This document shows, in pieces, positions 1 through 64,000 of a DNA stretch of 64,000 nt (the stretch's first letter is position 1; each line of letters starts with the position of its first letter). A program made the translations under genes and the position numbers. The notes below the pieces were generated by a model. The model was not told the DNA's origin. It ran no database searches and worked only from the letters and a program-made list of their open reading frames with translations. Source of the DNA: Enemella evansiae (GTDB lineage: Bacteria > Pseudomonadota > Alphaproteobacteria > Rhodobacterales > Rhodobacteraceae); contig JAFKDC010000002.1 of NCBI GenBank assembly GCA_017255395.1, positions 62,001 through 126,000 on the forward strand, written 5' to 3'.

Positions 1-1044
1 CGCCGCGGAGATCGGGGTATAGGTCACGTCGGTGGGCTGGCCCAGATCCTGCACCGCCTGCGCCGCGCGTTCCAGCGTCGCGGCGCGCTGGCCCAGCACT
101 TCGAGCACCGAGGTGATGGTGGCGGACTGGTCGGCGCGCCCCGCCGCCGTCGAACTGTCGAGCTCCGGCAGCACCACCGAGGCGGCGAGGTCTTGCGCCG
201 CGCGTTCCACCAGCGGCGCGACCGAAAGCTGGCGCAGCTGCGTGATCAGGCCCTGCAGGCGTACGGCGGCTTCGGAAAACTCGACCGAGCGGGCCTCGAC
301 ATTGCCGGGCTCGACCGTCAGCGCACGCATCCGCGACAGGATCGAGTTGCCCTCGGTGAAGGCGCTTTCCACCAGCGGGGTCTGGGCGGCGATCTGGGTC
401 TCCAGCGCCTGAAGTTCCGCCGATTTCTGGCGCAGCACGCGGAAGACGGCGCCCCGGCCGGCGAGGCCGGAGAGGGAGCCTTCGGCCTCTTGCTGCGACA
501 GGTCCTCGAAGCTTTGCCGCGTGCGGGCGACGTCGCGTTCCAGCCCCTGTCCGGTCAGGGCGATCTCATGCGCGCGTTCCAGCGCGACCTGGTAATCCTG
601 CACGGTCTTGGCAAGGTGCTGTTCGACGGCCGCCGATCCTGCCAGCGCGGCGGCGTTCAGCCAGGACGACATGGCGACGATGGCGAGGCTGCCGAGGCCC
701 ATGGCGGCCAGCAGCCCGGTGCGCGCGCGGGTGGTGCGGACGGCGGGAAAGAGCCGCATCAGGTAGGACCAGAAGACGAAGATCCCGACCGAGACGGCGG
801 TGGAATAGGCCACGGCGGCAAAGACCGAGAGCGCGCCGTTGTCGTCCAGAAGCGAGGACACACCGAGGTAGGTGTAGATCCCCGAGGCGACGGACAAGAC
901 GCCGAGCGCCGTGCCCGAGAAGGTTTCCAGCCAGGTGATATGGCCTTCGAGTTCGCGGGCGTTGCGGACGCCGCGCGCGGCCTCGCGGCCCAGGGGGTCT
1001 TGGTCTCGGGTCATGCGGTCCTCGGTCCGGGGAACGTTCAGCAT
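1..1044 (-). CDS. Membrane-anchored coiled-coil protein, C-terminus cut by window edge
   Basis: The frame is open from an ATG at 1044 (second in-frame ATG at 1014) to the window edge, 348 codons with no stop, so the C-terminus lies outside. After a short charged N-terminus there are two or three hydrophobic segments (about residues 40-60, 72-95 and 108-130). A long Ala/Glu/Gln/Leu-rich stretch of coiled-coil character follows (for example LERAHEIAL, LRQKSAELQALETQI). This resembles membrane sensor or chemotaxis-like proteins lacking their output domain, but no catalytic motif is visible and I do not recognise the family. It is divergent from the MmcB-like gene. Confidence 0.7.
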   Translation of the reverse strand, partial: MLNVPRTEDRMTRDQDPLGREAARGVRNARELEGHITWLETFSGTALGVLSVASGIYTYLGVSSLLDDNGALSVFAAVAYSTAVSVGIFVFWSYLMRLFPAVRTTRARTGLLAAMGLGSLAIVAMSSWLNAAALAGSAAVEQHLAKTVQDYQVALERAHEIALTGQGLERDVARTRQSFEDLSQQEAEGSLSGLAGRGAVFRVLRQKSAELQALETQIAAQTPLVESAFTEGNSILSRMRALTVEPGNVEARSVEFSEAAVRLQGLITQLRQLSVAPLVERAAQDLAASVVLPELDSSTAAGRADQSATITSVLEVLGQRAATLERAAQAVQDLGQPTDVTYTPISAA

Positions 1045-1122
1045 GTAGGTATTTTGCCGGTCATGGAAAGCGTTTGCTGCGGGGGGCTTGCGCTTGTTCA
1101 CCTATTGTTCATATTTTTGGGC

Positions 1123-1587
1123 ATGGATACAGGGATCTTGGATAGCGGAACGGTGCCCCTCATGCCGGGGCAGGTGCTGGCGCGGGGAGTGTGCCGACAC
1201 CTGCTGACGCATGGCTTTGCGGTGATCGAAGAGTTCGTGCCGGAGCGCGGGCTGCGCGTCGACGTGATGGCGCTGGGGCCGAAGGGTGAGCTTTGGGTGG
1301 TCGAGTGCAAGTCGAGCCGGGCGGACTTCCTGTGTGACGCGAAGTGGCAGGGCTATCTGCCCTATTGCGACCGCTATTTCTGGGCGGTCGATCAGGATTT
1401 TCCGACCGACCTTCTGCCCGGAGAGACGGGGCTGATCATCGCGGATGGCTATGACGCCGAGATCCTGCGCATGGGGCCGGAAGACAAGCTGGCGGCGGCG
1501 CGCCGGACCAAGCTGACGCGGAAGTTCGCGGTCCACGCGGCGCGGCGCCTGCAGGCCCTGCGGGACCCGGACGCGCTGCTGCGGTGA
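1123..1587 (+). CDS. mmcB: MmcB-family DNA repair protein (putative endonuclease)
   Basis: A 154-residue protein matching MmcB, the putative PD-(D/E)xK-fold nuclease needed for mitomycin C resistance in Caulobacter. Candidate catalytic residues are D47 in RVDVMAL and E61/K63 in VVECKSSRADF, followed by the typical LCDAKWQGYLPYCDRYFWAV segment. The ATG at 1123 was chosen because the family begins close to this residue; an upstream in-frame ATG at 1062 would add a hydrophobic stretch unlike the family. A pair of hairpins follows the stop codon. Role in damage repair is inferred from the family. Confidence 0.85.
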   Translation: MDTGILDSGTVPLMPGQVLARGVCRHLLTHGFAVIEEFVPERGLRVDVMALGPKGELWVVECKSSRADFLCDAKWQGYLPYCDRYFWAVDQDFPTDLLPGETGLIIADGYDAEILRMGPEDKLAAARRTKLTRKFAVHAARRLQALRDPDALLR

Positions 1588-1604
1588 CGGTTTGTCCGGG
1601 CGCG

Positions 1605-1650
1605 CGAATTCCGGGGCGGAATTCGGGCCGGTTTCTTTGAAAGAAACCGG
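1605..1650. repeat. Twin perfect hairpins after mmcB
   Basis: Two adjacent palindromes lie 18 bp past the mmcB stop. The first has arms CGAATTCCG / CGGAATTCG around GGG (1605-1625). The second has arms CCGGTTTCTTT / AAAGAAACCGG around a single G (1628-1650). Neither is followed by a T-run on the plus strand, so an ordinary intrinsic terminator is not obvious. Similar twin hairpins recur in other spacers of the window. Confidence 0.75.
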
Positions 1651-1846
1651 CGCCTGTCGACCGTCGGTGTCTGCGGGGCCGAGGGGCCCTGCTGCGCCCG
1701 TTCGGCTTTCGCCTCATCCCCCGTGCTTTCCGAGGTGTTTGTTGAACCAATAAGGGCCGAGACAGGCCCGTCCGGTGTTTGACGGGCGGGATGGGCCGGA
1801 GCCTACGCGGCATTGGAACGGAGCGTACCGGCCCTGCCGCGTCGGC

Positions 1847-2047
1847 CTAGCGTTTCTTGTTCTTCGCGCCCTTGCGGGCGGTCGCGGCGGCGGCGCGGAG
1901 CTCTTCGGCGATCTCCTCGGCCTCTTCGGGGTCGAAATCCATCGGAATCTCGAGACCCTCGGCGATGACGAAGAGGCGCACCATGCCCTTGTCGGTCGGC
2001 CCGATCTGAAGCCCGGCCTCGATGTCCTTTTCGTCGTTGATGCCCAT
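1847..2047 (-). CDS. Small conserved acidic protein (DUF6324-like)
   Basis: A 66-residue protein starting MGINDEKDIEAGLQIGPTDK, with an acidic centre (MDFDPEEAEEIAEELRAA) and a basic tail (GAKNKKR). It looks like the short DUF6324 proteins common in Rhodobacteraceae; the assignment is from memory of that family. The ATG at 2047 was chosen over upstream in-frame codons because conserved-looking sequence begins there. No function is known. Confidence 0.75.
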   Translation of the reverse strand: MGINDEKDIEAGLQIGPTDKGMVRLFVIAEGLEIPMDFDPEEAEEIAEELRAAAATARKGAKNKKR

Positions 2048-2140
2048 GGTCGATCCTGCCTTTTTCAGCCGCCGCGCGGTGACGGGGGAGATAGCCGCGC
2101 GGGGCTTGATTTGCAAGGCGGAGAGGCGCTTCATGGCCGC

Positions 2141-2623
2141 ATGAGGATCGACCTGACCGACCTGCGCCCCGGCGATGTGGACTGGCTGGTAGAGCGGCAC
2201 GGCACGCTCTACGCCCGCGACGAGGGCTTCGACGCGCGGTTCCCGGCGCTGGTCCGGCAGGTTCTCGAGGCTTTCGTTGCAGAGCACGACCCGGTGCGGG
2301 AGCGCGCCTTCATCGCGCGGTCGGGCGAGAGGCGGCTGGGAAGCATCTTCTGCGTGCAGGGGCCCGAGCCCGGGGTGGCAAAGCTACGGCTTTTCCTGCT
2401 GGAGCCCGAGATGCGGGGGCAGGGGCTTGGCCGCAGGCTGCTGGCGGCGAACATGGAATTCGCGCGGGATGCCGGGTATCGGCGCATGGTGCTCTGGACG
2501 CATGAAAGCCACCGGGCGGCGGTAAAGCTCTACCAGCGCACTGGCTGGCGGTTGCTGCATGCGGAGCCGCGGGTGAGTTTCGGCGTGCCCGTGGTCGAGC
2601 AGCACTGGGAGACCGACCTCTGA
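2141..2623 (+). CDS. GNAT-family N-acetyltransferase
   Basis: A 160-residue single-domain GNAT protein. Motif A, the acetyl-CoA pyrophosphate loop, is visible as RGQGLGRRLL, preceded by the beta-4 strand KLRLFLLEP. The C-terminal half has RMVLWTHESHRAAVKLYQRTGW, typical of the acetyltransferase half of MarR-GNAT proteins, but no MarR domain is present. It is monocistronic and divergent from the DUF6324-like gene. The acceptor substrate cannot be read from sequence. Confidence 0.85.
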   Translation: MRIDLTDLRPGDVDWLVERHGTLYARDEGFDARFPALVRQVLEAFVAEHDPVRERAFIARSGERRLGSIFCVQGPEPGVAKLRLFLLEPEMRGQGLGRRLLAANMEFARDAGYRRMVLWTHESHRAAVKLYQRTGWRLLHAEPRVSFGVPVVEQHWETDL

Positions 2624-2878
2624 GGGCAGTTTCGGCTGCCCTGTCTGACCGGCGGAGGCGGGGCAGCCCGACGGAGGTCGCGCGATGCAGCGGGTCGCCG
2701 ATACCCGTGACAAGGGCAGCTCTGGGGTCGCAGGCCGACCGTCGCTGGCAGGCACCGCGCCCGGGACAGCCCGGGTGCGGCGGCGCGGCTGGGCCGGTCG
2801 CGGCCATTGTGCGATGATGAAGAGGCACCGGGCCGGACGGGCACTCCGGCGGTGCGGTGCCTATGCGCGGCCCGGCTC

Positions 2879-3727
2879 TCAGCCGAGCGGGATCTCGGGC
2901 TGCGCCTTGGTCAGCGCGTCCAGCGCGCGCAGTTGGCCGATCAGGGCCTCCATCCGGTCGACCGGGATCATGTTCGGCCCGTCCGAGGGCGCGTTGTCCG
3001 GGTCCTGATGGGTCTCGATGAACAGCGCCGAGACGCCCACGGCCACCGCCGCCCGCGCCAGCACCGGCGCGAATTCGCGCTGGCCGCCGCTGGTCGTGCC
3101 CTGTCCGCCTGGCTGCTGCACCGAGTGGGTCGCGTCGAAGACCACCGGGTAGCCGGTGCGCGCCATGGTCGGCAGGCCGCGGAAGTCGCTGACCAGCGTG
3201 TTGTAGCCGAACGACGTCCCCCGGTCGCAAAGCAGGATGCGCTCGTTGCCGGTCGAGGCGATCTTTTCGGCGACATTGCCCATGTCCCACGGCGCGAGGA
3301 ACTGGCCCTTCTTGACGTTGATCGCGGCGCCGGTTTCGCCCGCTGCCAGCAGCAGGTCGGTCTGGCGGCAGAGGAAGGCGGGGATCTGGAGCACGTCGCA
3401 GACCTGAGCCGCCGGGGCGCATTGGCGGGCGTCGTGGACGTCGGTCAGGACCGGTACGCCGAACTCGGTCTTGATCTGGTCGAGGATCGTCAGCCCCTCG
3501 TCCATGCCAAGGCCGCGCTTGGTCGAGATCGACGAGCGGTTGGCCTTGTCGTAGCTGGCCTTGAAGACGAATTTCGTGCCGCTGGGCGCGCAGGCTTCGG
3601 CGATCTTCTCGGCCATCATGCGCGCGTGGTCTAGGCTTTCCAGCTGGCAGGGCCCGGTGATCAGCGCAAAGGGCGCGGTGCCGCCGATGGCGATGTCGCG
3701 GACGGTGACGGTTTTCGTTTCGATCAT
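2879..3727 (-). CDS. kdsA: 3-deoxy-8-phosphooctulonate synthase
   Basis: A 282-residue protein of the usual KdsA length. It condenses phosphoenolpyruvate with arabinose 5-phosphate to Kdo-8-phosphate, a cytoplasmic step of KDO synthesis. Family motifs are clear: ITGPCQLES near the N-terminus, FKASYDKANRSS, TDVHDARQC, LCDRGTSFGYNTLVSD, FDATHSVQQPGG and the C-terminal IETHQDPDNAPSDGPNM. The ATG at 3727 fits the family start. kdsB and a KpsF/KdsD-type isomerase lie immediately upstream on the same strand, forming a KDO supply set. Confidence 0.95.
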   Translation of the reverse strand: MIETKTVTVRDIAIGGTAPFALITGPCQLESLDHARMMAEKIAEACAPSGTKFVFKASYDKANRSSISTKRGLGMDEGLTILDQIKTEFGVPVLTDVHDARQCAPAAQVCDVLQIPAFLCRQTDLLLAAGETGAAINVKKGQFLAPWDMGNVAEKIASTGNERILLCDRGTSFGYNTLVSDFRGLPTMARTGYPVVFDATHSVQQPGGQGTTSGGQREFAPVLARAAVAVGVSALFIETHQDPDNAPSDGPNMIPVDRMEALIGQLRALDALTKAQPEIPLG

Positions 3728-3924
3728 CGGGTCGTGCTCCTTTTGGGGGGCCTTGCGGCACCGGGGCGCCGGGGAATATCACTTTGTGCCGATCCGGCCA
3801 CGGGGGCGGGGGGTGGCATGGGTTGCCGTCCGGGGCTTTGGCCTTCGGCGCCGGACCGGCTTGGCGGGGTGCCCGAGTCAAGGGGGCAGCGCCGCCCCGG
3901 ACCCGCACAGCCACCGGGGCGCGA

Positions 3925-4713
3925 TCAAGCCTGCGCCAGCGCGGCTTCGATGCGGGGGATGTCCTCGGGGTTGTTGAGCTCCCAGAACAGGCGGCCACGG
4001 GCCTCGACCTCGACGCAGGCGACCGGCGTGCCGTTCACCAGGAAGCGCAGCTGTTCCAGCCCCTCCAGCGTCTCCAGCGTGGTGACCGGGGTGGCGATGT
4101 AAGAGGCCAGCGCCTCGGGGCGGTAGGCGTAGACGCCGACGTGGTGGAAGACCGGGATCGGGTCGGGGCGCTTGTCGGGATCGATGAAGGGCAGCACCTC
4201 TTTCGAGAAGTAGAGCGCCTTCAAGTCCTGGTCGAAGACGGCGGTGGTGCCGCCGACCCGACCGTGCCGGCGGTCCTCGGTGAAGTTCTCGTAGGTCTGG
4301 GCATCGCAGCGCAGCACCGGGGTGGCGACATCGACGGTGGGGTCGTTGGCCATGCGCTCGATCAGCGCCTCGACGAACCACGGCGGCGTCAGGGGCGCGT
4401 CGCCCTGCAGGTTTACCACGAGGTCCGGCGTCTCGCCCAGCACCCGCAGCGCGTCGGCGCAGCGGGCGGTGCCGTTCTCGCAGGCGTCCGAGGTCATGAC
4501 GACCTTTGCCCCGAAAGCGTGCGAGGCCTCGGCGATGCGGTCGTCGTCGGTGGCGACGTAGATGGCATCGACGCCGGCGATCTGCTGGGCCGCTTCCCAT
4601 GTCATCTGGATCAGCGACTTGGTCGAGCCGTCCTTCTGGCGCAGCGTGGCCAGCGGCTTGCCCGGATAGCGGGTCGAGGCATAGCGGGCGGGGATGAAGA
4701 GGATCGTGCGCAT
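3925..4713 (-). CDS. kdsB: CMP-KDO synthetase
   Basis: A 262-residue 3-deoxy-manno-octulosonate cytidylyltransferase, which activates KDO with CTP. Motifs include IPARYASTRYPGKPLA (nucleotide binding), VATDDDRI, MTSDACENGTARCADA, NLQGDAPLT, VFHHVGVYAYRPEAL and a C-terminal LNNPEDIPRIE. The ATG at 4713 gives the canonical MRTILFIPARYAS; a GTG one codon upstream is less likely. It lies between kdsA and the KdsD-like isomerase, with about 150-200 bp spacers that could hold separate promoters. Confidence 0.95.
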   Translation of the reverse strand: MRTILFIPARYASTRYPGKPLATLRQKDGSTKSLIQMTWEAAQQIAGVDAIYVATDDDRIAEASHAFGAKVVMTSDACENGTARCADALRVLGETPDLVVNLQGDAPLTPPWFVEALIERMANDPTVDVATPVLRCDAQTYENFTEDRRHGRVGGTTAVFDQDLKALYFSKEVLPFIDPDKRPDPIPVFHHVGVYAYRPEALASYIATPVTTLETLEGLEQLRFLVNGTPVACVEVEARGRLFWELNNPEDIPRIEAALAQA

Positions 4714-4861
4714 CACAGGGCTCCGTCGTGCCGGGGGACAGGTCTGGCCGCGCCGTGGCGCGCGCCGGTGGTGGTCAGGGTGAGGGGCCGCCTCTGCGGC
4801 TGTCCTTGCGCCCGCGTGGCCGGGGTACGGCGCGGGGCGCGGTGGGGATGGCCCGGGCGCA

Positions 4862-5839
4862 TCACATCACCCCCGCGCGCAGGAAGTCGTGCAGATGCAG
4901 CACGCCCACGGGGCGCTTGTTTTCGTCCACCACCAGCAGCACCTGCACCTGGCGGGCATTGGCCAGCGCCAGCGCCTTCGGGGCGTATTGGTCGGGCGCG
5001 ATGGTGACGGGCGTGCGGTTGGCCACGTCGATCGGGCGCCGCTCCATCAGGCCGGGCAGGTTGCGCCGCAGGTCGCCGTCCGAAATCACGCCCCGCAACA
5101 CGCCGCCCTCTGTCAGCGCGGCGATGCCGAAGCCCTTCGAGGTCATGGCGAGGATGACGTCGTCCATGGTGCAGTCGCCGTCGAGCACCGGGATGGCCTC
5201 GCCGGTGTGCATCATCTCGGCCACGGTCTTCATCTGCGCGCCCAGCTTGCCGCCGGGGTGATAGGTGCCGAAATCCTCGGACCGGAAGCCGCGTGCCTCC
5301 ATCAGGGCCACCGCCAGCGCGTCGCCAAGCGCCAGCGTCAGCGTGGTCGAGGTGGTGGGCGCCATGCCCAGCGGGCAGGCTTCGGGCATTTTCGGCAGGG
5401 TCAGGCGGAAGTCTGCGGCCTTCATCAGGCTGCTGTCGGGGTTCGACGAGATCCCGATCATCGGGATCGCGAAACGCCGCGTGTGGTAGATGATGTCACG
5501 CAGTTCCGCCGTCTCGCCCGAGTTCGAGATCAGCAGGCAGATGTCCGCGCCGGTGATCATGCCCATGTCGCCATGGCTCGCTTCGGCGCCATGCACGAAA
5601 TACGAGGGCGTTCCGGTCGAGGCGAGGGTGGCGGCGATCTTGCGCCCGATGTGGCCGGACTTGCCGATGCCCGAGACGATGACGCGGCCCTTGGACAGAA
5701 GGATGCGCTCGACGGCGCCGGTCAGGTCGGGCGGCAGGTGCTCGGCCATGTAGGCGAGGGCCTCGGCCTCTGTCGTCAGGGTGCGCCGGGCCGAGGCGGC
5801 GGTGTCTTGGGGCAGGGGGGCGGTCATCTGTGTCTTCAC
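4862..5839 (-). CDS. kdsD: Arabinose-5-phosphate isomerase (KpsF/GutQ/KdsD family)
   Basis: 325 residues with the standard order: an N-terminal SIS sugar-isomerase domain (VSGIGKSGHIGRKIAATLAS, LISNSGETAEL, MAPTTSTTLTLALGDALAVAL) followed by two CBS domains. It interconverts ribulose 5-phosphate and arabinose 5-phosphate, the first committed step of KDO synthesis, and so feeds the neighbouring kdsA and kdsB products. Start is a GTG at 5839 or the ATG four codons later (5827). A hexanucleotide tandem repeat lies about 200 bp upstream. Confidence 0.9.
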   Translation of the reverse strand: MKTQMTAPLPQDTAASARRTLTTEAEALAYMAEHLPPDLTGAVERILLSKGRVIVSGIGKSGHIGRKIAATLASTGTPSYFVHGAEASHGDMGMITGADICLLISNSGETAELRDIIYHTRRFAIPMIGISSNPDSSLMKAADFRLTLPKMPEACPLGMAPTTSTTLTLALGDALAVALMEARGFRSEDFGTYHPGGKLGAQMKTVAEMMHTGEAIPVLDGDCTMDDVILAMTSKGFGIAALTEGGVLRGVISDGDLRRNLPGLMERRPIDVANRTPVTIAPDQYAPKALALANARQVQVLLVVDENKRPVGVLHLHDFLRAGVM

Positions 5840-6050
5840 CGGGTCGCTGATGGGTGCCTCATAGAGGGTTCAGGTCCGGTTTCAAACCCCGGGCGGATAA
5901 GGGACCCATCGGCCCTGTCCGGTGACCATCGGCAGAGCGGTGCCGGAAGGCAAGCGGCAAACCGGCGGGTCGCGGCTTTGTGCCGACGCCCGGCGCGCGG
6001 GTGCGGGCCTTGACGGGCTTGACGGGGCCGGGCGGGCATACCCTGCCGGT

Positions 6051-6098
6051 CAGGGTCAGGGTCAGGGTCAGGGTCAGGGTCAGGGTCAGGGTCAGGGT
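6051..6098. repeat. Tandem hexamer array, 8 x CAGGGT
   Basis: Eight uninterrupted copies of CAGGGT fill 6051-6098, in the spacer between the KdsD-like gene and the LysR gene (5840-6196). The rest of the spacer is GC-rich and holds no convincing gene. The array would encode Thr-Leu or Gly-Gln dipeptides in different frames, but no frame there has family support. As a perfect array it should be prone to copy-number change; its position upstream of kdsD (minus strand) makes a promoter-distance effect conceivable. Confidence 0.9.
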
Positions 6099-6196
6099 CG
6101 GCGGTACGGGGCGGGGCATGCCGGCATTCCGGGCGGGGTGCCGCCCCGATCCCGGTGGCCTTTGCGCCTTCTGTCCGGGGGCGGCTTGCGCCGCGC

Positions 6197-7381
6197 CTAT
6201 GGCCGGTCGATCCCGGCGGCGGCGTGGCGGATCTCGCCCAGCAGGTCCGCCTGCGCGCGGGTCGGCACCCAGCCGTCCCGCACGGTCAGGCCGATGCGCC
6301 GTCCGGGCCAGCGGGTGCGGGTGTCCAGCCGTTGCAGAAGGCGGTTGCGGACCTCTGCCTCGGCCTGTCGCGCAGAGATGCAGCCCAGCCCGTCGCCGCG
6401 CCTGAGAAATTCGCGCATCAACAGGATAGAGCCGCTTTCGACGATGCTTTCCGGCAGGGCCAGCCCCTCGGCGGCGAAAAGCGCCGCGACCTGCGCGTGC
6501 GCGGGGGTGCCAGAGCGGGGCAGGCACCAGGGGTAGGCGGACAGCACCTTCAGCGGAATGTCGCGCCGGTCCGACAGGGGATGGCCGGGGCGGGCGATCA
6601 CCGCGAGGTGATCGGTGAACAGCGGCTCCTGCACCACGTCGGCGATGGGCAGCGGATCCCGCAGGGCGCCGAGGATGATGTCGATGCTGCCGCGCCGCAG
6701 GCTGGCCAGCATCTCGTCGTAGGGGCCGTCAAGCACGGTGATGCGCGCCATGGGGCGGGCCTCGCGGAACCGCGCCAGCGCCTCGGGCAGGACGACGGAG
6801 CGCGAAAGCGGCAGCGCGCCGATGGTGATCCGGCCCTGTTCGCGGCCATCCAGTTCGGCAAGGTCGGCTTCCGCCTGCTGGAACTCGGAAAAGGCAAGCC
6901 GCGCCGCCTGCGCGAGGTCCCGGCAGGGGCGCGTCGGCAAAAGCCCGAAAGAGCTGCGCTCGAACAGCGGGCGCCCGGCGGCATGTTCCAGCTGGGTGAT
7001 GGCGCGGTGCACCGTGGGCTGCGCGAGCTCCAGCGCGCGCGCGGCCAGCGTGGTGTTCTGCGCCTCGGTCACCGCGATCAGCGCCTGAAGCTGGGTCATG
7101 GTGGCAGAGGCCTTGAGGCGGGGCGCGATCTCGTCGAGGCCCGCGTCGAGGCGGCGCATCGCGCGGTCCAGCCGGTCCCGCAGGACCACACCGCGCGGCG
7201 TCGGGAAGAAGCCCTGCCGTGTGCGTTCGAACAGCGCGCCGCCGCTCCCGCGTTCAAGCTTGGCAAGGGCCTGGGTGACGGCGGGCTGGGACACGTGGCA
7301 CTGCTGCGCCGCTGCCGTCGGAGAGCGCAGGTCGGCGGTCGCAAGAAAGACGCGCAGGTGGCGCAGGTTGCGAAAGGGCAT
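6197..7381 (-). CDS. LysR-family regulator with two N-terminal HTH domains
   Basis: At 394 residues it is about 90 longer than normal LysR proteins. A first winged-helix HTH covers about residues 3-62 (LRHLRVFLATADLRSPTAAA, QPAVTQALAKLE). A second lies at about 95-154 (MTQLQALIAVTEAQNTTLAA, QPTVHRAITQLEHAAGRPLF). A typical effector-binding domain follows from about 180. The doubling is seen directly; duplicated-HTH LysR proteins do exist in Rhodobacterales. Target and ligand are unknown. The neighbour upstream is a zinc alcohol dehydrogenase on the same strand. Confidence 0.88.
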   Translation of the reverse strand: MPFRNLRHLRVFLATADLRSPTAAAQQCHVSQPAVTQALAKLERGSGGALFERTRQGFFPTPRGVVLRDRLDRAMRRLDAGLDEIAPRLKASATMTQLQALIAVTEAQNTTLAARALELAQPTVHRAITQLEHAAGRPLFERSSFGLLPTRPCRDLAQAARLAFSEFQQAEADLAELDGREQGRITIGALPLSRSVVLPEALARFREARPMARITVLDGPYDEMLASLRRGSIDIILGALRDPLPIADVVQEPLFTDHLAVIARPGHPLSDRRDIPLKVLSAYPWCLPRSGTPAHAQVAALFAAEGLALPESIVESGSILLMREFLRRGDGLGCISARQAEAEVRNRLLQRLDTRTRWPGRRIGLTVRDGWVPTRAQADLLGEIRHAAAGIDRP

Positions 7382-7627
7382 GGGGCGCGTGCTCCGGGGC
7401 GGTTTGCGGGCGGGGTACCATGGGGTCGTCTATAGCAGGAACCGCATCGGTTGCACGGGGCGGGCGGGGCTTGGTGTTGTGCTCTTGCAGGGCCGCCGGG
7501 GGCCTTCGGGGCTTGCAGGGGGCCGCCCGCGCGGAAGGGTTGCGGGTGTGGCGGCACCGGCGTCGCGGCCCCGTTCCGGCAGGGCCCCCCGCTCGGGCGG
7601 TCCGATTGGGCGCCGGAGGCCAGGGCC

Positions 7628-7672
7628 GGGGCGGGCGCGAGACAGGGCCCTGCCGCCCCGCCGTTTTTTTTT
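7628..7672 (+). terminator. Intrinsic-terminator-like hairpin with T9 tract, no plus-strand gene upstream
   Basis: GGGGCGG (7628-7634) can pair with CCGCCCC (7653-7659), and nine consecutive T follow at 7664-7672. This has terminator form for plus-strand transcription, yet both flanking genes are on the minus strand. The 7382-7767 spacer has no convincing gene. A bulged inverted repeat (CCGGCCCCGC / GCGGGCCGG) near 7720-7745 is the more likely end of the minus-strand dehydrogenase transcript. Confidence 0.4.
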
Positions 7673-7767
7673 GAAGAGGCTCCCGGGGCACGGGGCGCTT
7701 GGGCGTTGCGCCCGACAGGTCCGGCCCCGCGCCTTGCGGGCCGGAGCGGGGCGGGGGTCTCGGGTCC

Positions 7768-8805
7768 CTAGAACTGCGTGATCACCGTTGCGCCGACGCC
7801 CTGAAAGCGGTCCATGGCCATCAGGGCCTCTGGCGCCGCGTCCAGCGCGATCCTGCGGCCCACCAGCCGGTCCGGCGAGACCCGGCCGCTGCGCACCATG
7901 TCCAGCATCGCGCCGTAGCGGTGCGCCTGCATGCCGTGGCTGCCGTAAAGTTCCAGCTCCCAGCCGATGACCCGGTCCATCGGCACCGCCGGACGGGCCT
8001 GTTCCGCCAGCAGCAGACCCACCTGCACGTGCCGCCCGCGGCGCTTCAGGCTGAGGACAGAGTTCTCCAGCGTCGCGGGATGACCCAGCGCATCCAGCGA
8101 GACATGGGCGCCACCGCCGCTGGCCTGCATCACCGCCTCGGGCACCGACCCGGCAGAGCCGTCGATGCAGGCCACGGCGCCCAGTTCCTGCGCCAGCGCC
8201 AGCTTGGCCGGGTCGATGTCCACCGCGATCACCTGCGCCCCCAGCGCGGCGGCGATCATCACCGCCGACAGGCCGACACCGCCGCAGCCGTGGACCGCGA
8301 CCCATTCGCCGGGGCGCACGCGGGCCTGATCGACCACCGCCCGAAAGGCGGTGGCGAAGCGGCAGCCGAGGCTGGCGGCGGTGGCGAAATCCATCGCCTC
8401 GGGCAGCGCCACGAGGTTCAGGTCCGCCTGATGCAGGCCCACGTATTGCGCGAAGGACCCCCAATGCGTGAAGCCGGGCTGGAATTGCGCCTCGCAGACC
8501 TGCTGATGTCCGGCGTGACATTCGGGGCAGGCGCCGCAGCCGCCCACGAAGGGCACGGTGACACGGTCGCCCGCGCGCCAGTTGCGCACGTCCCTGCCAA
8601 CCGCCACGACCGTTCCGGCCAGTTCGTGGCCGGGCACGTGGGGCAGGGTGATATCCGGGTCGTGCCCCATCCAGCCGTGCCAGTCGCTGCGGCAGACCCC
8701 GGTGGCCCCGACCTGCACCACGACGCCATGCGGCTCTGGCGTGGGATCGTCGACAGAGGCAAGCGAGGGCGGGCGTTGGAAAGATTCGTAGAGGACGGCT
8801 TTCAT
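7768..8805 (-). CDS. Zinc-dependent alcohol dehydrogenase (MDR superfamily)
   Basis: 345 residues. Catalytic-zinc and structural-zinc residues are visible: [20 protein letters not shown], and the structural Cys set in [20 protein letters not shown]. The Rossmann NAD(P) site is [14 protein letters not shown]. The ATG at 8805 gives the family start MKAVLYESF. This points to an oxidoreductase acting on alcohols or aldehydes; the exact substrate is not readable. It is divergent from the methyltransferase gene. Confidence 0.88.
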
Positions 8806-8956
8806 CAGGGCTCTCCGGTGGGATCGTCTTGCCTTGTGTAGCAGACCGCGCCGGGGATGCACGCGGCAGGGTGATGGGCTGGAACCGGGGGCGGGGCATT
8901 GCGGGGGGTGTCATGAGGAGGTATGAGATATCATAACAAATAAGGAGCCAGCCCGC

Positions 8957-9631
8957 ATGACCCATCCTTCCGCTCCTCCCCGCCCGTTTCACGGCGCCCA
9001 TGCGCAGTCCTATGATCAGACCAACGCGTTCTGGGCGCCGTTGCGCGGGGCGCTGGACTTCTCGCTGGCGCAGACCCTTGCCGGGGCACCCGAAGAGGCT
9101 CGGGTTCTGGTCGTCGGCGCGGGCACCGGGGCAGAGATCGCCTATCTGGCAGAGCGCCACCCCGGCTGGCACTTCACCGCCGTGGACACCTCGGCAGAGA
9201 TGCTGGCGCTCTGCGCGGAGAAGGCCCGCGCGGGCGGCTACGGGGACCGGGTGACGATCCACGCCGGCCCCGTCGAGACGCTGGAGGCCGGGGGGTTCGA
9301 CCTTGCGACCTCGGTGCTGGTCTCGCAGTTCCTGAATGAACGGGCCGCGCGTGAGGCCTTCTTCGCCGCGATCGCCCAGCGGCTGGTGCCGGGCGGGCGG
9401 CTGGTCTCGGTCGACCTCTCGGCGCCTGGGGCAGAGCGGGCGGCGGCAGTCGACGAATGGCTCGGGATCACCGGCACGGCCACGCCCGAGCGACTGGCGC
9501 AGTTCGACGCCATGGTGTCGGTGCTGCCGCCCGAAGACATCGGGGCGCTGCTGACCGATGCGGGGTTCACGCAGGTGCGGGCGGTCTTTCAGGTGCTTCT
9601 GATGCGCGGCTGGTCGGCGCGGAAGGCCTGA
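8957..9631 (+). CDS. Class I SAM-dependent methyltransferase
   Basis: 224 residues with motif I VLVVGAGTGAEIAYLA, motif II FTAVDTSAEMLALC and LVPGGRLVSVDL as motif III. The N-terminal SYDQTNAFWAPLRGALDFSL resembles TrmN/UbiE-like small-molecule methyltransferases. A good Shine-Dalgarno (AAGGAG) precedes the ATG. Just upstream is a small dyad TATGA-GATA-TCATA (8932-8945), which could be an operator or the core promoter. The substrate is unknown. Confidence 0.85.
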   Translation: MTHPSAPPRPFHGAHAQSYDQTNAFWAPLRGALDFSLAQTLAGAPEEARVLVVGAGTGAEIAYLAERHPGWHFTAVDTSAEMLALCAEKARAGGYGDRVTIHAGPVETLEAGGFDLATSVLVSQFLNERAAREAFFAAIAQRLVPGGRLVSVDLSAPGAERAAAVDEWLGITGTATPERLAQFDAMVSVLPPEDIGALLTDAGFTQVRAVFQVLLMRGWSARKA

Positions 9632-9671
9632 CCCCGATCCGCGTGCCGGTGTTGTCTGTGCGGCCCGACCG

Positions 9672-10583
9672 TCACGGCTGCCCCGGCGGGATCTGCGCGG
9701 CGCCGTCCTGCGCGCGCACCAGCCAGTCTCGGAAGGCGCGGGCGGGCGCCGAGGCGCGGGGGTGCGTGCGCAGGTAGAAGACCTGCGGCGAGGCCATGCG
9801 TTCGGCCACCAGCGGCACCAGTTCGCCACGCTCCAGCAGCGGGCCGATCAAGCCGGTCCAGCCCAGCACCGCGCCCGCGCCGTCGCGCGCCAGTTGCAGC
9901 GCGATCATGTGGTTGTTGACCGTCAGCCCGCGGGACCGGGGCGGCTCTTCTCCGAAATGCGCCAGCCAGTCGGTCCAGCCGGTCCAGCCGGTGTCCTCGG
10001 CGGTGACATGGATCAGCGGCACGTCGGGCAGGTCGGCCACAGCGGCGATGCCATGGGCGGCGGCAAAGGCGGGCGTGCCCACCGCGAGAATCTCGTCGTG
10101 GAACAGGACCTCGCAGGCCTCGTCCATCTCTGCGGCGGCGCCGTAGTGGATCGACAGGTCCGTCCCGCTGCCGGTTCCGGCGACGTCGGTCACGCGCTGA
10201 GACACCACGATCTCCGGGTGCTCTCGCCAGAAGGTTGCAATCTGAGGCGTCAGCCAGAAGGCGCTGACGGCGGTGGTAGCCTGCACCGTGACGTCCTCTG
10301 CCTCTTGCGGGCCGCGGGTTTCGCGCACCGCGTCGGACATGGTTTCGAACCCGCGCTGAAGGGCGAGGAAAAGGTAGGCGCCCGGCTCTGTCAGGTCGAC
10401 GCCGCGGTGCTGACGGCGGAACAGCGCCAACCCCAGTTCCGCCTCCAGCCCCTTGATCTGGTGGCTGACGGCGGCGGGGGTCACGTTCAGCTCGGACGCG
10501 GCTTCCTTGAAGCTCAGTTTTCGGGCAGCCGCCTCGAAGCAGACCAGGGCGGTCATCGGGGGAAGGTCGTAGGGCCGGGGCAT
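9672..10583 (-). CDS. LysR-family regulator, GcvA type
   Basis: 303 residues: an HTH at about 9-68 (MTALVCFEAAARKLSFKEAA, TPAAVSHQIKGLEAELG) and an effector domain with the GcvA-like WLTPQIATFWREHPEI segment. It is divergent from gbcA with a 148-bp spacer, the usual arrangement for a LysR controlling its neighbour, so a role in quaternary-amine catabolism is inferred. A perfect 14-bp palindrome in the spacer is a candidate binding site. Confidence 0.88.
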   Translation of the reverse strand: MPRPYDLPPMTALVCFEAAARKLSFKEAASELNVTPAAVSHQIKGLEAELGLALFRRQHRGVDLTEPGAYLFLALQRGFETMSDAVRETRGPQEAEDVTVQATTAVSAFWLTPQIATFWREHPEIVVSQRVTDVAGTGSGTDLSIHYGAAAEMDEACEVLFHDEILAVGTPAFAAAHGIAAVADLPDVPLIHVTAEDTGWTGWTDWLAHFGEEPPRSRGLTVNNHMIALQLARDGAGAVLGWTGLIGPLLERGELVPLVAERMASPQVFYLRTHPRASAPARAFRDWLVRAQDGAAQIPPGQP

Positions 10584-10620
10584 CGGTCGCTTTTGCAGGC
10601 TACGGGGTCGGAAAGGGGAC

Positions 10621-10634
10621 AGGTGAATTCACCT
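10621..10634. promoter_or_regulatory. 14-bp palindrome, candidate LysR operator
   Basis: AGGTGAATTCACCT is a perfect palindrome 38 bp upstream of the LysR start and about 100 bp upstream of gbcA. A further partial half-site, AAGGTGAG, begins at 10640. Position and symmetry suggest the binding site of the divergent LysR protein; this is inference. Confidence 0.5.
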
Positions 10635-10701
10635 AACCCAAGGTGAGAATAATTGCCATTGAGAGGCGCGTAAACCATGCGCAATGCACAAGACAGACTA
10701 A

Positions 10702-11964
<1,263 letters not shown>

Positions 11965-11968
11965 GCCG

Positions 11969-13033
11969 ATGACCGCGATGACCCCGACGCTGGCCTTCTG
12001 GAGTGACGACGAGCCGCTGGAATGCGTGTCCTTCCTGCCCGAGGCGCCCAACACCGTGACCTTCACCTTCCAGGCGCCTTCGGGCGCGCTGTTCCGCTAC
12101 AAGCCGGGGCAGTTCGTGACGCTGGAACTGCCGGTTCCGGGCGGGCCGCTGCACCGCACCTACACGATCTCCTCCTCGCCCTCGCGACCGACCTCGCTGA
12201 CCGTGACGGTCAAGGCGCAGGACGGATCGCTGGGGACGCGCTGGATGCTGGACCACCTGCGCCCCGGCGTGCGGCTGAAGGCGATGGGGCCGACCGGGCA
12301 ATTCTCCTACATGAACCACCCGGCGTCGAAGTACCTGTTCATCTCGGCGGGCTCGGGCATCACGCCCATGGTCTCGATGACGACCTACATGTACGATGCG
12401 GGCCGCGCGCCGGACATCGTCTTCATCAACTGCGCCAAGCTGCCATCGGAGATCATCTTCCGCCAGCGGATGGAGATGATGGCCTCGCGCCTGCCGGGCA
12501 TCGAACTGGCCTGGGTGGTGGACCGGCCCGATCCCTACCGGCCCTGGACCGGCTATCGCGGCCCGTTCAATCAGCTTCTTCTGGGTCTGGCGGCACCGGA
12601 CTACCTTGAACGCGAGGTCTTCTGCTGCGGACCGGAGCCCTTCATGACCGCCGTGCGCGAGGCGCTTCAGGGTCTCGGCTTCGACATGGACCGTTACCAT
12701 CAGGAAAGCTTCTCGGCCCCGGTGGGCGAGACCGGCGAATACGACGAGGGCGTGACGCTGGACGAGGAAGCCAAGGCGGAGGTGACCTTCGCGCTCTCCG
12801 ACAAGGTGGTGACCTGCACCGAGACCGACACGCTTCTGTCGGTGGCGCGCGGGGCGGGTCTGGCGATCCCATCGGGCTGCACCTTTGGCGTCTGCGGCAC
12901 CTGCAAGGTCAAGAAGACCGAGGGGCAGGTCCACATGGTGCACAACGGTGGCATCACCGAGGAAGAGATCGAGGACGGCTATATCCTTGCCTGCTGCTCG
13001 AACCCGCTCGGCAAGGTCTCGATCGAGGCCTGA
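11969..13033 (+). CDS. gbcB: Ferredoxin-type reductase partner, glycine betaine monooxygenase beta-like
   Basis: 354 residues in the order FAD-binding barrel (LHRTYTISSSPS), NAD-binding domain (SAGSGITPMVSM, CCGPEPFM) and a C-terminal plant-type [2Fe-2S] ferredoxin domain (SGCTFGVCGTCKVKK and ACCSNP). This is the GbcB architecture, which passes electrons from NAD(P)H to the Rieske oxygenase GbcA. The ATG at 11969 follows the gbcA stop by 4 bp; a second ATG at 11978 is possible. Confidence 0.85.
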   Translation: MTAMTPTLAFWSDDEPLECVSFLPEAPNTVTFTFQAPSGALFRYKPGQFVTLELPVPGGPLHRTYTISSSPSRPTSLTVTVKAQDGSLGTRWMLDHLRPGVRLKAMGPTGQFSYMNHPASKYLFISAGSGITPMVSMTTYMYDAGRAPDIVFINCAKLPSEIIFRQRMEMMASRLPGIELAWVVDRPDPYRPWTGYRGPFNQLLLGLAAPDYLEREVFCCGPEPFMTAVREALQGLGFDMDRYHQESFSAPVGETGEYDEGVTLDEEAKAEVTFALSDKVVTCTETDTLLSVARGAGLAIPSGCTFGVCGTCKVKKTEGQVHMVHNGGITEEEIEDGYILACCSNPLGKVSIEA

Positions 13034-13400
13034 GGGGGCGGCGGTCTGGGGGGCGGACCTCGCCGTCGCAGGGCGACTTCGGCAAAGATCATCCAACATG
13101 CACCGCATCACGGAAAGGGTCGGCGCGGCGCCCACGGCCCCCCTGACAGGTCGCTTACAAGACCTCGTTTGCGCGGTGGGCGTCTTGGTGCGGCTTGCCC
13201 GGGGGCGTCCGGGTTGTAGGCAGGCGGGACTGGCCCGGGTTCTTCCCGGATCGGGTGAGGCGCAGTTTCGGCAGTCTCGCCGGATTGCGGGCCGCCATTG
13301 CCAGGGCAAACCGGGCCGACGACACGCAGCCCGGCAATGTTGGACCACGGCCCGCATTATCGGCTTGGCGTCGCCCGGCACTTGGGAGCTGCCTTCCGCC
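13034..13400. other. Gene-free spacer between convergent gbcB and metF
   Basis: The spacer separates convergent transcription units. I see no coding region with family support and no clear terminator for the gbcAB transcript; the metF terminator begins at its right edge. Confidence 0.5.
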
Positions 13401-13436
13401 CAAACGCAAAACGCGCGAGCCGCAAGGCCCGCGCGT
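13401..13436 (-). terminator. Intrinsic terminator of metF
   Basis: A stem of 11 pairs with one mismatch spans 13411-13436. Its outer arms are ACGCGCG / CGCGCGT and the plus-strand loop is GCAA. Read on the minus strand it is followed by TTTTGCGTTTG. It lies 25 bp past the metF stop. Confidence 0.75.
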
Positions 13437-13460
13437 CGGTGTCGTTGGGGAAGGCGGCGC

Positions 13461-14336
13461 TCAGGCCACGTTCTTCAGCGTCTGGTTCGGGGTCACGCCA
13501 AGCGCGAAGCAGACGTCGCGGGTCAGTTCCGGGCGGTTCAGCGTGTAGAAATGCAGCTTGTCCACACCGCCCTCGATCAGCTCCGAGCAAAGCTCGGTGC
13601 AGAGCGCGGTGGCCAGCAGGTCCTGACGGTCGTCGCGCTCGGCCTTCTCGAAGGCCTCGATGACCCATGCGGGAATTTTGGTGCCGCAGCCCTCGGCGAA
13701 GCGGCGCGCGCCCTTCCAGTTCTCGATGGGCAGGATGCCGGGCGTGACGTATTGGTCGATGCCCGCCTTGGCGCAGGCGTCGCGGAAGCGGAAGAAGGTC
13801 TCTGCCTCGAAGAAGAACTGGGTCAGCGCTTCGGTGGCGCCGGCGTCCAGCTTGCGCTTCAGCCAGTCGATGTCGGCGCCCGCGTTCGCGGCCTCGGGGT
13901 GGGTGTCGGGGTAGGCGCCGACGCGGATGGTGAAATCGCCGGTCCCGGCCAGTGCCTCGATCAGCTCGACCGAGTTGGCGAAGCCGCCCGGGTGCTGGCG
14001 GAACCCGTCCGAGCCCTTGGGCGGATCGCCCCGCAGCGCCACGATGTCGGTCACGCCGACCTTGGCAAAGCTCTGCGCGATCTCCAGCGTTTCTTCGCGA
14101 GTAGCGTCGACGCAGGTCAGATGCGCGGCGGTGCGCAGCCCGGAATGCTTGTGGATCGTGGCCACCACGTCGCGGGTCAGGTCGCGGGTCGTGCCGCCCG
14201 CGCCGTAGGTCACCGACACGAAGCGCGGCGCCAGCGGCGCCAGCACCTGCACGCTGTCCCAAAGGCGGAAGGTGCCCTCGATGTTCTTGGGCGGGAAGAA
14301 TTCGAGCGAGATCTCGGGGCGGGTCATCTGGGTCAT
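13461..14336 (-). CDS. metF: Methylenetetrahydrofolate reductase [NAD(P)H]
   Basis: 291 residues, the length of bacterial MetF. It reduces 5,10-methylene-THF to 5-methyl-THF for methionine synthesis. Motifs include ISLEFFPPKN near the start, VSVTYGAGGTTRDLT, AHLTCVDATREET, VALRGDPPKG, GAYPDTHPEA, TQFFFEAETFFRFRD and HFYTLNRPELT. It is divergent from a MetR-like regulator with a likely operator between them, and is followed by an intrinsic terminator. Confidence 0.95.
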   Translation of the reverse strand: MTQMTRPEISLEFFPPKNIEGTFRLWDSVQVLAPLAPRFVSVTYGAGGTTRDLTRDVVATIHKHSGLRTAAHLTCVDATREETLEIAQSFAKVGVTDIVALRGDPPKGSDGFRQHPGGFANSVELIEALAGTGDFTIRVGAYPDTHPEAANAGADIDWLKRKLDAGATEALTQFFFEAETFFRFRDACAKAGIDQYVTPGILPIENWKGARRFAEGCGTKIPAWVIEAFEKAERDDRQDLLATALCTELCSELIEGGVDKLHFYTLNRPELTRDVCFALGVTPNQTLKNVA

Positions 14337-14373
14337 CCTCTAAGCGTTGAGCGCTTGTCGCACGCGGGCCTTT

Positions 14374-14388
14374 GTGAGACAAACTCAT
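14374..14388. promoter_or_regulatory. Candidate MetR operator
   Basis: GTGAG-ACAAA-CTCAT contains the dyad TGAG-N5-CTCA (14375-14387) in the 79-bp spacer between metF and the MetR-like gene. It has the same spacing as the enterobacterial MetR site (TGAA-N5-TTCA). Assignment is by position and symmetry. Confidence 0.5.
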
Positions 14389-14415
14389 AGTTTTCAAGTT
14401 CAACATGAGCCGGAT

Positions 14416-15321
14416 ATGCATATAGAGTTCCGTCACCTGCGGACCATCAAGGCCATCCACGAGGCCGGGGGGCTGGCCCGCGCCGCCGATCATCTGAACA
14501 TCACGCAGTCGGCCTTGTCCCATCAGATCAAGGGGTTGGAGGATCAGGCGGGGGTCGAGCTCTTTGTCCGCCGCTCCAAGCCGATGAAGCTTTCCGCCGC
14601 CGGTCTGCGGTTGCTGCGGCTGGCAGAGCAGGTGCTGCCGCAGGTCGAGGCGCTTCAGGACGAATTCGCGGGTCTGCGGGCGGGCAACGCCGGGCGGCTG
14701 CACATCGCCATCGAGTGCCACGCCTGTTTCGAATGGCTGTTCCCGGTGCTCGAATCGTTCCGCAAGGCCTTCGGCGATGTCGACGTGGACATCCGCCCCG
14801 GTCTGGCCTTCGACGCGCTGCCCGCGCTGATGAAGGAAGAGGTCGACGTGGTGATCTCCTCCGATCCCGAAGACCTCACCGGCGTCACCTTCGTGCCGCT
14901 CTTCGATTACAACCCGGTCTTCGTGGCCTCGTCCCAGCATCCTCTGGCGGCGAAACCCTTCATCGAGGCGCAGGATTTCCGCGGCGAGACGCTGATAACC
15001 TACCCGGTCGAACGGTCGCGGCTGGACATCTTCAGCCAGCTGCTGACCCCGGCCAAGGTGGAACCGGCGGCGATCCGGCAGGTGGAACTGACGGCGGTGA
15101 TCCTGCTCTTGGTGGCCTCGAACCGCGGCATCGCCGTGCTGCCCGACTGGGTGGTGCGCGAGGTCAAGTACAACTCGGACTATGTCACGCGCCCGCTGAC
15201 GGAACAGGGCATCACCCGCAGGCTGTACGCGGCGGTGCGGACCGAGGACATGGAAAAGCCCTATATGAAAAAGCTCATCGCGCTGGCCGGGCAGGAGGCG
15301 CGCAAGCTGCAAAGCGCCTGA
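14416..15321 (+). CDS. metR: LysR-family regulator, MetR-like
   Basis: 301 residues beginning MHIEFRHLRTIKAIHEAGG. It has an HTH at residues 4-63 (LNITQSALSHQIKGLEDQ) and a MetR-like effector domain containing IECHACFEWLFPVLESFR. MetR activates methionine-cycle genes with homocysteine as co-effector. The divergent metF and the spacer dyad support that role here. The ATG at 14416 was chosen; upstream in-frame codons lack family support. Confidence 0.85.
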   Translation: MHIEFRHLRTIKAIHEAGGLARAADHLNITQSALSHQIKGLEDQAGVELFVRRSKPMKLSAAGLRLLRLAEQVLPQVEALQDEFAGLRAGNAGRLHIAIECHACFEWLFPVLESFRKAFGDVDVDIRPGLAFDALPALMKEEVDVVISSDPEDLTGVTFVPLFDYNPVFVASSQHPLAAKPFIEAQDFRGETLITYPVERSRLDIFSQLLTPAKVEPAAIRQVELTAVILLLVASNRGIAVLPDWVVREVKYNSDYVTRPLTEQGITRRLYAAVRTEDMEKPYMKKLIALAGQEARKLQSA

Positions 15322-15328
15322 TCCACAC

Positions 15329-15631
15329 TCAGCGACACCCGTCAGAGGCCTGCGACAGGGCCAGCTCCCACCGGTCCGCGTAGGTCCAGCCTTTGATGCG
15401 GGCGTTGTCCTGCGCCATGATCTGCACGGCCTTTTGCGCAAAGCAGCCGCAATCCACGCCCGGCAGGGTGGCGCGGCAATAAGAGAGCTCGTCCAGAACG
15501 GTTGGGCCCTGCGCATCCTTCCGGCCCATAGGCGCCTCGTAGGCGGTCAGTGGCGGCAGGAACTGCACCGCGCCGACGGCGGCGCCGGATGCGGCGAGAA
15601 TGGCAAGGGCAGTGGCGGTTTCGCTGGGCAT
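15329..15631 (-). CDS. Hypothetical exported protein
   Basis: 100 residues from the ATG at 15631. The N-terminus is Ala-rich and hydrophobic (TATALAILAASGAAVGAV), suggesting a signal or anchor. The rest carries four cysteines in SYCRATLPGVDCGCFA and near the end (DGCR), a pattern of small periplasmic proteins. It is convergent with metR, 7 bp from its stop. I do not recognise a named family. Confidence 0.6.
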   Translation of the reverse strand: MPSETATALAILAASGAAVGAVQFLPPLTAYEAPMGRKDAQGPTVLDELSYCRATLPGVDCGCFAQKAVQIMAQDNARIKGWTYADRWELALSQASDGCR

Positions 15632-15851
15632 GACGGTGGCCTCTTTGACGGGCACCATCCTACTCCGACAGGCCTCCATACCGGAGCGCGAAGTGCAAAA
15701 CAGGTTAACCGTGCGTTTGACCCGGGTGTAGCCCCGGGGTCGGCCCGCACGGTTCCGGGCGATCTGGCCCGGCCCCTCCGAGATACTGCCCGACATGCCC
15801 CGACACTGGCCCCGCAGGCAGCGGGGGCCGCTCGCGGGACAGGGTGTCGGT

Positions 15852-16058
15852 TCAGAGGGTCTTCAGGTCAGAGGCCATCTGGCGGCCATCGCGGCCTTCG
15901 CGCAGCTCGTAGCTGACCTTCTGGTTGTCGGCGAGGCCGGTCAGGCCGGACCGCTCGACTGCCGAGATATGGACGAAGACGTCCTTGCCGCCCTCATCTG
16001 GCGCGATGAAGCCGTATCCCTTGGTGGTATTGAACCATTTCACGGTGCCGTTCGGCAT
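15852..16058 (-). CDS. csp: Cold-shock domain protein (CspA family)
   Basis: 68 residues: a complete cold-shock domain with RNP1 KGYGFIAP and RNP2 DVFVHISAV, beginning MPNGTVKWFN. These are cytoplasmic nucleic-acid chaperones. The ATG at 16058 matches the family start. The 235 bp up to the divergent ArsC-like gene leaves room for a long 5' leader, as is usual for csp genes, but I cannot show one. Confidence 0.93.
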   Translation of the reverse strand: MPNGTVKWFNTTKGYGFIAPDEGGKDVFVHISAVERSGLTGLADNQKVSYELREGRDGRQMASDLKTL

Positions 16059-16293
16059 TGTTCCCGTGCTCCTTTCCAGTCCTGCATTCGGCCCCTCAGC
16101 GCCGGGGCCACCCAGACACATCCGAGGGCCGGTGCCGTGGTGGCGGCCCCGCAGGGCGACACCTTATGCCGATCTTCGAAGGTCTCGAAAAAAACATGAA
16201 GCCCCTGTTGGAAAAAGCAAGCCCCGTGCTTTCGTATTTCATTCCCGCGACGCATATTTGCGGTCGGATGAAGAAGAAGAGGGCGAATTTCCC

Positions 16294-16608
16294 ATGCAAT
16301 TATACGGATTGCGGACCTGCGATACCTGCCGGAAGGCCTTGAAGGCCCTGCCGGGTGCCACGCTGGTCGATGTGCGCGCAGAGGGGCTGCCCGATGCGGT
16401 GCGCGACCGCGCGCTGGCCAGCTTTGGCGAGCGTCTGGTGAACACCCGCTCCACCACCTGGCGCGGCCTGTCCGAGGCAGAGCGCGCGGCCCCGCCCGAG
16501 ACCCTGCTGGCCAGCCACCCGGCGCTGATGAAGCGGCCCTTGATCGTCGATGGCGACGCCATGTGGCTGGGCTGGGACAAGGCGGTGCAGGCAGAGCTTG
16601 CGGGCTAA
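16294..16608 (+). CDS. ArsC/Spx-family thioredoxin-fold protein
   Basis: 104 residues starting MQLYGLRTCDTCRKALKALP. The CDTC motif and the later VNTRSTTWRGLSE and LIKRPLIVDG-like segment (LMKRPLIVDGDAM) place it in the ArsC/YffB/Spx group. Members are glutathione-linked reductases or RNA-polymerase-binding proteins; whether it reduces arsenate is not readable, and there are no ars neighbours. Confidence 0.85.
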   Translation: MQLYGLRTCDTCRKALKALPGATLVDVRAEGLPDAVRDRALASFGERLVNTRSTTWRGLSEAERAAPPETLLASHPALMKRPLIVDGDAMWLGWDKAVQAELAG

Positions 16609-16635
16609 AACAGGGCGCCCCGGCGGCCCGGCCCC

Positions 16636-17223
16636 TCAGGCGGCGGGCTGGGGGGCGCGCCGATCCTGTCCAAGCACGCGATCCAGCGACAGCGCCCCGG
16701 CGCCCTTGAAGACCAGCGTCGCCAGCAGCAGTCCCCAGAACAGGCGCTGGTCCAGGATGACCCCGTCCGGCGCCCGGTCGAACCACGCCCCCAGCGTCGC
16801 CGCATGGGCCAGCCCGCCGTGACCGTAAAGGTCGGTCAGGCTCTGCACCGCGACGAACCCGATCATGCCAAGGGCGGCCAGCCGCGTCAGCAGACCGGTC
16901 AGGATCAGCAAGGGCAGCAGGAATTCCGCCCAGGTGCCCAGCACCACCACCGCCCAGTGCCAGAGGCCAAGGGCGTCGCTGTTGTAGCCCACCGCTTCGA
17001 ACTGGCGCGGGAAGATCTGCGCATAGGCGCCGCTGGAGGGCCGCAGAAAGCCGAAGATCCCCTCGCCCAGCTTGGTGGCGGCAGAGGCCCAGAAATACCC
17101 CGCAAGGCTTGCGGCGAAGATCAGGCGCGCCAGAAGCGGCAGCGCTTCGTCCCCGGCGCGGGACAGGGCGGCAGAAAGCCGCGCCAGCGCGGCCTTAAGG
17201 CGGTCAGTCATCGGCGCAGGCAT
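16636..17223 (-). CDS. bufD: DoxX-family membrane protein of the bufferin operon
   Basis: 195 residues with about four hydrophobic helices: LPLLARLIFAASLAGYFWAS, a second at WAVVVLGTWAEFLLPLLILT, LAALGMIGFVAVQS and LFWGLLLATLVFKGAGAL. DoxX proteins commonly close DUF2282-MNIO-DUF2063 operons; their job is unsettled. The start at 17223 overlaps the bufC stop by 20 bp (an ATG at 17211 would overlap by 8), so translation is coupled. Confidence 0.85.
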   Translation of the reverse strand: MPAPMTDRLKAALARLSAALSRAGDEALPLLARLIFAASLAGYFWASAATKLGEGIFGFLRPSSGAYAQIFPRQFEAVGYNSDALGLWHWAVVVLGTWAEFLLPLLILTGLLTRLAALGMIGFVAVQSLTDLYGHGGLAHAATLGAWFDRAPDGVILDQRLFWGLLLATLVFKGAGALSLDRVLGQDRRAPQPAA

Positions 17224-17977
17224 GGGGGCGATCCTCCGGGGCGAGGGTAAGGGCAGAGAGCGCGCCGCCTGTCAGAAGCAGCGACAGGACGGGTCTGGGA
17301 TCGCTGTCCCCGGCATGACCGAAGGCGGCGCCCAGCGGTTCGCCCCGCACCAGCGCGGCGGCGACATCGGCGCCGCCCGGCGGCAGGGTATGGGGAACCG
17401 GGTCGAAGCCGGGACGGCAGACAAGGACATCCTCGGAGACAGGCTTCGGCGCGGGCGTTCCGGGCGTCATCGTGTAGCGGTACAGCGACAGCGCCGGCCA
17501 GCGCGACCGCAGCAGGCGCGTGGCCGGTGCGACGGTGACGCGGGCCTGCGCCAGCGCCGCCTCGTCCAGCCCGGCAAGGGCTGCGGCATCCAGCCGGGGC
17601 GCATCTGCGGCGTGGTAGCTTTGCCGCAAGGCAAGCTCCAGCCGCGCCACGTCCCCAAGATAGCCAAGATGCGCCAGCCGGGGCTCCGCCTCCAGAAAGG
17701 CCGGGAAAGCGCTGCCATAGACCATCATGCGCGGCGAGCGGGGCGGCGAGCGGCGCAGGAAGGCCCCGGCGACCATGGCGAAATTCTCGGGCCCAAGCAG
17801 CCTGGCCACTGCCGGAAAACCCGCTTCCAGCGCCTCGCGCAGCGAGACCGCGACATTGTTGCGATAGATCGCATAGCGCCGTGCCGCCCCGCGGCCCGCG
17901 GCATCGCGCAGCCCCCCGGGCACCGGCTGCGCCGGATCCAGAAGCCCGCGGTAGAACCTGTCCTGCGAGACAATCAT
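17204..17977 (-). CDS. bufC: BufC-like partner of the MNIO enzyme (DUF2063 N-terminal domain)
   Basis: 257 residues with the DUF2063 signature [34 protein letters not shown] and [16 protein letters not shown]. In bufferin systems the partner protein presents the precursor peptide to the MNIO enzyme. The ATG at 17977 overlaps the bufB stop as ATGA. A dispersed repeat lies just upstream of this start, inside the bufB tail. Confidence 0.88.
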
Positions 17978-18906
17978 GCGCGCAGCCTGGCCGTCTTCTT
18001 TGGTCCGGAAAATACCTCGGGGGTGAGGCCGCAGGCCGAGGGGGCGGCGCGCCCGGCCTTGGCCGCCGCCCGCGCCAGGGCCCGACCGGCCCGCGCCGCC
18101 TCTGCCTCCAGCACCGGCCAGTCGGGCACGTCTGTGTCCCATTCGATCAGCACCGGGCGCGGCCCCGCCCGGTCGAGCACCCGGTCCAGCAGCGCCCAGA
18201 CCGGATCGGCCACGGCCCTCCCGTGGCTGTCGATCAGCAGCGGCGCGCCGTGCTCGTCGCTGTCCTCGTCATGGCCGCCCAGATGGATTTCGCCCACGGC
18301 CTCCAGGGCGAAGGCGTCCAGGTAGGCCTCTGCCGACAGCCCCAGGTTCACCGCCGAGACGAAGACGTTGTTCAGGTCCAGCAGCAGCCCGCAGCCGGTG
18401 CGCCGGGCGATCTCGGCAAGGAAGGCGGGTTCCTCCCATGTGCTTTCGGCGAAGGCCAGGTAGGAGGACGGGTTTTCCAGCAGCATCTGCCGACCCAGCG
18501 CCTCCTGCACGCGCCCGATGTGGTCGCAGACCCGGGTCAGGGTGGCATCGGTATAGGGCAGGGGCAGAAGGTCGTTCAGGAAGGCGCCGTCATGGGTCGA
18601 CCATGCCAGATGTTCCGAAAAGCGGGCGGGCTTCAGCCAGCCGGCCAGATGCGCCAGCCGCGCCAGGTGGTCGCGATCCAGTGGCGCCGCGCCGCCGATC
18701 GACAGGCCCACGCCATGGACCGAGACGGGAAAGCGTTCCGCCAGCGCGCGCAGCTGCGCCAGCGGGCGGCCGCCGTCGCCCATGTAGTTCTCGGCGTGGA
18801 TTTCCAGCCAGCCGACCGCGCCGGGCGCGTCTAGCAGGGCGGCGAAATGCTGCGGCTTGTAGCCGACTCCGGGCAGGGGCGGCAGGTCGCGGAGGGTGTC
18901 GAACAT
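17974..18906 (-). CDS. bufB: MNIO-family iron enzyme BufB (DUF692)
   Basis: 310 residues, a TIM-barrel multinuclear non-haem iron oxidase. Probable metal ligands are visible along the family pattern: E35/H37/N40 ([10 protein letters not shown]), H64 ([11 protein letters not shown]), SEH 97-99, E144/N145 (LLENPSSY), D177/N179 (LDLNNVFV), E206/H208/H212 (GEIHLGGH), D226/H228 and E255 (LIEWD). Such enzymes oxidise precursor cysteines to thiooxazoles. The last dozen or so residues ([14 protein letters not shown]) are encoded by a dispersed intergenic-type repeat and are probably a recent extension. Confidence 0.92.
17994..18023 (-). repeat. Dispersed repeat copy inside the bufB 3' end
   Basis: Read on the minus strand this is CCCCCGAGGTATTTTCC followed by GGACCAAAGAAGA. 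Near-identical sequence lies in two other spacers (34697-34725 and 37161-37189). Here it is translated as the bufB C-terminus and lies just before bufC. Confidence 0.75.
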
Positions 18907-19032
18907 GGGCGGGGTCCTTTGACCGGGAAAGCGCGGCGGGGCGGGCAGGGCGGTGCGGGCCGGAACACGGCGGTCTGGCACCGCACCGGGACGGGGGCGA
19001 AAGGGCGCGGGGGCCCCTCCGCCCCTGCCGGG

Positions 19033-19332
19033 TCATGCGTTGGGCAGGTCGCGGTCCAGCGCCTCGAGCGCGCCCATCCGGGCCGAGCCGTCCGCCATGT
19101 CCGGCAGCTCGATCTCGGCGCAGGTGCCGGCCTCGACCAGCGTCCAGGCGTTGCCCTGGTAATCGACGGTCGAGGTGCCCGCGCAGGTGGTGCCGGGACC
19201 GGCGGCGCAGTCGTTTTCCCCGGCGAGGCTGACGCCGAAGCACTTCTCCTGTTCCATCGCCTGGGCGCCGGTGGCCGAGAGAGCGGCGGCGACAGCCCCG
19301 ACGAGGGCGGCGGTCTTGATCGTTGCGGACAT
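19033..19332 (-). CDS. bufA: Bufferin-type precursor peptide (DUF2282)
   Basis: 99 residues. A signal peptide covers about 1-25 ([20 protein letters not shown]). Four cysteines then appear in the DUF2282 pattern: C31 ([14 protein letters not shown]), C42, C50 (TTCAG) and C71 (EAGTCAEIE). In characterised bufferins the MNIO enzyme converts cysteines to thiooxazoles that bind copper. The tail after C71 is 28 residues ([19 protein letters not shown] and on), longer than I expect for the family. The bufB start is 126 bp downstream on the same strand. Confidence 0.88.
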
Positions 19333-19389
19333 GGAATTTCCTTTCGGTTGAGCGGTTGGAACCTCTTGGCCCCAAGGCATCGCCCCGGG

Positions 19390-19422
19390 GATGACCCAAG
19401 GCTGCCCTGACGCCGGGTCATC
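19390..19422. promoter_or_regulatory. 8-bp inverted repeat upstream of bufA
   Basis: GATGACCC (19390-19397) and GGGTCATC (19415-19422) are perfect inverted arms with a 17-bp spacer, centred about 75 bp upstream of the bufA start. It could be an operator or an mRNA-leader hairpin. I could not match a known sigma or metal-regulator consensus. Confidence 0.45.
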
Positions 19423-19723
19423 AGCCATTCACGGCGCCGTGGATCACGTGGCTGTCAGGCCGCCGGTTCGTTCCGTGAGGCTTCGCAGGTGCAGAAAGCC
19501 AGCCTTTTCAAGGCGCAGCGGCGGGCCGGCGAAACATTCGCGGGCCTATGCCGACCTTCCCGCGCTGGAATGTTGCAGTCGCGGGGCCGGGCAAAGGGGG
19601 CAAGACAGGCCGCCTCACGCCCCGCGTCAGAAATGTTACGGGCGCCAAGGGGCGTGATCCGGGCAGGGGCGGGCCGGGACGCGGCCCCGGCCCTTGCCAG
19701 TCCCGGAGGCCCGGCAAAGCTGT

Positions 19724-19843
19724 CAGGGCAGCAGGGCAGCAGGGCAGCAGGGCAGCAGGGCAGCAGGGCAGCAGGGCAGCAGGGCAGCAGGGCAGCAGGG
19801 CAGCAGGGCAGCAGGGCAGCAGGGCAGCAGGGCAGCAGGGCAG
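19724..19843. repeat. Minisatellite, 15 x CAGGGCAG
   Basis: Fifteen perfect tandem copies of the 8-mer CAGGGCAG (120 bp), with a partial copy after them. It lies between bufA and thrS, immediately past the thrS terminator. Because the unit is 8 bp it shifts frame each copy, so any protein reading of it is artefactual. The remaining gene-free DNA around it (19423-19723) holds no feature I can support. Confidence 0.95.
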
Positions 19844-19865
19844 CAGGCTCCCCGGGGGCAGGGCA

Positions 19866-19901
19866 GGAAAAAGCCCGCCCCGCGGCGATGCGGGGCGGGC
19901 T
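19866..19901 (-). terminator. Intrinsic terminator of thrS
   Basis: A perfect 12-bp stem (AGCCCGCCCCGC / GCGGGGCGGGCT, 19872-19883 and 19890-19901) with a six-base loop. On the minus strand it is followed by TTTTTCCTGCCC. It lies 69 bp past the thrS stop and borders the minisatellite. Confidence 0.88.
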
Positions 19902-19969
19902 CTGTTCTGGCGGGCCTCGGTGTCCCGGGCATCCGGGCCCGATCCGGTTTCCCGGACCCAAGCCGCGTC

Positions 19970-21967
19970 TCAGTCCTTGCGCAGGTCCGGCGGCGTCGCC
20001 TCGACGGCCACCGCGCGCAGGAAGTCCTCTAGACCCTGCATGCTGGTCTGCTTCTCGCCCAGGCGGCGGACAGAGACGGTGCGCTCTTCGACCTCGCGGT
20101 GACCCACGGCGAGGATCACCGGCACCTTGCCCACCGAATGCTCGCGGACCTTGTAGTTGATTTTCTCGTTGCGGATGTCCAGTTCGGCCCGGACCCCGGC
20201 AGCCTGAAGGCTCTGCACGATCTCTTCGGCATAGCTGTCCGCTTCCGAGGTGATCGTCGCGACCACCACCTGACGCGGCGCCAGCCAGAACGGCAGTTTG
20301 CCCGCGTGTTCCTCGATCAGGATGCCGATGAAGCGCTCGAAGGAGCCCAGCGTCGCGCGGTGCAGCATGAAGGGCCGCGTTTTGTCGCCGTTGGGGGCGA
20401 TATAGGTGGCGCCCAGCCGCTCGGGCAGGTTCGGATCGACCTGGAAGGTGCCGCACTGCCAGACCCGGCCGATGGCATCGGTCAGGTAGAAGTCCAGCTT
20501 CGGCCCGTAGAAGGCACCGTCGCCCGGTTCCAGCGTGTAGGTGCGGCCCGTCTTGCGGATCGCCTCTTCCAGCGCGTTCTCGACGTAGTCCCAGGATTCC
20601 TCGGTGCCGACGCGCTTTTCAGGGCGCGTGGCGAACTTGATCTCGAAGGTCGGGAAGCCAAGCTCGCGGTAGATATCGGCGAGGAACTCGATGAACCGCG
20701 CGCATTCGTCCTCGATCTGCGCCTCGGTGCAGAAGATATGCGCATCGTCCTGCGTGAAGCCGCGCACCCGCATGATCCCGTGCAGCGCGCCCGACGGCTC
20801 GAACCGCGAACAGGACCCGAACTCGGCCAGCCGCAGCGGCAGGTCGCGGTAGGACTTCAGGCCCTGGTTGAAGACCTGAACGTGGCAGGGGCAGTTCATC
20901 GGCTTCAGCGCGTTGATGCGGGTCTGCGCCTTGTCCTTCACATCCGCGTCGTCGTTCTCGCCGTCGCGGGATTCATCCACCTCGACGAGGAACATGTGGT
21001 GCTGGTACTTGTCCCAGTGGCCCGAGGCCTCCCACAGCTTGCGGTCCACGACCTGAGGCGTGTTGATCTCGCGGTAGCCGCCGGCGCGCTGCTTGCGGCG
21101 CATGTAGTCCTGCAACTGCGTGTAGATCGTCCAGCCGTTGGGGTGCCAGAAGACCTGACCGGGCGCTTCTTCCTGCATGTGGAACAGGTCCATCTCGCGG
21201 CCCAGCTTGCGGTGGTCGCGTTTGGCGGCCTCTTCCAGCATGTTCAGGTGCTTGCGCAGGTCTTCCTTGTTCTTGAAGGCGACGCCGTAGATCCGCTGCA
21301 GCATCTGGCGCTTGCTGTCGCCGCGCCAGTAGGCGCCCGCGACCGACATCAGCTTGAAGGCATCGCCGGGCACCTGCCCGGTGTGCTGAAGGTGCGGACC
21401 CCGGCAGAGATCCTGCCAGTCGCCGTGCCAGTACATGCGCAGCGGCTCGTCGCCGGGGATGCTTTCGATCAGCTCGACCTTGTAGGGCTCGCCGCGCTCT
21501 TCGTAGTATTTCACCGCCACGTCACGTGCCCAGACCTCGGTCCGGACGGGGTCGCGCTTGTTGATGATCTCTTTCATCTTCTTTTCGATGGCGCCGAGAT
21601 CTTCGGGGGTGAAGGGCTCTGCCCGGTCGAAGTCGTAGTACCAGCCATGCTCGATGACGGGGCCGATGGTGACCTTCACGTCGGGCCAGATCTCCTGCAC
21701 GGCGCGCGCCATGATATGCGCGAGGTCGTGGCGGATCAGCTCCAGCGCCGCGCCGTCGTCGGCCAGCGTGTTGATCGCGATCGAGGCGTCGGCCTCCAGC
21801 GGCCATTGCAGGTCGAAATGCGCGCCGTCGACGGTGGCGGAGATCGCCTTCTTGCCGAGCGACTTGGAGATGCTCTCGGCGACCGCGGCGGGTGTGGTGC
21901 CCTTGTCGAAATCGCGCTTCGAGCCATCTGGGAATGTCAGTGAAATCTGGGGGGAAATCTGGGCCAT
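19970..21967 (-). CDS. thrS: Threonyl-tRNA synthetase
   Basis: 665 residues with the normal order: a TGS domain ([11 protein letters not shown]), an editing domain ([27 protein letters not shown]), the class II catalytic core (motif 2 [20 protein letters not shown], motif 3 [12 protein letters not shown]) and a C-terminal anticodon-binding domain ([12 protein letters not shown]). The zinc ligands sit in [11 protein letters not shown] and nearby histidines. The ATG at 21967 gives [15 protein letters not shown]; an upstream open frame lacks family support. A strong terminator follows. Confidence 0.97.
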
Positions 21968-22187
21968 CGGCCTCAACTCCTCGTCGGTTTGGCGCCCACG
22001 GAACGCCCGGTTGCGGGTTATTGTGTGTGGGCGCGTTTTGACCCCCGGGGGGCGGGCTGTCAACGGGGTAACGGCGGCTGGGGCGGCCATGGGCGCCGCC
22101 GGAAACTGATCCGCGCGTGTCCCGGGGCCGTATGACCCGGTGACGATGCAGCCCGGCCCGTCGCGGCCCAGCGAAGAAGAAAGACGC

Positions 22188-23435
22188 ATGACCGATACCG
22201 TCGACCTTTACGAAAACCTCACCGGCGCCGAAGAAGAGGTCCGCGCCGCCGAGGCCCGCAACGGGCTGCGCCACATGGCCGCGCTGTCGATGACGAAGAT
22301 CGCCGACGGGCTGATCGATCCCAAGCTGGTGCTGAGCTGGCTGGCGGGCTCGCTGGGCGTGCCGGCGGCGATCACCGGGCTTTTCGTGCCGATCCGCGAG
22401 GCGGGCGCGCTTCTGCCGCAGATCCTGATGGCGGGCCGGGTCGAGGCCATGGCGCACCGCAAATGGGCCTGGGTCGCGGGATCGCTGGGGCAGGGGGTGG
22501 CGGCGGCCTGCATCGCGCTGGCGGCGCTGCTGTTGCAGGGCTGGGCGGCGGGCACAGCCATCGCGGCGGCGCTGGCGCTGCTGGCGGTCAGCCGGGCGCT
22601 CTGTTCGGTCAGCTACAAGGACATCCTTGGCAAGACGGTCGAGAAACGGCGGCGCGGCGCGGTGACGGGGGTCGCGGGCTCGGCGGCCTCGCTGGCGGTG
22701 CTGGGCTTCGCGGCGCTGCTGATCTTCGGACCGGGGCAGAAAACCGCCCCGGTGGTGATCGCGGTGGCGCTGGCGGCGGGCCTGTGGCTGGCGGCGGCGG
22801 CGCTGTTTTCGACGCTGGAGGAAAGGGCCTCCGAAGCGGCGGGCGCGGGCAAGCCCTTCGACCTGACACCGCTGCGCGAGGACGCCCAGTTCCGGCGCTT
22901 CATCGCGGCGCGCGGGGCGCTGACGGTGACGGCGCTGGCGCCGCCCTATTTCGTGCTGCTTGGCGGCGGACAGGACGCGCTTCGGGGGCTGGGGGCGCTG
23001 CTGGTGGCCTCGGCGGCGGCCTCTTTCGTCAGTTCCTACCTCTGGGGGCGGCTGGCCGACCGCTCGTCGCGCTGGGTGCTGGCGCTGTCGGGCTTCGTGG
23101 CGGCGGGCTTCATGGCGCTGGCGGTGGGGCTGGACCTTGCCGGGCTGTCCGGCGGGCTCTGGGTCGTGCCCATGGTGCTGTTCGGCCTGATGGTGGCCTA
23201 TCACGGCGTGCGGCAGGGGCGGTCGACCTACCTTGTGGACATGGCGCCCGAGGACAGCCGCGCGTCCTACTCGGCGCTGGCCAACACGCTGATCGGCGTG
23301 CTGCTTTTGCTGGTGGGGCTTCTCGGGGGCGCCCTGGCGGCGCTGGGGCCGGTGGTGGCGCTGGCGGGCTTCGCAGCGCTGTCGGCGCTTGGGGGCGTGC
23401 TGGCGCTGGGGCTGGCGGAGGTGGAAGGGCGTTGA
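22188..23435 (+). CDS. MFS transporter
   Basis: 415 residues with about 12 hydrophobic helices and the inter-domain loop at about 215-245 ([20 protein letters not shown]). The cytoplasmic N-terminus ([19 protein letters not shown]) is longer than usual. The second half has [20 protein letters not shown], an MFS motif-A-like loop. Substrate is not readable. It is divergent from thrS and followed 86 bp later by the glycosylase gene. Confidence 0.85.
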
Positions 23436-23521
23436 ACGCCCTTCCCGGCGCGCCACGGCTTGCGGCGCGTGCCTGTCCGGTGTTTCCTGCGCGCGAGGGT
23501 TCGGTCGGCGCGGGGGGCGAC

Positions 23522-24193
23522 ATGCGGAGATTTGCGGATATTCTGGAGATCGCGGCAGAGCGCAAGGGCGGGCGCGCAGCGGTGCTGGCGGATATGCCGG
23601 CGGTGCTGTCCGCCGATGCGCTGGCGGCGATCCCGGACGAGCGCTGGCTGGCGCAGATGGCGCGCGGCATCCTGCAGACCGGGATCAGCTGGACGGTGGT
23701 GGACCGCAAGTGGCCCGGCATCCTCGAAGCCTTCCATGGCTTCGACGTGGCCCGTGTTTCGATGATGTCGGACGACTGGTTCGATGCGCTGATCGCCGAC
23801 ACCCGGATCATCCGCTCGCCGCCGAAGGTGCGGGCGGTGCAGGAAAACGCGGTCTTCATCCGCGAGATCGCCGCGGCGCATGGCTCTTTCGGGCGCTGGG
23901 TCGGGGATTGGCCCGCAGAGGATTTCGCGGGTCTTCTGGCGCGGCTGAAGTCCGACGGGGCGCGGCTGGGCGGGACGACCGGCGCCTATACGCTGCGGGT
24001 CATGGGGAAGGAGGGCTATATCCTTTCGGCCTCGGTGGTGGCGCGGCTGGCGGAAGAAGGGGTCGTGGACAAGGCGCCGACCTCGCGAAAGGCCTGGGCG
24101 GCGGTTCAGGACGCCTTCAACCGGTGGCGGGCGGAGAGCGGGCAGAGCCTGACCGTGATCAGCCGGGTTCTGGCGCAAAGCATCGACGCCTGA
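23522..24193 (+). CDS. DNA-3-methyladenine glycosylase I-like protein (HhH-GPD superfamily)
   Basis: 223 residues from MRRFADILEIAAERKGGRAA. The Tag-like core is visible as DERWLAQMARGILQTGISW, VVDRKWPGILEAFHGFDVAR, DTRIIRSPPKVRAVQENAVF and SDGARLGGTTGAYTLRVMGK. Tag enzymes excise 3-methyladenine from alkylated DNA. The zinc-binding cysteine/histidine set of E. coli Tag is not evident, so it belongs to a divergent branch. A four-hairpin cluster follows the stop. Confidence 0.8.
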   Translation: MRRFADILEIAAERKGGRAAVLADMPAVLSADALAAIPDERWLAQMARGILQTGISWTVVDRKWPGILEAFHGFDVARVSMMSDDWFDALIADTRIIRSPPKVRAVQENAVFIREIAAAHGSFGRWVGDWPAEDFAGLLARLKSDGARLGGTTGAYTLRVMGKEGYILSASVVARLAEEGVVDKAPTSRKAWAAVQDAFNRWRAESGQSLTVISRVLAQSIDA

Positions 24194-24208
24194 CCTTCGG
24201 TCTGGGAG

Positions 24209-24320
24209 AAGCGCCGTCGACGGCGCTTTGAAGCCGCGTCGGCGCGGCTTCACAAGGCTGTTCGAACAGCCTTCCACGCGCCGGGATCACAGGCGCCCGG
24301 ACAGGCGCGCCGGGCGCCTG
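24209..24320. repeat. Cluster of four back-to-back hairpins
   Basis: Four perfect inverted repeats lie in 112 bp. AAGCGCCG-TCGA-CGGCGCTT is at 24209-24228 and GAAGCCGCG-TCGG-CGCGGCTTC at 24230-24251. AAGGCTGTTCGAACAGCCTT is at 24254-24273. The fourth pairs CAGGCGCCCGG (24290-24300) with CCGGGCGCCTG (24310-24320). The first three have TCGA/TTCGAA-like tips. None has a clear T-run, so a simple terminator does not explain the set. Confidence 0.8.
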
Positions 24321-24487
24321 CGGGCCAATACGCGAGGCGCGCGGTTTCCGCCGGTCGGAGCGGGCAGGGGGCCAACAGCCGGGCCGCGCGCAGGGCGGGG
24401 GGCGCCGGAGGCTGCGGCCCGGCGGACCGGCTTGGCAATCCGCGCCCGGTGGCTATGGTGGCGGCGTTCCGAAGAAGGAGGCCACCG

Positions 24488-25228
24488 ATGCCAGAACTCC
24501 GCCATGTCGACGGTCCACGCGGCGACCGGCTTGCCTGTGTGAAAACCGAGGGCCAGAGGCCCTGCGTGGTCTTCCTGTCCGGTTATCGCTCGGACATGGA
24601 GGGCACCAAGGCGGTCCATCTCGAGGGCTGGGCCCGGGCGCGCGGGCAGGCCTTCCTGAGGCTGGATTATGCCGGGCACGGCGCCTCGGGCGGTGTCTTC
24701 GAAGAGGGCTGTATCGGCGACTGGGCGGCGGATGCCGAAGCGGTGATCCGCGCCATGGCGCCGGGGCCGGTGGTGCTGGTCGGCTCTTCCATGGGCGGCT
24801 GGATCGGTTGCCTTCTGGCGCGGCGCCTGCCGGAGGTCGCGGGCTTCATCGGCATCGCCGCCGCGCCGGATTTCACCGAGGACGGCTTCTGGGCGGGCTT
24901 CTCCGAGGATGAGCGGCGGCAGGTCATGGAGACCGGGCAGCTGCTGATGCCCTCGGCCTATGAAGACCCCTACGTGGTGACGCGTCGCCTGATCGAGGAC
25001 GGCCGCGACAACCTTGTCCTGCGGGCGCCCCTGCCGATGCCATGGCCGGTCCGCCTGTTGCAGGGCACCTGCGACGAGGCGGTCAGCCGCGAGACCGCGC
25101 TGCGGCTTCTGGACCATGTCGACGGCCCGGATGTCCGCCTGACGCTGGTCAAACACGCCGACCACCGCTTTTCCACGCCCGAGACGCTTGCCCTGATCGA
25201 AGCCGCGCTGGAGGAGGTGCTGGCGTGA
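24488..25228 (+). CDS. Alpha/beta hydrolase (ABHD10-like esterase group)
   Basis: 246 residues with an intact triad: nucleophile S101 in VLVGSSMGGW, an Asp in LLQGTCDEAVSRE and a His in KHADHRFS. The oxyanion region is FLSGYRSDMEGTKA. The profile LDYAGHGASGG is typical of ABHD10/palmitoyl-thioesterase-like esterases. A strong Shine-Dalgarno (GAAGGAGG) precedes the ATG at 24488. The stop overlaps the next gene as GTGA, so the two hydrolases are coupled. Confidence 0.87.
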   Translation: MPELRHVDGPRGDRLACVKTEGQRPCVVFLSGYRSDMEGTKAVHLEGWARARGQAFLRLDYAGHGASGGVFEEGCIGDWAADAEAVIRAMAPGPVVLVGSSMGGWIGCLLARRLPEVAGFIGIAAAPDFTEDGFWAGFSEDERRQVMETGQLLMPSAYEDPYVVTRRLIEDGRDNLVLRAPLPMPWPVRLLQGTCDEAVSRETALRLLDHVDGPDVRLTLVKHADHRFSTPETLALIEAALEEVLA

Positions 25229-26163
25229 CCGCCACCGGGCGGGGCCTGTCCGATCGACCGGGGGGCGGCCCCGGCCCGGAAATCCCGGCGGGCGGCGTTT
25301 CGGACTGGCTGGCGGCGCGCGAGGCGGGGGTTGCGGACCTGCGCCCGGGGGCGGAAAAGCGCGTGCTCTGGGCCGGCACGCCGGAGGCGCGCACCGACTG
25401 GGCGGTGGTCTACGTGCATGGTTTCTCTGCCTCCGCCGGGGAACTGCGCCCGCTGCCGGACCGCGTGGCCGGGGGGCTGGGCGCGAACCTCTTCTTCACA
25501 CGGCTTGCCGGGCACGGGCGCGACGGCGCGGCCATGGCCGAGGCCTCGCTGGACGGCTGGATGCGCGACATGACAGAGGCGCTTGCGGTGGGGCGCCGGA
25601 TCGGGCGCCGGGTGCTGGTCATGGGCTGTTCCACCGGCGCGACGCTGATCGCGCTGGCGCTGGCGCGCGACAAGGTGCCGGGGGTGGCCGAATTAGCCGG
25701 GGCGCCGGAGGCGGCCGAGGTGGCCGGGGCCGTCCTGCTGTCGCCGAACTTCGGGCTGCGGGACCGGCGGTCGGCGATCCTGACATGGCCGGGCATGGGC
25801 CGGGTTCTGCCGCTGCTCCTTGGGCCGGAGCGGGGCTTTATGCCCCGCAACGCGGGACATGCGGCGGCATGGACCACGCGCTATCCGGTGGGGGCGCTGA
25901 TCCCGATGGCACGGGCGGTGCAGGCGTCGCGCCGGGTCCGGGGCCTGTCGGTTCCGGTGCTCACGGTCTTCGACCCCGGCGACACGGTGGTCGATCCCCG
26001 CATCAGCCGCGCCATGGCGTCGCGCTGGGGTGCCACGGTGCAGGAGGTCCGGGTGGGCGACGGGGACGATCCCGCCCGCCACATCATCGCGGGCGAGATC
26101 CTGTCCCCGGGCATGACCGCGCCGGTCGCGGCGCAGGTGCTGGACTGGGCGCGCGGCCTGTGA
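25225..26163 (+). CDS. Alpha/beta hydrolase
   Basis: 312 residues from a GTG overlapping the previous stop. The oxyanion motif is VYVHGFSASAGEL, the nucleophile elbow VMGCSTGATLIAL, and the probable Asp and His lie in VFDPGDTVVDPR and RHIIAGEIL. The first 50 residues are low-complexity Gly/Pro/Ala. Probably a carboxylesterase; the substrate is unknown. Confidence 0.85.
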   Translation: MTATGRGLSDRPGGGPGPEIPAGGVSDWLAAREAGVADLRPGAEKRVLWAGTPEARTDWAVVYVHGFSASAGELRPLPDRVAGGLGANLFFTRLAGHGRDGAAMAEASLDGWMRDMTEALAVGRRIGRRVLVMGCSTGATLIALALARDKVPGVAELAGAPEAAEVAGAVLLSPNFGLRDRRSAILTWPGMGRVLPLLLGPERGFMPRNAGHAAAWTTRYPVGALIPMARAVQASRRVRGLSVPVLTVFDPGDTVVDPRISRAMASRWGATVQEVRVGDGDDPARHIIAGEILSPGMTAPVAAQVLDWARGL

Positions 26164-26440
26164 TCCCCGCCGAGCCCCCGCGGATGGTGCGTTGACGGCC
26201 CCGCGACCGTGGCCAAGGGGGGCTGGTCCCCGCCCCTGCCCGGATCGCGGTATGGCGGGGGGGCTTTGATGCGCGGGGGGCGCCCCTGCGCCTTGCCCGC
26301 GCATCTGCATCGCGGCCCCCCCCGCGTCTTGCTGCCGCTTCCTGTCAGGAACCGGGTTCCGTGGCTGGCCGTGCGCGGGCATGATCATCGGGCGGGGCGG
26401 GCATCACGCAGACCCGCCAGCACGGCAAGGGAGACGCGAC

Positions 26441-26875
26441 ATGGAACAACGGATCAGCCTGATAACCCTTGGCTGCCGCGACATCGCGGCGGCCGCGGCC
26501 TTTTACGAGGCCATGGGCTGGCGCCGGGTCGAAACGCCGGACGGCATCGTCGTCTTCGACCTGATCGGGCAGGCCCTGGGCCTCTACCCGCTGGAGGATC
26601 TGGCCCGCGACATGGGCGTGGTGCCGGGCACGCTGGGGACCGGCGCCGCCACGCTGGCCTACAACGTCCGCGAAAAACCAGAGGTCACCGCGCTTCTGGC
26701 CCGCGCCGAAGCGGCGGGCGCGCAGATCCTGAAACCCGCGCATGACGTCTTCTGGGGTGGCCATATCGGCTATTTCTCGGATCCCGAGGGCCATGTCTGG
26801 GAGATCGCGCACAACCCCTTCTCGACCCTAGCCCCGGATGGCGCGTTCCGCTGGAACGGCTATGCCGAAGGCTGA
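26441..26875 (+). CDS. VOC (glyoxalase/bleomycin-resistance fold) family protein
   Basis: 144 residues: two beta-alpha-beta-beta-beta modules (ISLITLGCRDIAAAAAFYEAMG and VFWGGHIGYFSDPEGHVWEIAHNP). The SDPEGHVWEI segment is the usual C-terminal VOC signature. Catalytic role and substrate are unknown. The next gene starts 3 bp after the stop, so it is likely co-transcribed with the downstream genes. Confidence 0.88.
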   Translation: MEQRISLITLGCRDIAAAAAFYEAMGWRRVETPDGIVVFDLIGQALGLYPLEDLARDMGVVPGTLGTGAATLAYNVREKPEVTALLARAEAAGAQILKPAHDVFWGGHIGYFSDPEGHVWEIAHNPFSTLAPDGAFRWNGYAEG

Positions 26876-26878
26876 GCC

Positions 26879-27505
26879 ATGAGGCGCCCGCGCTCCATGT
26901 GGTCGCTGGAGACACTGGGCCGCGAGCGCCTGTCCCGGCACTTCTGGATGCGCGAGTTCCTCTATTCCGAGATCGGCAATATCCACGAGATCGCCAATAT
27001 CCCCGACGACCCGGACCGGGCGCTGGAGCGGGGCCGCGCCTTTGCCACGCAGCTTCTGGACCCGCTGGAGGAAACCTTCGGGCGGGTCTTCGTGCGGTCG
27101 GGCTACCGCTCTGCGCGGCTGAACGCCTTCGGCAATGCCAACCGCCTGAACTGCGCGCGCAACGATTACCCGCTGGAATGCCACATCTGGGACCTGCCCG
27201 ACCGCCCGGTCGCGGGCGCCTCTGTGGTGCTGCCCTGGTTCGCGGACCGCTATGCCCGGGGCCGCGACTGGCGAGATCTGGCGTGGTGGCTGCACGATCA
27301 CCTCGACTATTCCGAGATCTGGTTCTTCCCGAAGCTCTGCGCCTTCAACCTTGCCTGGCGGCCAGACCCGCTGCGGCGGATCGACAGCTACATCGCCCCC
27401 CGGGGTAGGCTGCTGCGGGCCGGGGCAGAGCCATCCGAGGACCGCGCGGCGCGGCAGGCGCGCTACGCGGATTTCCCGCCGTTCCGGGGCATCGCCCATC
27501 CATGA
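26879..27505 (+). CDS. Conserved hypothetical protein, possibly peptidase-M15-like fold
   Basis: 208 residues. The segment LSRHFWMREFLYSEIGNIHEIANIPDDP and then GRVFVRSGYRSARLNAFGNANRLNC recalls D-Ala-D-Ala carboxypeptidase/M15 proteins. However, the canonical SxxHxxGxAxD zinc motif is not present; RNDYPLECHIWDLP sits where it would be. I would treat it as a conserved protein of unknown function. It overlaps the next gene by ATGA. Confidence 0.7.
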   Translation: MRRPRSMWSLETLGRERLSRHFWMREFLYSEIGNIHEIANIPDDPDRALERGRAFATQLLDPLEETFGRVFVRSGYRSARLNAFGNANRLNCARNDYPLECHIWDLPDRPVAGASVVLPWFADRYARGRDWRDLAWWLHDHLDYSEIWFFPKLCAFNLAWRPDPLRRIDSYIAPRGRLLRAGAEPSEDRAARQARYADFPPFRGIAHP

Positions 27506-28116
27506 CGGCGCCCGGTGGGATGATCGACAACCGCGCCGTCTACGAGCGGCAGGCCCTGCGCTACGACCGCGAGCGGGGGCGGTCGCTGTTCGAGGCGCCG
27601 TGGTTGAGGGCCTGCGTCGCGGATGTGCCGCCCGGTGGCCGGGTGCTGGATCTCGGCTGCGGCGCGGGGGCGCCCATCGGTGCGTGGCTGGTGGCGCGGG
27701 GCTTTGCGGTGACCGGGGTGGATTTCTCTCCGGCGATGCTGCGGCTGTTCCGCGCCCGGCTGCCCGGCGCAGAGACGGTCGAGGCCGATATGGAGGTGCT
27801 GTCCCTTGCCACGCGTTTCGATGCGATCATCGGCTGGGGCAGTTTCTTCCACCTGTCCGAAGAGGCGCAGCGCCGTGCCCTGCCGCGCATCGCGGCCCAT
27901 CTGGCGCCGGGCGGGCGGCTCTTGCTGACGGTCGGCCCCGGCGCGGGCGAGGCGCTGGGCACGGTCGGCGGCGAAACGGTCTATCACGCCTCGCTGGACA
28001 TCGTGGAATACCGCGCGATCCTCGCCCGCTGCGGCGTGACGGTGGAGCGGTTCAGCCCCGAGGACAGGGAGACCGCCGGGCACTCGCTGCTGCTGGCCCG
28101 CCGAAGCGCCGCCTGA
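27502..28116 (+). CDS. Class I SAM-dependent methyltransferase
   Basis: 204 residues with motif I VLDLGCGAGAPIGAWL, motif II VTGVDFSPAML and motif III LAPGGRLLLTVGPG. It is translationally coupled to the gene before (ATGA). Target unknown. A twin-hairpin element lies downstream at 28268-28312. Confidence 0.87.
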   Translation: MTAPGGMIDNRAVYERQALRYDRERGRSLFEAPWLRACVADVPPGGRVLDLGCGAGAPIGAWLVARGFAVTGVDFSPAMLRLFRARLPGAETVEADMEVLSLATRFDAIIGWGSFFHLSEEAQRRALPRIAAHLAPGGRLLLTVGPGAGEALGTVGGETVYHASLDIVEYRAILARCGVTVERFSPEDRETAGHSLLLARRSAA

Positions 28117-28267
28117 GGGGGCGGGTGCAGAGGGTCGGCTTGGGGGGCGGACCCGTCCCGGCATCGGGCGCAGCATCTGCGAGGGTGCCTAAATGCGCGG
28201 CAAGGGGCCGTGCTTTCCGACGAAAGGCTGCGGCGGGTGGGGGAGCGGATCGTCGGGACCGGGCGGC

Positions 28268-28312
28268 CCGAAAATTCCAGATTTTCCGGGCCGGATTTCC
28301 TGCCGGAAATCC
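28268..28312. repeat. Twin hairpins in the 28117-28472 spacer
   Basis: CCCGAAAAT / ATTTTC(C)GGG (28268-28291, one bulged C) is followed at once by GGATTTCC-TGCC-GGAAATCC (28293-28312). The pair resembles the ones at 1605-1650 and 32335-32379. The rest of the 356-bp spacer holds no gene I can support. Confidence 0.65.
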
Positions 28313-28472
28313 GCGCGCGCCGGAGGCAGCGGCGGGGAAATCCGCCGATGCCGGGCGGGTTTGGCTTTCGTCCGCCGACCGCTTTGATAGGGTGCGCGCG
28401 CAATCAGGCAGTGCGGGGCGGTTTAGGTGAAGACGATGACAGGGCAGGGCGAATTGGCAGCCGAGGGCGCGT

Positions 28473-29183
28473 GTGCCTGAACCGCTCGTGTTCCTGCCGG
28501 GGCTGATGGCCGACCTGCGCCAGTTCGCGCCGCAGATCGGCGTCTTCTCGCCCGATCGGGCGGTGATGGTCGCGCCCCTGCAGGGGGGCGAACGCATCGA
28601 GGAGATGGCCTCGGGGCTTCTGGATGTGCTGCCCAAGCGGTCCGCCCTCGTGGGCGCGGGGCTTGGCGGCATGGTCGCGCTGGAGGTCATCCGCCGCGCC
28701 CCGGACCGGGTTGCGCGGCTGGCCCTCATGGACACGACGCCGCTGGCGGCAACGCCGCAGCAGGTCGCCGATATCGAACCGCGCATCATCCGCGCCCGCG
28801 CCGGCAAGTTCTCCGAGGTCATGGCGGAAGAGGTGGCCGCCGCCGACCTCGCCCCCGGCCCGCAGCGCGCCGAGGTGCTGGCGCTTGTCGCCGAGATGGC
28901 CCGCGGCCTTGGCCCCGAGGCCTATGTTCGCCAGTCCCGCGCGCTGCAACGGCGTCGCGACCAGCAGGGCACCCTGCGGCGGATCAATGCGCCGGTGCTG
29001 GTGCTCTGCGGCGCGCAGAACCGCCGCTACGAGGCGAAGCGCCATGCCTTCATGGCAGAGCTGATCCCGGGTGCGAAGCTGGCGGTGATCGAGGGCGCGG
29101 GCCTTCTGCCGACGCTCGAACAGCCCGAGGCGGTTGTCGCGGCCCTGCGCGACTGGCTGAAGATGCCCCTGCTGCTGCGCTAG
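28473..29183 (+). CDS. Alpha/beta-hydrolase-fold protein lacking the catalytic triad
   Basis: 236 residues from a GTG (reads MPEPLVFLPGLMADLRQFAP). The fold matches a small Rhodobacterales hydrolase group through LALMDTTPLAATP and VRQSRALQRRRDQQGTLRR. The nucleophile elbow is VGAGLGGMVAL, with Gly (63) where Ser belongs. The acid position reads CGAQNRRYE (N183 region), and the usual catalytic His in GAGHxxTLEQPE is Leu 211 (GAGLLPTLEQPE). All three triad positions are therefore changed while the frame is intact, which suggests a non-catalytic homologue. Confidence 0.8.
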   Translation: MPEPLVFLPGLMADLRQFAPQIGVFSPDRAVMVAPLQGGERIEEMASGLLDVLPKRSALVGAGLGGMVALEVIRRAPDRVARLALMDTTPLAATPQQVADIEPRIIRARAGKFSEVMAEEVAAADLAPGPQRAEVLALVAEMARGLGPEAYVRQSRALQRRRDQQGTLRRINAPVLVLCGAQNRRYEAKRHAFMAELIPGAKLAVIEGAGLLPTLEQPEAVVAALRDWLKMPLLLR

Positions 29184-29376
29184 GCGGCTCCGCACGGCAG
29201 TGCCGGTCCGATAGGGCTTCTTCCGCTGCCGCCCCTGCGGGGTGACCATGCGGGCGGACCGCCGTGGGCATCCGCGTTTGTCATGGGGGGTGGCTTTGAC
29301 CGGCACCCTCGGAAAGGCCGAAAGCAGGGGGCTGGACTGCGCGGGGGGCGTATCGGCTGGGCCGCGCTGCCGCGGC

Positions 29377-29595
29377 TCAGGCGCCGGAACGGATCATCTC
29401 CCGGATCTTTGTCGCCTTCTCGAAGTGGTCCAACTCGTGGGTCCTGATCCACCATTCGGCAGCTTCCATGAGCAGCTCCGGGTCATCGTTCTTGTTGGCG
29501 AAAAATGCATAGAACGAAAGTCCCACCGTCTCGCCTTTCCGGGCAATCCTGTCGTTGCAGATCGCGATTGCCTTGGTTCTCAGCGATGGGCGCAT
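29377..29595 (-). CDS. Small conserved protein (DUF6500-like)
   Basis: 72 residues from MRPSLRTKAIAICNDRIARK, with the strongly patterned core GLSFYAFFANKNDDPELLME and a C-terminal AEWWIRTHELDHFEKATKI. I associate this with DUF6500, from memory. No function is known. The ATG at 29595 was chosen because the conserved core begins just after it. Confidence 0.75.
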   Translation of the reverse strand: MRPSLRTKAIAICNDRIARKGETVGLSFYAFFANKNDDPELLMEAAEWWIRTHELDHFEKATKIREMIRSGA

Positions 29596-30005
29596 TGGGA
29601 ATTCGCTTTTCTTGGTCTCTGACGTGCGGATTGGAACGTATAGGGAACGGGCGCGCGCCGCAAGGCGGGCGAAGCGGTGGTCTGGCCTCGAAGCGCAGAT
29701 TCGCGGCAGGCCGAGAAAATTGCCGGCGCCGGGCTTTGGCTTGTGCATCGGCGTCGCCGCCTTCGGGCATCCCTGTCGGTCGGCGCCGCACATGGGCAAG
29801 CCCTGTGGTGTCGAACAGTTCCGGGGCCGCGCCGCTTTGCCCGGCCCCTGCCGGGCTGTCTTTCGCCACCCGCACGCGGCCCGCATGGGCCGCCGGTGCC
29901 ATGGCGTCGGGCCCGATGCCCCGGCGCGGACGACCGGGACCGGGCGAGACAGTCCCGTGCCGAGACTTTTGCCCGGCGGCATTCACACCAACCGCCCGAA
30001 TGCGC
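29596..30005. other. Gene-free spacer upstream of rnpB
   Basis: GC-rich, with open frames on both strands but none with recognisable protein sequence or a convincing ribosome-binding site. The only feature I can support is the rnpB promoter at its right edge. Confidence 0.5.
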
Positions 30006-30034
30006 TTGACCGGCGCCCGCCGCCTGCCTATCGC
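30006..30034 (+). promoter_or_regulatory. Likely sigma-70 promoter of rnpB
   Basis: TTGACC (30006-30011), a 17-bp spacer and TATCGC (30029-30034) end about eight bases before the first nucleotides of RNase P RNA helix P1. The -35 is near-consensus and the -10 is weak, as often in GC-rich alphaproteobacteria. Confidence 0.55.
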
Positions 30035-30042
30035 TGCCCTCG

Positions 30043-30454
30043 CGCGGAAGGCCGGACGGCCGCTTTGGGGGCGCAAGCCCCCCGAGAGGAAAGTCCGGAC
30101 TCGCCAAGGCATCGGTGCCGGGTAACGCCCGGGCAGGGCAACCTGACGGAAAGCGCCACAGAAAACAGACCGCCCGTCATGCCCGAGGGTTTCCAAGGGA
30201 TGCCATGGCGGGTCAGGGTGAAACGGTGGGGTAAGAGCCCACCGGGGGGCTGGCAACAGCGCCCGCATGGCAAGCCCCACCGGGAGCAATGCCAAATAGG
30301 GACCCCGCGTGCGTTCGCGGACAGGGCCGCCTTGGCCCGAGGGGTCCGGGTTGGCAGCTAGAGCCGTGCAGCAATGTACGGCGCAGAGGAATGGTCGTCT
30401 GAGGGCGGGTTTCGGCCCGTCCGACAACAGAATCCGGCTTACAGGCCTTCCGCG
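30043..30454 (+). ncRNA. rnpB: RNase P RNA, bacterial type A
   Basis: The universally conserved elements are present: GAGGAAAGTCCGGACTC near 30090 (CR I), the CAGGGCAACCTGACGGAAAG region, a cr III-like GCAATGCCAAATAGG, AGAGGAATGGTCGTC near 30386, and ACAGAATCCGGCTTACAG near 30425-30443 (CR V). Helix P1 forms from CGCGGAAGGCC (30043-30053) and GGCCTTCCGCG (30444-30454), which sets the ends. It is the catalytic RNA for tRNA 5' maturation. Ends are approximate by a few bases. Confidence 0.95.
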
Positions 30455-30572
30455 CATCGAAAAACCACGCCGCAGGGCGGTCGCGGCGCTTGACTCGGTC
30501 GCGAGGGCCGTTAAAAGGCGGGCTTCGAGACAGATTTCACATGGGCGCCCCCCATGTTGCAGGAGACGAGAC

Positions 30573-30740
30573 ATGGCGAAGCCGACCACCATCAAGATCC
30601 GCCTGAATTCGACCGCGGGCACTGGCCACTTCTACGTGACCAAGAAAAACGCACGCACGATGACCGAGAAGATGTCGATCCGCAAGTTCGACCCGGTTGC
30701 GCGCAAGCACGTCGAATACAAGGAAGGCAAGATCAAGTAA
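30573..30740 (+). CDS. rpmG: 50S ribosomal protein L33
   Basis: 55 residues, [20 protein letters not shown], with the C-terminal [20 protein letters not shown] of the cysteine-free L33 form. A Shine-Dalgarno GCAGGAGA precedes the ATG. An intrinsic terminator follows at 30770. It sits about 120 bp downstream of rnpB and has its own leader. Confidence 0.97.
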
Positions 30741-30769
30741 GATCGCGCCCGTCCAGTTTGGACACCGCC

Positions 30770-30803
30770 AAAGCCGCGACCCGACGGGGAGCGGCTTTTG
30801 TCG
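30770..30803 (+). terminator. Intrinsic terminator of rpmG
   Basis: Stem AAAGCCGC (30770-30777) / GCGGCTTT (30791-30798) with a 13-base loop and the T-run CTTTTGTCGTTT on the plus strand, 30 bp past the rpmG stop. Confidence 0.85.
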
Positions 30804-30830
30804 TTTCAGGGCAGCGCCCGCGGGTCGGAT

Positions 30831-31292
30831 CTATTTGGGCAGGGGCTCTGCCGGAGCACCGCTTTCGGTCGTCCAGCGCCGCGCGCCGCCGCCGCTGCGT
30901 TCCACGTGCAAAACCCGATCCTCGCCGGGGTAATGCACCCGGTCGCGCGGGGCGCGGGTGCCGATGACAAGGTAGCGTGCAGGGCTGTCGCCGCGATTCT
31001 CGAGCCGGTGCCCCAGCGCCTGACCGGCGGGAAAGGTCGCGGCCTCCCCGGCTTCGAGCGGCACCTCGTCCCCGCCCTCGACAAGGACCACGCTGCCTTC
31101 GAGCATGTAGACCATCTCGTCCTCGTCTTCATGCCAGTGCATGTGGCTCGACCGGGCGCCGGGGGCGAGGATCTCGACGAAGGCGCCGAACTGGGTCAGG
31201 CCGCCGCTGTCGCTGAACAAGAGCGCTTCATAAGCGCCAAGTACCCCGTCTCCGGACTCGCGCCGGACGCTGTCTGGCTGATGTTTCGGCAT
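30831..31292 (-). CDS. Cupin-domain protein
   Basis: 153 residues forming one cupin barrel. Motif 1 is SSHMHWHEDEDEMVYMLEG, with the metal-binding His/His/Glu set, and motif 2 is FPAGQALGHRLENRG. The start MPKHQPDSV (ATG 31292) was chosen. Cupins of this size bind a metal and act as isomerases, dioxygenases or ligand sensors; which applies cannot be read. It is convergent with rpmG. Confidence 0.87.
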   Translation of the reverse strand: MPKHQPDSVRRESGDGVLGAYEALLFSDSGGLTQFGAFVEILAPGARSSHMHWHEDEDEMVYMLEGSVVLVEGGDEVPLEAGEAATFPAGQALGHRLENRGDSPARYLVIGTRAPRDRVHYPGEDRVLHVERSGGGARRWTTESGAPAEPLPK

Positions 31293-31463
31293 GGCTCCCC
31301 CAAGCGTGACCGTTCTGTCCGCCGACCTGCCCGCGTTGCGGGAAGGCCAACCGCCTTCACTATAGCGGAAGTCGTGACGCGCGGGGCACGGATTCCCCAC
31401 AGCGCGGGCCGACGGCGGCGGGGACGTGTCCTCCGTGCACCGTGATCGCGGTGCCTCGCGGGG

Positions 31464-31880
31464 TCAGACCTGCTCTGCGTGGCGCTTGAAGCTGTTCAGG
31501 ATGGCCTGCCAGCCGTCGCGTTGCAGGGCGATGTCGTTCTCTGTCTCGGCGTCGAATTCGGTCACCACGCGGGTGCCGCCGCCCTCGGGGGTGAAGGTGG
31601 TTTCGGCCAGCCGCCCGTCGCTCATGCGCAGGGCTACGCGGTCCTTTTCCTCGAAGACCTCGTAGGTGCCCTCGAAATCGAAGCCGACGCTGCCGTCCCT
31701 CGCCTCCATCCGCGCGGCATGGCGCCCGCCCTGCCGGGCTTCGACCGAGGCGGACGGACAGCACCAGTCGTCCGAGGCAAAGTTCCACTGGGTGATGTGT
31801 TCGGGCGTGATCCACGCCTGCCAGACCTTGTCGATGGAGGCATCGACAAGGGCCTCTACCCTGACCTTTTGCGGTGTCAT
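31464..31880 (-). CDS. SRPBCC-family protein (AHSA1-like)
   Basis: 138 residues, MTPQKVRVEALVDASIDKVW, with QAWITPEHITQWNFASDDWC and the C-terminal QRDGWQAILNSFKRHAE of the Aha1-C-like SRPBCC group. These have a hydrophobic ligand pocket. The ATG at 31880 fits the family. It shares strand and neighbourhood with the phasin-like gene upstream. Function unknown. Confidence 0.87.
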   Translation of the reverse strand: MTPQKVRVEALVDASIDKVWQAWITPEHITQWNFASDDWCCPSASVEARQGGRHAARMEARDGSVGFDFEGTYEVFEEKDRVALRMSDGRLAETTFTPEGGGTRVVTEFDAETENDIALQRDGWQAILNSFKRHAEQV

Positions 31881-31939
31881 CTGCGTTCCTTTCAAGCGAG
31901 CACCGTCCCGGGGGTCCGGTGTGGCCGGTGCGGTGGTTG

Positions 31940-32254
31940 TTACGGACGGCGCGAGGATCGGGTCAACCGCTGGGCATTCGATCCGGCGCGGCGGCTGACC
32001 GGGGCCAGCGCGGCCAGCGTGGCCGCCTGATAGCCCTTGCCGCCCGCCATCGCGCGCATGGCACGCTCGGCGCCGGTGGCGAAGGCGGCGGGCTTTTCGA
32101 AGACCATGCGGACGGCCTCTTCTGGGCGCAGGGTGCCAAGCGCCATCTGCATCACGCGCAGCTGCACCACCGTGGCGGCGCTGAACCACAGCTGCCATGT
32201 CTTCATCATCAGGCGCTGGTTCTGGTCCATGGTCTTGAAGAGGTGGGTCAGCAT
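31940..32254 (-). CDS. Small phasin-like hypothetical protein
   Basis: 104 residues, Met/Ala/Gln-rich and amphipathic (MLTHLFKTMDQNQRLMMKTW, MQMALGTLRPEEAVRMVFEK), with a basic tail. Proteins like this in Rhodobacterales are often labelled antifreeze or phasin-like without experimental support. No catalytic motif. The likely role is surface association with granules or membrane; this is inference. Confidence 0.65.
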   Translation of the reverse strand: MLTHLFKTMDQNQRLMMKTWQLWFSAATVVQLRVMQMALGTLRPEEAVRMVFEKPAAFATGAERAMRAMAGGKGYQAATLAALAPVSRRAGSNAQRLTRSSRRP

Positions 32255-32334
32255 GCGGGGTGCTCCGGTTGCGGGATATGGGCCGTCACCGGATCAAGCC
32301 GCGACGGGGCGATCCGGTTCCCCGGCGCGGTGGC

Positions 32335-32379
32335 GATTTCTTCGAAAGAAATCGGGCCGAAATCTCTGGAAGATTTCGG
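32335..32379. repeat. Twin hairpins upstream of the phasin-like gene
   Basis: GATTTCTT-CGA-AAGAAATC (32335-32353) and CCGAAATCT-CTGGA-AGATTTCGG (32357-32379). Both arm sets are perfect. They lie in the 263-bp spacer between gph (stop at 32518) and the phasin-like gene; the element is the same style as at 1605 and 28268. Confidence 0.75.
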
Positions 32380-32517
32380 CCCCCCGTGTCAGGCGCTGCG
32401 CAATGTGTTTGGCGGAGGGCGACTGTGGCACCGCTCTGGCCTGCAAGACCGGCGCGGCATGTCGGCGCGAGGCCCGTCACAGGCGCCCCTGCGAGCGGGC
32501 AGGGCTGGCCCGGGGGC

Positions 32518-33180
32518 TCAGGCCCCGGAGCGTTCCAGCAGGTCCGCCACGAGGCCGGGCAGGGCGGTCCACTCCGCGAAGGCCAGCCGGTGCGGCATCG
32601 CGGCGACCGGCCCCTTCCGGTAGCCCTCTGTGAAGAGCAGGAAGGGCACATCCGCGTTCACCGCCGTTTCGGCATCCACCTCGCTGTCGCCGACATAAAG
32701 CCCCGGCCCGCCGCCAAGCGCCGCGAAGGCAGCCGTCAGCGGCGCGGGGTCGGGCTTGTGCACAGGAAGGCTGTCGCCGCCGTAGATGCAGCCGAAGTAG
32801 CGGGCAAGGCCAAGGTGGTCGAGCACCGCATGGGTCGGCTCCAGCGGTTTGTTGGTGCAGATCCCCAGCGCGTGGCCCCGGGCCACCAGCGTGTCCAGCG
32901 CATCGACCACGCCCGGGTAGGGCCGCGTCAGGGTGACGGCGCCGCGATAGCGTTCCATGAACGCGGCGTGCAGGGGCTCTTGTTCGCTGTCTGGGATGTC
33001 GCGGGCGCGGCGCATCTTCTGCACGAAGACCTTGACGCCGTTGCCGATGAAACCGCGCGCCTCTGCCAGCGTGATGGGCGCGCAGCCCTGTTCCCGAAGC
33101 AGCGCGTTGGCGATGCCCTGCAGGTCGGGGACGCTGTCGATCAGGGTTCCGTCGAGGTCGAAGACGATACGGGCTGTCAT
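32518..33180 (-). CDS. gph: Phosphoglycolate phosphatase (HAD superfamily)
   Basis: 220 residues. HAD motif I is VFDLDGTLIDS (the second Asp is the acid/base), the cap domain has FIGNGVKVFVQKM, motif II is ICTNKP, and motifs III and IV are HKPDPAPL and YVGDSEVDAETA. It hydrolyses 2-phosphoglycolate formed in photorespiration or DNA repair. It overlaps the thioredoxin-like gene by ATGA. rpe lies further upstream on the same strand, consistent with sugar-phosphate housekeeping. Confidence 0.9.
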   Translation of the reverse strand: MTARIVFDLDGTLIDSVPDLQGIANALLREQGCAPITLAEARGFIGNGVKVFVQKMRRARDIPDSEQEPLHAAFMERYRGAVTLTRPYPGVVDALDTLVARGHALGICTNKPLEPTHAVLDHLGLARYFGCIYGGDSLPVHKPDPAPLTAAFAALGGGPGLYVGDSEVDAETAVNADVPFLLFTEGYRKGPVAAMPHRLAFAEWTALPGLVADLLERSGA

Positions 33181-33728
33181 GCGGCTTTCCATTTGATCGA
33201 GCATCCTACCGAGGGCACCTGCGCGCGCGGGCCTTCCCCGGTTTCGGCCACCTGTTTCATGGCCTCGTAGAGATCGCGGCGGGCGTCCTTTTCGGTGGCC
33301 CTCCCCGAGGCGTCGAGGCGGCCCCGGTATTGCAGGCCCAGCCCGGCGTCGAAGCCGAAGAAATCCGGCGTGCAGGCGGCGCCATAGGCGCGGGCGACGG
33401 ACTGGGTCTCGTCGTGCAGGTAGGGAAAGGGGAAGGCGCGGGCCTGCGCCATCTCCTGCATGGCCGGGAAGCTGTCGGCGGGGTGGCTGGTCGCGTCGTT
33501 CGAGCAGATTGCCGCCACGCCAATCCCGAGCGCCCGCAGGTCGCGCGCGTCGCGGATGATGCGGTCCAGCACCGCAAGGACATAGGGGCAGTGGTTGCAG
33601 ATAAAGAGGATCAGCGTGCCGCTGTCGCCCCGGATGTCGGAGAGCGCATAGGTCTGGCCGTCGGTGGCGGGCAGCGAGAAATCCGGTGCCTGCCAGCCGA
33701 AGGCGCAGAGCGGAGGGGAGACGGCCAT
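33177..33728 (-). CDS. Thioredoxin-fold (AhpC/TSA-Redoxin) family protein
   Basis: 183 residues: APDFSLPATDGQTYALSDIR, then FICNHCPYVLAVLDRII with a CxxC-like Cys pair, and GAACTPDFFGFDAG. This is the thioredoxin-family group with the NHCPYV motif, about 180-190 residues long in many bacteria. The last residues overlap gph by four bases, so the two are co-translated. Probably a thiol oxidoreductase; partner unknown. Confidence 0.87.
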   Translation of the reverse strand: MAVSPPLCAFGWQAPDFSLPATDGQTYALSDIRGDSGTLILFICNHCPYVLAVLDRIIRDARDLRALGIGVAAICSNDATSHPADSFPAMQEMAQARAFPFPYLHDETQSVARAYGAACTPDFFGFDAGLGLQYRGRLDASGRATEKDARRDLYEAMKQVAETGEGPRAQVPSVGCSIKWKAA

Positions 33729-33865
33729 GGGGGCTCCTTCTGTGCGGGTGCCGGGGCCAGTGGCAGACCCCGGGCTGTTGCGCGGTCCGGGCCGAAGCCC
33801 GGGCAGGGGATGCGGCGCCGCCCTGCCGCCGGTCCAGCAGGGTCAGGGGCGCGCGGCGCGCCCGG

Positions 33866-34561
33866 TCAGGCGGTCTTCTGGCCTGCCGTGGCGGCGGCGC
33901 GGATGGCGGCGATGTTCTCTCCGTAGACGCCCGGGTTGTCGACCGAGCCGCCGCGGAAGACCGCGGACCCGGCGACAAGGGAATCCGCCCCTGCCTCTGC
34001 CACCAGCGGTGCCGTCACCGGGTCGATGCCGCCGTCGACCTGGATATGGATCGGGCGGTCGCCGATGGCGGCACGGATGGTGCGGATCTTGGCGGTCATG
34101 TCGAGGAACTTCTGTCCGCCGAAGCCGGGGTTCACGGTCATCACCAGGACCATGTCGGCAAGGTCCAGCAACGGCAGCGCCGCCTCGGCGGGCGTGCCGG
34201 GGTTCAGCGCGACACCGGCCTTCATGCCTGCGGCGCGGGTTGCCTGAAGCGTGCGGTGGATATGCGGCCCGGCCTCGACATGGGCGGTCAGGAAGTCGGC
34301 GCCCGCCTCGGCATAGGCCTCGATGTAGGGATCGACCGGGGCAATCATCAGGTGGACGTCCATCACCGTCTTCACATGCGGACGAAAGGCTTTCACCGCG
34401 GGCGGACCGAAGGTGAGGTTGGGCACGAAATGGCCGTCCATCACGTCCACATGCACCCAATCGGCGCCCTGCGCCTCGATGGCGCGGATCTCCTGCCCGA
34501 AGTTGGCGAAATCGGCGGAGAGGATGGAGGGGGCGATCTTGATCGAACGGTCGAAGCTCAT
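33866..34561 (-). CDS. rpe: Ribulose-phosphate 3-epimerase
   Basis: 231 residues, the normal Rpe length. Motifs are KIAPSILSADFANFGQE, HVDVMDGHFVPNLTFGP, MDVHLMIAPVDPYI, VMTVNPGFGGQKF and IQVDGGIDPVTA. It interconverts ribulose 5-phosphate and xylulose 5-phosphate in the pentose-phosphate/Calvin pathways. The ATG at 34561 starts MSFDRSIKIAPS. Confidence 0.96.
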   Translation of the reverse strand: MSFDRSIKIAPSILSADFANFGQEIRAIEAQGADWVHVDVMDGHFVPNLTFGPPAVKAFRPHVKTVMDVHLMIAPVDPYIEAYAEAGADFLTAHVEAGPHIHRTLQATRAAGMKAGVALNPGTPAEAALPLLDLADMVLVMTVNPGFGGQKFLDMTAKIRTIRAAIGDRPIHIQVDGGIDPVTAPLVAEAGADSLVAGSAVFRGGSVDNPGVYGENIAAIRAAATAGQKTA

Positions 34562-35180
34562 GGACGGAATCCTTTGCGGGCGGTGCGTGACTGTGCCCGT
34601 TCTTACGCGCGGCGGGACGAGGGCGCCAGTGGCGGCGGCGGGACCGGGGCTCTGCCGTCGCCCTCGTCTGTTGGACCGATGGCGCCACGATGACGTCCCC
34701 CCGAGGTATTTTGGGACCAAAGAAGCAGCGGGTGGGAGCGGTCTTGCGGGTGGCGAGGCGGGGCCGACGCGGGCCGGTAGCGGGCGGGTCTTGCGGGAGA
34801 GCGGGACAGGCTTTGGTGTGGCGCGGCTTTGGATCGAGGGGCGCACCTTCATGAGGATCGAGTGTTGCGAGAGCAAAGGCAGCCTTCGGGGAGGGGGAAA
34901 GCGCGCCTTTGAGGGCGCGGCGATCAAGGCGGGTCTTCGGGAAGGCGGCGTGGCGGGGGAGAGGGCGGCTCAAGGCGGGTAGGGCAGAGTGGCGGTTGCG
35001 GTGGCATCCTGCCTCGGGCCGACGGTGACGCGGAACCTGTTGGTGTCCTGCGGTGTCGTGGCTTTGGCGACCCGGCCGGGAGCGGTGCCGGGGCGCGGGC
35101 GTCAGGGCGTGGTCCGGTCGCACTGCCGCCGCGCCTTTGACCTGCGGCGCGGCGGCGGGACCGGGCTGACCGGCGCGGGA
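34562..35180. other. 619-bp gene-free spacer with a dispersed repeat
   Basis: Between rpe (start 34561) and the pirin gene (stop 35181). Open frames exist but carry Arg/Gly/Pro-rich sequence with no family support. The only identifiable element is the dispersed repeat copy at 34697-34725. Confidence 0.55.
34697..34725 (+). repeat. Dispersed repeat copy (spacer of rpe)
   Basis: CCCCCCGAGGTATTTTGG followed by GACCAAAGAAG. It matches the copies at 17994-18023 (minus strand) and 37161-37189. Codon readings of it give PPRYFGTKE, a string that recurs as a spurious peptide wherever the repeat is translated. Confidence 0.75.
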
Positions 35181-36116
35181 TCAGCCCCTGCGGAAGGTCC
35201 GGTCGAGTTCCGGCGAGATCGGGATATGTTCCGATTCGTCGCCCGGAGGCAGGCGGAAGGGGCCGTTTTCCCAGTCGGCGGCTTTCCAGGCTTCCTTGGC
35301 TTCTTCGATGCGGTCCTTCGACGACGAGACGAAGTTCCACCAGATGTAGCGGCTTTCGCCCAGGGTCGCCCCGCCGAGCGCCATCAGCCGCGCGCCCTGC
35401 GGGCCAGCCTTCACGCCGATCCGGTCGCCGGGGCGGAAGATCATCATGCGGCCGGCCTCGTAGGTCTCGCCGGCGATCTCCACCGAGCCCTGGATGATAT
35501 AGAGCCCCCGATCCTCGTGGTCGTCCGGCAGTGGCCAGGGCGTGCCCGGTTGCAGCGTCACGTCGAGATAGAAGGTTTCCGACTGCATGGTCACCGGGCT
35601 GGTCTGCCCGTAGGCGGTGCCGAGGATCAGCCGGGCCTCGACGCCATTGTCGCTTATCATCGGCAGGGCCTCGCGTCCGTGGTGCTCGAAATCCGGGGCC
35701 ATGTCCTCGCGGTCCTCGGGCAGGGCGATCCATGTCTGCACGCCGAAAAGGCTGTGGCGGGTCCTGCGGGTCATGGCCGAGGTGCGTTCGGAATGGGTGA
35801 CGCCGCGCCCGGCGGTCATCCAGTTGACCTCTCCGGGATAGATCATCTGGTGGGTGCCGAGGCTGTCGCGGTGCTCGAACTCGCCCTGATAGAGGTAGGT
35901 GACGGTGCCGAGGCCGATATGGGGATGCGGGCGTACGTCGATGCCCCCCTCGGTGATGAACTCGGCGGGCCCCATCTGGTCGAAGAAGATGAAGGGGCCG
36001 ACCATCTGCCGTTGCGGCGCGGGCAGGGCGCGGCGCACCTCGAAGCCGCCGATGTCGCGGGCGCGCGGGATGATCAGCGTTTCGGGTGTGCCGTCGTGGG
36101 TGGGATTCCAGCTCAT
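35181..36116 (-). CDS. Pirin-family protein
   Basis: 311 residues with two cupin domains. The N-terminal metal-site motifs are VRPHPHIGLGTVTYLYQGE and AGRGVTHSERT (His and Glu ligands). The second domain includes GLYIIQGSVEIAGE and MMIFRPGD. Pirins are iron-binding proteins, some with quercetinase activity and some acting as redox sensors; which applies here is not readable. The start at MSWNPTHDGTP was chosen. Confidence 0.92.
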   Translation of the reverse strand: MSWNPTHDGTPETLIIPRARDIGGFEVRRALPAPQRQMVGPFIFFDQMGPAEFITEGGIDVRPHPHIGLGTVTYLYQGEFEHRDSLGTHQMIYPGEVNWMTAGRGVTHSERTSAMTRRTRHSLFGVQTWIALPEDREDMAPDFEHHGREALPMISDNGVEARLILGTAYGQTSPVTMQSETFYLDVTLQPGTPWPLPDDHEDRGLYIIQGSVEIAGETYEAGRMMIFRPGDRIGVKAGPQGARLMALGGATLGESRYIWWNFVSSSKDRIEEAKEAWKAADWENGPFRLPPGDESEHIPISPELDRTFRRG

Positions 36117-36244
36117 GTCAGGGTCCTCCGGGGCGCCGGGGTGGCACCGCTATGCCCCGAAGGTAGGCCCGCCGCCGTGCTGCGCAACGCGAAGGGATGG
36201 TGCGTGTGCGCACAGGTGCGTAATTTTTAGACCGTATGGTGCGA

Positions 36245-36766
36245 TCAGCCGACGATGAGCTGCTTCAGCTGCAGGGCTTCGTGTTCCAGCTGCGTCAGCC
36301 GGAAGTTCACCGCGTCGCCGATGGTGATCATCCCGGCAAGACCATTCTCGTCAATCACGGGCATATGCCGGAAACGGCCCTCGGTCATGCGCTTCAGCAC
36401 GGTCACGAGAAGATCGCCGGGGGCGCAGGTCTCGACCTTGCGGGTCATCACCTCTTCGACCTTTTGGGGCAGGGTCTGGCCCGGAGTCTCGGCCAGCTTG
36501 CGGACGATGTCGCGCTCGGAGAGGATGCCGATCAGCGCGCCGCTGGCGTCGGTCACCAGAAGCGCGCCGATCCGCTTGTCGCGCAAGTGGACAACCGCCT
36601 CGTGCAGGGTTTCCTGCGGGCGGATGGTGAAAGTCTCCGAGCCCTTTGCCTTCAGCACGTCCTGCACGCTGGCCTTGGAGGGGGCCATGTTGCTGTCCAG
36701 GGACTGGCTGGAGGTGCGTTCGACCGTGTCGTCACCGCGCGTGTGGGGCTGGTAGGATGCGGGCAT
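36245..36766 (-). CDS. CBS-domain pair protein
   Basis: 173 residues with two CBS domains (IRPQETLHEAVVHLRDKRIG, GALIGILSERDIVRKLAE, then TCAPGDLLVTVLKRMTEGRF and GMITIGDAVN). The C-terminal HEALQLKQLIVG is typical of stand-alone regulatory CBS proteins that bind adenine nucleotides. A second ATG at 36688 (MAPSKASVQDVLK) would remove 26 unconserved residues and may be the true start. Confidence 0.85.
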   Translation of the reverse strand: MPASYQPHTRGDDTVERTSSQSLDSNMAPSKASVQDVLKAKGSETFTIRPQETLHEAVVHLRDKRIGALLVTDASGALIGILSERDIVRKLAETPGQTLPQKVEEVMTRKVETCAPGDLLVTVLKRMTEGRFRHMPVIDENGLAGMITIGDAVNFRLTQLEHEALQLKQLIVG

Positions 36767-36840
36767 GAAGGGGACTCCTCTTGAATGTCCTTGGGGGCCG
36801 TGTCATCAGCCTACGTCCAAACGCACCACCTTGAGAAGAG

Positions 36841-37032
36841 TTGCTTTTGACCCTTGCCCTGACCCCCGTCACCGCCACGCTGATCTTCGTCGCGGGCTGC
36901 CTTGCCGGATACCAGTATCGCCGGACCTGGAAGGCCGGGGGGGCGCGGTGGAAGCTGTGGCTTTACGGTATGGTGGCGGCGGCGGCGCTTTTGACGCTGG
37001 GATTCGTGCCCATGGCCGCGCCGGCGTCCTGA
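36841..37032 (+). CDS. Small two-helix membrane protein
   Basis: 63 residues from a TTG (MLLTLALTPVTATLIFVAGC) with a second helix LYGMVAAAALLTLGFVPMAA and a basic link (YQYRRTWKAGGARWKLWLYG). The pattern is like a small conserved Rhodobacteraceae membrane protein. The start is uncertain (TTG 36841 or 36847) and there is no clear ribosome-binding site. Divergent from the CBS gene. Confidence 0.6.
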   Translation: MLLTLALTPVTATLIFVAGCLAGYQYRRTWKAGGARWKLWLYGMVAAAALLTLGFVPMAAPAS

Positions 37033-37160
37033 CCCTTCGTCCTGGTCTGAACCAGTCGGTTCGGAGGGGCTTTCCGGCTGCGCCGGGGCTTTCTTGCCGG
37101 TGCCTTCGCTTTATGCAGCTTGAGGAAGGGGGCGCTGCCCCCCGGCTCTTTGCGGGCCTC

Positions 37161-37189
37161 CCCCCGGGATATTTTCGGACAGAAGAAGA
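37161..37189 (+). repeat. Dispersed repeat copy (near nqrM)
   Basis: CCCCCGGGATATTTTCGG followed by ACAGAAGAAGA, the most diverged of the three copies. It lies between the small membrane protein and the end of nqrM. Confidence 0.65.
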
Positions 37190-37267
37190 TCTGGGCGCCT
37201 TCAGAGGCCGGGCGCCTCGGGGCGATCGACGCGAGAAGAAGAATGACGCCCGGGCCCGCGGCGGGGC

Positions 37268-37507
37268 TCAGGCCTCGTCCTGTCCCATCTGGTCGAGCAT
37301 CTTTCTGGCGCGTGGGCAGCCCGCCAGGCGTTCGCGCAGCGGGCTGTCCGGGTCGATGTCCTTGTTGCAGACCAGGCATTGGTCGGCATCGGAAATCGCA
37401 TTGAGGCCACCGCAGCTGCCCTTGATCGTCTTGCCCTGGAACATCACGCCGAGCGCCATGCCGAGCATGACGATCAGAAGGAGGCAGAAGGCGAGGATAT
37501 AGGTCAT
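37268..37507 (-). CDS. nqrM: Na+-NQR maturation protein NqrM
   Basis: 79 residues: one N-terminal membrane helix (YILAFCLLLIVMLGMALGVM) then a cysteine-rich tail with C32 (GSCGGL), C44/C47 (QCLVC) and C64. NqrM (DUF539) is needed to assemble active NQR, apparently by delivering iron to the NqrD-NqrE site. It lies 16 bp downstream of apbE and both are divergent from nqrA-F. The tail after C47 is longer than in enterobacterial NqrM. Confidence 0.9.
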   Translation of the reverse strand: MTYILAFCLLLIVMLGMALGVMFQGKTIKGSCGGLNAISDADQCLVCNKDIDPDSPLRERLAGCPRARKMLDQMGQDEA

Positions 37508-37523
37508 GCGGGGCCTTTCGCGG

Positions 37524-38552
37524 TTACGCGGTCAGCGTGTCGAAACGCGGGCTGGGGATGGCTTTGAAACCCATGTCGGCACCCGCGCCATCGCGATCAA
37601 GGAAGAGCACGGCGAGGTCACGCTCTTGTGCGATTTCCAGACCGCGCTCCGAGCCCAGGGCCAGAAGGGCGGTGGCCCAGGCATCGGCCAGCATCGCGTC
37701 TTCTGTCAGGACCGTCACCGAGGCGGTGCGATGGGTGACCGGGCGGCCGGTGGTGGCGTCGAGGATGTGCGAGAAGCGCTGGCCGTCTTCTTCGAAATAG
37801 TTGCGGTAGTCGCCCGAGGTGGCCATGCCGAGATCCGACAGGCCGATCACGCGGGAGATGCCGCGATCATGGGCCAGCGGCTGCTCGATGCCGATCTGCC
37901 AGGGCTGGCCATCGGGGTTGAGACCGGCGGTATAGAGGTCGCCGCCGATTTCCACCATGAAGTCCGAGATGCCGAAGTCGCGCACCGCGCGGGCCACTTC
38001 GTCGACGCCGAAGCCCTTGCCGATGGCAGAGACGTAGATCTCGGCGCGCGGGTCCCGCTTGCGCAGGGCGCGGTCCTGAACCTCGATCATGCGGGACTGG
38101 CCCGAGGCCTCCATCGCGGCGGCGAGGGTAGCGTCGTCGGGGCGATGGGCCGCGCCCTTGGCGCCGAAGCCCCAGGCGTCGATCAGCGGGCCCACGGTGA
38201 CGTCGAAACGCCCGTCAGAGCCCGCGTGCACCGCGTCCGCCGCCTGCATGACGCGGGCGAATTCAGGCGAGACCGCGAAGGGCTCGGTCGAGCGCGAGGC
38301 GTTGAAGCGCGAGATTTCCGAGGAGGCTTCCCAGTTCGACATCTGTGCGGTCACGCGGCCAAGGCGCTTGTCGACGGCGGCCTGAAGCTCTGCCTTGTCG
38401 ACCTTGTTCGAGTGGTCGACGGCAACGATGGAATAGGACGTGCCCATGGTCCGCCCGGCGAGCTCCAGCACGTTCCAGCCGTCCTTGCAGGCGGCAAGGG
38501 CAAGCGGCATGACGAGGAAGCTGCGGCGGGAAAGCTTGAAAAGATCGGACAC
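37524..38552 (-). CDS. apbE: FAD:protein FMN transferase (Tat-type lipoprotein)
   Basis: 342 residues from a GTG at 38552 that has GGAG eight bases upstream. The N-terminus carries a Tat-like SRRSFLV motif and a lipobox LAAC (C22), so it is probably exported folded and lipidated. The ApbE core includes RTMGTSYSIVAV, DVTVGPLIDAWGFG, GKGFGVDEVA, MVEIGGDLYT and HILDATTGRPV. It attaches FMN through phosphoester bonds to Thr residues of NqrB and NqrC, encoded divergently. Confidence 0.93.
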   Translation of the reverse strand: MSDLFKLSRRSFLVMPLALAACKDGWNVLELAGRTMGTSYSIVAVDHSNKVDKAELQAAVDKRLGRVTAQMSNWEASSEISRFNASRSTEPFAVSPEFARVMQAADAVHAGSDGRFDVTVGPLIDAWGFGAKGAAHRPDDATLAAAMEASGQSRMIEVQDRALRKRDPRAEIYVSAIGKGFGVDEVARAVRDFGISDFMVEIGGDLYTAGLNPDGQPWQIGIEQPLAHDRGISRVIGLSDLGMATSGDYRNYFEEDGQRFSHILDATTGRPVTHRTASVTVLTEDAMLADAWATALLALGSERGLEIAQERDLAVLFLDRDGAGADMGFKAIPSPRFDTLTA

Positions 38553-38670
38553 GGTTCTGGCCTCCAAGGGGAGTTGATCTGAGGTCTTGATGCGTTGACG
38601 GGCTTCTGCGCGGTTTTTCGACGCAATTCAATGTCCGACCCTGATTTTTATTGTCGCAGACCTTTCAAAA

Positions 38671-38684
38671 GTCGGTCGACCGAC
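38671..38684. promoter_or_regulatory. 14-bp palindrome between apbE and nqrA
   Basis: GTCGGTCGACCGAC is a perfect palindrome centred 43 bp upstream of the nqrA GTG in the 168-bp divergent spacer. The position suits an operator of either unit; the regulator is unknown. Confidence 0.45.
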
Positions 38685-38720
38685 GCATAAGACGCCAAAA
38701 TCAACGACAGGACTGACGAC

Positions 38721-40064
38721 GTGCAGCGATTTGATCTTAGCAAAGGTCTAGACGTTCCGGTCATGGGCGCGCCGGAGGGCGGCATTCAGGATGCTCCGCC
38801 GGTGACGACGGTGGCCGTTCTGGGCGATGACTATATCGGGCTGAAACCGCGCCTTGCGGTGCAGGAAGGCGACGTGGTGGGCGCGGGTGCGCCGATCTTC
38901 GCCCATAAGGATACCCCCGATGTTCAGGTCACCGCGCCGGTTTCGGGGCGAATCAAGGCAATCAACCGGGGCGCGCGGCGCAAGCTGGTCTCGGTCGAGA
39001 TCGCGGTGGACGACCGCGCGGCGGAGCCCCTGGACTTTTCCGCCGTCGGCGATGTGACCACCGTCGAGGGGCTGGTCGAGCGGCTTTGCGCCTCTGGTCT
39101 GTGGACGTCGTTCCGCACGCGGCCCTATTCCAAGGTGCCCGACCCGATGACCCGCCCGGCGGCGATCTATGTCACCGCCATGGACACCGAGCCGCTGGCC
39201 GCCGACCCCGCGCCGATCATCGCCGCCGAGGAGAAGGCCTTCGTGCAGGGGCTCGAGGCGATCATGGGCCTGAGCGAGGGCAATACCTACCTGTGCCAGG
39301 ACCCCGATGCCTCGCTGCCCGGCGACACTATCGCGGGCATCCACGTGGCGGGGTTCTCCGGGCCGCATCCGGCCGGGCTGGCCGGGACGCACATGCATTT
39401 CCTGGAGCCGCCGAGCGCCAGCAAGGTGGTCTGGACCATCGGCTATCAGGACGTGATCGCCATCGGCAAGCTGCTGGCGACCGGGCGGCTTGACCCGACC
39501 CGCGTGGTGGCGATCTGCGGACCCATGGCGCGGCACCCGCGCCTGGTGCGCACGGTTGCGGGCGCCTCGATGCTGGAGCTTTGCGCCGAGGACCTGAACA
39601 GCAAGAAGCCGGTGCGGGTGATTTCCGGCTCGATCCTGTCGGGGCGGATGGGGGCGGGCGAGACCGCCTTCCTTGGCCGCTACGCACGGCAGATCACGCT
39701 GATCGAGGAAGACCGCGAGCAGATCCCGCTGGGCTGGATTCGCCCGATGCCCGGCAAATACGCGGTGCAGCCGGTGCTGGGTTCTGCCTTCGCGAAGAAG
39801 CTTTACGCGCTGACGTCCAACCTGAACGGCGGACGCCGGGCCATGGTGCCGATCGGCACCTTCGAACGGCTGATGCCGCAGGACTACCTGCCGACGCAGC
39901 TGCTGCGGGCGTTGCTGGTGATGGACACCGACACGGCGCAGGCGTTGGGGGCGCTGGAGCTGGACGAGGAAGACGTGGCGCTCTGCGGCTTTGCCTGCCC
40001 CGCCAAATACGAGTATGGCATCGCGCTGCGCGACAGCCTGACCAAGATCGAAAAGGAGGGCTAG
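38721..40064 (+). CDS. nqrA: Na+-translocating NADH:quinone reductase subunit A
   Basis: 447 residues from a GTG, with the peripheral NqrA fold: FDLSKGLDVPVMGAPEGGI at the N-terminus, TAPVSGRIKAINRGARRKL, FVQGLEAIMGLSEGNTYLC and FACPAKYEYGIALRDSLTKI at the end. NqrA is the cytoplasmic quinone-linked subunit of the six-subunit sodium pump. It is the first gene of nqrABCDEF; the next starts 3 bp after its stop. Confidence 0.95.
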   Translation: MQRFDLSKGLDVPVMGAPEGGIQDAPPVTTVAVLGDDYIGLKPRLAVQEGDVVGAGAPIFAHKDTPDVQVTAPVSGRIKAINRGARRKLVSVEIAVDDRAAEPLDFSAVGDVTTVEGLVERLCASGLWTSFRTRPYSKVPDPMTRPAAIYVTAMDTEPLAADPAPIIAAEEKAFVQGLEAIMGLSEGNTYLCQDPDASLPGDTIAGIHVAGFSGPHPAGLAGTHMHFLEPPSASKVVWTIGYQDVIAIGKLLATGRLDPTRVVAICGPMARHPRLVRTVAGASMLELCAEDLNSKKPVRVISGSILSGRMGAGETAFLGRYARQITLIEEDREQIPLGWIRPMPGKYAVQPVLGSAFAKKLYALTSNLNGGRRAMVPIGTFERLMPQDYLPTQLLRALLVMDTDTAQALGALELDEEDVALCGFACPAKYEYGIALRDSLTKIEKEG

Positions 40065-40067
40065 GCC

Positions 40068-41267
40068 TTGGGGCTGCGTTCATTCTTCGACAAGATAGAG
40101 CCGAATTTCACCAAGGGCGGCAGGTACGAGAAGTACTTCCCGATCTACGAGATGGTGGAATCCTTCATCTACACGCCCAAGACGGTGACGACCGTGGCGC
40201 CTCATGCGCGGTCCTACATCGACATGAAGCGGATCATGACCTACGTGGTTCTGGCGACGGTGCCCTGCATCCTATTCGGGATGTACAACGTCGGGCTTCA
40301 GACCAACATGGCGATTGCCGAATACGGCGCCTCTGGCTGGCGCGCGGCGATCATCGAGGCGCTGGGGATCGGCTTCGACTACAGCAACCCGTTGGCCAAT
40401 ATCCTGCACGGGCTGCTGTATTTCCTGCCGATCTACATCGTGACGCTGGTCGCGGGCGGCATCTTCGAGGTGATCTTCTCTGTCGTGCGCGGGCACGAGG
40501 TGAACGAGGGCTTCCTCGTGACCTCGATGCTCTACACGCTGATCATGCCGGCCTCTGCGCCGCTGTGGCAGGTGGCGCTGGGGATCATCTTTGGCGTGGT
40601 CATCGGCAAGGAGGTCTTTGGCGGCACCGGCAAGAACTTCCTCAACCCGGCGCTGGTGGGGCGTGCGTTCCTGTACTTCGCCTATCCGGCGCAGATGTCC
40701 GGTGACACGATCTGGACGCCGGTCGACGGCTTTTCCGGTGCGACCGCGCTGTCCATCGGGGCCAGCGACGGCGTGGCGGCCCTGCCCGAGCGCGGGATCA
40801 CCTGGATGGATGCCTTCATCGGCACGATCCAGGGCAGCTTTGGCGAGACCTCGACGCTGATGGCGCTGATCGGTCTGGCCTTCCTGCTGGTGGTGAAGAT
40901 CGCCAACTGGCGGCTGGTGGTCGGCTGCCTTGCGGGCATGATCGCCTTTTCGACGCTGCTGAACGTAATCGGGTCGGACACCAACCCGATGTTCGCGATG
41001 CCCTGGTACTGGCACCTCGTGGTGGGCGGCTATGCCTTCGGCCTCGCCTTCATGGTGACGGAACCGGTTTCCGCCTCGCATACCAACATGGGCCGCTACA
41101 TCTACGGCGCGCTGATCGGCTTCATGGTCGTCATGATCCGCGTCATCAACCCGGCCTTCCCGGAAGGCATGATGCTGGCGATCCTCTTCGGCAACGTCTT
41201 TGCGCCGCTGATCGACTATTTCGTGGTGCAGGCCAATATCAAGCGGAGGGCAAAGCAACATGCCTGA
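40068..41267 (+). CDS. nqrB: NQR subunit B (membrane, FMN-bearing)
   Basis: 399 residues from a TTG directly after nqrA. The FMN-attachment motif SGATALS (T226) is present in DGFSGATALSIG, so ApbE can modify it. About nine membrane helices follow, ending in FAPLIDYFVVQANIKRRAKQ. Part of the Na+ channel and the riboflavin/ubiquinone site. It overlaps nqrC by eight bases. Confidence 0.95.
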   Translation: MGLRSFFDKIEPNFTKGGRYEKYFPIYEMVESFIYTPKTVTTVAPHARSYIDMKRIMTYVVLATVPCILFGMYNVGLQTNMAIAEYGASGWRAAIIEALGIGFDYSNPLANILHGLLYFLPIYIVTLVAGGIFEVIFSVVRGHEVNEGFLVTSMLYTLIMPASAPLWQVALGIIFGVVIGKEVFGGTGKNFLNPALVGRAFLYFAYPAQMSGDTIWTPVDGFSGATALSIGASDGVAALPERGITWMDAFIGTIQGSFGETSTLMALIGLAFLLVVKIANWRLVVGCLAGMIAFSTLLNVIGSDTNPMFAMPWYWHLVVGGYAFGLAFMVTEPVSASHTNMGRYIYGALIGFMVVMIRVINPAFPEGMMLAILFGNVFAPLIDYFVVQANIKRRAKQHA

Positions 41268-42066
41268 CGATCAGAACAAGGGACCGATCCGCCGCTTCCT
41301 GGATGCGCCGCCGGATTCCGTCGCCAAGACCGTGACCGTGGCGGTGGCGCTGTGCCTGGTGGCCTCGATGGTGGTTTCCGCCGCCGCCGTGGCCCTGCGC
41401 CCGGTGCAAGAGGTGAACAAGCAGCGCGACAAGCAGATCAACGTGCTTGAGGTCGCGGGCGTCTACCAGCCCGGCGACAACGTGCAGGAGGCTTTCGCCG
41501 CCTTCGAACCCCACGTGCTGGACCTGTCCACCGGCGAATTCACCGACCAGTGGGAGATCGAAGAGTTCGACCAGCTGGCCACCGCCAGCGATCCCGCCAT
41601 CGTGCGCGCGCTGGACGAGGACCCCGCAGGGCTGGGCGGCCAGATGCAGGCCTATCGCATGATCTACCTGCTGCGCGACGACGCGGGCGAGATCGACAAG
41701 GTGATCCTGCCGGTCGAGGGCTATGGCCTGTGGTCGACGCTCTACGGCTTCATCGCTCTGGAAGAGAACGGCAACGACATCTTCGGCCTGCAATTCTACC
41801 AGCACGGCGAGACGCCGGGTCTGGGCGCCGAGGTCGACAATCCGCGCTGGAAGGCGCTTTGGAACGGCAAGAAGCTGCGCGACGACGAGGGCGACCTGGA
41901 GATCACCGTCGCCAAGACCGTGCCGCCCGCCGGGCCCGAATTCCACGTCGACGCGCTGGCCGGCGCGACGCTGACATCCGCCGGGGTGGACACCCTCGTG
42001 CGCTTCTGGATGGGTGAGGCGGGCTATGCCCCCTTCCTCGAACGCCTCAAGGCAGGAGAGATCTGA
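41260..42066 (+). CDS. nqrC: NQR subunit C (FMN-bearing, membrane-anchored)
   Basis: 268 residues: one N-terminal helix ([20 protein letters not shown]) and a periplasmic domain with the FMN motif [10 protein letters not shown] (T237) and ETPGLGAE. The usual SGAT is AGAT here, an accepted variant. It overlaps nqrB and nqrD. Confidence 0.94.
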
Positions 42067-42719
42067 TGGCCCAGACACGCCGTTCCCAACTGGTCGATCC
42101 GCTGGTCGACAACAACCCGATCACGCTGCAGGTGCTGGGCATCTGTTCGGCGCTCGCGGTGACCTCGTCGTTGCAGGTATCCTTTGTCATGGCGCTGGCC
42201 GTGACCTTCGTGACCGCCTTTTCGTCGATGTTCATCTCGATGATCCGCAACCAGATCCCCGGCTCGATCCGGATCATCGTGCAGATGGTCATCATCGCAA
42301 GCCTCGTGATCCTCGTGGACCAGGTGCTGAAGGCCTATGCCTACGAGATCTCGAAGACCCTGTCGGTCTTCGTCGGGCTGATCATCACCAACTGCATCGT
42401 CATGGGCCGGGCCGAGGCCTTCGCCATGAAGAACCCGCCGCTCGACTCGTTCATCGACGGGGTCGGCAACGGACTGGGCTACGGGCTGATCCTGCTGACC
42501 GTGGGCTTCATCCGCGAGCTCTTCGGCTCGGGCTCGCTGTTCGGCATCACCATCTTCGAGACCGTGAACAACGGCGGCTGGTATGTCCCGAACGGGATGC
42601 TGCTGCTGCCGCCCTCGGCCTTCTTCATCATCGGCCTGCTGATCTGGGCAATCCGTAGCTGGAAGCCCAGCCAGGTCGAAGAACGTGAATACAAGATCCA
42701 GACCGTGGAGGGCCACTGA
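42066..42719 (+). CDS. nqrD: NQR subunit D
   Basis: 217 residues, an integral membrane protein of six helices. NqrD with NqrE forms the intramembrane iron site. Recognisable pieces are [40 protein letters not shown] and [20 protein letters not shown]. The start ATG overlaps the nqrC stop (TGATG). Confidence 0.95.
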
Positions 42720-43327
42720 TGGAAGGCCTGATCTCACTCGCCGTCAAGGCGATCTTCGTCGAGAACCTCGCGCTGTCCTTCTTCCTCGGCATGTGTACCT
42801 TCATCGCCGTGTCCAAGAAGATCTCGACCGCCATCGGCCTCGGCATCTCGGTCATGGTGGTGCAGGCGATCACCGTGCCCGCCAACAACCTGATCCTGAA
42901 CTACCTGCTGGCGCCCGGCGCGCTGGCATGGGCCGGGTTCGGCGAGGTCGACCTGACCTTCCTCGGCCTGATCTCCTATATCGGGGTGATCGCCGCGCTG
43001 GTGCAGATCCTCGAGATGGTGCTCGATAAGTACTTCCCGCCGCTCTACAACGCGCTAGGGGTCTTCCTGCCGCTGATCACGGTGAACTGCGCCATCCTCG
43101 GCGGGTCGCTGTTCATGGTGGAACGCTCCTACGACTTCGCAGAGGCCGCGACCTATGGCGTCTCTTCCGGCTTCGGCTGGGCGCTGGCGATCACCGCCAT
43201 GGCGGGTGTGCGCGAGAAGCTGAAGTACTCCGACATTCCCGAGGGCCTTCAGGGGCTGGGGATCACCTTCATCTCGGCGGGACTGATGGCGCTGGCCTTC
43301 ATGTCCTTCTCCGGCGTGAAACTGTAA
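42719..43327 (+). CDS. nqrE: NQR subunit E
   Basis: 202 residues, six helices, paralogous to Nqr[41 protein letters not shown] and [20 protein letters not shown]. The conserved cysteines (C27 in LGMCTF, C120 in NCAILGG) are the expected Fe ligands with NqrD. The start overlaps the nqrD stop (TGATG). Confidence 0.95.
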
Positions 43328-43338
43328 GGGGGCGGATC

Positions 43339-44562
43339 ATGGAAACCTTCGGACTGGGCATCGCCCTCTTCACCGTGATCGTGCTGGTGCTGGTGACGGT
43401 CATTCTGGCCGCGCGCTCGCGGCTGGTGTCCTCGGGCAACGTCAACATCGAGATCAACGGCGAAAAGACCATCTCCGTTCCGGCGGGCGGCAAGCTGTTG
43501 CAGACGCTGGCCGAGGCAAAGCTCTTCGTGCCCTCCGCCTGCGGCGGCGGCGGCACCTGTGCGCAGTGCCGAGTGCGCATCCACGAGGGCGGCGGTTCGA
43601 TCCTGCCGACCGAGGAAAGCCACATCACCAAGCGCGAAGCCTCTTGCGGCGACCGCCTGTCCTGTCAGGTCGCGGTCAAGCAGGACATGAAGATCGAGGT
43701 TCCCGAAGAGGTCTTCGGCGTCAAGAAGTGGGAGTGCACCGTGCGCTCCAACGAGAACGTCGCGACCTTCATCAAGAACCTCGTGCTGGAACTGCCCGAG
43801 GGCGAGGACGTGAACTTCCGCGCCGGTGGCTACATCCAGATCGAGGCACCCGCGCACCACGTGAGCTACAAGGACTTCGCCATCGAGGAGGAGTACCGCC
43901 CGGATTGGGACAAGTTCAACCTGTGGCAGTACGAGTCCACCGTGGATGAGCCGATCGAGCGGGCCTATTCCATGGCGAACTACCCCGACGAAAAGGGACT
44001 GATCATGCTGAACGTGCGCGTGGCCTCTCCGCCGCCGGGCACGCAGGGTATCCCGCCGGGCAAGATGTCGTCCTATATCTTCAACCTGAAGCCGGGCGAC
44101 AAGGTTACGATCTCGGGTCCGTTCGGCGAGTTCTTCGCCCGCGACACCAACAAGGAGATGGTCTTCATCGGCGGCGGCGCGGGCATGGCGCCCATGCGCT
44201 CGCATATCTTCGACCAGCTCAAGCGGCTGGAGAACCGCGACCGCAAGATCACCTTCTGGTACGGCGCCCGCTCGAAGCGCGAGATGTTCTTCGTCGAGGA
44301 CTTCGACCAGCTGGCCGAGGAGTTCCCGAACTTCACCTGGCACGTGGCATTGTCCGATGCGCTGCCCGAGGACGACTGGGGCGGCTACACGGGCTTCATC
44401 CACAACGTGCTTTACGAAGAGTACCTGAAGAACCATCCGGCACCGGAGGATTGCGAGTACTACATGTGTGGTCCGCCGATCATGAACCAGTCGGTGATCA
44501 ACATGCTGCTCGAACTTGGCGTCGACCGAGAAGACATCATGCTGGACGATTTTGGGGGGTGA
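43339..44562 (+). CDS. nqrF: NQR subunit F (NADH dehydrogenase)
   Basis: 407 residues: an N-terminal helix, a [2Fe-2S] domain with C68, C74, C77 and C109 ([13 protein letters not shown] and RLSCQVAV), an FAD domain ([11 protein letters not shown]) and an NADH domain ([16 protein letters not shown]). NqrF oxidises NADH and passes electrons to the 2Fe-2S centre. It ends the operon, 11 bp after nqrE. Confidence 0.96.
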
Positions 44563-44570
44563 GGCGCGGT

Positions 44571-44612
44571 TCCGGGCCCAAGGGCCCGGATGGACAGTCC
44601 GGGGGACTGTCC
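44571..44612. repeat. Twin hairpins after nqrF
   Basis: TCCGGGCCC-AA-GGGCCCGGA (44571-44590) and GGACAGTCC-GGG-GGACTGTCC (44592-44612), both perfect. They start 9 bp past the nqrF stop. A third, CTTTCC-GC-GGGAAAG type, lies near 44674-44690. A small AGTCTT/AAGACT hairpin (44790-44806) abuts the end of the next gene. Confidence 0.75.
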
Positions 44613-44734
44613 AAGCGCCGAACGGGCGAAGCCCCGGGGGGCCTGCCAGCACGAAGTCCCAAGGGAAAGGCTGCCTTTCCGCGGGAAAGGTCAGCACTCC
44701 CCCCCTGAGCAGGCCCGGTCTCCAAGGCCCCAAA

Positions 44735-44770
44735 CCAAAAAGACCCCGCGCCATCCAGCGCGGGGTCTCT
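44735..44770 (-). terminator. Bidirectional-type intrinsic terminator between nqrF and the aminotransferase
   Basis: A perfect 11-bp stem AGACCCCGCGC (44741-44751) / GCGCGGGGTCT (44758-44768). On the minus strand it is followed by TTTTTGGTTTGG, suiting the aminotransferase transcript. On the plus strand only a weak CTTCGTTT follows. Confidence 0.72.
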
Positions 44771-44810
44771 TCGTTTGCGCGGTCCGAGAAGTCTTCGTCG
44801 AAGACTCTGG

Positions 44811-46193
44811 CTAGAGCAGCCCCTCGGCCTTCACTCCCGCCAGAACCCGGTCGAGCGCGCGCCCCAGCCGGGCGTGGATTTCGACCACGTCCTCCTCGGT
44901 CACGATCAGCGGCGGGCAGAGCGCGACCGTCTCGTAGACCGCCCGAACGATCAGGCCTTCGTCGGCGCAGGCGGCCACGACGCGCGGGGCCATGCTGCCG
45001 GCGGGCGCGAAGCTCTCCTTGGTCTCGCGGTTCTTCGCAAGTTCCAGCCCGGCAATCAGGCCGGTGCCGCGCACCTCGCCCACCAGCGGGTGATCGGCGT
45101 ACCGGCGCAGCCCGCTCTGAAAAACCTCTTCCAGCCGCGCCGCGTTGCCCATCAGGTCGCGTTCCTCGATGATGGCGATGTTCTCCAGCCCCACCGCGCA
45201 GGCGACCGGGTGGCCCGAGCCGGTGAAGCCATGCCCGAAGGTGCCCAGCTTGGCCGTATTGTCGGCAATGGCGTCATAGACGCGGTCGTTCACGATGATC
45301 GCGGCCAGCGGCATGTAGGAAGAGGTCAGCTGCTTCGAGGTCACAAGAATGTCGGGGGTGAAGCCCATCTTCTGGCAGCCCCATGTGGTTCCGAGCCGAC
45401 CGAAGCCGTTGATGACCTCGTCCGAGACCAGCAGGATGTCGTGCCTGCGGCAGATCGCCTCGACGCCCGGCCAGTAGCCCTCGGGCGGAAGCATGACGCC
45501 GCCCGCCCCCATGACCGGCTCGCCGATGAAGGCGGCGATGGTCTCGGGGCCCTCGCGTTCGATGGTGTCCTCCAACTCCTTCAGCAGGCGGGCGGTGAAC
45601 TGGGCCTCGCTCTCGCCATTCTCGCCCCAGCGCCAGTAATGCGGGCAGGTCAGGTGCGTGACCGGAATCGCGGGCAGGTCGAAGTCCTTGTGGTTGCCCG
45701 GCAGCCCGGTCAGCGAGCCCGAGGCGATGGTGATGCCGTGGTAGCCCTTGTTGCGGGCGAGGAACTTCTTCTTCTCCGGGCGGCCGAGGCCGTTGTTCAG
45801 AAACCACGCCATCTTCACCACCGTGTCGTTGGCCTCGGAGCCCGAGTTGGTGAAGAACACGCGGTTCATGCCCTCGGGCGCCATCTCGGCCAGTTTCTCG
45901 GCCAGCCGGATCGAAGGCTCGTGCGCCTTGTGGGCGAAGCTGTGGTAATAGGGCAGGCGCTTCAGCTGCTCGTAGGCGGCATCCGCCAGCCGCGTCTCGG
46001 AGAAGCCCACGGCCACCGACCAAAGGCCTGCCAGCGCCTCGATGTATTCCTTGCCCTGATCGTCGTGGACGCGGACGCCGTCGCCCTTTGTGATGATCAT
46101 CGGCCCCTTTTCCTCATGCGCGCGCATGTTGGTGTAGGGGTGCATTGAATGGGCGATGTCAGAGGCGTGCAGGGAATTCGGGCGTTCGGTCAT
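44811..46193 (-). CDS. Class III (aspartate-family) PLP aminotransferase
   Basis: 460 residues, the length of omega-amino-acid/putrescine aminotransferases. It contains MHPYTNMRAHEEKGPMIITK, GLWSVAVGFSE, NSGSEANDTVVKMAWF, IGEPVMGAGGV, SDEVINGFGRLG and the PLP-lysine segment TSKQLTSSYMPLAA. Probable amino donors are putrescine or other omega-amines with pyruvate; taurine or beta-alanine cannot be excluded. No pathway neighbours are seen. Confidence 0.88.
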   Translation of the reverse strand: MTERPNSLHASDIAHSMHPYTNMRAHEEKGPMIITKGDGVRVHDDQGKEYIEALAGLWSVAVGFSETRLADAAYEQLKRLPYYHSFAHKAHEPSIRLAEKLAEMAPEGMNRVFFTNSGSEANDTVVKMAWFLNNGLGRPEKKKFLARNKGYHGITIASGSLTGLPGNHKDFDLPAIPVTHLTCPHYWRWGENGESEAQFTARLLKELEDTIEREGPETIAAFIGEPVMGAGGVMLPPEGYWPGVEAICRRHDILLVSDEVINGFGRLGTTWGCQKMGFTPDILVTSKQLTSSYMPLAAIIVNDRVYDAIADNTAKLGTFGHGFTGSGHPVACAVGLENIAIIEERDLMGNAARLEEVFQSGLRRYADHPLVGEVRGTGLIAGLELAKNRETKESFAPAGSMAPRVVAACADEGLIVRAVYETVALCPPLIVTEEDVVEIHARLGRALDRVLAGVKAEGLL

Positions 46194-46538
46194 GGCGGGC
46201 TCCTTTCGGGCAGGGGGCCGCGCTGCGGCGGCATGGCATGTTCATCGGTACGCCCTGGCAGGAGCGGGGGCCAGAGGGATTGTGCGCAGGCTGTGGCGCG
46301 CACCGGACCGCAGAGGTCATGCAAAGGCCGCTGCGCGCTCTTTTGGCGGGGGTGCTGTCGTTCGCCCTGCCCATGGCCGGCCCTCCGAGGGCCTCGGGGG
46401 CGGCGCGGCTTGGGTCAGCCTTTGCCGCAGGATGCGCCTGCCGGGGCTTCCGGCGATTGTGCAGCCGGTGCGGCCCGCGGCGCTGTCCGTCCCCGCGGAA
46501 CAGCCGGACAGCGTGCCATGCCGGGCGCCGGGGGCGCG
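46194..46538. other. Gene-free spacer (345 bp)
   Basis: Between the aminotransferase start and the end of the MscS gene. GC-rich, with several open frames that lack family similarity; no structural element stands out. Confidence 0.45.
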
Positions 46539-47495
46539 TCATGGCTCTATGCGCTCTGCCTCGGGCGGCGTGGGGAAGATCCGCGCAAGCTCGGCTTCGT
46601 GATCGAAGGGCACCATGGTTTTCCCGCCGGGCCGGGCCAGTTCGATCTGCATGCGTGGTATCGGGACCTTTGCCTGCCGCAGGGCGCGGTCGATCAGCGA
46701 CAGCAGCTCGTCCCGGCAGTCGGCGTCCCGTTCGAAACGCGATAGCCAGAACCGCACCGCATAGGAATTGCTGTCGCTGCCCAGCTCTTGCACGCGCACG
46801 TCCGGGGCCGGATCGGACTGGATCAGGCGCGCCTCGCCCACGGCCTTCAGGATCAATGCCTTGGCGGTCTCCACGGGCACCTCCCGCGCAAGCTTCAGGC
46901 ACAGCTGCGCGCGATACTGCGGTTTCGGGGCAGAGTAGTTGGTGATGCGCCGGCGCGCGATCTGGCTGTTGGGCATGATCATATAGGTCGAGTCCAGCGT
47001 CAGCACCCGTGTCGTGCGCCAGCCGATCTCGATGACCTTGCCCTTTGTCACCTGCTCGATGTCGACCCAGTCGCCGATCCGGTAAGGGGCCTCGATGCCC
47101 AATGCGATGCCGGACAGCGTATCGGCCACGACGTTGCGGATCGCGAATCCCAGCACCGCGAGGATCAGGCTTGATCCCGCAAGCGCGCCCAGAAGCCCCT
47201 GGTCCAGCAAGAGCGCGGCAGAGGCAACGAGCGCGGCGAAGAACAAAAGGACCGTCACAAGGTCCCGAAACAGGCGCGGGTAGGGGCGTTTGTGGCCTTT
47301 CCGGCGATCGGCGAACAGGCCGAAGAGCCGACTGCCAAGCCAGGCCGCGGCAAGGCAGCCGACCACACCGCCAGCCATGCGCAGAGACCATCCGGCCCGC
47401 CGCTCGACGGTCTGGTCGAAGATCACCGCTCCGGCGGCAACGAGAAGCAGGAGCGCAGGCCAGATCAGCCTGCGCAGATGGGAAACCAGCCGCAT
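46539..47495 (-). CDS. Mechanosensitive channel, MscS family
   Basis: 318 residues: about three N-terminal helices, then the MscS pore helix (ALAGSSLILAVLGFAIRNVV, SGIALGIEAPYRIGDWVDIE) and the beta-domain (TTRVLTLDSTYMIMPNSQIA) with a cytoplasmic alpha-beta domain. These open on membrane tension. The gene upstream (a zinc-ribbon protein) ends one base before this start, so translation is probably coupled. Confidence 0.9.
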   Translation of the reverse strand: MRLVSHLRRLIWPALLLLVAAGAVIFDQTVERRAGWSLRMAGGVVGCLAAAWLGSRLFGLFADRRKGHKRPYPRLFRDLVTVLLFFAALVASAALLLDQGLLGALAGSSLILAVLGFAIRNVVADTLSGIALGIEAPYRIGDWVDIEQVTKGKVIEIGWRTTRVLTLDSTYMIMPNSQIARRRITNYSAPKPQYRAQLCLKLAREVPVETAKALILKAVGEARLIQSDPAPDVRVQELGSDSNSYAVRFWLSRFERDADCRDELLSLIDRALRQAKVPIPRMQIELARPGGKTMVPFDHEAELARIFPTPPEAERIEP

Positions 47496-47496
47496 G

Positions 47497-47727
47497 TCAG
47501 CAGCCCTGTTGCAGAGCGCGCGATGATGGCCGACGAGACCGGCACCGAAGGCAGGTCACGGCGGCCCCGGCCTGTTGCTCGACGGCAGCGCCGCACCGAC
47601 GGCAGGAGATCCGGATAATGGGGGTCGCCCCCCCGAGTGTGTGGCGACAGCTGGGACAGCGGTGCGCGGCTGCACGGGGAAGCGATGACTTGCAGGACGG
47701 GCAGGAACGCGGAAGGTGACGAGTCAT
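47497..47727 (-). CDS. Small zinc-ribbon protein coupled to mscS
   Basis: 76 residues with four CxxC knuckles: SCPSCKSS, HRCPSCRHT, SCRRCGAA and TCLRCRSR, which should bind two zinc ions. It starts at the ATG 47727 with AAGAGGG upstream and stops one base before mscS. No named family. Short Cys-rich proteins like this often bind nucleic acids or other proteins; the coupling to a channel gene is the only functional clue. Confidence 0.65.
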   Translation of the reverse strand: MTRHLPRSCPSCKSSLPRAAAHRCPSCRHTLGGATPIIRISCRRCGAAVEQQAGAAVTCLRCRSRRPSSRALQQGC

Positions 47728-47868
47728 GAGACCCTCTTTCAACAGGAAGGGAAGGCGCCGAAGCGGCGATTGCCGATATCCCGGAAGGAGCGTCGTGGCT
47801 TCGTCAGCGCATCGGGCGGCTCCTTCCGGGCGGGTCATGGGCTTCGGCAAGGCCCCGGGACAGACGGA

Positions 47869-48312
47869 TCATTGGGCCTCCAGCCCTTCGGGGGCATTCT
47901 GGGGCGCGACATCGAGGACGGTCAGAACCCGCCGCTCTCCGTCCCTGGTATCCCAGTAAAGCGATGCGCCCTCGGCCAGGCCGATCAGGGCGACGCCGAT
48001 CGGTGTCAGGATCGAGATTCGACCGCGTGCGATATCGGCATCCTCGGGGTAGACCGGGGTGACCGTCTTGTCCTGGCCGGTGGTTTCGTCGCGGTAGGTG
48101 ACGGCGCGACCGATGGCGACCACGTTCTGCGGGATTGTCGCCTCGGCGACGATACGGGCCCGGCCGATTTCGCCCAGAAGCCGGTCGGCAAGGTCCGGGG
48201 TGCGCTGGATCGCGCCCTCTGCAAGGGCTTCAAGCCGCGCCAGGCTGTCGTCCCCTATGACGACCCGCGGCCGCCGGCCGGTGCCGCGTGGCGTTTTGCG
48301 TTGCTTGTTCAT
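47869..48312 (-). CDS. rnk: Rnk-like nucleoside diphosphate kinase regulator (GreA/GreB C-terminal domain)
   Basis: 147 residues: a basic N-terminus (MNKQRKTPRGTGRRPRVV), an Rnk-like helical hairpin (DDSLARLEALAEGAIQ, LLGEIGRARIVAEATIPQNV) and the FKBP-like GreA/GreB-C domain (VTPVYPEDADIARGRISILT, PIGVALIGLAEGASLYWDTR). Rnk proteins bind RNA polymerase near the secondary channel. Three further relatives occur within 10 kb. Confidence 0.85.
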   Translation of the reverse strand: MNKQRKTPRGTGRRPRVVIGDDSLARLEALAEGAIQRTPDLADRLLGEIGRARIVAEATIPQNVVAIGRAVTYRDETTGQDKTVTPVYPEDADIARGRISILTPIGVALIGLAEGASLYWDTRDGERRVLTVLDVAPQNAPEGLEAQ

Positions 48313-48394
48313 TGTGGTATCCTTTCCACCTTGGGTGGCGTGATTGAATTGTGGGTGATCAAGGACCCGGCCCCGCCATTGGCGGATCGGGGCA

Positions 48395-48862
48395 TCAGGC
48401 CGCGTCGCGGTCCGGCAAGGGCTTCACATCCAGCACAACGACGACATCGATCTGCCCGTCGTCCCGCAACAGCGGCACCTTCTGCAGCTTGCGCATTCCG
48501 ATCAGGGTTGCCCCAAGCAGCGACGCGACCGGAACAAATCCCACGCCCGGCACCGGGTTCATGGACAGCACGCCGCTGCGTGCCCCCTCGCCGCTGATCA
48601 TGTAGGTGACATGGCGGCCCGCCACGACGAGGTCGGGCGAGGCCGGTTCCGGTGCCCCGCGCGAGATCCGCAGCTTGTGGCGCAGCAGCCCGTTCAGCAG
48701 CGGCGGGTTCGGGGCACTCCGGGCGCCCTCACAGCGAAGCAGCTGCTCGATGCCGAGCCGGTCGTCGACCGTGAGGCGAAAGCCGGTCTGGGCAGCAGCG
48801 CGTCTGAAGGGCGGCCGAACCTCCCTGCCGGTCGGCAGCTGGGTGATCCTGGTGATGGTCAT
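48395..48862 (-). CDS. Rnk-like protein, divergent paralogue
   Basis: 155 residues. The helical part is LTVDDRLGIEQLLRCEGARS and LLNGLLRHKLRISRG. The C-terminal domain is VLSMNPVPGVGFVPVASLLG, then ATLIGMRKLQKVPLLRDDGQ and VVVVLDV, paralleling Rnk. Same strand as rnk, 82 bp upstream. Function is inferred from the fold only. Confidence 0.65.
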   Translation of the reverse strand: MTITRITQLPTGREVRPPFRRAAAQTGFRLTVDDRLGIEQLLRCEGARSAPNPPLLNGLLRHKLRISRGAPEPASPDLVVAGRHVTYMISGEGARSGVLSMNPVPGVGFVPVASLLGATLIGMRKLQKVPLLRDDGQIDVVVVLDVKPLPDRDAA

Positions 48863-49199
48863 GATGTGTCTCCCGGGGCGGCGAAGCCCGCGTTCTCAAT
48901 GCAAGGATGTGAGAAAGCCCCGGGTGGTCGAAGACGCGCTTATGCGCAGACCGCCCGGGGACCCGAGCGGTTCAGAAGCAGAAACCGGAAAAGGATCTCG
49001 TGCGTGACCATAAGGAGACCTTAGTCATTGGGTGCAGGCTGTCAATCTTGGAGACCGGGCCGGAACGGCAAGGGCCCCGGCTGCGCAGCCTGAGTGGCGG
49101 GGAAACAGGGGCATTGCGGATGCGGCCCGGCAACACGATCCTGTGAGCGGGACGGGGGCGCGTCAGCGGCGGCGGCGCGCGCCCCGGGGTCTTTGGCGG
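48863..49199. other. Gene-free spacer (337 bp)
   Basis: Holds the likely promoter region of the Rnk-like gene. A short run with a Shine-Dalgarno-like AAGGAGAC near 49012 faces plus and leads to no supported frame. Nothing else noted. Confidence 0.4.
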
Positions 49200-49409
49200 T
49201 CAGACGACGCGCCCGGCGCGCGCAGGCCATGCCTTCCGGGGCGGGTGGCGGGTGCCTTGCGGGACGGTTTCCACCGATGCTGTGCGCGCGCCATCGTCGT
49301 CCCGACGGGCCCGGCCCGCTGCCTTCGCATTCGCGACCGAAGGGGCCTTGTCCTCTGGCGGGAAGAGGCCCGGAAACAGGTCTTCGAAATCGGCCTTGCA
49401 GATCATCAT
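49200..49409 (-). CDS. Small hypothetical protein
   Basis: 69 residues from an ATG (49409) with a strong Shine-Dalgarno (AAGGAG, 7-8 bases away): MMICKADFEDLFPGLFPPED, then a disordered basic tail. No family recognised. The good ribosome-binding site and patterned N-terminus favour a real gene; the tail could be less conserved. Confidence 0.5.
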   Translation of the reverse strand: MMICKADFEDLFPGLFPPEDKAPSVANAKAAGRARRDDDGARTASVETVPQGTRHPPRKAWPARAGRVV

Positions 49410-49508
49410 TATATGTCTCCTTTCAGTCGCGTAATCGGGGTCGCCCCGGGGCGAAAGCCGCGCAGCGCCAGGGGCCGGCGGTGCGCTTGCTGGTTGTGTC
49501 GCCGCGCC

Positions 49509-49805
49509 TCAGGCTGCCCGGTTGCCGCGCCCCGTCGCATCGGGGTGCCGAACCGCAGATACCGACCGCATGGCCGGTTCGCGCTCGATCAGCCCGTCGA
49601 CGAGGCGCGGGATCTCACTGCGTTCGATGCCGATGTCGCGCAGCAGGCGATTGTCCATGCCTTGAAGCGCTTCGATCATTTTCCGGCGCTGAAACTTGCG
49701 GAATGCGGCCCGAAGCCAAAGGCGAAACGCGCCGGGCTTGCGGCCGCGCTGACTGGCAATTCGGGGGGCGGAAGGGTTGCTGGCTATGAAGAGGTTGGGG
49801 TGCAT
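49509..49805 (-). CDS. DUF1127-domain protein
   Basis: 98 residues with a C-terminal DUF1127 helix pair: FRKFQRRKMIEALQGMDNRL and LRDIGIERSEIPRLVDGLI. Such proteins are frequent, stress-induced and arginine-rich in alphaproteobacteria, some binding RNA. Start at 49805 (GGAG six bases upstream); the in-frame ATG at 49817 is an alternative. Confidence 0.8.
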   Translation of the reverse strand: MHPNLFIASNPSAPRIASQRGRKPGAFRLWLRAAFRKFQRRKMIEALQGMDNRLLRDIGIERSEIPRLVDGLIEREPAMRSVSAVRHPDATGRGNRAA

Positions 49806-50348
49806 GTCATGCTCCATGAGGCGAAAACTGAACCGGGACGCAGGCACCACGTCAGCCGGACAATCCGCTTGCAGGGACCGGCTTGGCGCGCGCGCCATGT
49901 CGACTGATCTGAAAAAGATCGAGAAACCCCCGAGGCGCGGACAGGCACGCGGCCTGATCCCGCCCGGGGTTACCGGCGGTTCAGTGTGTTTCCTGCGTTC
50001 AGCAGGAACCTCGTATGAAGACTGAACAGGGTCATGATGGGGATATCGGCAATCCGCCTTTGGTTATCAAGGGCAGGGCGGGGCCTGCGACTTTCTGGCA
50101 CCTTTTGCAGGGCTCCGGGCCCGCGAAACGCGCGCCCCGGCGGTGCAGGCGGCAACGGGCAAGGCCGGACCCGTCGCGTGACGGGTCGCGGCTGGCGGTC
50201 GGAAGGCGCGCGCGTGCCTGCGCACTTGGGGCCGTGGGCAGAAGGTGAAGTTGAACGGAGGCGCCCAACAGAAGCCTCCGCAACTGTCGGAGAGAGGGGG
50301 GCATGCGGATGGCAGGCCTGCTGCCCCGTCACGTCGATGCCCTGCGCC
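49806..50348. other. 543-bp spacer before the ArsR gene
   Basis: Open frames on both strands, including a 77-codon plus-strand frame from 50015 with an AGGAA upstream, but none with recognisable protein sequence. A perfect hairpin GACCCGTC-GCGT-GACGGGTC lies at 50168-50187, without a T-run. Confidence 0.45.
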
Positions 50349-50711
50349 TCATGCGGGGCTGTTGTCGTGGGTCTCGACCGAGGATGCCTCGGGCTCGGCC
50401 AGCCCTTCGATATCCGAGAGCATCGTCATCGCGTGTGCGGCGTAGGGCCCGATCCAGCGCTTCTGGACGTCATGGATCGGCAGCGCGTCGAGATGGTTCC
50501 AGCGTTCGCGCCCGCGCCGTTCGACAACCACCAGCCCGGCCTTCTCCAGCACCGACAGGTGCTGCATCACCGTGCAGCGGTCGAGATCCGTCAGCCGCGC
50601 GCAAAGCGCGCCGGTGGTCTGCGGGCCGTCCTTGATCAGGTCGAGAATCCGCCGACGCGCCCGGTGGCCAAGCGCCTTGAACAGGGCGTCGAATTTGTCT
50701 TCGGTTGACAT
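50349..50711 (-). CDS. ArsR-family transcriptional regulator
   Basis: 120 residues, a winged HTH: DALFKALGHRARRRILDLIK, TTGALCARLTDLDRCTVMQH and LSVLEKAGLVVVERRGRERW. This is the ArsR type that represses a divergent SRPBCC gene (DUF2204/ylmH group common in Rhodobacterales). The CxC metal motif of classical ArsR is absent. A perfect palindrome overlaps its start codon and is a likely operator. Confidence 0.88.
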   Translation of the reverse strand: MSTEDKFDALFKALGHRARRRILDLIKDGPQTTGALCARLTDLDRCTVMQHLSVLEKAGLVVVERRGRERWNHLDALPIHDVQKRWIGPYAAHAMTMLSDIEGLAEPEASSVETHDNSPA

Positions 50712-50730
50712 GTTATGTTTTTATAACATG
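50709..50730. promoter_or_regulatory. ArsR operator overlapping its own start codon
   Basis: CATGTTAT (50709-50716) and ATAACATG (50723-50730), perfect 8-bp arms with a 6-bp spacer. The left arm contains the arsR ATG (minus strand); the right arm is 30 bp from the divergent SRPBCC gene. A site able to shut both genes. Confidence 0.7.
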
Positions 50731-50759
50731 ATTGAGGGAAAGCAAAGGAGATTCGCATC

Positions 50760-51206
50760 ATGGACCTCAGGTTCACCGTGGCGGGGCGCATATCCAAACC
50801 CGTCGAAGAGGTCTTCGAGGCCGTGGTCGCCCCCGAGCGCCTGTCGAAGTATTTCACCACCGGCGGGGCGCGGGGGCGGCTGGAAACCGGGGCCGAGGTG
50901 ACCTGGGATTTCCACGATTTTCCCGGCGCCTTCCCGGTTCTGGTGCAGGAGGTCGTGCCGAACGAAAGGATCGTGCTGCAATGGGAGGCGGACGGCACAA
51001 CCGCCACCTGGACGACCGTGACCATGGAGTTCAGCGCGCTGGACGACGGGCGCAGCCTTGTGCGGATCAGCGAATTCGGCTGGCCCGAAACCCAGGCCGG
51101 CCTGACCTCGTGCTTCGGCAACTGCGAAGGCTGGACGGCGATGCTCTGCGCCATGAAGGCCTGGCTGGAGCACGGCATCAACCTGCGGGACGGTTTCTAC
51201 AAGTAG
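50760..51206 (+). CDS. SRPBCC-family (AHSA1-like) protein
   Basis: 148 residues: FTVAGRISKPVEEVFEAVVA, SKYFTTGGARGRLETGAEVT and the C-terminal GWTAMLCAMKAWLEHGINLR. Part of the ArsR/SRPBCC/VOC unit, a common arrangement of a metal-free ArsR with an AHSA1 protein. The next gene follows at 28 bp. Ligand unknown. Confidence 0.88.
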   Translation: MDLRFTVAGRISKPVEEVFEAVVAPERLSKYFTTGGARGRLETGAEVTWDFHDFPGAFPVLVQEVVPNERIVLQWEADGTTATWTTVTMEFSALDDGRSLVRISEFGWPETQAGLTSCFGNCEGWTAMLCAMKAWLEHGINLRDGFYK

Positions 51207-51233
51207 CCAAGATCGAAAGAGGAGAGGCATCCC

Positions 51234-51572
51234 ATGGAAGCCGGAAAGAACATTGCCATCAAGGTTCCCCTGCATCGCTGGGAAGACACCGTGGCCTTTT
51301 ACCGGGACAAGGTCGGGCTGCCGGTCGCCCGCGAGCTGGACGACAGCACGGGGTTCGTCTTCGGCGCCCTGACCCTGTGGATCGACCGCGTCCCGCACCA
51401 GAGCCAGGTGGATGTGTGGATCGAACTCTTCGACGACGATCCCGACGCCGCCCTGTCGCGCCTTGGCAGCCCCAGGCGGGATGAACTGGAACCGCTGACC
51501 AATGTCACCGGGCACTGGACGTCGGACCCCGCCGGGACGGTGATCCTGCTGCGCAAGGAGCAGATGGGCTGA
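51234..51572 (+). CDS. VOC-family protein
   Basis: 112 residues: MEAGKNIAIKVPLHRWEDTV, FYRDKVGLPVAREL and TSDPAGTVILLRKEQ, a short glyoxalase-fold protein. Co-transcribed with the SRPBCC gene under the divergent ArsR regulator. Substrate unknown. Confidence 0.85.
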   Translation: MEAGKNIAIKVPLHRWEDTVAFYRDKVGLPVARELDDSTGFVFGALTLWIDRVPHQSQVDVWIELFDDDPDAALSRLGSPRRDELEPLTNVTGHWTSDPAGTVILLRKEQMG

Positions 51573-51680
51573 GCGGGAAAACGGGCGGCTTCGCCGGTTG
51601 CCCGGCCGGATGAGTCTATCCCGCTTCGGCCTGTTCGCGCCATGAAATCCGACCAAGAGGGTCCGCTTGCGCCGGGGCTG

Positions 51681-52097
51681 TCAGGCCGGTTCCGGCGCGG
51701 GCAGGGCGATATCGGCAAGGGTCGAGCGGTTGAGGCTCTCGATAAAGGACATCTCGGCCACCCGAAGCCGGGACTTCAGGCGACAGCATCCGTCGATTGT
51801 GCATTCGCCGCCGTCCGGCTGAAGGCATTCGACCAGCGCCTGACCCTCTTCCAGCAGGCGCACCACATCCCCCAGCCGGATCTCCGCGGGCGCGCGGGCA
51901 AGGGTGGCGCCGCCGCCGCCGCCGCGGCGGGTCTGCACCAGCCCGGCCCGGCCGAGTTTCTGCATGATCTTGATGAGATGGTGGCGCGACAGCTGGAATT
52001 CCTCGGCCAGATCGGCCGTGGAAAACGCCCGGTCCGGCGCGCTGGCAAGACGCATCAGCATGCGGAGCCCGTAGTCGGTGAAAGAGGTCAGGCGCAT
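51681..52097 (-). CDS. nsrR: Rrf2-family repressor NsrR
   Basis: 138 residues: a winged HTH (MRLTSFTDYGLRMLMRLASA, ADLAEEFQLSRHHLIKIMQK) and the [4Fe-4S] cysteine set C91, C99 and C104/C105 (VECLQPDGGECTIDGCCRLK). NsrR senses nitric oxide through its cluster and represses NO-detoxification genes. A candidate NsrR box is 17-31 bp upstream of the start, in the spacer shared with the 5-FCL gene; a second precedes the truncated globin. Confidence 0.88.
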   Translation of the reverse strand: MRLTSFTDYGLRMLMRLASAPDRAFSTADLAEEFQLSRHHLIKIMQKLGRAGLVQTRRGGGGGATLARAPAEIRLGDVVRLLEEGQALVECLQPDGGECTIDGCCRLKSRLRVAEMSFIESLNRSTLADIALPAPEPA

Positions 52098-52113
52098 CTG
52101 GTCTCCGTGAAGT

Positions 52114-52128
52114 GGTATTTACAGTGCC
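52114..52128. promoter_or_regulatory. Candidate NsrR box (nsrR / 5-FCL spacer)
   Basis: GGTATTTACAGTGCC, an imperfect GGTATT-N3-AATACC-type dyad, close to the box at 55561. Position between the nsrR start and the 5-FCL gene fits autoregulation and control of the divergent unit. Confidence 0.55.
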
Positions 52129-52225
52129 TGTTATCGCGCGTATCCAGAAGCGTGAACAGCCCCGGCGCGCAGAGCCTGCCTTGTCCGCGCGACGGAATGC
52201 ATCTCTTGCAGCGCGGAGTTCGAAA

Positions 52226-52924
52226 ATGGGCAACGGATCCAACAGCTTCAAGGGTCGTGGCGGCCATGCTTCCCCGCCCTGCATGGCGGCGGAGGTCGAT
52301 CCCCGGTATTTCGATCCCCTCGCGGTGGACCCCGAACAGGCGCGTGACGTGGCCCGGTGGCGCAGGGCGGAACGCGAGCGGCTGCGCGCGGCGCGCCGGG
52401 CGCTTGCCGCACCCGAACGGAAAGCCGTCGGGGATGCGCTGATGGCCGGGCTGGAGAGGCTGCTTGGCGCAGAGACGGTCGGGGCGGGGGACGAGATCGT
52501 CTCTTTTTACTGGCCGATCAAGGACGAGCCGGACCTGCGCCCATTGATGACCGCGATGCACGCTGCGGGCCGCCGTATCGCCCTGCCGCTGGTCGAGACG
52601 CGGGCGGCGCCGCTGGTGTTCCGCCTGTGGACCCCGCAAACCCGGATGCAGCGCGGCCACTGGAACATCCCCGTGCCGCCACCGGAGGCGCCCGAGGTGG
52701 TGCCGGACGTGGTGCTTGCGCCTTTGATGGGCTGGGACGGCGCTGGGTATCGTCTGGGCTACGGCGGCGGGTATTTCGACCGGACGCTGGCGGCGCTGTC
52801 ACCACGGCCCTTCCGGATCGGTGTGGGGCTCGCCTCGGCACAGCTGCCCACGATCTACCCGCAACCCCACGATATTCCGATGGATGTCATCCTGACGGAG
52901 CGCGGGACAGAGGTCAGCGCATGA
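52226..52924 (+). CDS. 5-formyltetrahydrofolate cyclo-ligase
   Basis: 232 residues with an N-terminal extension of about 45 residues (MGNGSNSFKGRGGHAS and DPRYFDPLAVDPEQARDVAR) before the ligase core: RRAERERLRAARRALAAPER, FYWPIKDEPDLRPL, and LGYGGGYFDRTLAAL near the end. It converts 5-formyl-THF to methenyl-THF with ATP. In many Rhodobacterales this type sits beside nsrR. The last bases overlap the PAS gene (ATGA). Confidence 0.85.
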   Translation: MGNGSNSFKGRGGHASPPCMAAEVDPRYFDPLAVDPEQARDVARWRRAERERLRAARRALAAPERKAVGDALMAGLERLLGAETVGAGDEIVSFYWPIKDEPDLRPLMTAMHAAGRRIALPLVETRAAPLVFRLWTPQTRMQRGHWNIPVPPPEAPEVVPDVVLAPLMGWDGAGYRLGYGGGYFDRTLAALSPRPFRIGVGLASAQLPTIYPQPHDIPMDVILTERGTEVSA

Positions 52925-53349
52925 CGCCGGACCGGGCCGAGATCGCGCGGCAGCTCTTCGAGGGGATGCCCGACGCGCTGGTGGTCGCGGACCGCGCGGG
53001 CATCATCCGGCACTGGAACGGCGGGGCCGAGCGGATCTTCGGCTTTGCCGAGGGCGAGGCGCTTGGCCGGTCGCTGGATATCATCACGCCCGAGCGCCTG
53101 CGTGCGCGGCACTGGCGCGGCTACGAGACAACCATGCGGACCGGCCACACGGAATACGGCGCGGGCGACCTGCTGGCGGTGCCCGCGCTTCGGAAGGACG
53201 GGGCGCAGATTTCGATCCAGTTCTCCATCGTGCCCCTGCGCGACGCCGAGGGCGCCTTGCAGGCGATCGCGGCGATCATGCGCGACGTCACCGAGGACTT
53301 CGAGGACCGCAAGAGGCTGCGCCGCGCGCTTCGTGAGGCGGAAGGCTGA
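52921..53349 (+). CDS. PAS-domain protein
   Basis: 142 residues, a single PAS domain (LFEGMPDALVVADRAGIIRH, WNGGAERIFGFAEGEALGRS, GAQISIQFSIVPLRDAEG) plus a C-terminal PAC-like segment. No output domain. Translationally coupled to the folate ligase and under the NsrR box, so perhaps a haem or flavin sensor for NO or oxygen; the cofactor is not readable. Confidence 0.85.
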   Translation: MTPDRAEIARQLFEGMPDALVVADRAGIIRHWNGGAERIFGFAEGEALGRSLDIITPERLRARHWRGYETTMRTGHTEYGAGDLLAVPALRKDGAQISIQFSIVPLRDAEGALQAIAAIMRDVTEDFEDRKRLRRALREAEG

Positions 53350-53638
53350 CGAAGCGCGCGGCGGTCAGGCCGGAAGGATCACCCCGCGGCCCGCTTCATG
53401 CATGGCGGTGTCGGCGCGGATGGCGGGGTTGCCAGGGCGGGCGGCATGGCCCGGCAGCGCAAACAGGTATCAGACCACGGCGGCCCGGACGCGGATGGCG
53501 CCGCACCCGCATGGCAGGTCTGGAAGCGGCCGGGTCCATGGGGCGCCGCACCCGGCCCGCAGTCATGTGAGGGCGGTGCGCAGATCGCGACGCCCGGTTA
53601 GGCCCATCATCAGAGCGGTATCAGCAACAGAAGGATGC

Positions 53639-54673
53639 TCATGATCGCCCCGCCGGAGGTGAATGCCGGTCCGATACGAGCTGGGCGCGGGCCTCGGCGC
53701 AAAGGGCTCTCAGGCGCTGCGCCGCCGGGACAATCGCGTCGATGTCATCCGCGCCGGTGCCACAGTAAAGCGGCATCTGTTCCAGCGCCCCGCTGGTGGT
53801 GCGCAGGGGCGAATCCGTGCTCTGGCGCAGCCGCGGGGTGGGGCCGTCGTAGGCGATCACCTCACGGACGATCTTCTCGGGGTCATGTCCCATCAGGGTC
53901 GGGCCGAAGGCCTCGGTAACGCTGTTGCGCAGAACGCGCACCGCCGATCCCATGGGCCAGTTCAGCACGAAGCCGTCGGTCAGCACGGTATCCGCGCCCC
54001 GGGCGGTCACGATCCGCTGCTTGTGATAGTCGTGGGCGAAGGATTCCTCGGTGGCCAGAAAGGCGGTGCCGCACTGCACCCCCTGCGCCCCAAGCGTCAG
54101 CGCCCGGGCCAGCGCCTTGCCCGAGCCGATGCCACCCGAGGCGACAACCGGCAGGGCCGTGACGTCCAGCACGGAGCGGAGCAGGTCGAAGGTCGGGCTG
54201 CGCCCGTGCACGTGTCCGCCCGCGTTCTGCCCCTGTGCGATCAGCACATCCGCACCGGCGGCCTCGGCCTCGCGTGCTGCGGGCAGCGTGCCGACCTGAT
54301 GCAGCACAAGGGCGCCTGCCGCCTTCACCCGGGCGATGGCCTCGGGCAGGACGTCCCAGAAGAACGAGAAGATCGCGACCTCCATCGTCAGGCAGGTTTC
54401 GATCTGCCGGTGCAGCAGGGCGGGCTCGGTGGCTGCGGGGATGAGGTTGACGGCGAAGGGGCGGTCCGACAGCCGGCGGTAGGCCTCGATTTCCGAGCGG
54501 ATGAGCGAAGGCGCCTCGCGCACCATCCCCAGCGTCGGGAAGCCGCCGGCATTGGCGACCGCGGCGGCCAGTTCGGCGCGCGCGACGCCGCCCATGCCAG
54601 CAAGGATGACGGGATAGTCGCATCCCAGACGGTCGCACAGGGGCGTGCGGAGGGAGCCGGAACCGGCGGTCAT
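53639..54673 (-). CDS. Nitronate monooxygenase (2-nitropropane dioxygenase family)
   Basis: 344 residues, an FMN TIM barrel: YPVILAGMGGVARAELAAAV, FAVNLIPAATEPALLHRQIE, AQGQNAGGHVHGR and PVVASGGIGSGKALARALTL, GAQGVQCGTAFLATEES. NMOs oxidise nitronates and some are linked to nitrosative-stress regulons. Translation is coupled to DUF488 (ATGA). The start ATG at 54673 gives MTAGSGSLRTPL. Confidence 0.88.
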   Translation of the reverse strand: MTAGSGSLRTPLCDRLGCDYPVILAGMGGVARAELAAAVANAGGFPTLGMVREAPSLIRSEIEAYRRLSDRPFAVNLIPAATEPALLHRQIETCLTMEVAIFSFFWDVLPEAIARVKAAGALVLHQVGTLPAAREAEAAGADVLIAQGQNAGGHVHGRSPTFDLLRSVLDVTALPVVASGGIGSGKALARALTLGAQGVQCGTAFLATEESFAHDYHKQRIVTARGADTVLTDGFVLNWPMGSAVRVLRNSVTEAFGPTLMGHDPEKIVREVIAYDGPTPRLRQSTDSPLRTTSGALEQMPLYCGTGADDIDAIVPAAQRLRALCAEARAQLVSDRHSPPAGRS

Positions 54674-55047
54674 GACGTGCTCTCCTTCAGGCGCAGCTTC
54701 AGATCGTCCCGCAGCACCACCGCCTGATTGTGCTCCCGGTCCTGCGCGGCAAAGAGCAGGGGGGCGGGGCGTGCCCGGCACCACGCAAGGCAGCGCCCGA
54801 CCGCGTCCGCCTTGTTCGCCAGTTCGCGCAGGGGGCGGTTGCGGAAGGCGCCCCGTTTCTGCGGGTCGTGGCCGAACCATGCCCCGAGCGCGCCGGTCGG
54901 CGCGCTGTCCCCGATCCAGTCGTCGTGCCGCAGCGCTGCTTTCGAGACCCCGCGCGGCCAGATCCGGTCTACCAGCAGCCGCGCGCGGCCCCTGTCGGGC
55001 GCCTTGTCGGGAACGCGGGCGATGTCGATATCGGGGTGCCGGGCCAT
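54670..55047 (-). CDS. DUF488-family protein
   Basis: 125 residues with the DUF488 pattern RLLVDRIWPRGVSKAALRHD, ALGAWFGHDPQKRGAF and LLFAAQDREHNQAVVLRD. Members recur beside haem and nitrosative-stress genes; the biochemical role is unknown. Start ATG at 55047 (MARHPDIDIARVPDK). Between NMO and the truncated globin in one minus-strand operon. Confidence 0.87.
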   Translation of the reverse strand: MARHPDIDIARVPDKAPDRGRARLLVDRIWPRGVSKAALRHDDWIGDSAPTGALGAWFGHDPQKRGAFRNRPLRELANKADAVGRCLAWCRARPAPLLFAAQDREHNQAVVLRDDLKLRLKESTS

Positions 55048-55057
55048 GCCTGCCGCC

Positions 55058-55510
55058 TCACGCCAGTTTCGGGATGCCGCCGCCCCGGGCATCCTCGACC
55101 GCGAAGCTGAGCGACCGGGCGATGCGCTCGGCCCGCTCGATGACATGGGCGGCGCCTGCGGCTGTGCAGATCTCTGTCGCGGTCTCGCGGAAGAGACAGA
55201 GCCAGCGCTCGAAATGACCCCGGTCGATGGGCAGGCCGATATGCTTGGGCACAGGGGCGCCATGGTAGCGGCCCGTCATCAGGGCGACCGAGGACCAGAA
55301 GGCGGTCATCCGCTCCAGATGCGGCGGCCAGTCGTCGATGCGCGCCGCGAAGATCGGGCCAAGCACCGGATCCCTGCGGATCTTGTCGTAGAAGGCATAG
55401 ACCAGCGCGCGCAGCACCCCGTCATCAAGCCCGGTCCTTGCCTCGATCTCGGCGGTGGTCGCCGGTCGCGCGGAGGGGCTGCGAGAGGGCGGTGTCTGGG
55501 TGGAGGTCAT
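55058..55510 (-). CDS. Group III truncated haemoglobin
   Basis: 150 residues. The globin core shows LVYAFYDKIRRDPVLGPIFA, HLERMTAFWSSVALMTGRYH and the proximal region KHIGLPIDRGHFERWLCLF, with the haem-ligating His in RGHFERW. Group III trHbs bind NO and O2 and are common NsrR targets. The N-terminal 20 residues are low-complexity. A candidate NsrR box is about 50 bp upstream. Confidence 0.9.
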   Translation of the reverse strand: MTSTQTPPSRSPSARPATTAEIEARTGLDDGVLRALVYAFYDKIRRDPVLGPIFAARIDDWPPHLERMTAFWSSVALMTGRYHGAPVPKHIGLPIDRGHFERWLCLFRETATEICTAAGAAHVIERAERIARSLSFAVEDARGGGIPKLA

Positions 55511-55560
55511 CGGTGTGGCACCTTGGACGCAGTTGTCCTGTTGTGGTAGGGCTCTCAACT

Positions 55561-55575
55561 GGTATTGTAAATGCT
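55561..55575. promoter_or_regulatory. Candidate NsrR box upstream of the truncated globin
   Basis: GGTATTGTAAATGCT, the same GGTATT-N3-AATRCC-type dyad as at 52114. It lies about 50 bp upstream of the globin start and about 90 bp upstream of the divergent DUF6522-like gene, so it could serve both. Confidence 0.6.
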
Positions 55576-55665
55576 TATTGAGGCCGGCGCAATCGAACGA
55601 CGCCGCGCAGAACCCCGTGGGCGAAGGCGGCAGGGGGCCGGGATCAGGACAAGGGGCGCGATGCA

Positions 55666-55944
55666 TTGAGCGAGGTATCCAGAACCGACAGCGGCTTCGT
55701 CGTAGAGGCCTCCGCCCTCGCTCGGGCCTTCGGGATCACGGAAACGCAGGTCCGGGAAGAGATGCGGACCGGCCTTATCAGCAGCCGCTCCGAGATCGGG
55801 GAGGGCGCGGACGAAGGACGTTGGCGCATGACCTTCTACCGTGCCGACCGCGCCTTCCGTCTGGTGGTCGATGCCGAGGGCGCGGTGCTGTCGCGGGGTC
55901 GCTTTCCGGTCACGCCGCGGCCACGGTCCGGGCGCCGGGATTGA
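55666..55944 (+). CDS. Small HTH-like protein (DUF6522-like)
   Basis: 92 residues from a TTG with AAGGGG upstream: FVVEASALARAFGITETQVR, EEMRTGLISSRSEIGEGADE and a beta-rich tail (RMTFYRADRAFRLVVDAEGA). I associate it with DUF6522, from memory. No ATG is available without an intervening stop. Divergent from the globin gene and sharing its candidate NsrR box. Confidence 0.7.
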   Translation: MSEVSRTDSGFVVEASALARAFGITETQVREEMRTGLISSRSEIGEGADEGRWRMTFYRADRAFRLVVDAEGAVLSRGRFPVTPRPRSGRRD

Positions 55945-56013
55945 CACCCGTCGGGCGGCAGGCAACCATAACCCCATGGTCAGGCACCCGATCACGTTTC
56001 GGTTTCTTCTGCT

Positions 56014-56039
56014 GAACCGCCCTTAGCCCCGGGCGGTTC
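56014..56039 (+). terminator. Hairpin after the DUF6522-like gene
   Basis: GAACCGCCC (56014-56022) / GGGCGGTTC (56031-56039), a perfect 9-bp stem with an 8-base loop, 69 bp past the stop and followed by GTGGGCGTTTC. Terminator by position; the T-run is weak. Confidence 0.45.
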
Positions 56040-56120
56040 GTGGGCGTTTCACACGCAGCGATCTCCCGGGGGTATCTCGAACAAACGCTGAGATTGTCGG
56101 AGGTCTCTCCGGGGGGAAAC

Positions 56121-56573
56121 ATGGCCATACCTGACGCGACAGGGTCAACGATACCGCAGAACGGAACATTCGATACAGACGGCAAGGATTGCAGGTGCCG
56201 CCTGACAGCCGCCGACCGGCTGCAGATCGAGAGGTTCCTGAGCTTCGCCGGCAACAGCAGTGTCGTCTACTCCCAGCGCATGCTGGATCTGCTGAACCGG
56301 AAGCTGCAGGCGGCGGTTGCGATAGAGGGGGCCGCGCCACCGGACATTGCCAGCTTCGGGCGCTACATTTCCTGCGTTGTGGATGAGACGGAGACCGAAA
56401 GCGGGGTTCTCAGTTTCGGTCTGGTGGCGCGCGCCGGAGAGATCCCCGTTCATTCGCTTCTGGGGGCCACGCTCATTGGCTTGACGGTCGGGCAGCGCAC
56501 GCGGCTCATGTCCGAGGACGGCACCAGCCGGTCCTTGGTGGTCACCCGGGTGGGCGCGCCGCTTGCCGTGTAG
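56121..56573 (+). CDS. Rnk-like protein, paralogue
   Basis: 150 residues. Helical part: LTAADRLQIERFLSFAGNSS and LDLLNRKLQAAVAIEG. C-terminal domain: VLSFGLVARAGEIPVHSLLG, ATLIGLTVGQRTRLMSEDGT and SLVVTRV. Two cysteines (DCRC) lie near the N-terminus. Similar in layout to the 48395 and 56944 proteins. Confidence 0.65.
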   Translation: MAIPDATGSTIPQNGTFDTDGKDCRCRLTAADRLQIERFLSFAGNSSVVYSQRMLDLLNRKLQAAVAIEGAAPPDIASFGRYISCVVDETETESGVLSFGLVARAGEIPVHSLLGATLIGLTVGQRTRLMSEDGTSRSLVVTRVGAPLAV

Positions 56574-56943
56574 GACGGGGGCCGGTTGCGGCCCCGGTCG
56601 GGCCGCTTGGGTATCCGACCCGGAGGCCATGGGCGCCGCTGCCCACGCGGGCGTTCGGTGCCACAGGGCGTTTTCCGGCCCGGCCCGGAAGGACCGGTCC
56701 GGCCCGCCCCGGCACCCGCCGCAGCACGATCCTGCCGAGTTTGACTTGGCGTCAGAAACTTCATAGCGTTGCCCGATGTCTGTGTGCTCATCCCAAAACA
56801 GAGGCCGGGCTTTTCCCGGATCTCTGCTGAACCGCTCCCTGCCCCGGGCAGGGGGCCGTATGGGCTGACCTCACGCTCGGGGATCTTCTTCACCAACAGC
56901 TTTGACGTCTTGAGGCTCGCGCGCTGCGGGCCGAGGAGAAGAT
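56574..56943. other. 370-bp spacer
   Basis: Between two Rnk-like genes on the same strand, so it probably holds a separate promoter; a TTGACT box near 56742 with a TAGCGT about 17 bases later is the best candidate. No gene seen. Confidence 0.4.
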
Positions 56944-57438
56944 ATGCGACCATCAAGTGAAGTGGCGGCTTTCGCGGGCCGGTCAGGCAACGGGGCTGTG
57001 GCGATTGACAGCCCGGCCTTCGCAAACGTGCAGGCCATGCGCCCGATCCGATCGGTTCTGTCCCAGCGGGACTTCCTGCGCCTTCAGGAGCTGCGCAGGC
57101 AATGCGCCGCGATCGAAAGCGGTGTCTTTCCGCTGCTCACCCACCTGATCCGGGTCAAGCTTCAGGATGCTCAGGTCCTGATTCCTGCGGAAGAGGCGGG
57201 GCCGGTGGCCAGCCTGGGCTCGCGTGTGACCTTCTCTATTCGGGGCACGGCACCGCTATCCCGGACCCTCTTTGACGAGGGGTTTGCACATGATCAGGCC
57301 GGTATCCCGATCAAGACATTCCTCGGGGTTACCCTGCTGGGGATGACGGCGGGGCAGAGGGTGCCTCTGCTGAACGCGGATGGGACGACAGAGCCGCTCG
57401 AACTTGTGGCGATCCCGAGCCAGGTCGCGCCGAGGTAG
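56944..57438 (+). CDS. Rnk-like protein, paralogue
   Basis: 164 residues from an ATG preceded by GAGGAGAAGAT. Helical part: LSQRDFLRLQELRRQCAAIE, PLLTHLIRVKLQDAQVLIPA. C-terminal domain: VTFSIRGTAPLSRTLFDEGF, IPIKTFLGVTLLGMTAGQRV, PLLNADGTTEPLELV. The fourth relative of Rnk in 10 kb. Confidence 0.65.
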   Translation: MRPSSEVAAFAGRSGNGAVAIDSPAFANVQAMRPIRSVLSQRDFLRLQELRRQCAAIESGVFPLLTHLIRVKLQDAQVLIPAEEAGPVASLGSRVTFSIRGTAPLSRTLFDEGFAHDQAGIPIKTFLGVTLLGMTAGQRVPLLNADGTTEPLELVAIPSQVAPR

Positions 57439-57480
57439 CCGCGCCCATGCAACGGACAGGCGCAGGACGCGGTGTCGATC

Positions 57481-57521
57481 CCTTTTCGGCGCAGGGGGTT
57501 AACGGCTCTGTGCCGAAAAGG
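57481..57521. repeat. 10-bp inverted repeat
   Basis: CCTTTTCGGC (57481-57490) and GCCGAAAAGG (57512-57521), perfect arms with 21 bp between. A short direct repeat (GAGATATTAT twice, 57527-57547) follows. It could be a terminator of the Rnk-like gene or an edge of the degraded region that follows. Confidence 0.5.
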
Positions 57522-57544
57522 GTTCGGAGATATTATGAGATATT

Positions 57545-58470
57545 ATGACAAGACAGTTGCGAAGACGGTTCGAAGCGGTCGTGGCCGCCATTGGCCTCGC
57601 CCGGCTGCCCGGCGCCTTGGGTGCCGAGATCGACGGGCATGGTCCCGATGCCTGGCGGGTGCCCACCCCTCCGGCGGGCAGCAGGGCTCTACGAGATCGT
57701 CAGGGAATACCTGCTCGCGTTGGGGACCATCGATACACCGGTTCTGGTCGAGCCGATCCGGCAGGTGCCGCGCCAATGGAGCTATGCGCCTGACGCCAGA
57801 GTCGACCTGACCAAAGGTGAGATCCTGACCAGCGACATCCGCAGTGGCGCCAGCGCGGTCATCAATCGGTGGGGGTATTGGGAGGCTATCCCAGCGGAAA
57901 CCTGAGCCGTGGATCACGATCCGCTGACCCGCGAACCGAATGGACTGCGACCTGCGACGGGTTTCCGCAAATCGAGACCCGGAGCGCGGCCCTGTTCCAT
58001 GCCCGGTTTCAGGCGGTCGGCTCCACCAAGGCCACGGTGGCGAACGAGATGGCACGGTCGACACGCCCGTCTCCTGCGTCCAGACCACGGCGAAAAGCGA
58101 ACACGGCGTCGAGGCGGACTATGCCAACGCCGACATTGACGACTACGTCCAGTTCGATGTGCATCTGCGGCCCTGCGGGGTCAGTGCTCTCATTGCGGGA
58201 GAGATCGGCGTGCTGCTGGAAGTCTTCGGCAGGGACGGGGCTGTCCAGGGCTGGACATGGTATCACTGGAACCATGATCGGATCGAGCAGACCGGCGGCG
58301 GGGCCTGCAACGTCGAGCTGGCCCGCTTCTATGACGGGATGCGGCGCGTCTCGCTTTCGGTTCCGGCTGGTTCTGGCGCGGGCGATGTGACCTGTCGCCT
58401 CCTGTCTGTTGATCCGGCGGCGGTCTGGCTGTTAGGTGACACATCTTCTTACAGTGATGGCGGAAGGTAG
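57545..58470 (+). pseudogene. Probable pseudogene with several frameshifts
   Basis: Coding-looking sequence runs across three frames. One is a signal-like start (RRRFEAVVAAIGLARLPGAL) from 57545. The second is an open stretch ending 57905 (LYEIVREYLLALGTIDTPVL, INRWGYWEAIPAET). Then comes about 57910-58055 in the first frame (EWTATCDGFPQIETRSAALF), and 58055-58470 in a third (YVQFDVHLRPCGVSALIAGE, NVELARFYDGMRRVSLSVPA). Joined they would make one exported protein of about 300 residues. I do not recognise the family. No single start-to-stop frame covers it, hence pseudogene. Confidence 0.5.
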
Positions 58471-58854
58471 GGGATGACCCCGGTTGAAGGCGGATAGGCC
58501 ATGGAAAACAAGGGGTTCCGATGCCCGGGGAGATGGGGTGACAGAGCGACCTCATGTTTTTCAGTAAACGGGAAAATGGGCGTTTCTGGACCGTTTTCGG
58601 CGAAACCGGGTGGCTTGGCTTGGTCGAGGCCGGGAGAAGCGTGAACGCTATATAAAAAAGGGTTCAAACGGTTGTTAAACCGCCTCTGGCTGGCCGTTTT
58701 CGAACCCGAAAACGGTTCCGGAACTGCGAAATCGCTCGCGCAGTTCCGGGAGTATTTCGCAGAACGGGATTAATGTAGAGAAAACATGAGTATGGCAGGC
58801 GTGGGCCCTGTGGATGGCAGATCCAAACTGCGAAACGATTCTCGGCCTCTGAAC
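58471..58854. other. 384-bp boundary spacer before the prophage
   Basis: More AT-rich than its surroundings (for example CTATATAAAAAAGGG near 58650). No gene. Two hairpins at 58694-58749 lie in it. The left boundary of the prophage is probably here, but no attachment site could be defined. Confidence 0.45.
58694..58749. repeat. Two adjacent perfect hairpins at the prophage edge
   Basis: CCGTTTTCG-AACC-CGAAAACGG (58694-58715) then CCGGAACTGCG / CGCAGTTCCGG (58718-58728, 58739-58749; 10-base loop). They lie about 105 bp from the end of the minus-strand exported-protein gene and could end its transcript, though no strong T-run follows. Confidence 0.6.
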
Positions 58855-59238
58855 CTACTTGATCGACCAAATGAACTCGTTCGCGCACATAAGCGCGGTG
58901 GCGTTTCTATCTTCGTCCATCCAAGCCGAAAGCACCTTTCCGTGCTTCATCAACGTGGCGTAGTATGGCTTTTCGACGCTTGGCTTGCCATAGCTATTGC
59001 TGGCGCTCACGTAGCCACAGACAACAACATCACCGCTACCCCGCCGTCTCGCCTCATAGCGCCCAAAAACTGCGCTGGCAGGATTAATCAGCACATCCTT
59101 AACCGACGCTTGAACATCTCTCAGCTGAGCGGGGTTCAGATGATACGGCCCGATTGGCCCATCTGGCACGCTGGTGTCCATGAAGAGTTCCCGAGGATAG
59201 AATGCGACGCCCAAAATGATGACAATGCCGGCAACCAA
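58855..59238 (-). CDS. Hypothetical exported protein next to the phage repressor
   Basis: 127 residues from a TTG (59238): one N-terminal helix (AGIVIILGVAFYPRELFM), then a soluble domain with SVKDVLINPASAVFGRYEAR, VVVCGYVSASNSYGKPSVEK and LMCANEFIWSIK. The CGYV-x-A-x-NSYG pattern is shared by many small exported proteobacterial proteins of unknown function. Upstream codons lack a start, so the start is uncertain. Placed directly after the repressor, where prophages carry accessory lysogen-expressed genes. Confidence 0.65.
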   Translation of the reverse strand: MVAGIVIILGVAFYPRELFMDTSVPDGPIGPYHLNPAQLRDVQASVKDVLINPASAVFGRYEARRRGSGDVVVCGYVSASNSYGKPSVEKPYYATLMKHGKVLSAWMDEDRNATALMCANEFIWSIK

Positions 59239-59274
59239 ACAGGCACGAACGAGCGATGGCTTGATGTCTAATCC

Positions 59275-59955
59275 TTAAATCCGTGCTATTGCGGCGCGCA
59301 CCTGGCCGATCGGAGCGATCTCGTTCGCATCGTCGCCAGAGTAAATCTCATCCTCTGTGTTCGGATTGTCGCCCATCAGGATGACGCCGCCGATGCTGGG
59401 CAGTACGCGCTTGAGGCGGACAGCGTCTCCATGGCGGATGACGAAGATCTTGTTGGGCTCGAATATCCGAACCGAGAAGTCCACTAGGATCAGCGAGCCA
59501 GCGCGGATGGTGTTGCCCATGCTGTCGCCGGTGACTTCGAGAAGACCGCAGTCGGTTCCCTTGATGCCGATACTGGCCAGCCAACTCTTGGGAAAGGTGA
59601 CGTAACTGTCAGGCGCTTCATCATAGTTAACGGCACCGTTTCCCGCAGCGACCGAGACGTCATACCGGGCCACACGGACGTATTCGGCTTGGTCGAACGG
59701 CTCCGGCGCTGGTGCTGCGTGCAGGGCTTTCCCGCGCGAGAGAAACATCTCGCCCTGACCGTGTTCAAGCCAGATTGTGTTAATCTGAAAGTTCTCTTGG
59801 AGCTTCTGAGCAAGCTTCTTGGATACTGCGACCTTGCCGGTCTCGACGACGCTAATGGTGGACGCGCTGACGCCTAGCATCTTCGCTAAGCCCTTCTGAT
59901 CCAGACCTAATTCTAGCCTTGCTGCGCGTAGCCGCGCATTGGCGCTGTCCGCCAT
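59275..59955 (-). CDS. Phage repressor, XRE HTH plus S24 peptidase (CI/LexA type)
   Basis: 226 residues: an N-terminal XRE helix-turn-helix (ARLELGLDQKGLAKMLGVSA, STISVVETGKVAVSK) and a C-terminal S24 peptidase domain with the nucleophile in EVTGDSMGNTI and the lysine in VRLKRVL. This lets RecA-stimulated self-cleavage induce the phage. It faces the Cro-like gene across a 42-bp operator. Confidence 0.92.
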   Translation of the reverse strand: MADSANARLRAARLELGLDQKGLAKMLGVSASTISVVETGKVAVSKKLAQKLQENFQINTIWLEHGQGEMFLSRGKALHAAPAPEPFDQAEYVRVARYDVSVAAGNGAVNYDEAPDSYVTFPKSWLASIGIKGTDCGLLEVTGDSMGNTIRAGSLILVDFSVRIFEPNKIFVIRHGDAVRLKRVLPSIGGVILMGDNPNTEDEIYSGDDANEIAPIGQVRAAIARI

Positions 59956-59973
59956 GCGAAAAATCCCCTTGCA

Positions 59974-60015
59974 AAATGAATCTACTTCAATATTGTGATT
60001 GAAGTAGATTCATTT
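59974..60015. promoter_or_regulatory. Phage repressor operator, 18-6-18 inverted repeat
   Basis: AAATGAATCTACTTCAAT (59974-59991) and ATTGAAGTAGATTCATTT (59998-60015) are perfect inverted arms of 18 bp around ATTGTG. Each arm contains its own TGAA-N5-TTCA half-palindrome (59977-59989 and 60000-60012), so there are probably two operators with centres 23 bp apart. Located between the repressor and Cro starts. Confidence 0.85.
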
Positions 60016-60040
60016 GATGCGTCCTCGTCAAGGAAAACTT

Positions 60041-60301
60041 ATGACAACCTATCAGCAGAAATACCAGCCGGGGCCTGTGTTTCATGACGCGTTTCTAGCC
60101 GGATTGAAGGCGCGGACGATCAGTGCGACCGACTTTGCCGCTCGGAACGGGCTTAGCCACCAGATCCTTCGGCAGTACTCCTGCGGGTCCATCGACGGGG
60201 CCAAGTCGCGAGAGATGCGCGAGAAAATGATCTTGGAGGTCGGTCCAGACTTGTTCGCCGTCCTGTACCAAGCGCGCTTGGAAGTTGGGGTAGCGTCGTG
60301 A
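60041..60301 (+). CDS. Cro-like phage DNA-binding protein
   Basis: 86 residues, start ATG 60041 with AAGGA seven bases upstream: MTTYQQKYQPGPVFHDAFLA, GLKARTISATDFAARNGLSH, QILRQYSCGSIDGAKSREMR. An HTH-like pattern near 35-60. Divergent from the S24 repressor, the usual Cro position. Family not recognised by name. Confidence 0.7.
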   Translation: MTTYQQKYQPGPVFHDAFLAGLKARTISATDFAARNGLSHQILRQYSCGSIDGAKSREMREKMILEVGPDLFAVLYQARLEVGVAS

Positions 60302-60612
60302 GCGCTCGAAACGACACCGTCGTCCGCGCCCATGCTCTGGGTCTCGGATTGACCGATCTTGAGCGGATCGCTTTGGGCGTCACGCTGATCCAGACCGTGT
60401 TGACCCCGGATCGCGCCGTGCAAGTGGCGCAGACCGGGAGGGTTATCAACGAACACGCCGAAGCCCTGGCGGGTGCGGCAATGGAACTTCCGGGCTGGTC
60501 CCCTACGGACCGCTGGAGATCTCCGATGTGCGCATCGGCGAGACCTCGGTGGAAGACTACGACGAGGTCCAGGTGGAGCTCCGCGAGGGGCTCGACGCCG
60601 ACGTTCCGGTAA
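60298..60612 (+). CDS. Phage early protein fragment, 3' end fused out of frame to tail gene
   Basis: Starts at a GTG overlapping the Cro stop. Residues 1-66 look natural (ARNDTVVRAHALGLGLTDLE, RIALGVTLIQTVLTPDRAVQ, VINEHAEALAGAAMEL). From about 60495 the same DNA encodes a tail-tip protein in another frame, so the last ~35 residues (Arg/Ser/Trp-rich) are an artefact of the junction. The original protein was probably longer or ended elsewhere. Confidence 0.5.
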   Translation: MSARNDTVVRAHALGLGLTDLERIALGVTLIQTVLTPDRAVQVAQTGRVINEHAEALAGAAMELPGWSPTDRWRSPMCASARPRWKTTTRSRWSSARGSTPTFR

Positions 60613-63215
60613 CGAACACGCCGATGCAGGTCATCGAGGAGGCCGGACAGGTCGAGTTGATTTACGAGTTGCCGCAGGACGAGAACGGCAACCCCGTAGG
60701 CGTGGAACGTGTCGAAAGCCCCGTCGTGCGCACCACCGCCGCCAATACCGTTCGGGTCAATCTGATCTTCTTCTTCCCCAGCCTCTTCCACATGGAGAGT
60801 GACGGTGGCCTCGATCCGAACCGCGTCGACCTGCGCATCGAGCAGCGCCTGCGCGGGACCGGGACGTGGGATACCGTCGAGAGCCGCTTCCGGGTTGAGG
60901 AGAAGAAGAACGGCCCCTTTTTCCGTTCCTATGGCTGGACCACACCCTCGCGCGGGACGTGGGAGGTGCGCATCACCCGGATCTCGAACAGCGATGCCGG
61001 TACGCGCAACAGCGTCAGCTGTTCCCTCGTGGCCATTCAGAGCTTCCGGCCCGAATACCCGATCAACCTCGACGCCATGTCCGCGCCGCTGGCGCTCTGT
61101 TCGGTCCGGGTCCGCGCGACCAACAACCTCTCCGGCACTCTCAACTCGCTTAATGCCCTGGTGAAGCGCCGGGCGCTGACCTGGACGGGATCCGCATGGG
61201 CCACCGGCACCAGCCGCAATCCCGCCAGCGCCTATATCTGGGCGCTGCAGGGGCCGGGCAATCCCAACCCCGTGCCCGACGAACAGATCGATTGGGTGGG
61301 TCTGCGCGACTGGTCCACCTTCTGCGACGAGACCGGCCTGACCTACGATCGCGAACACCGCGCATTCGAAGGCCTGATCGACCGGCTCAAGGCCATTGCC
61401 CGCGCCGGCCGCGCCAGCCCCTGGCACGACGGCGTGCGCTGGTCGGTCACCATCGACCGCGTGCCCGAGGTGATCGCAGACCAGATCACGCCGCGCAACA
61501 GCCGGAACTTCGCCGGCACCCGCACCTATCCCAAGCCGCCCCATGCTGTCCGGGCAAGGTTCAAGGACCGGACCAACGACTATGCCGACGCCGAGGTCAC
61601 GGTGCGTTGGCCCGGCCATACCGGGCCGATCACCCTGATCGAGCAATGGGACGCCACGGGAAAGACCGACCCGGCCGAGATCCAGCGCGAGATCTACCGG
61701 CAGATGCTGACGGTCATCCACCGGCGCGACCGCTGGAGCGTCGAGCAGGACGGGGCGATCCGGCACGCGACCCGCGGTGACTGGGTCTGGCTGTCGCATT
61801 ACAATCTCGCGCGCGGCCACGCGGCAGGCCGCGTCGTCTCTGTCGCGGATGCGCTGGTCGTGCTCGACGAAACCGTCGAGATGCAGGCGGGGCAGACCTA
61901 CGGCATCCGTTTCCTGCGCTTCGACGAAGAGGACACCATCGGCGACAGCACCCTGTCGCAGGTCCAGACGGTGCCGGGGGTGACGCGGGCGCTGCGGATC
62001 GTCTCGGGCGACATGCCCGCCGTCGGCGACCTTGTGACTTTCGGCGTCCTGGCTGAGGTCGGAGAGCAGGCGCTCGTCCTCGATGTCGAGCCGGGCGAGG
62101 ATTTCAGCTACACGCTGACGCTTACGAACGCCGCGCCCCAGATCGACGCCCTGACCGCGTCCTTCGAGCCGGAGGATTGGGACAGTGTCGTCGGGCAGGT
62201 GGTCGACATCGGTATCGACCCGCTGGCGCCGAGCTTCCGCGGCGTGCGGACCACGGCGGCCGAGGGCGTCTACGGCGACGACGCCCGCACGCTCGCGGTC
62301 ACCCTGGGGCCGGACGCAACCGACACGGCCCTGATCGCCGGGCTGGAACTGGAGCATCGCCTGATCGGCGCCGGGTCCTGGTCGGCGTTGACCGCCGACA
62401 CCGCCACGAAGACATTCGAGCTGTCCTACGATCTGGACGACGTGGTCGAGCTGCGCGGCCGCGCGCTGGATTTCGACGGCGACTACGGTCCCTGGACAGC
62501 AGTCAGCGCCTTCACGGTCGGGTCGGACGCAGGCCCGGTTCCTGTGGTGCCCGACACGGCTGCGATCTCGGTGACGGGCGGTTTGGGCCGGGCGGCGCTG
62601 ATCCTCTCGCACGGCGATCCGAATACCCGCGCGATCCAGATATTTCGCACCGCCGAGGGCGATGCGCTCGACGTCGAAACGGACGCGGTCGGGGAGCCGG
62701 TGCGGCTCCTGGCAGGTGCCTCCGTGGCCTATACCGATGGCGACGCCACGCGCATCGACCTCGTGACCGATGGCAGCTTCGAGAACCCTTCCGAATGGAC
62801 GGCCGCCGATGGTTGGCTGGTCAGCGGCGGTGCTGCGACCCATACGCCGGGCAGCGCCAGCGTCCTGAGCCAGTCCCTGCCGACCGGGATCTCTGTCACG
62901 CATCGTGGTCAGGTGACGATCTCCGGCCGGACCGCCGGTTCCATCGCTCTGCGCCTGACGGGCGGGGCAGACGTCTCGACTGCCGCGATCGATGCCAACG
63001 GTCAGATCCTCTTCACGCTGACAACGACCCTCGCGAACACCGGCTTCGAGATCGTGGCGACCGCCGATTTCGACGGCAGCCTCGAAAGCGTGACGCTCCT
63101 GCGCGAGACCGCCGCTTCCGCGCCCGCCGGCACATACGATTACCGCTTTGCGGCTTTGAACGAAGACAGCGTGGCCTCGGCCGTTTCGGCGGCCGTCAGG
63201 GTCACGATCCTATAG
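60528..63215 (+). CDS. Phage tail-tip protein (gpJ/TipJ-like), 5'-truncated
   Basis: 895 residues from a GTG; the similarity already begins at about 60498 (VPYGPLEISDVRIGETSVED). That segment lies well inside the N-terminal half of gpJ-like proteins, so at least the first part of the gene is gone. The rest is full: LEHRLIGAGSWSALTADTAT-type fibronectin-like repeats, and VTISGRTAGSIALRLTGG near the end. These proteins form the host-recognition tip of siphophage tails. Without a proper start it is unlikely to be made normally. Confidence 0.75.
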   Translation: MRIGETSVEDYDEVQVELREGLDADVPVTNTPMQVIEEAGQVELIYELPQDENGNPVGVERVESPVVRTTAANTVRVNLIFFFPSLFHMESDGGLDPNRVDLRIEQRLRGTGTWDTVESRFRVEEKKNGPFFRSYGWTTPSRGTWEVRITRISNSDAGTRNSVSCSLVAIQSFRPEYPINLDAMSAPLALCSVRVRATNNLSGTLNSLNALVKRRALTWTGSAWATGTSRNPASAYIWALQGPGNPNPVPDEQIDWVGLRDWSTFCDETGLTYDREHRAFEGLIDRLKAIARAGRASPWHDGVRWSVTIDRVPEVIADQITPRNSRNFAGTRTYPKPPHAVRARFKDRTNDYADAEVTVRWPGHTGPITLIEQWDATGKTDPAEIQREIYRQMLTVIHRRDRWSVEQDGAIRHATRGDWVWLSHYNLARGHAAGRVVSVADALVVLDETVEMQAGQTYGIRFLRFDEEDTIGDSTLSQVQTVPGVTRALRIVSGDMPAVGDLVTFGVLAEVGEQALVLDVEPGEDFSYTLTLTNAAPQIDALTASFEPEDWDSVVGQVVDIGIDPLAPSFRGVRTTAAEGVYGDDARTLAVTLGPDATDTALIAGLELEHRLIGAGSWSALTADTATKTFELSYDLDDVVELRGRALDFDGDYGPWTAVSAFTVGSDAGPVPVVPDTAAISVTGGLGRAALILSHGDPNTRAIQIFRTAEGDALDVETDAVGEPVRLLAGASVAYTDGDATRIDLVTDGSFENPSEWTAADGWLVSGGAATHTPGSASVLSQSLPTGISVTHRGQVTISGRTAGSIALRLTGGADVSTAAIDANGQILFTLTTTLANTGFEIVATADFDGSLESVTLLRETAASAPAGTYDYRFAALNEDSVASAVSAAVRVTIL

Positions 63216-63227
63216 GGGACAGCAACC

Positions 63228-64000
63228 ATGTCAGGCATACGGATCACCGATAAACCCACAATTCCCGTCGCCGACGCGCTCGTCGGGGTGCGCCGGGGCA
63301 GCACGGGCCTGATCGGGAGCGATGCCCTCGCGACGCAGATCGCCGGGACGGGCGCGGTAGCGGCCCGGCTGGAAGAGCTGCGTAGCCAGATAACGTCTGG
63401 GCTATTGGTGGCCGCGACGTGGTCCGACCTCGAACAACTGGCCGGGGCGGTCGACGGCGAGGGTGCTGAGGTCCTGGACAGCGACGGGGGCACGCACGGC
63501 CAGGCCACGGCTACCGGCTACGACGGCGACACGGCTGACAATGCCGGCCGCTACTCCTGGAAGGCCTCTTGGGGGCGCTGGGTGCGCATCGGTGACACCG
63601 GCCTCGCCGGCAAAGCCTCGCTCTCCGCCGTGCAGACCCACGCGACGGCGACCGACAATCCCCATGGTGTCACGGCTGCGCAGATCGGCGTCGAGGCAGG
63701 CGCCGATGTGACCGACGCGGAGAATGTCGGCGCTACGATCCATGGTCGCCCCGGCAAGGCCAGCATCGCCGACACCGACACCTTCGCGGGGATCGACAGC
63801 GAGGACGACGACGCGCTGGTGAAGTGGAACTGGATGGTGGTGAAGACCGGCATCCGGAACGCTTTGGGCGGGCTGATCGCGGCCGCGACAGCGAAGGAGA
63901 CGCCGACCGATGGAGATCTGCTCGCGGTGTCGGACAGCGCAGCGTCGGATACCACGAAGAAGCTGAGCCTGTTGACCCTCTGGAACTACATAAAGGGCAA
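63228..64000 (+). CDS. Phage tail protein, C-terminus beyond window
   Basis: At least 257 residues from an ATG 12 bp after the tail-tip stop: MSGIRITDKPTIPVADALVG, then SGLLVAATWSDLEQLAGAVD and VQTHATATDNPHGVTAAQIG. The HATATDNPHGVTAAQ pattern is that of tail-fibre or short structural tail proteins. Continues past the window end. Supports that the late tail module downstream is retained. Confidence 0.7.
   Translation, partial: MSGIRITDKPTIPVADALVGVRRGSTGLIGSDALATQIAGTGAVAARLEELRSQITSGLLVAATWSDLEQLAGAVDGEGAEVLDSDGGTHGQATATGYDGDTADNAGRYSWKASWGRWVRIGDTGLAGKASLSAVQTHATATDNPHGVTAAQIGVEAGADVTDAENVGATIHGRPGKASIADTDTFAGIDSEDDDALVKWNWMVVKTGIRNALGGLIAAATAKETPTDGDLLAVSDSAASDTTKKLSLLTLWNYIKG

Follow-up and report, generated by a model that had tools for sequence, protein, structure and literature searches.

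A Buf1-type bufferin operon with a lineage-typical precursor tail and a putative tandem TCAC-N6-GTGA operator in a Roseobacter-like alphaproteobacterium

Judged by its parts, the bufA-bufB-bufC-doxX operon of Enemella evansiae, a Roseobacter-like alphaproteobacterium, is an ordinary example of the Buf1-type bufferin operons, and its regulation looks like a lineage-specific variant. Taken as a whole, the analysis makes it probable that the precursor carries a tail typical of its lineage, that expression is governed by a TCAC-N6-GTGA operator and a shared regulator, and that a hairpin behind bufA provides for an excess of precursor. The operon was analysed within a stretch of 64,000 nucleotides of contig JAFKDC010000002.1, referred to here as the window. 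Its features are as follows.

19425..19457, minus strand: putative operator TGACAGCCACGTGATCCACGGCGCCGTGAATGG, made up of two TnAC/CAC-N6-GTGA palindromes that adjoin each other, 92 nt ahead of the bufA start codon
19033..19332, minus strand: bufA, DUF2282 (Buf1) precursor, 99 aa, stop codon included
19258..19332, minus strand: apparent bufA signal peptide, about residues 1-25, with an AQA end before MEQEKC, judged by eye
19120..19242, minus strand: four-cysteine region of bufA, C31-C71
19036..19119, minus strand: tail of bufA, residues 72-99, with the conserved element G-(S/A)-L-x-x-L-x-R-D-L-P
18994..19025, minus strand: G+C-rich hairpin with a 13-bp stem in the 126-nt gap between bufA and bufB
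17974..18906, minus strand: bufB, MNIO bufferin maturase, 310 aa, above the cut-offs of PF05114 and NF050167
17204..17977, minus strand: bufC, DUF2063 partner protein (PME type 1), 257 aa, with an RRE-like C-terminal domain by fold
16636..17223, minus strand: doxX, DoxX-family protein, 195 aa, PF07681

The open reading frames of the window form a complete four-gene operon on the minus strand, and the order of bufA, bufB and bufC followed by doxX is the typical Buf1 arrangement. BufA matches DUF2282 (PF10048) with 82.6 bits across residues 29-76 (cut-off 22.4), and the DoxX protein matches PF07681 with 29.5 bits (cut-off 23.6). BufB reaches 341.6 bits against PF05114 and matches the structure 3bww with an E-value of 1.5e-40; against the curated bufferin-maturase model of NCBI, NF050167, it scores 373.3 bits and passes the cut-off of 310. 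For BufC, DUF2063 (PF09836) is the sole family above its cut-off, with 79.7 bits. A sequence search of BufC against the PDB gave no matches for the single query and one irrelevant match (E=0.67) for the profile query. The best PDB fold matches of its predicted model (mean pLDDT 94.4) are 8hi7_A and 8hci_A, both the MNIO partner TglI, and 3dee, which is NGO1945. By its fold, BufC therefore contains a recognition domain.

The four Pfam matches, the BufB cut-off, the fold of BufC and the gene order support the complete bufferin operon that an earlier note had proposed from the sequence, and its gene content and coordinates were right as well, with all four genes on the minus strand. The ATGA coupling it described is present between bufB and bufC and does not extend to bufA and bufB, which are separated by the 126-nt gap. 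The overlap of bufC and doxX amounts to 20 nt, or to 8 nt if doxX begins at its second methionine. DUF2282 occurs once in the window's own genome and is present in 211 of 295 genomes of the same family, the Rhodobacteraceae.

BufA would be made with a Sec signal peptide. Its four cysteines, C31, C42, C50 and C71, and the 28 residues past C71 are exactly as the earlier note described them, and an alignment of close relatives with 54 rows shows no variation at any of the four cysteines. By analogy with the available part of PMC12452194, C42 and C50 would be the modified cysteines, and C31 and C71 would form the disulfide. In the proposed mechanism, BufC and BufB would bind BufA mainly via its signal-peptide half, BufB would oxidise the two central cysteines to thiooxazoles, the C31-C71 disulfide would form, and the product would be exported and bind copper in the periplasm. 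The thiooxazole chemistry assumed here is that described in the available parts of PMC12452194 and PMC13097082.

The tail behind C71 had been considered unusual and longer than expected, with the implication that the modified core or the mature peptide may differ. The comparison named beforehand as able to refute this, that of tails in orthologues, found the tail to be common and conserved, and therefore the claim of an unusual tail falls. The R-D motif, usually in the form ...GSLxxLxRDLP, is present in 121 of 131 distinct loci of the same family, which rules out an oddity of a single genome. Exact R-D-(L/I/V/M)-P was counted in 115 of these 131 tails and G-(S/A/T)-L-x-x-L-x-R in 107; the motif defining the tail class was narrower in one count than in the others, so that counts differ slightly. 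Short tails of 17-18 residues, mostly with GMGSLEPIxM-like ends, account for 10 of the 131 loci. Tail lengths in the family are mainly 22-28 residues, with one of 32 and eight of 43-61 that carry residues past R-D-L-P. These loci were retained from 151 after searching 295 genomes, 211 of them with DUF2282; proteins identical to one already counted, including those in the named set, and a few loci without a recognisable precursor were dropped.

Within the 54-row alignment of close relatives, R85, G87, L89, L92, R94 and D95 of the tail are invariant. In the named loci, the best 80 of 552 confirmed stretches and therefore biased towards close relatives, 82 of 83 motif matches have the tail, and the remaining one is a spurious match on the reverse strand. 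A sample of 69 precursors from mixed classes and phyla contained the motif in 13 cases, six from the same family and seven from outside it, all in the same class. Since generic DUF2282 proteins end in GGSLxPK and similar sequences, the R-D-L-P tail may extend a common C-terminal element of DUF2282. It is very improbable that the longer tail marks a different product, with another core, another processing or another metal. The tail does exceed the median of 18 residues found in the mixed sample, but it is the norm of the family, the four-cysteine region is unchanged, and BufB passes the bufferin-maturase cut-off. The predicted model of BufA is poor (pLDDT 54.5); therefore, it was not used and no structural statement is made on the tail.

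The conservation of the tail, with six invariant positions in 54 rows, would also be expected of a follower recognition sequence for BufB and BufC, a C-terminal counterpart of the leader of RiPPs, and bufB adjoins 212 of 215 tailed precursors, with the three misses lying near a locus end. We nevertheless regard this explanation as improbable, given how tails and maturases are combined. In a tree of 193 BufB proteins, built with FastTree only, clade I comprises 117 proteins, including that of the window, and 116 of them are accompanied by an R-D-L-P tail. Clade II comprises 26 proteins, 13 with R-D-L-P tails and 13 with short ones; the precursors of the family that lie beside clade II maturases are 13 with R-D-L-P and 10 short-tailed, so the tail type does not track the maturase clade. 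In all 13 clade II precursors with R-D-L-P, the signal peptide is nearer to that of short-tailed clade II precursors than to clade I, and the tail is nearer to clade I; the cysteine region is nearer to clade I in 10 of the 13. By their sequences, these precursors resemble mosaics whose signal peptide travels with the maturase. As the tail does not go with the maturase lineage and the signal peptide does, a role of the tail as the handle of the maturase is improbable. This pattern fits the available part of PMC12452194, where the signal peptide is reported, as a preliminary result, to form part of the recognition sequence. The mosaics could also stem from old recombination and not from recognition. 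A lineage-typical C-terminal element that serves the mature fold or function is thus the more likely role of the tail than that of a maturase handle, which the mosaic comparison disfavours.

The whole 126-nt gap between bufA and bufB folds at -61.9 kcal/mol, and 103 of 140 homologous gaps have a z-score below -2 against dinucleotide shuffles. The stem of the hairpin in the window is not followed by a T run. For this reason, a stabilising or partly attenuating hairpin is likelier, judged from the sequence, than a full terminator. The hairpin probably allows the precursor to be made in excess over its enzymes.

Upstream of bufA, the tandem element TnAC-N6-GTGA-nn-CAC-N6-GTGA-nTGG, in which the palindromes are 15 nt apart, is present in 90 of 108 clade I upstream regions and in 0 of 23 of clade II; 18 of the 108 clade I operons are without it. 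A weight matrix scored above its threshold in 155 of 211 upstream regions, the same ones on which it had been fitted, and in 0 of 211 letter-shuffled regions, in which base content only was kept. The median distance from the end of the 44-nt stretch covered by the matrix to the start codon is 78 nt. No site in the window's own genome other than that of bufA matches the element perfectly, and the next best sites have two mismatches. When up to one mismatch was allowed, a scan of 120 genomes of the family yielded 31 matches, spread over 30 genomes, compared to 0 for the reversed control pattern. Of the 30 matches examined, to which the second match of genome G063 does not belong, 28 have bufA within 600 nt according to a script, the match in G116 has bufA nearby by its coordinates, and the match in G091 lies before an exported msrA. 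TGTAACA words emerged from a first k-mer search of the upstream regions; many of them lie 200-300 nt upstream and outside the operator region.

The promoter reported for Caulobacter sigma-F has the consensus GTAACC-N16-CGAA (available part of PMC3511200). A strict promoter of this type (GTAACn-N15-17-CGAA) occurs in 2 of the 108 upstream regions of clade I and in 10 of the 23 of clade II, and a search within 300 nt of bufA in the window gave no match to GTAAC(n)-N15-17-CGAA. NrsF (PF06532) had no match in the window's own genome and is present in 29 of 198 genomes of the family, some of them with clade I operons. Because of these genomes, and because a sigma-F-type promoter persists in two operons of clade I, the change of regulation is incomplete. 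No publication on DUF2282 operons of Rhodobacterales or on the TCAC-N6-GTGA palindrome was recognised among the papers listed by searches of an open-access library.

The core palindrome recurs before other genes. An exact TCAC-N6-GTGA lies 58-91 nt before the start of exported msrA in 20 of 30 upstream regions (the best 30 of 78 matching genomes, among 120 searched), compared to a shuffled rate of 0.0013, and at -81 before msrA in the window's own genome. A gene for a hydrolase-OsmC fusion has one TCAC(C/G)-N4-(C/G)GTGA site 87 nt before it in the window's own genome, and in relatives the exact core lies at -83 to -105 in 20 of the 29 cases for which a start codon was found (the best 30 of 59 matching genomes, among 100 searched). 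The background of the exact core is low, with 5 of 4380 random 160-nt windows and shuffled rates of about 0.002. The whole genome of the window contains 15 TCAC(C/G)-N4-(C/G)GTGA sites compared to 3 for the reversed control, and genome G002 contains 20 compared to 1. The majority of the remaining sites in the window's own genome lie inside genes or are unassigned; palindromes inside genes (LysR, clpA and a kinase, named by eye) were taken as chance. A quinone oxidoreductase was not supported as a regulon member: the gene is present in 7 of 100 genomes, and the palindrome precedes 2 of the 6 with a start codon, namely those of the window's own genome and of a genome of the same genus. One own-genome site belongs to a CorA-like gene, and the same 14-mer occurs in G002.

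According to the proposed model, the tandem TCAC-N6-GTGA-type operator together with one putative regulator would switch the operon on, and the same regulator would also act on exported MsrA and on the OsmC-hydrolase, tying the bufferin to a repair regulon for methionine and thiol oxidation. This control by a palindrome would replace the sigma-F/NrsF control of the bufferins of Caulobacter and of part of the same family. We tentatively propose, with somewhat less than even confidence, that in Roseobacter-type bacteria a TCAC-N6-GTGA reader displaced sigma-F/NrsF and brought the bufferin into a small envelope-oxidation regulon with exported MsrA and the OsmC-hydrolase, where it would serve the defence against oxidised methionines and thiols as much as against copper excess. 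Copper-driven and hypohalous oxidation can be named as examples of the source.

The main competing explanation treats the upstream element as part of the promoters of bufA operons alone, or assigns it to a separate regulator, so that its likeness to the msrA and OsmC sites would be coincidental. The bufA copies are tandem and degenerate, and no more than 11 of the 108 bufA upstream regions of clade I contain an exact TCAC-N6-GTGA, whereas the msrA and OsmC sites are mostly single and exact. The full bufA matrix scores above 8 in only 1 of the 30 msrA upstream regions and low in the other 29, so that only the core palindrome is common to bufA and msrA. Furthermore, no regulator gene recurs closely beside bufA (neighbourhoods of the best 80 of 552 loci) or beside msrA. 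Farther out in the same best 80 of 552 bufA loci, 13 have a MetR-like LysR gene at a distance of about 3.7 kb and 10 have an ArsR-type gene at about 4 kb; these genes were named by eye from crude gene calls. Against coincidence, the palindromes keep their position and spacing, two exact copies 16 nt apart are present in 5 of the 30 msrA upstream regions, near the 15 nt of bufA, and random windows rarely contain the core. In addition, 15 of the 23 clade II upstream regions have a single CAC-N6-GTG(A/T) palindrome placed 2-8 nt ahead of a sigma-F-like -35 word, compared to 6 of 108 in clade I. The competing explanation is considered rather unlikely, though with a considerable share of the probability. 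Given the degeneracy of the bufA copies and the low scores of their matrix on msrA, the shared regulator is something we infer from the core palindrome.

The protein YedY is MsrP, a methionine sulfoxide reductase of the periplasm. According to the available part of PMC3511200, two DUF2282-DUF692-DUF2063 operons of Caulobacter are under the control of sigma-F together with CC2748/YedY, and the msrA homologues there did not respond to sigF. The Caulobacter regulon thus depends on an ECF sigma factor, whereas the regulon proposed here would depend on a palindrome and include exported MsrA. As far as described in the available part of PMC12452194, the Buf1 operon of Caulobacter vibrioides shares with the operon in the window a four-cysteine DUF2282 precursor with an apparent signal peptide, the MNIO protein BufB, the DUF2063 protein BufC, DoxX and the bufABC order; it differs in that here NrsF and a sigma-F-type promoter were not found, and a tandem palindrome and an R-D-L-P tail are present. 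RpoE7 of Sinorhizobium meliloti likewise governs a DUF692/DUF2063 operon with a GTAAC...CGAA-type promoter, but under ECF control, and the available part of PMC6180224 names no methionine sulfoxide reductase beside it.

In Neisseria, overexpression of the sigma factor induces genes of the ECF operon NGO1948-NGO1943 together with msrAB (available part of PMC2893595), and NGO1945 of this operon is a DUF2063 partner protein (available part of PMC13097082). Control is again by an ECF sigma factor, and the precursor of the gonococcal product, gonophorin, is of the EGKCG type according to PMC13097082, unlike the DUF2282 precursor here. Fontiphorin and the captophorins, in the available part of PMC13097082, share the MNIO protein, the DUF2063-RRE partner and the 5-thiooxazole product class; their precursor has a repeat motif, whereas the one here is DUF2282. 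The Caulobacter and Neisseria cases suggest a recurrent pairing of thiooxazole-peptide operons with methionine sulfoxide reductase, with control differing from case to case.

Bufferins are widespread, and the trigger of their expression has been identified in few species. The mosaic precursors amount to a natural experiment on which segment of BufA the maturase reads. Through the compact upstream element, which resembles the msrA and OsmC sites, the signal and the regulator can be approached directly in Roseobacter-type bacteria, and the element suggests that bufferins belong to oxidation repair besides copper handling. If the proposed displacement of sigma-F/NrsF is true, several lineages would have linked thiooxazole peptides to methionine sulfoxide repair through different regulators.

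Four genes lie near the bufferin operon in the window. Two of them were identified by Pfam matches, and the other two were named by eye:

13461-14336, minus strand, MetF-like gene (named by eye)
14347-15321, plus strand, MetR-like LysR regulator (named by eye)
15852-16064, minus strand, cold-shock protein (Pfam)
16273-16608, plus strand, ArsC-family protein (Pfam)

The interval between thrS and bufA, the DUF2282 precursor gene, contains the 8-mer CAGGGCAG, repeated in tandem in 15.5 perfect copies (window 19724-19847). No run of at least three copies of this repeat was found in the same-genus stretch L310. TGTAACA(T/A) words are common about 200-300 nt 5' of the bufA start in many loci of BufB maturase clade I; they may belong to the intergenic region that precedes the gene. 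A palindrome, TCACCGCGAGGTGA, is located at window 6598-6611 within a LysR-type gene, which was named by eye, and the same 14-mer is also present at two sites of a same-genus genome. Its occurrence was regarded as chance.

Among the relatives, bufA is present in tandem copies in loci L082 (near 4589-5300) and L091 (near 5001-5740), with the conserved R-D-L-P tail motif kept in both copies. Genomes G007 and G063 were grouped with these tandem cases: G007 has two DUF2282 matches spaced 343 nt apart, and in G063 a single DUF2282 match is flanked by two matches to the putative operator (core TCAC-N6-GTGA). Tails of 43-61 residues, with extra residues after R-D-L-P, were observed in L017, L029, L176, L190, L197, L213, L216 and L232.

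NrsF, the protein tied to sigma-F control of bufferin operons in Caulobacter, was found together with a clade I bufferin operon in genomes G010 (L027), G175 (L206) and G135 (L025). It was also found in G162, whose bufferin operon (L286) belongs to neither clade I nor clade II. These four genomes argue that sigma-F control extends beyond clade II.
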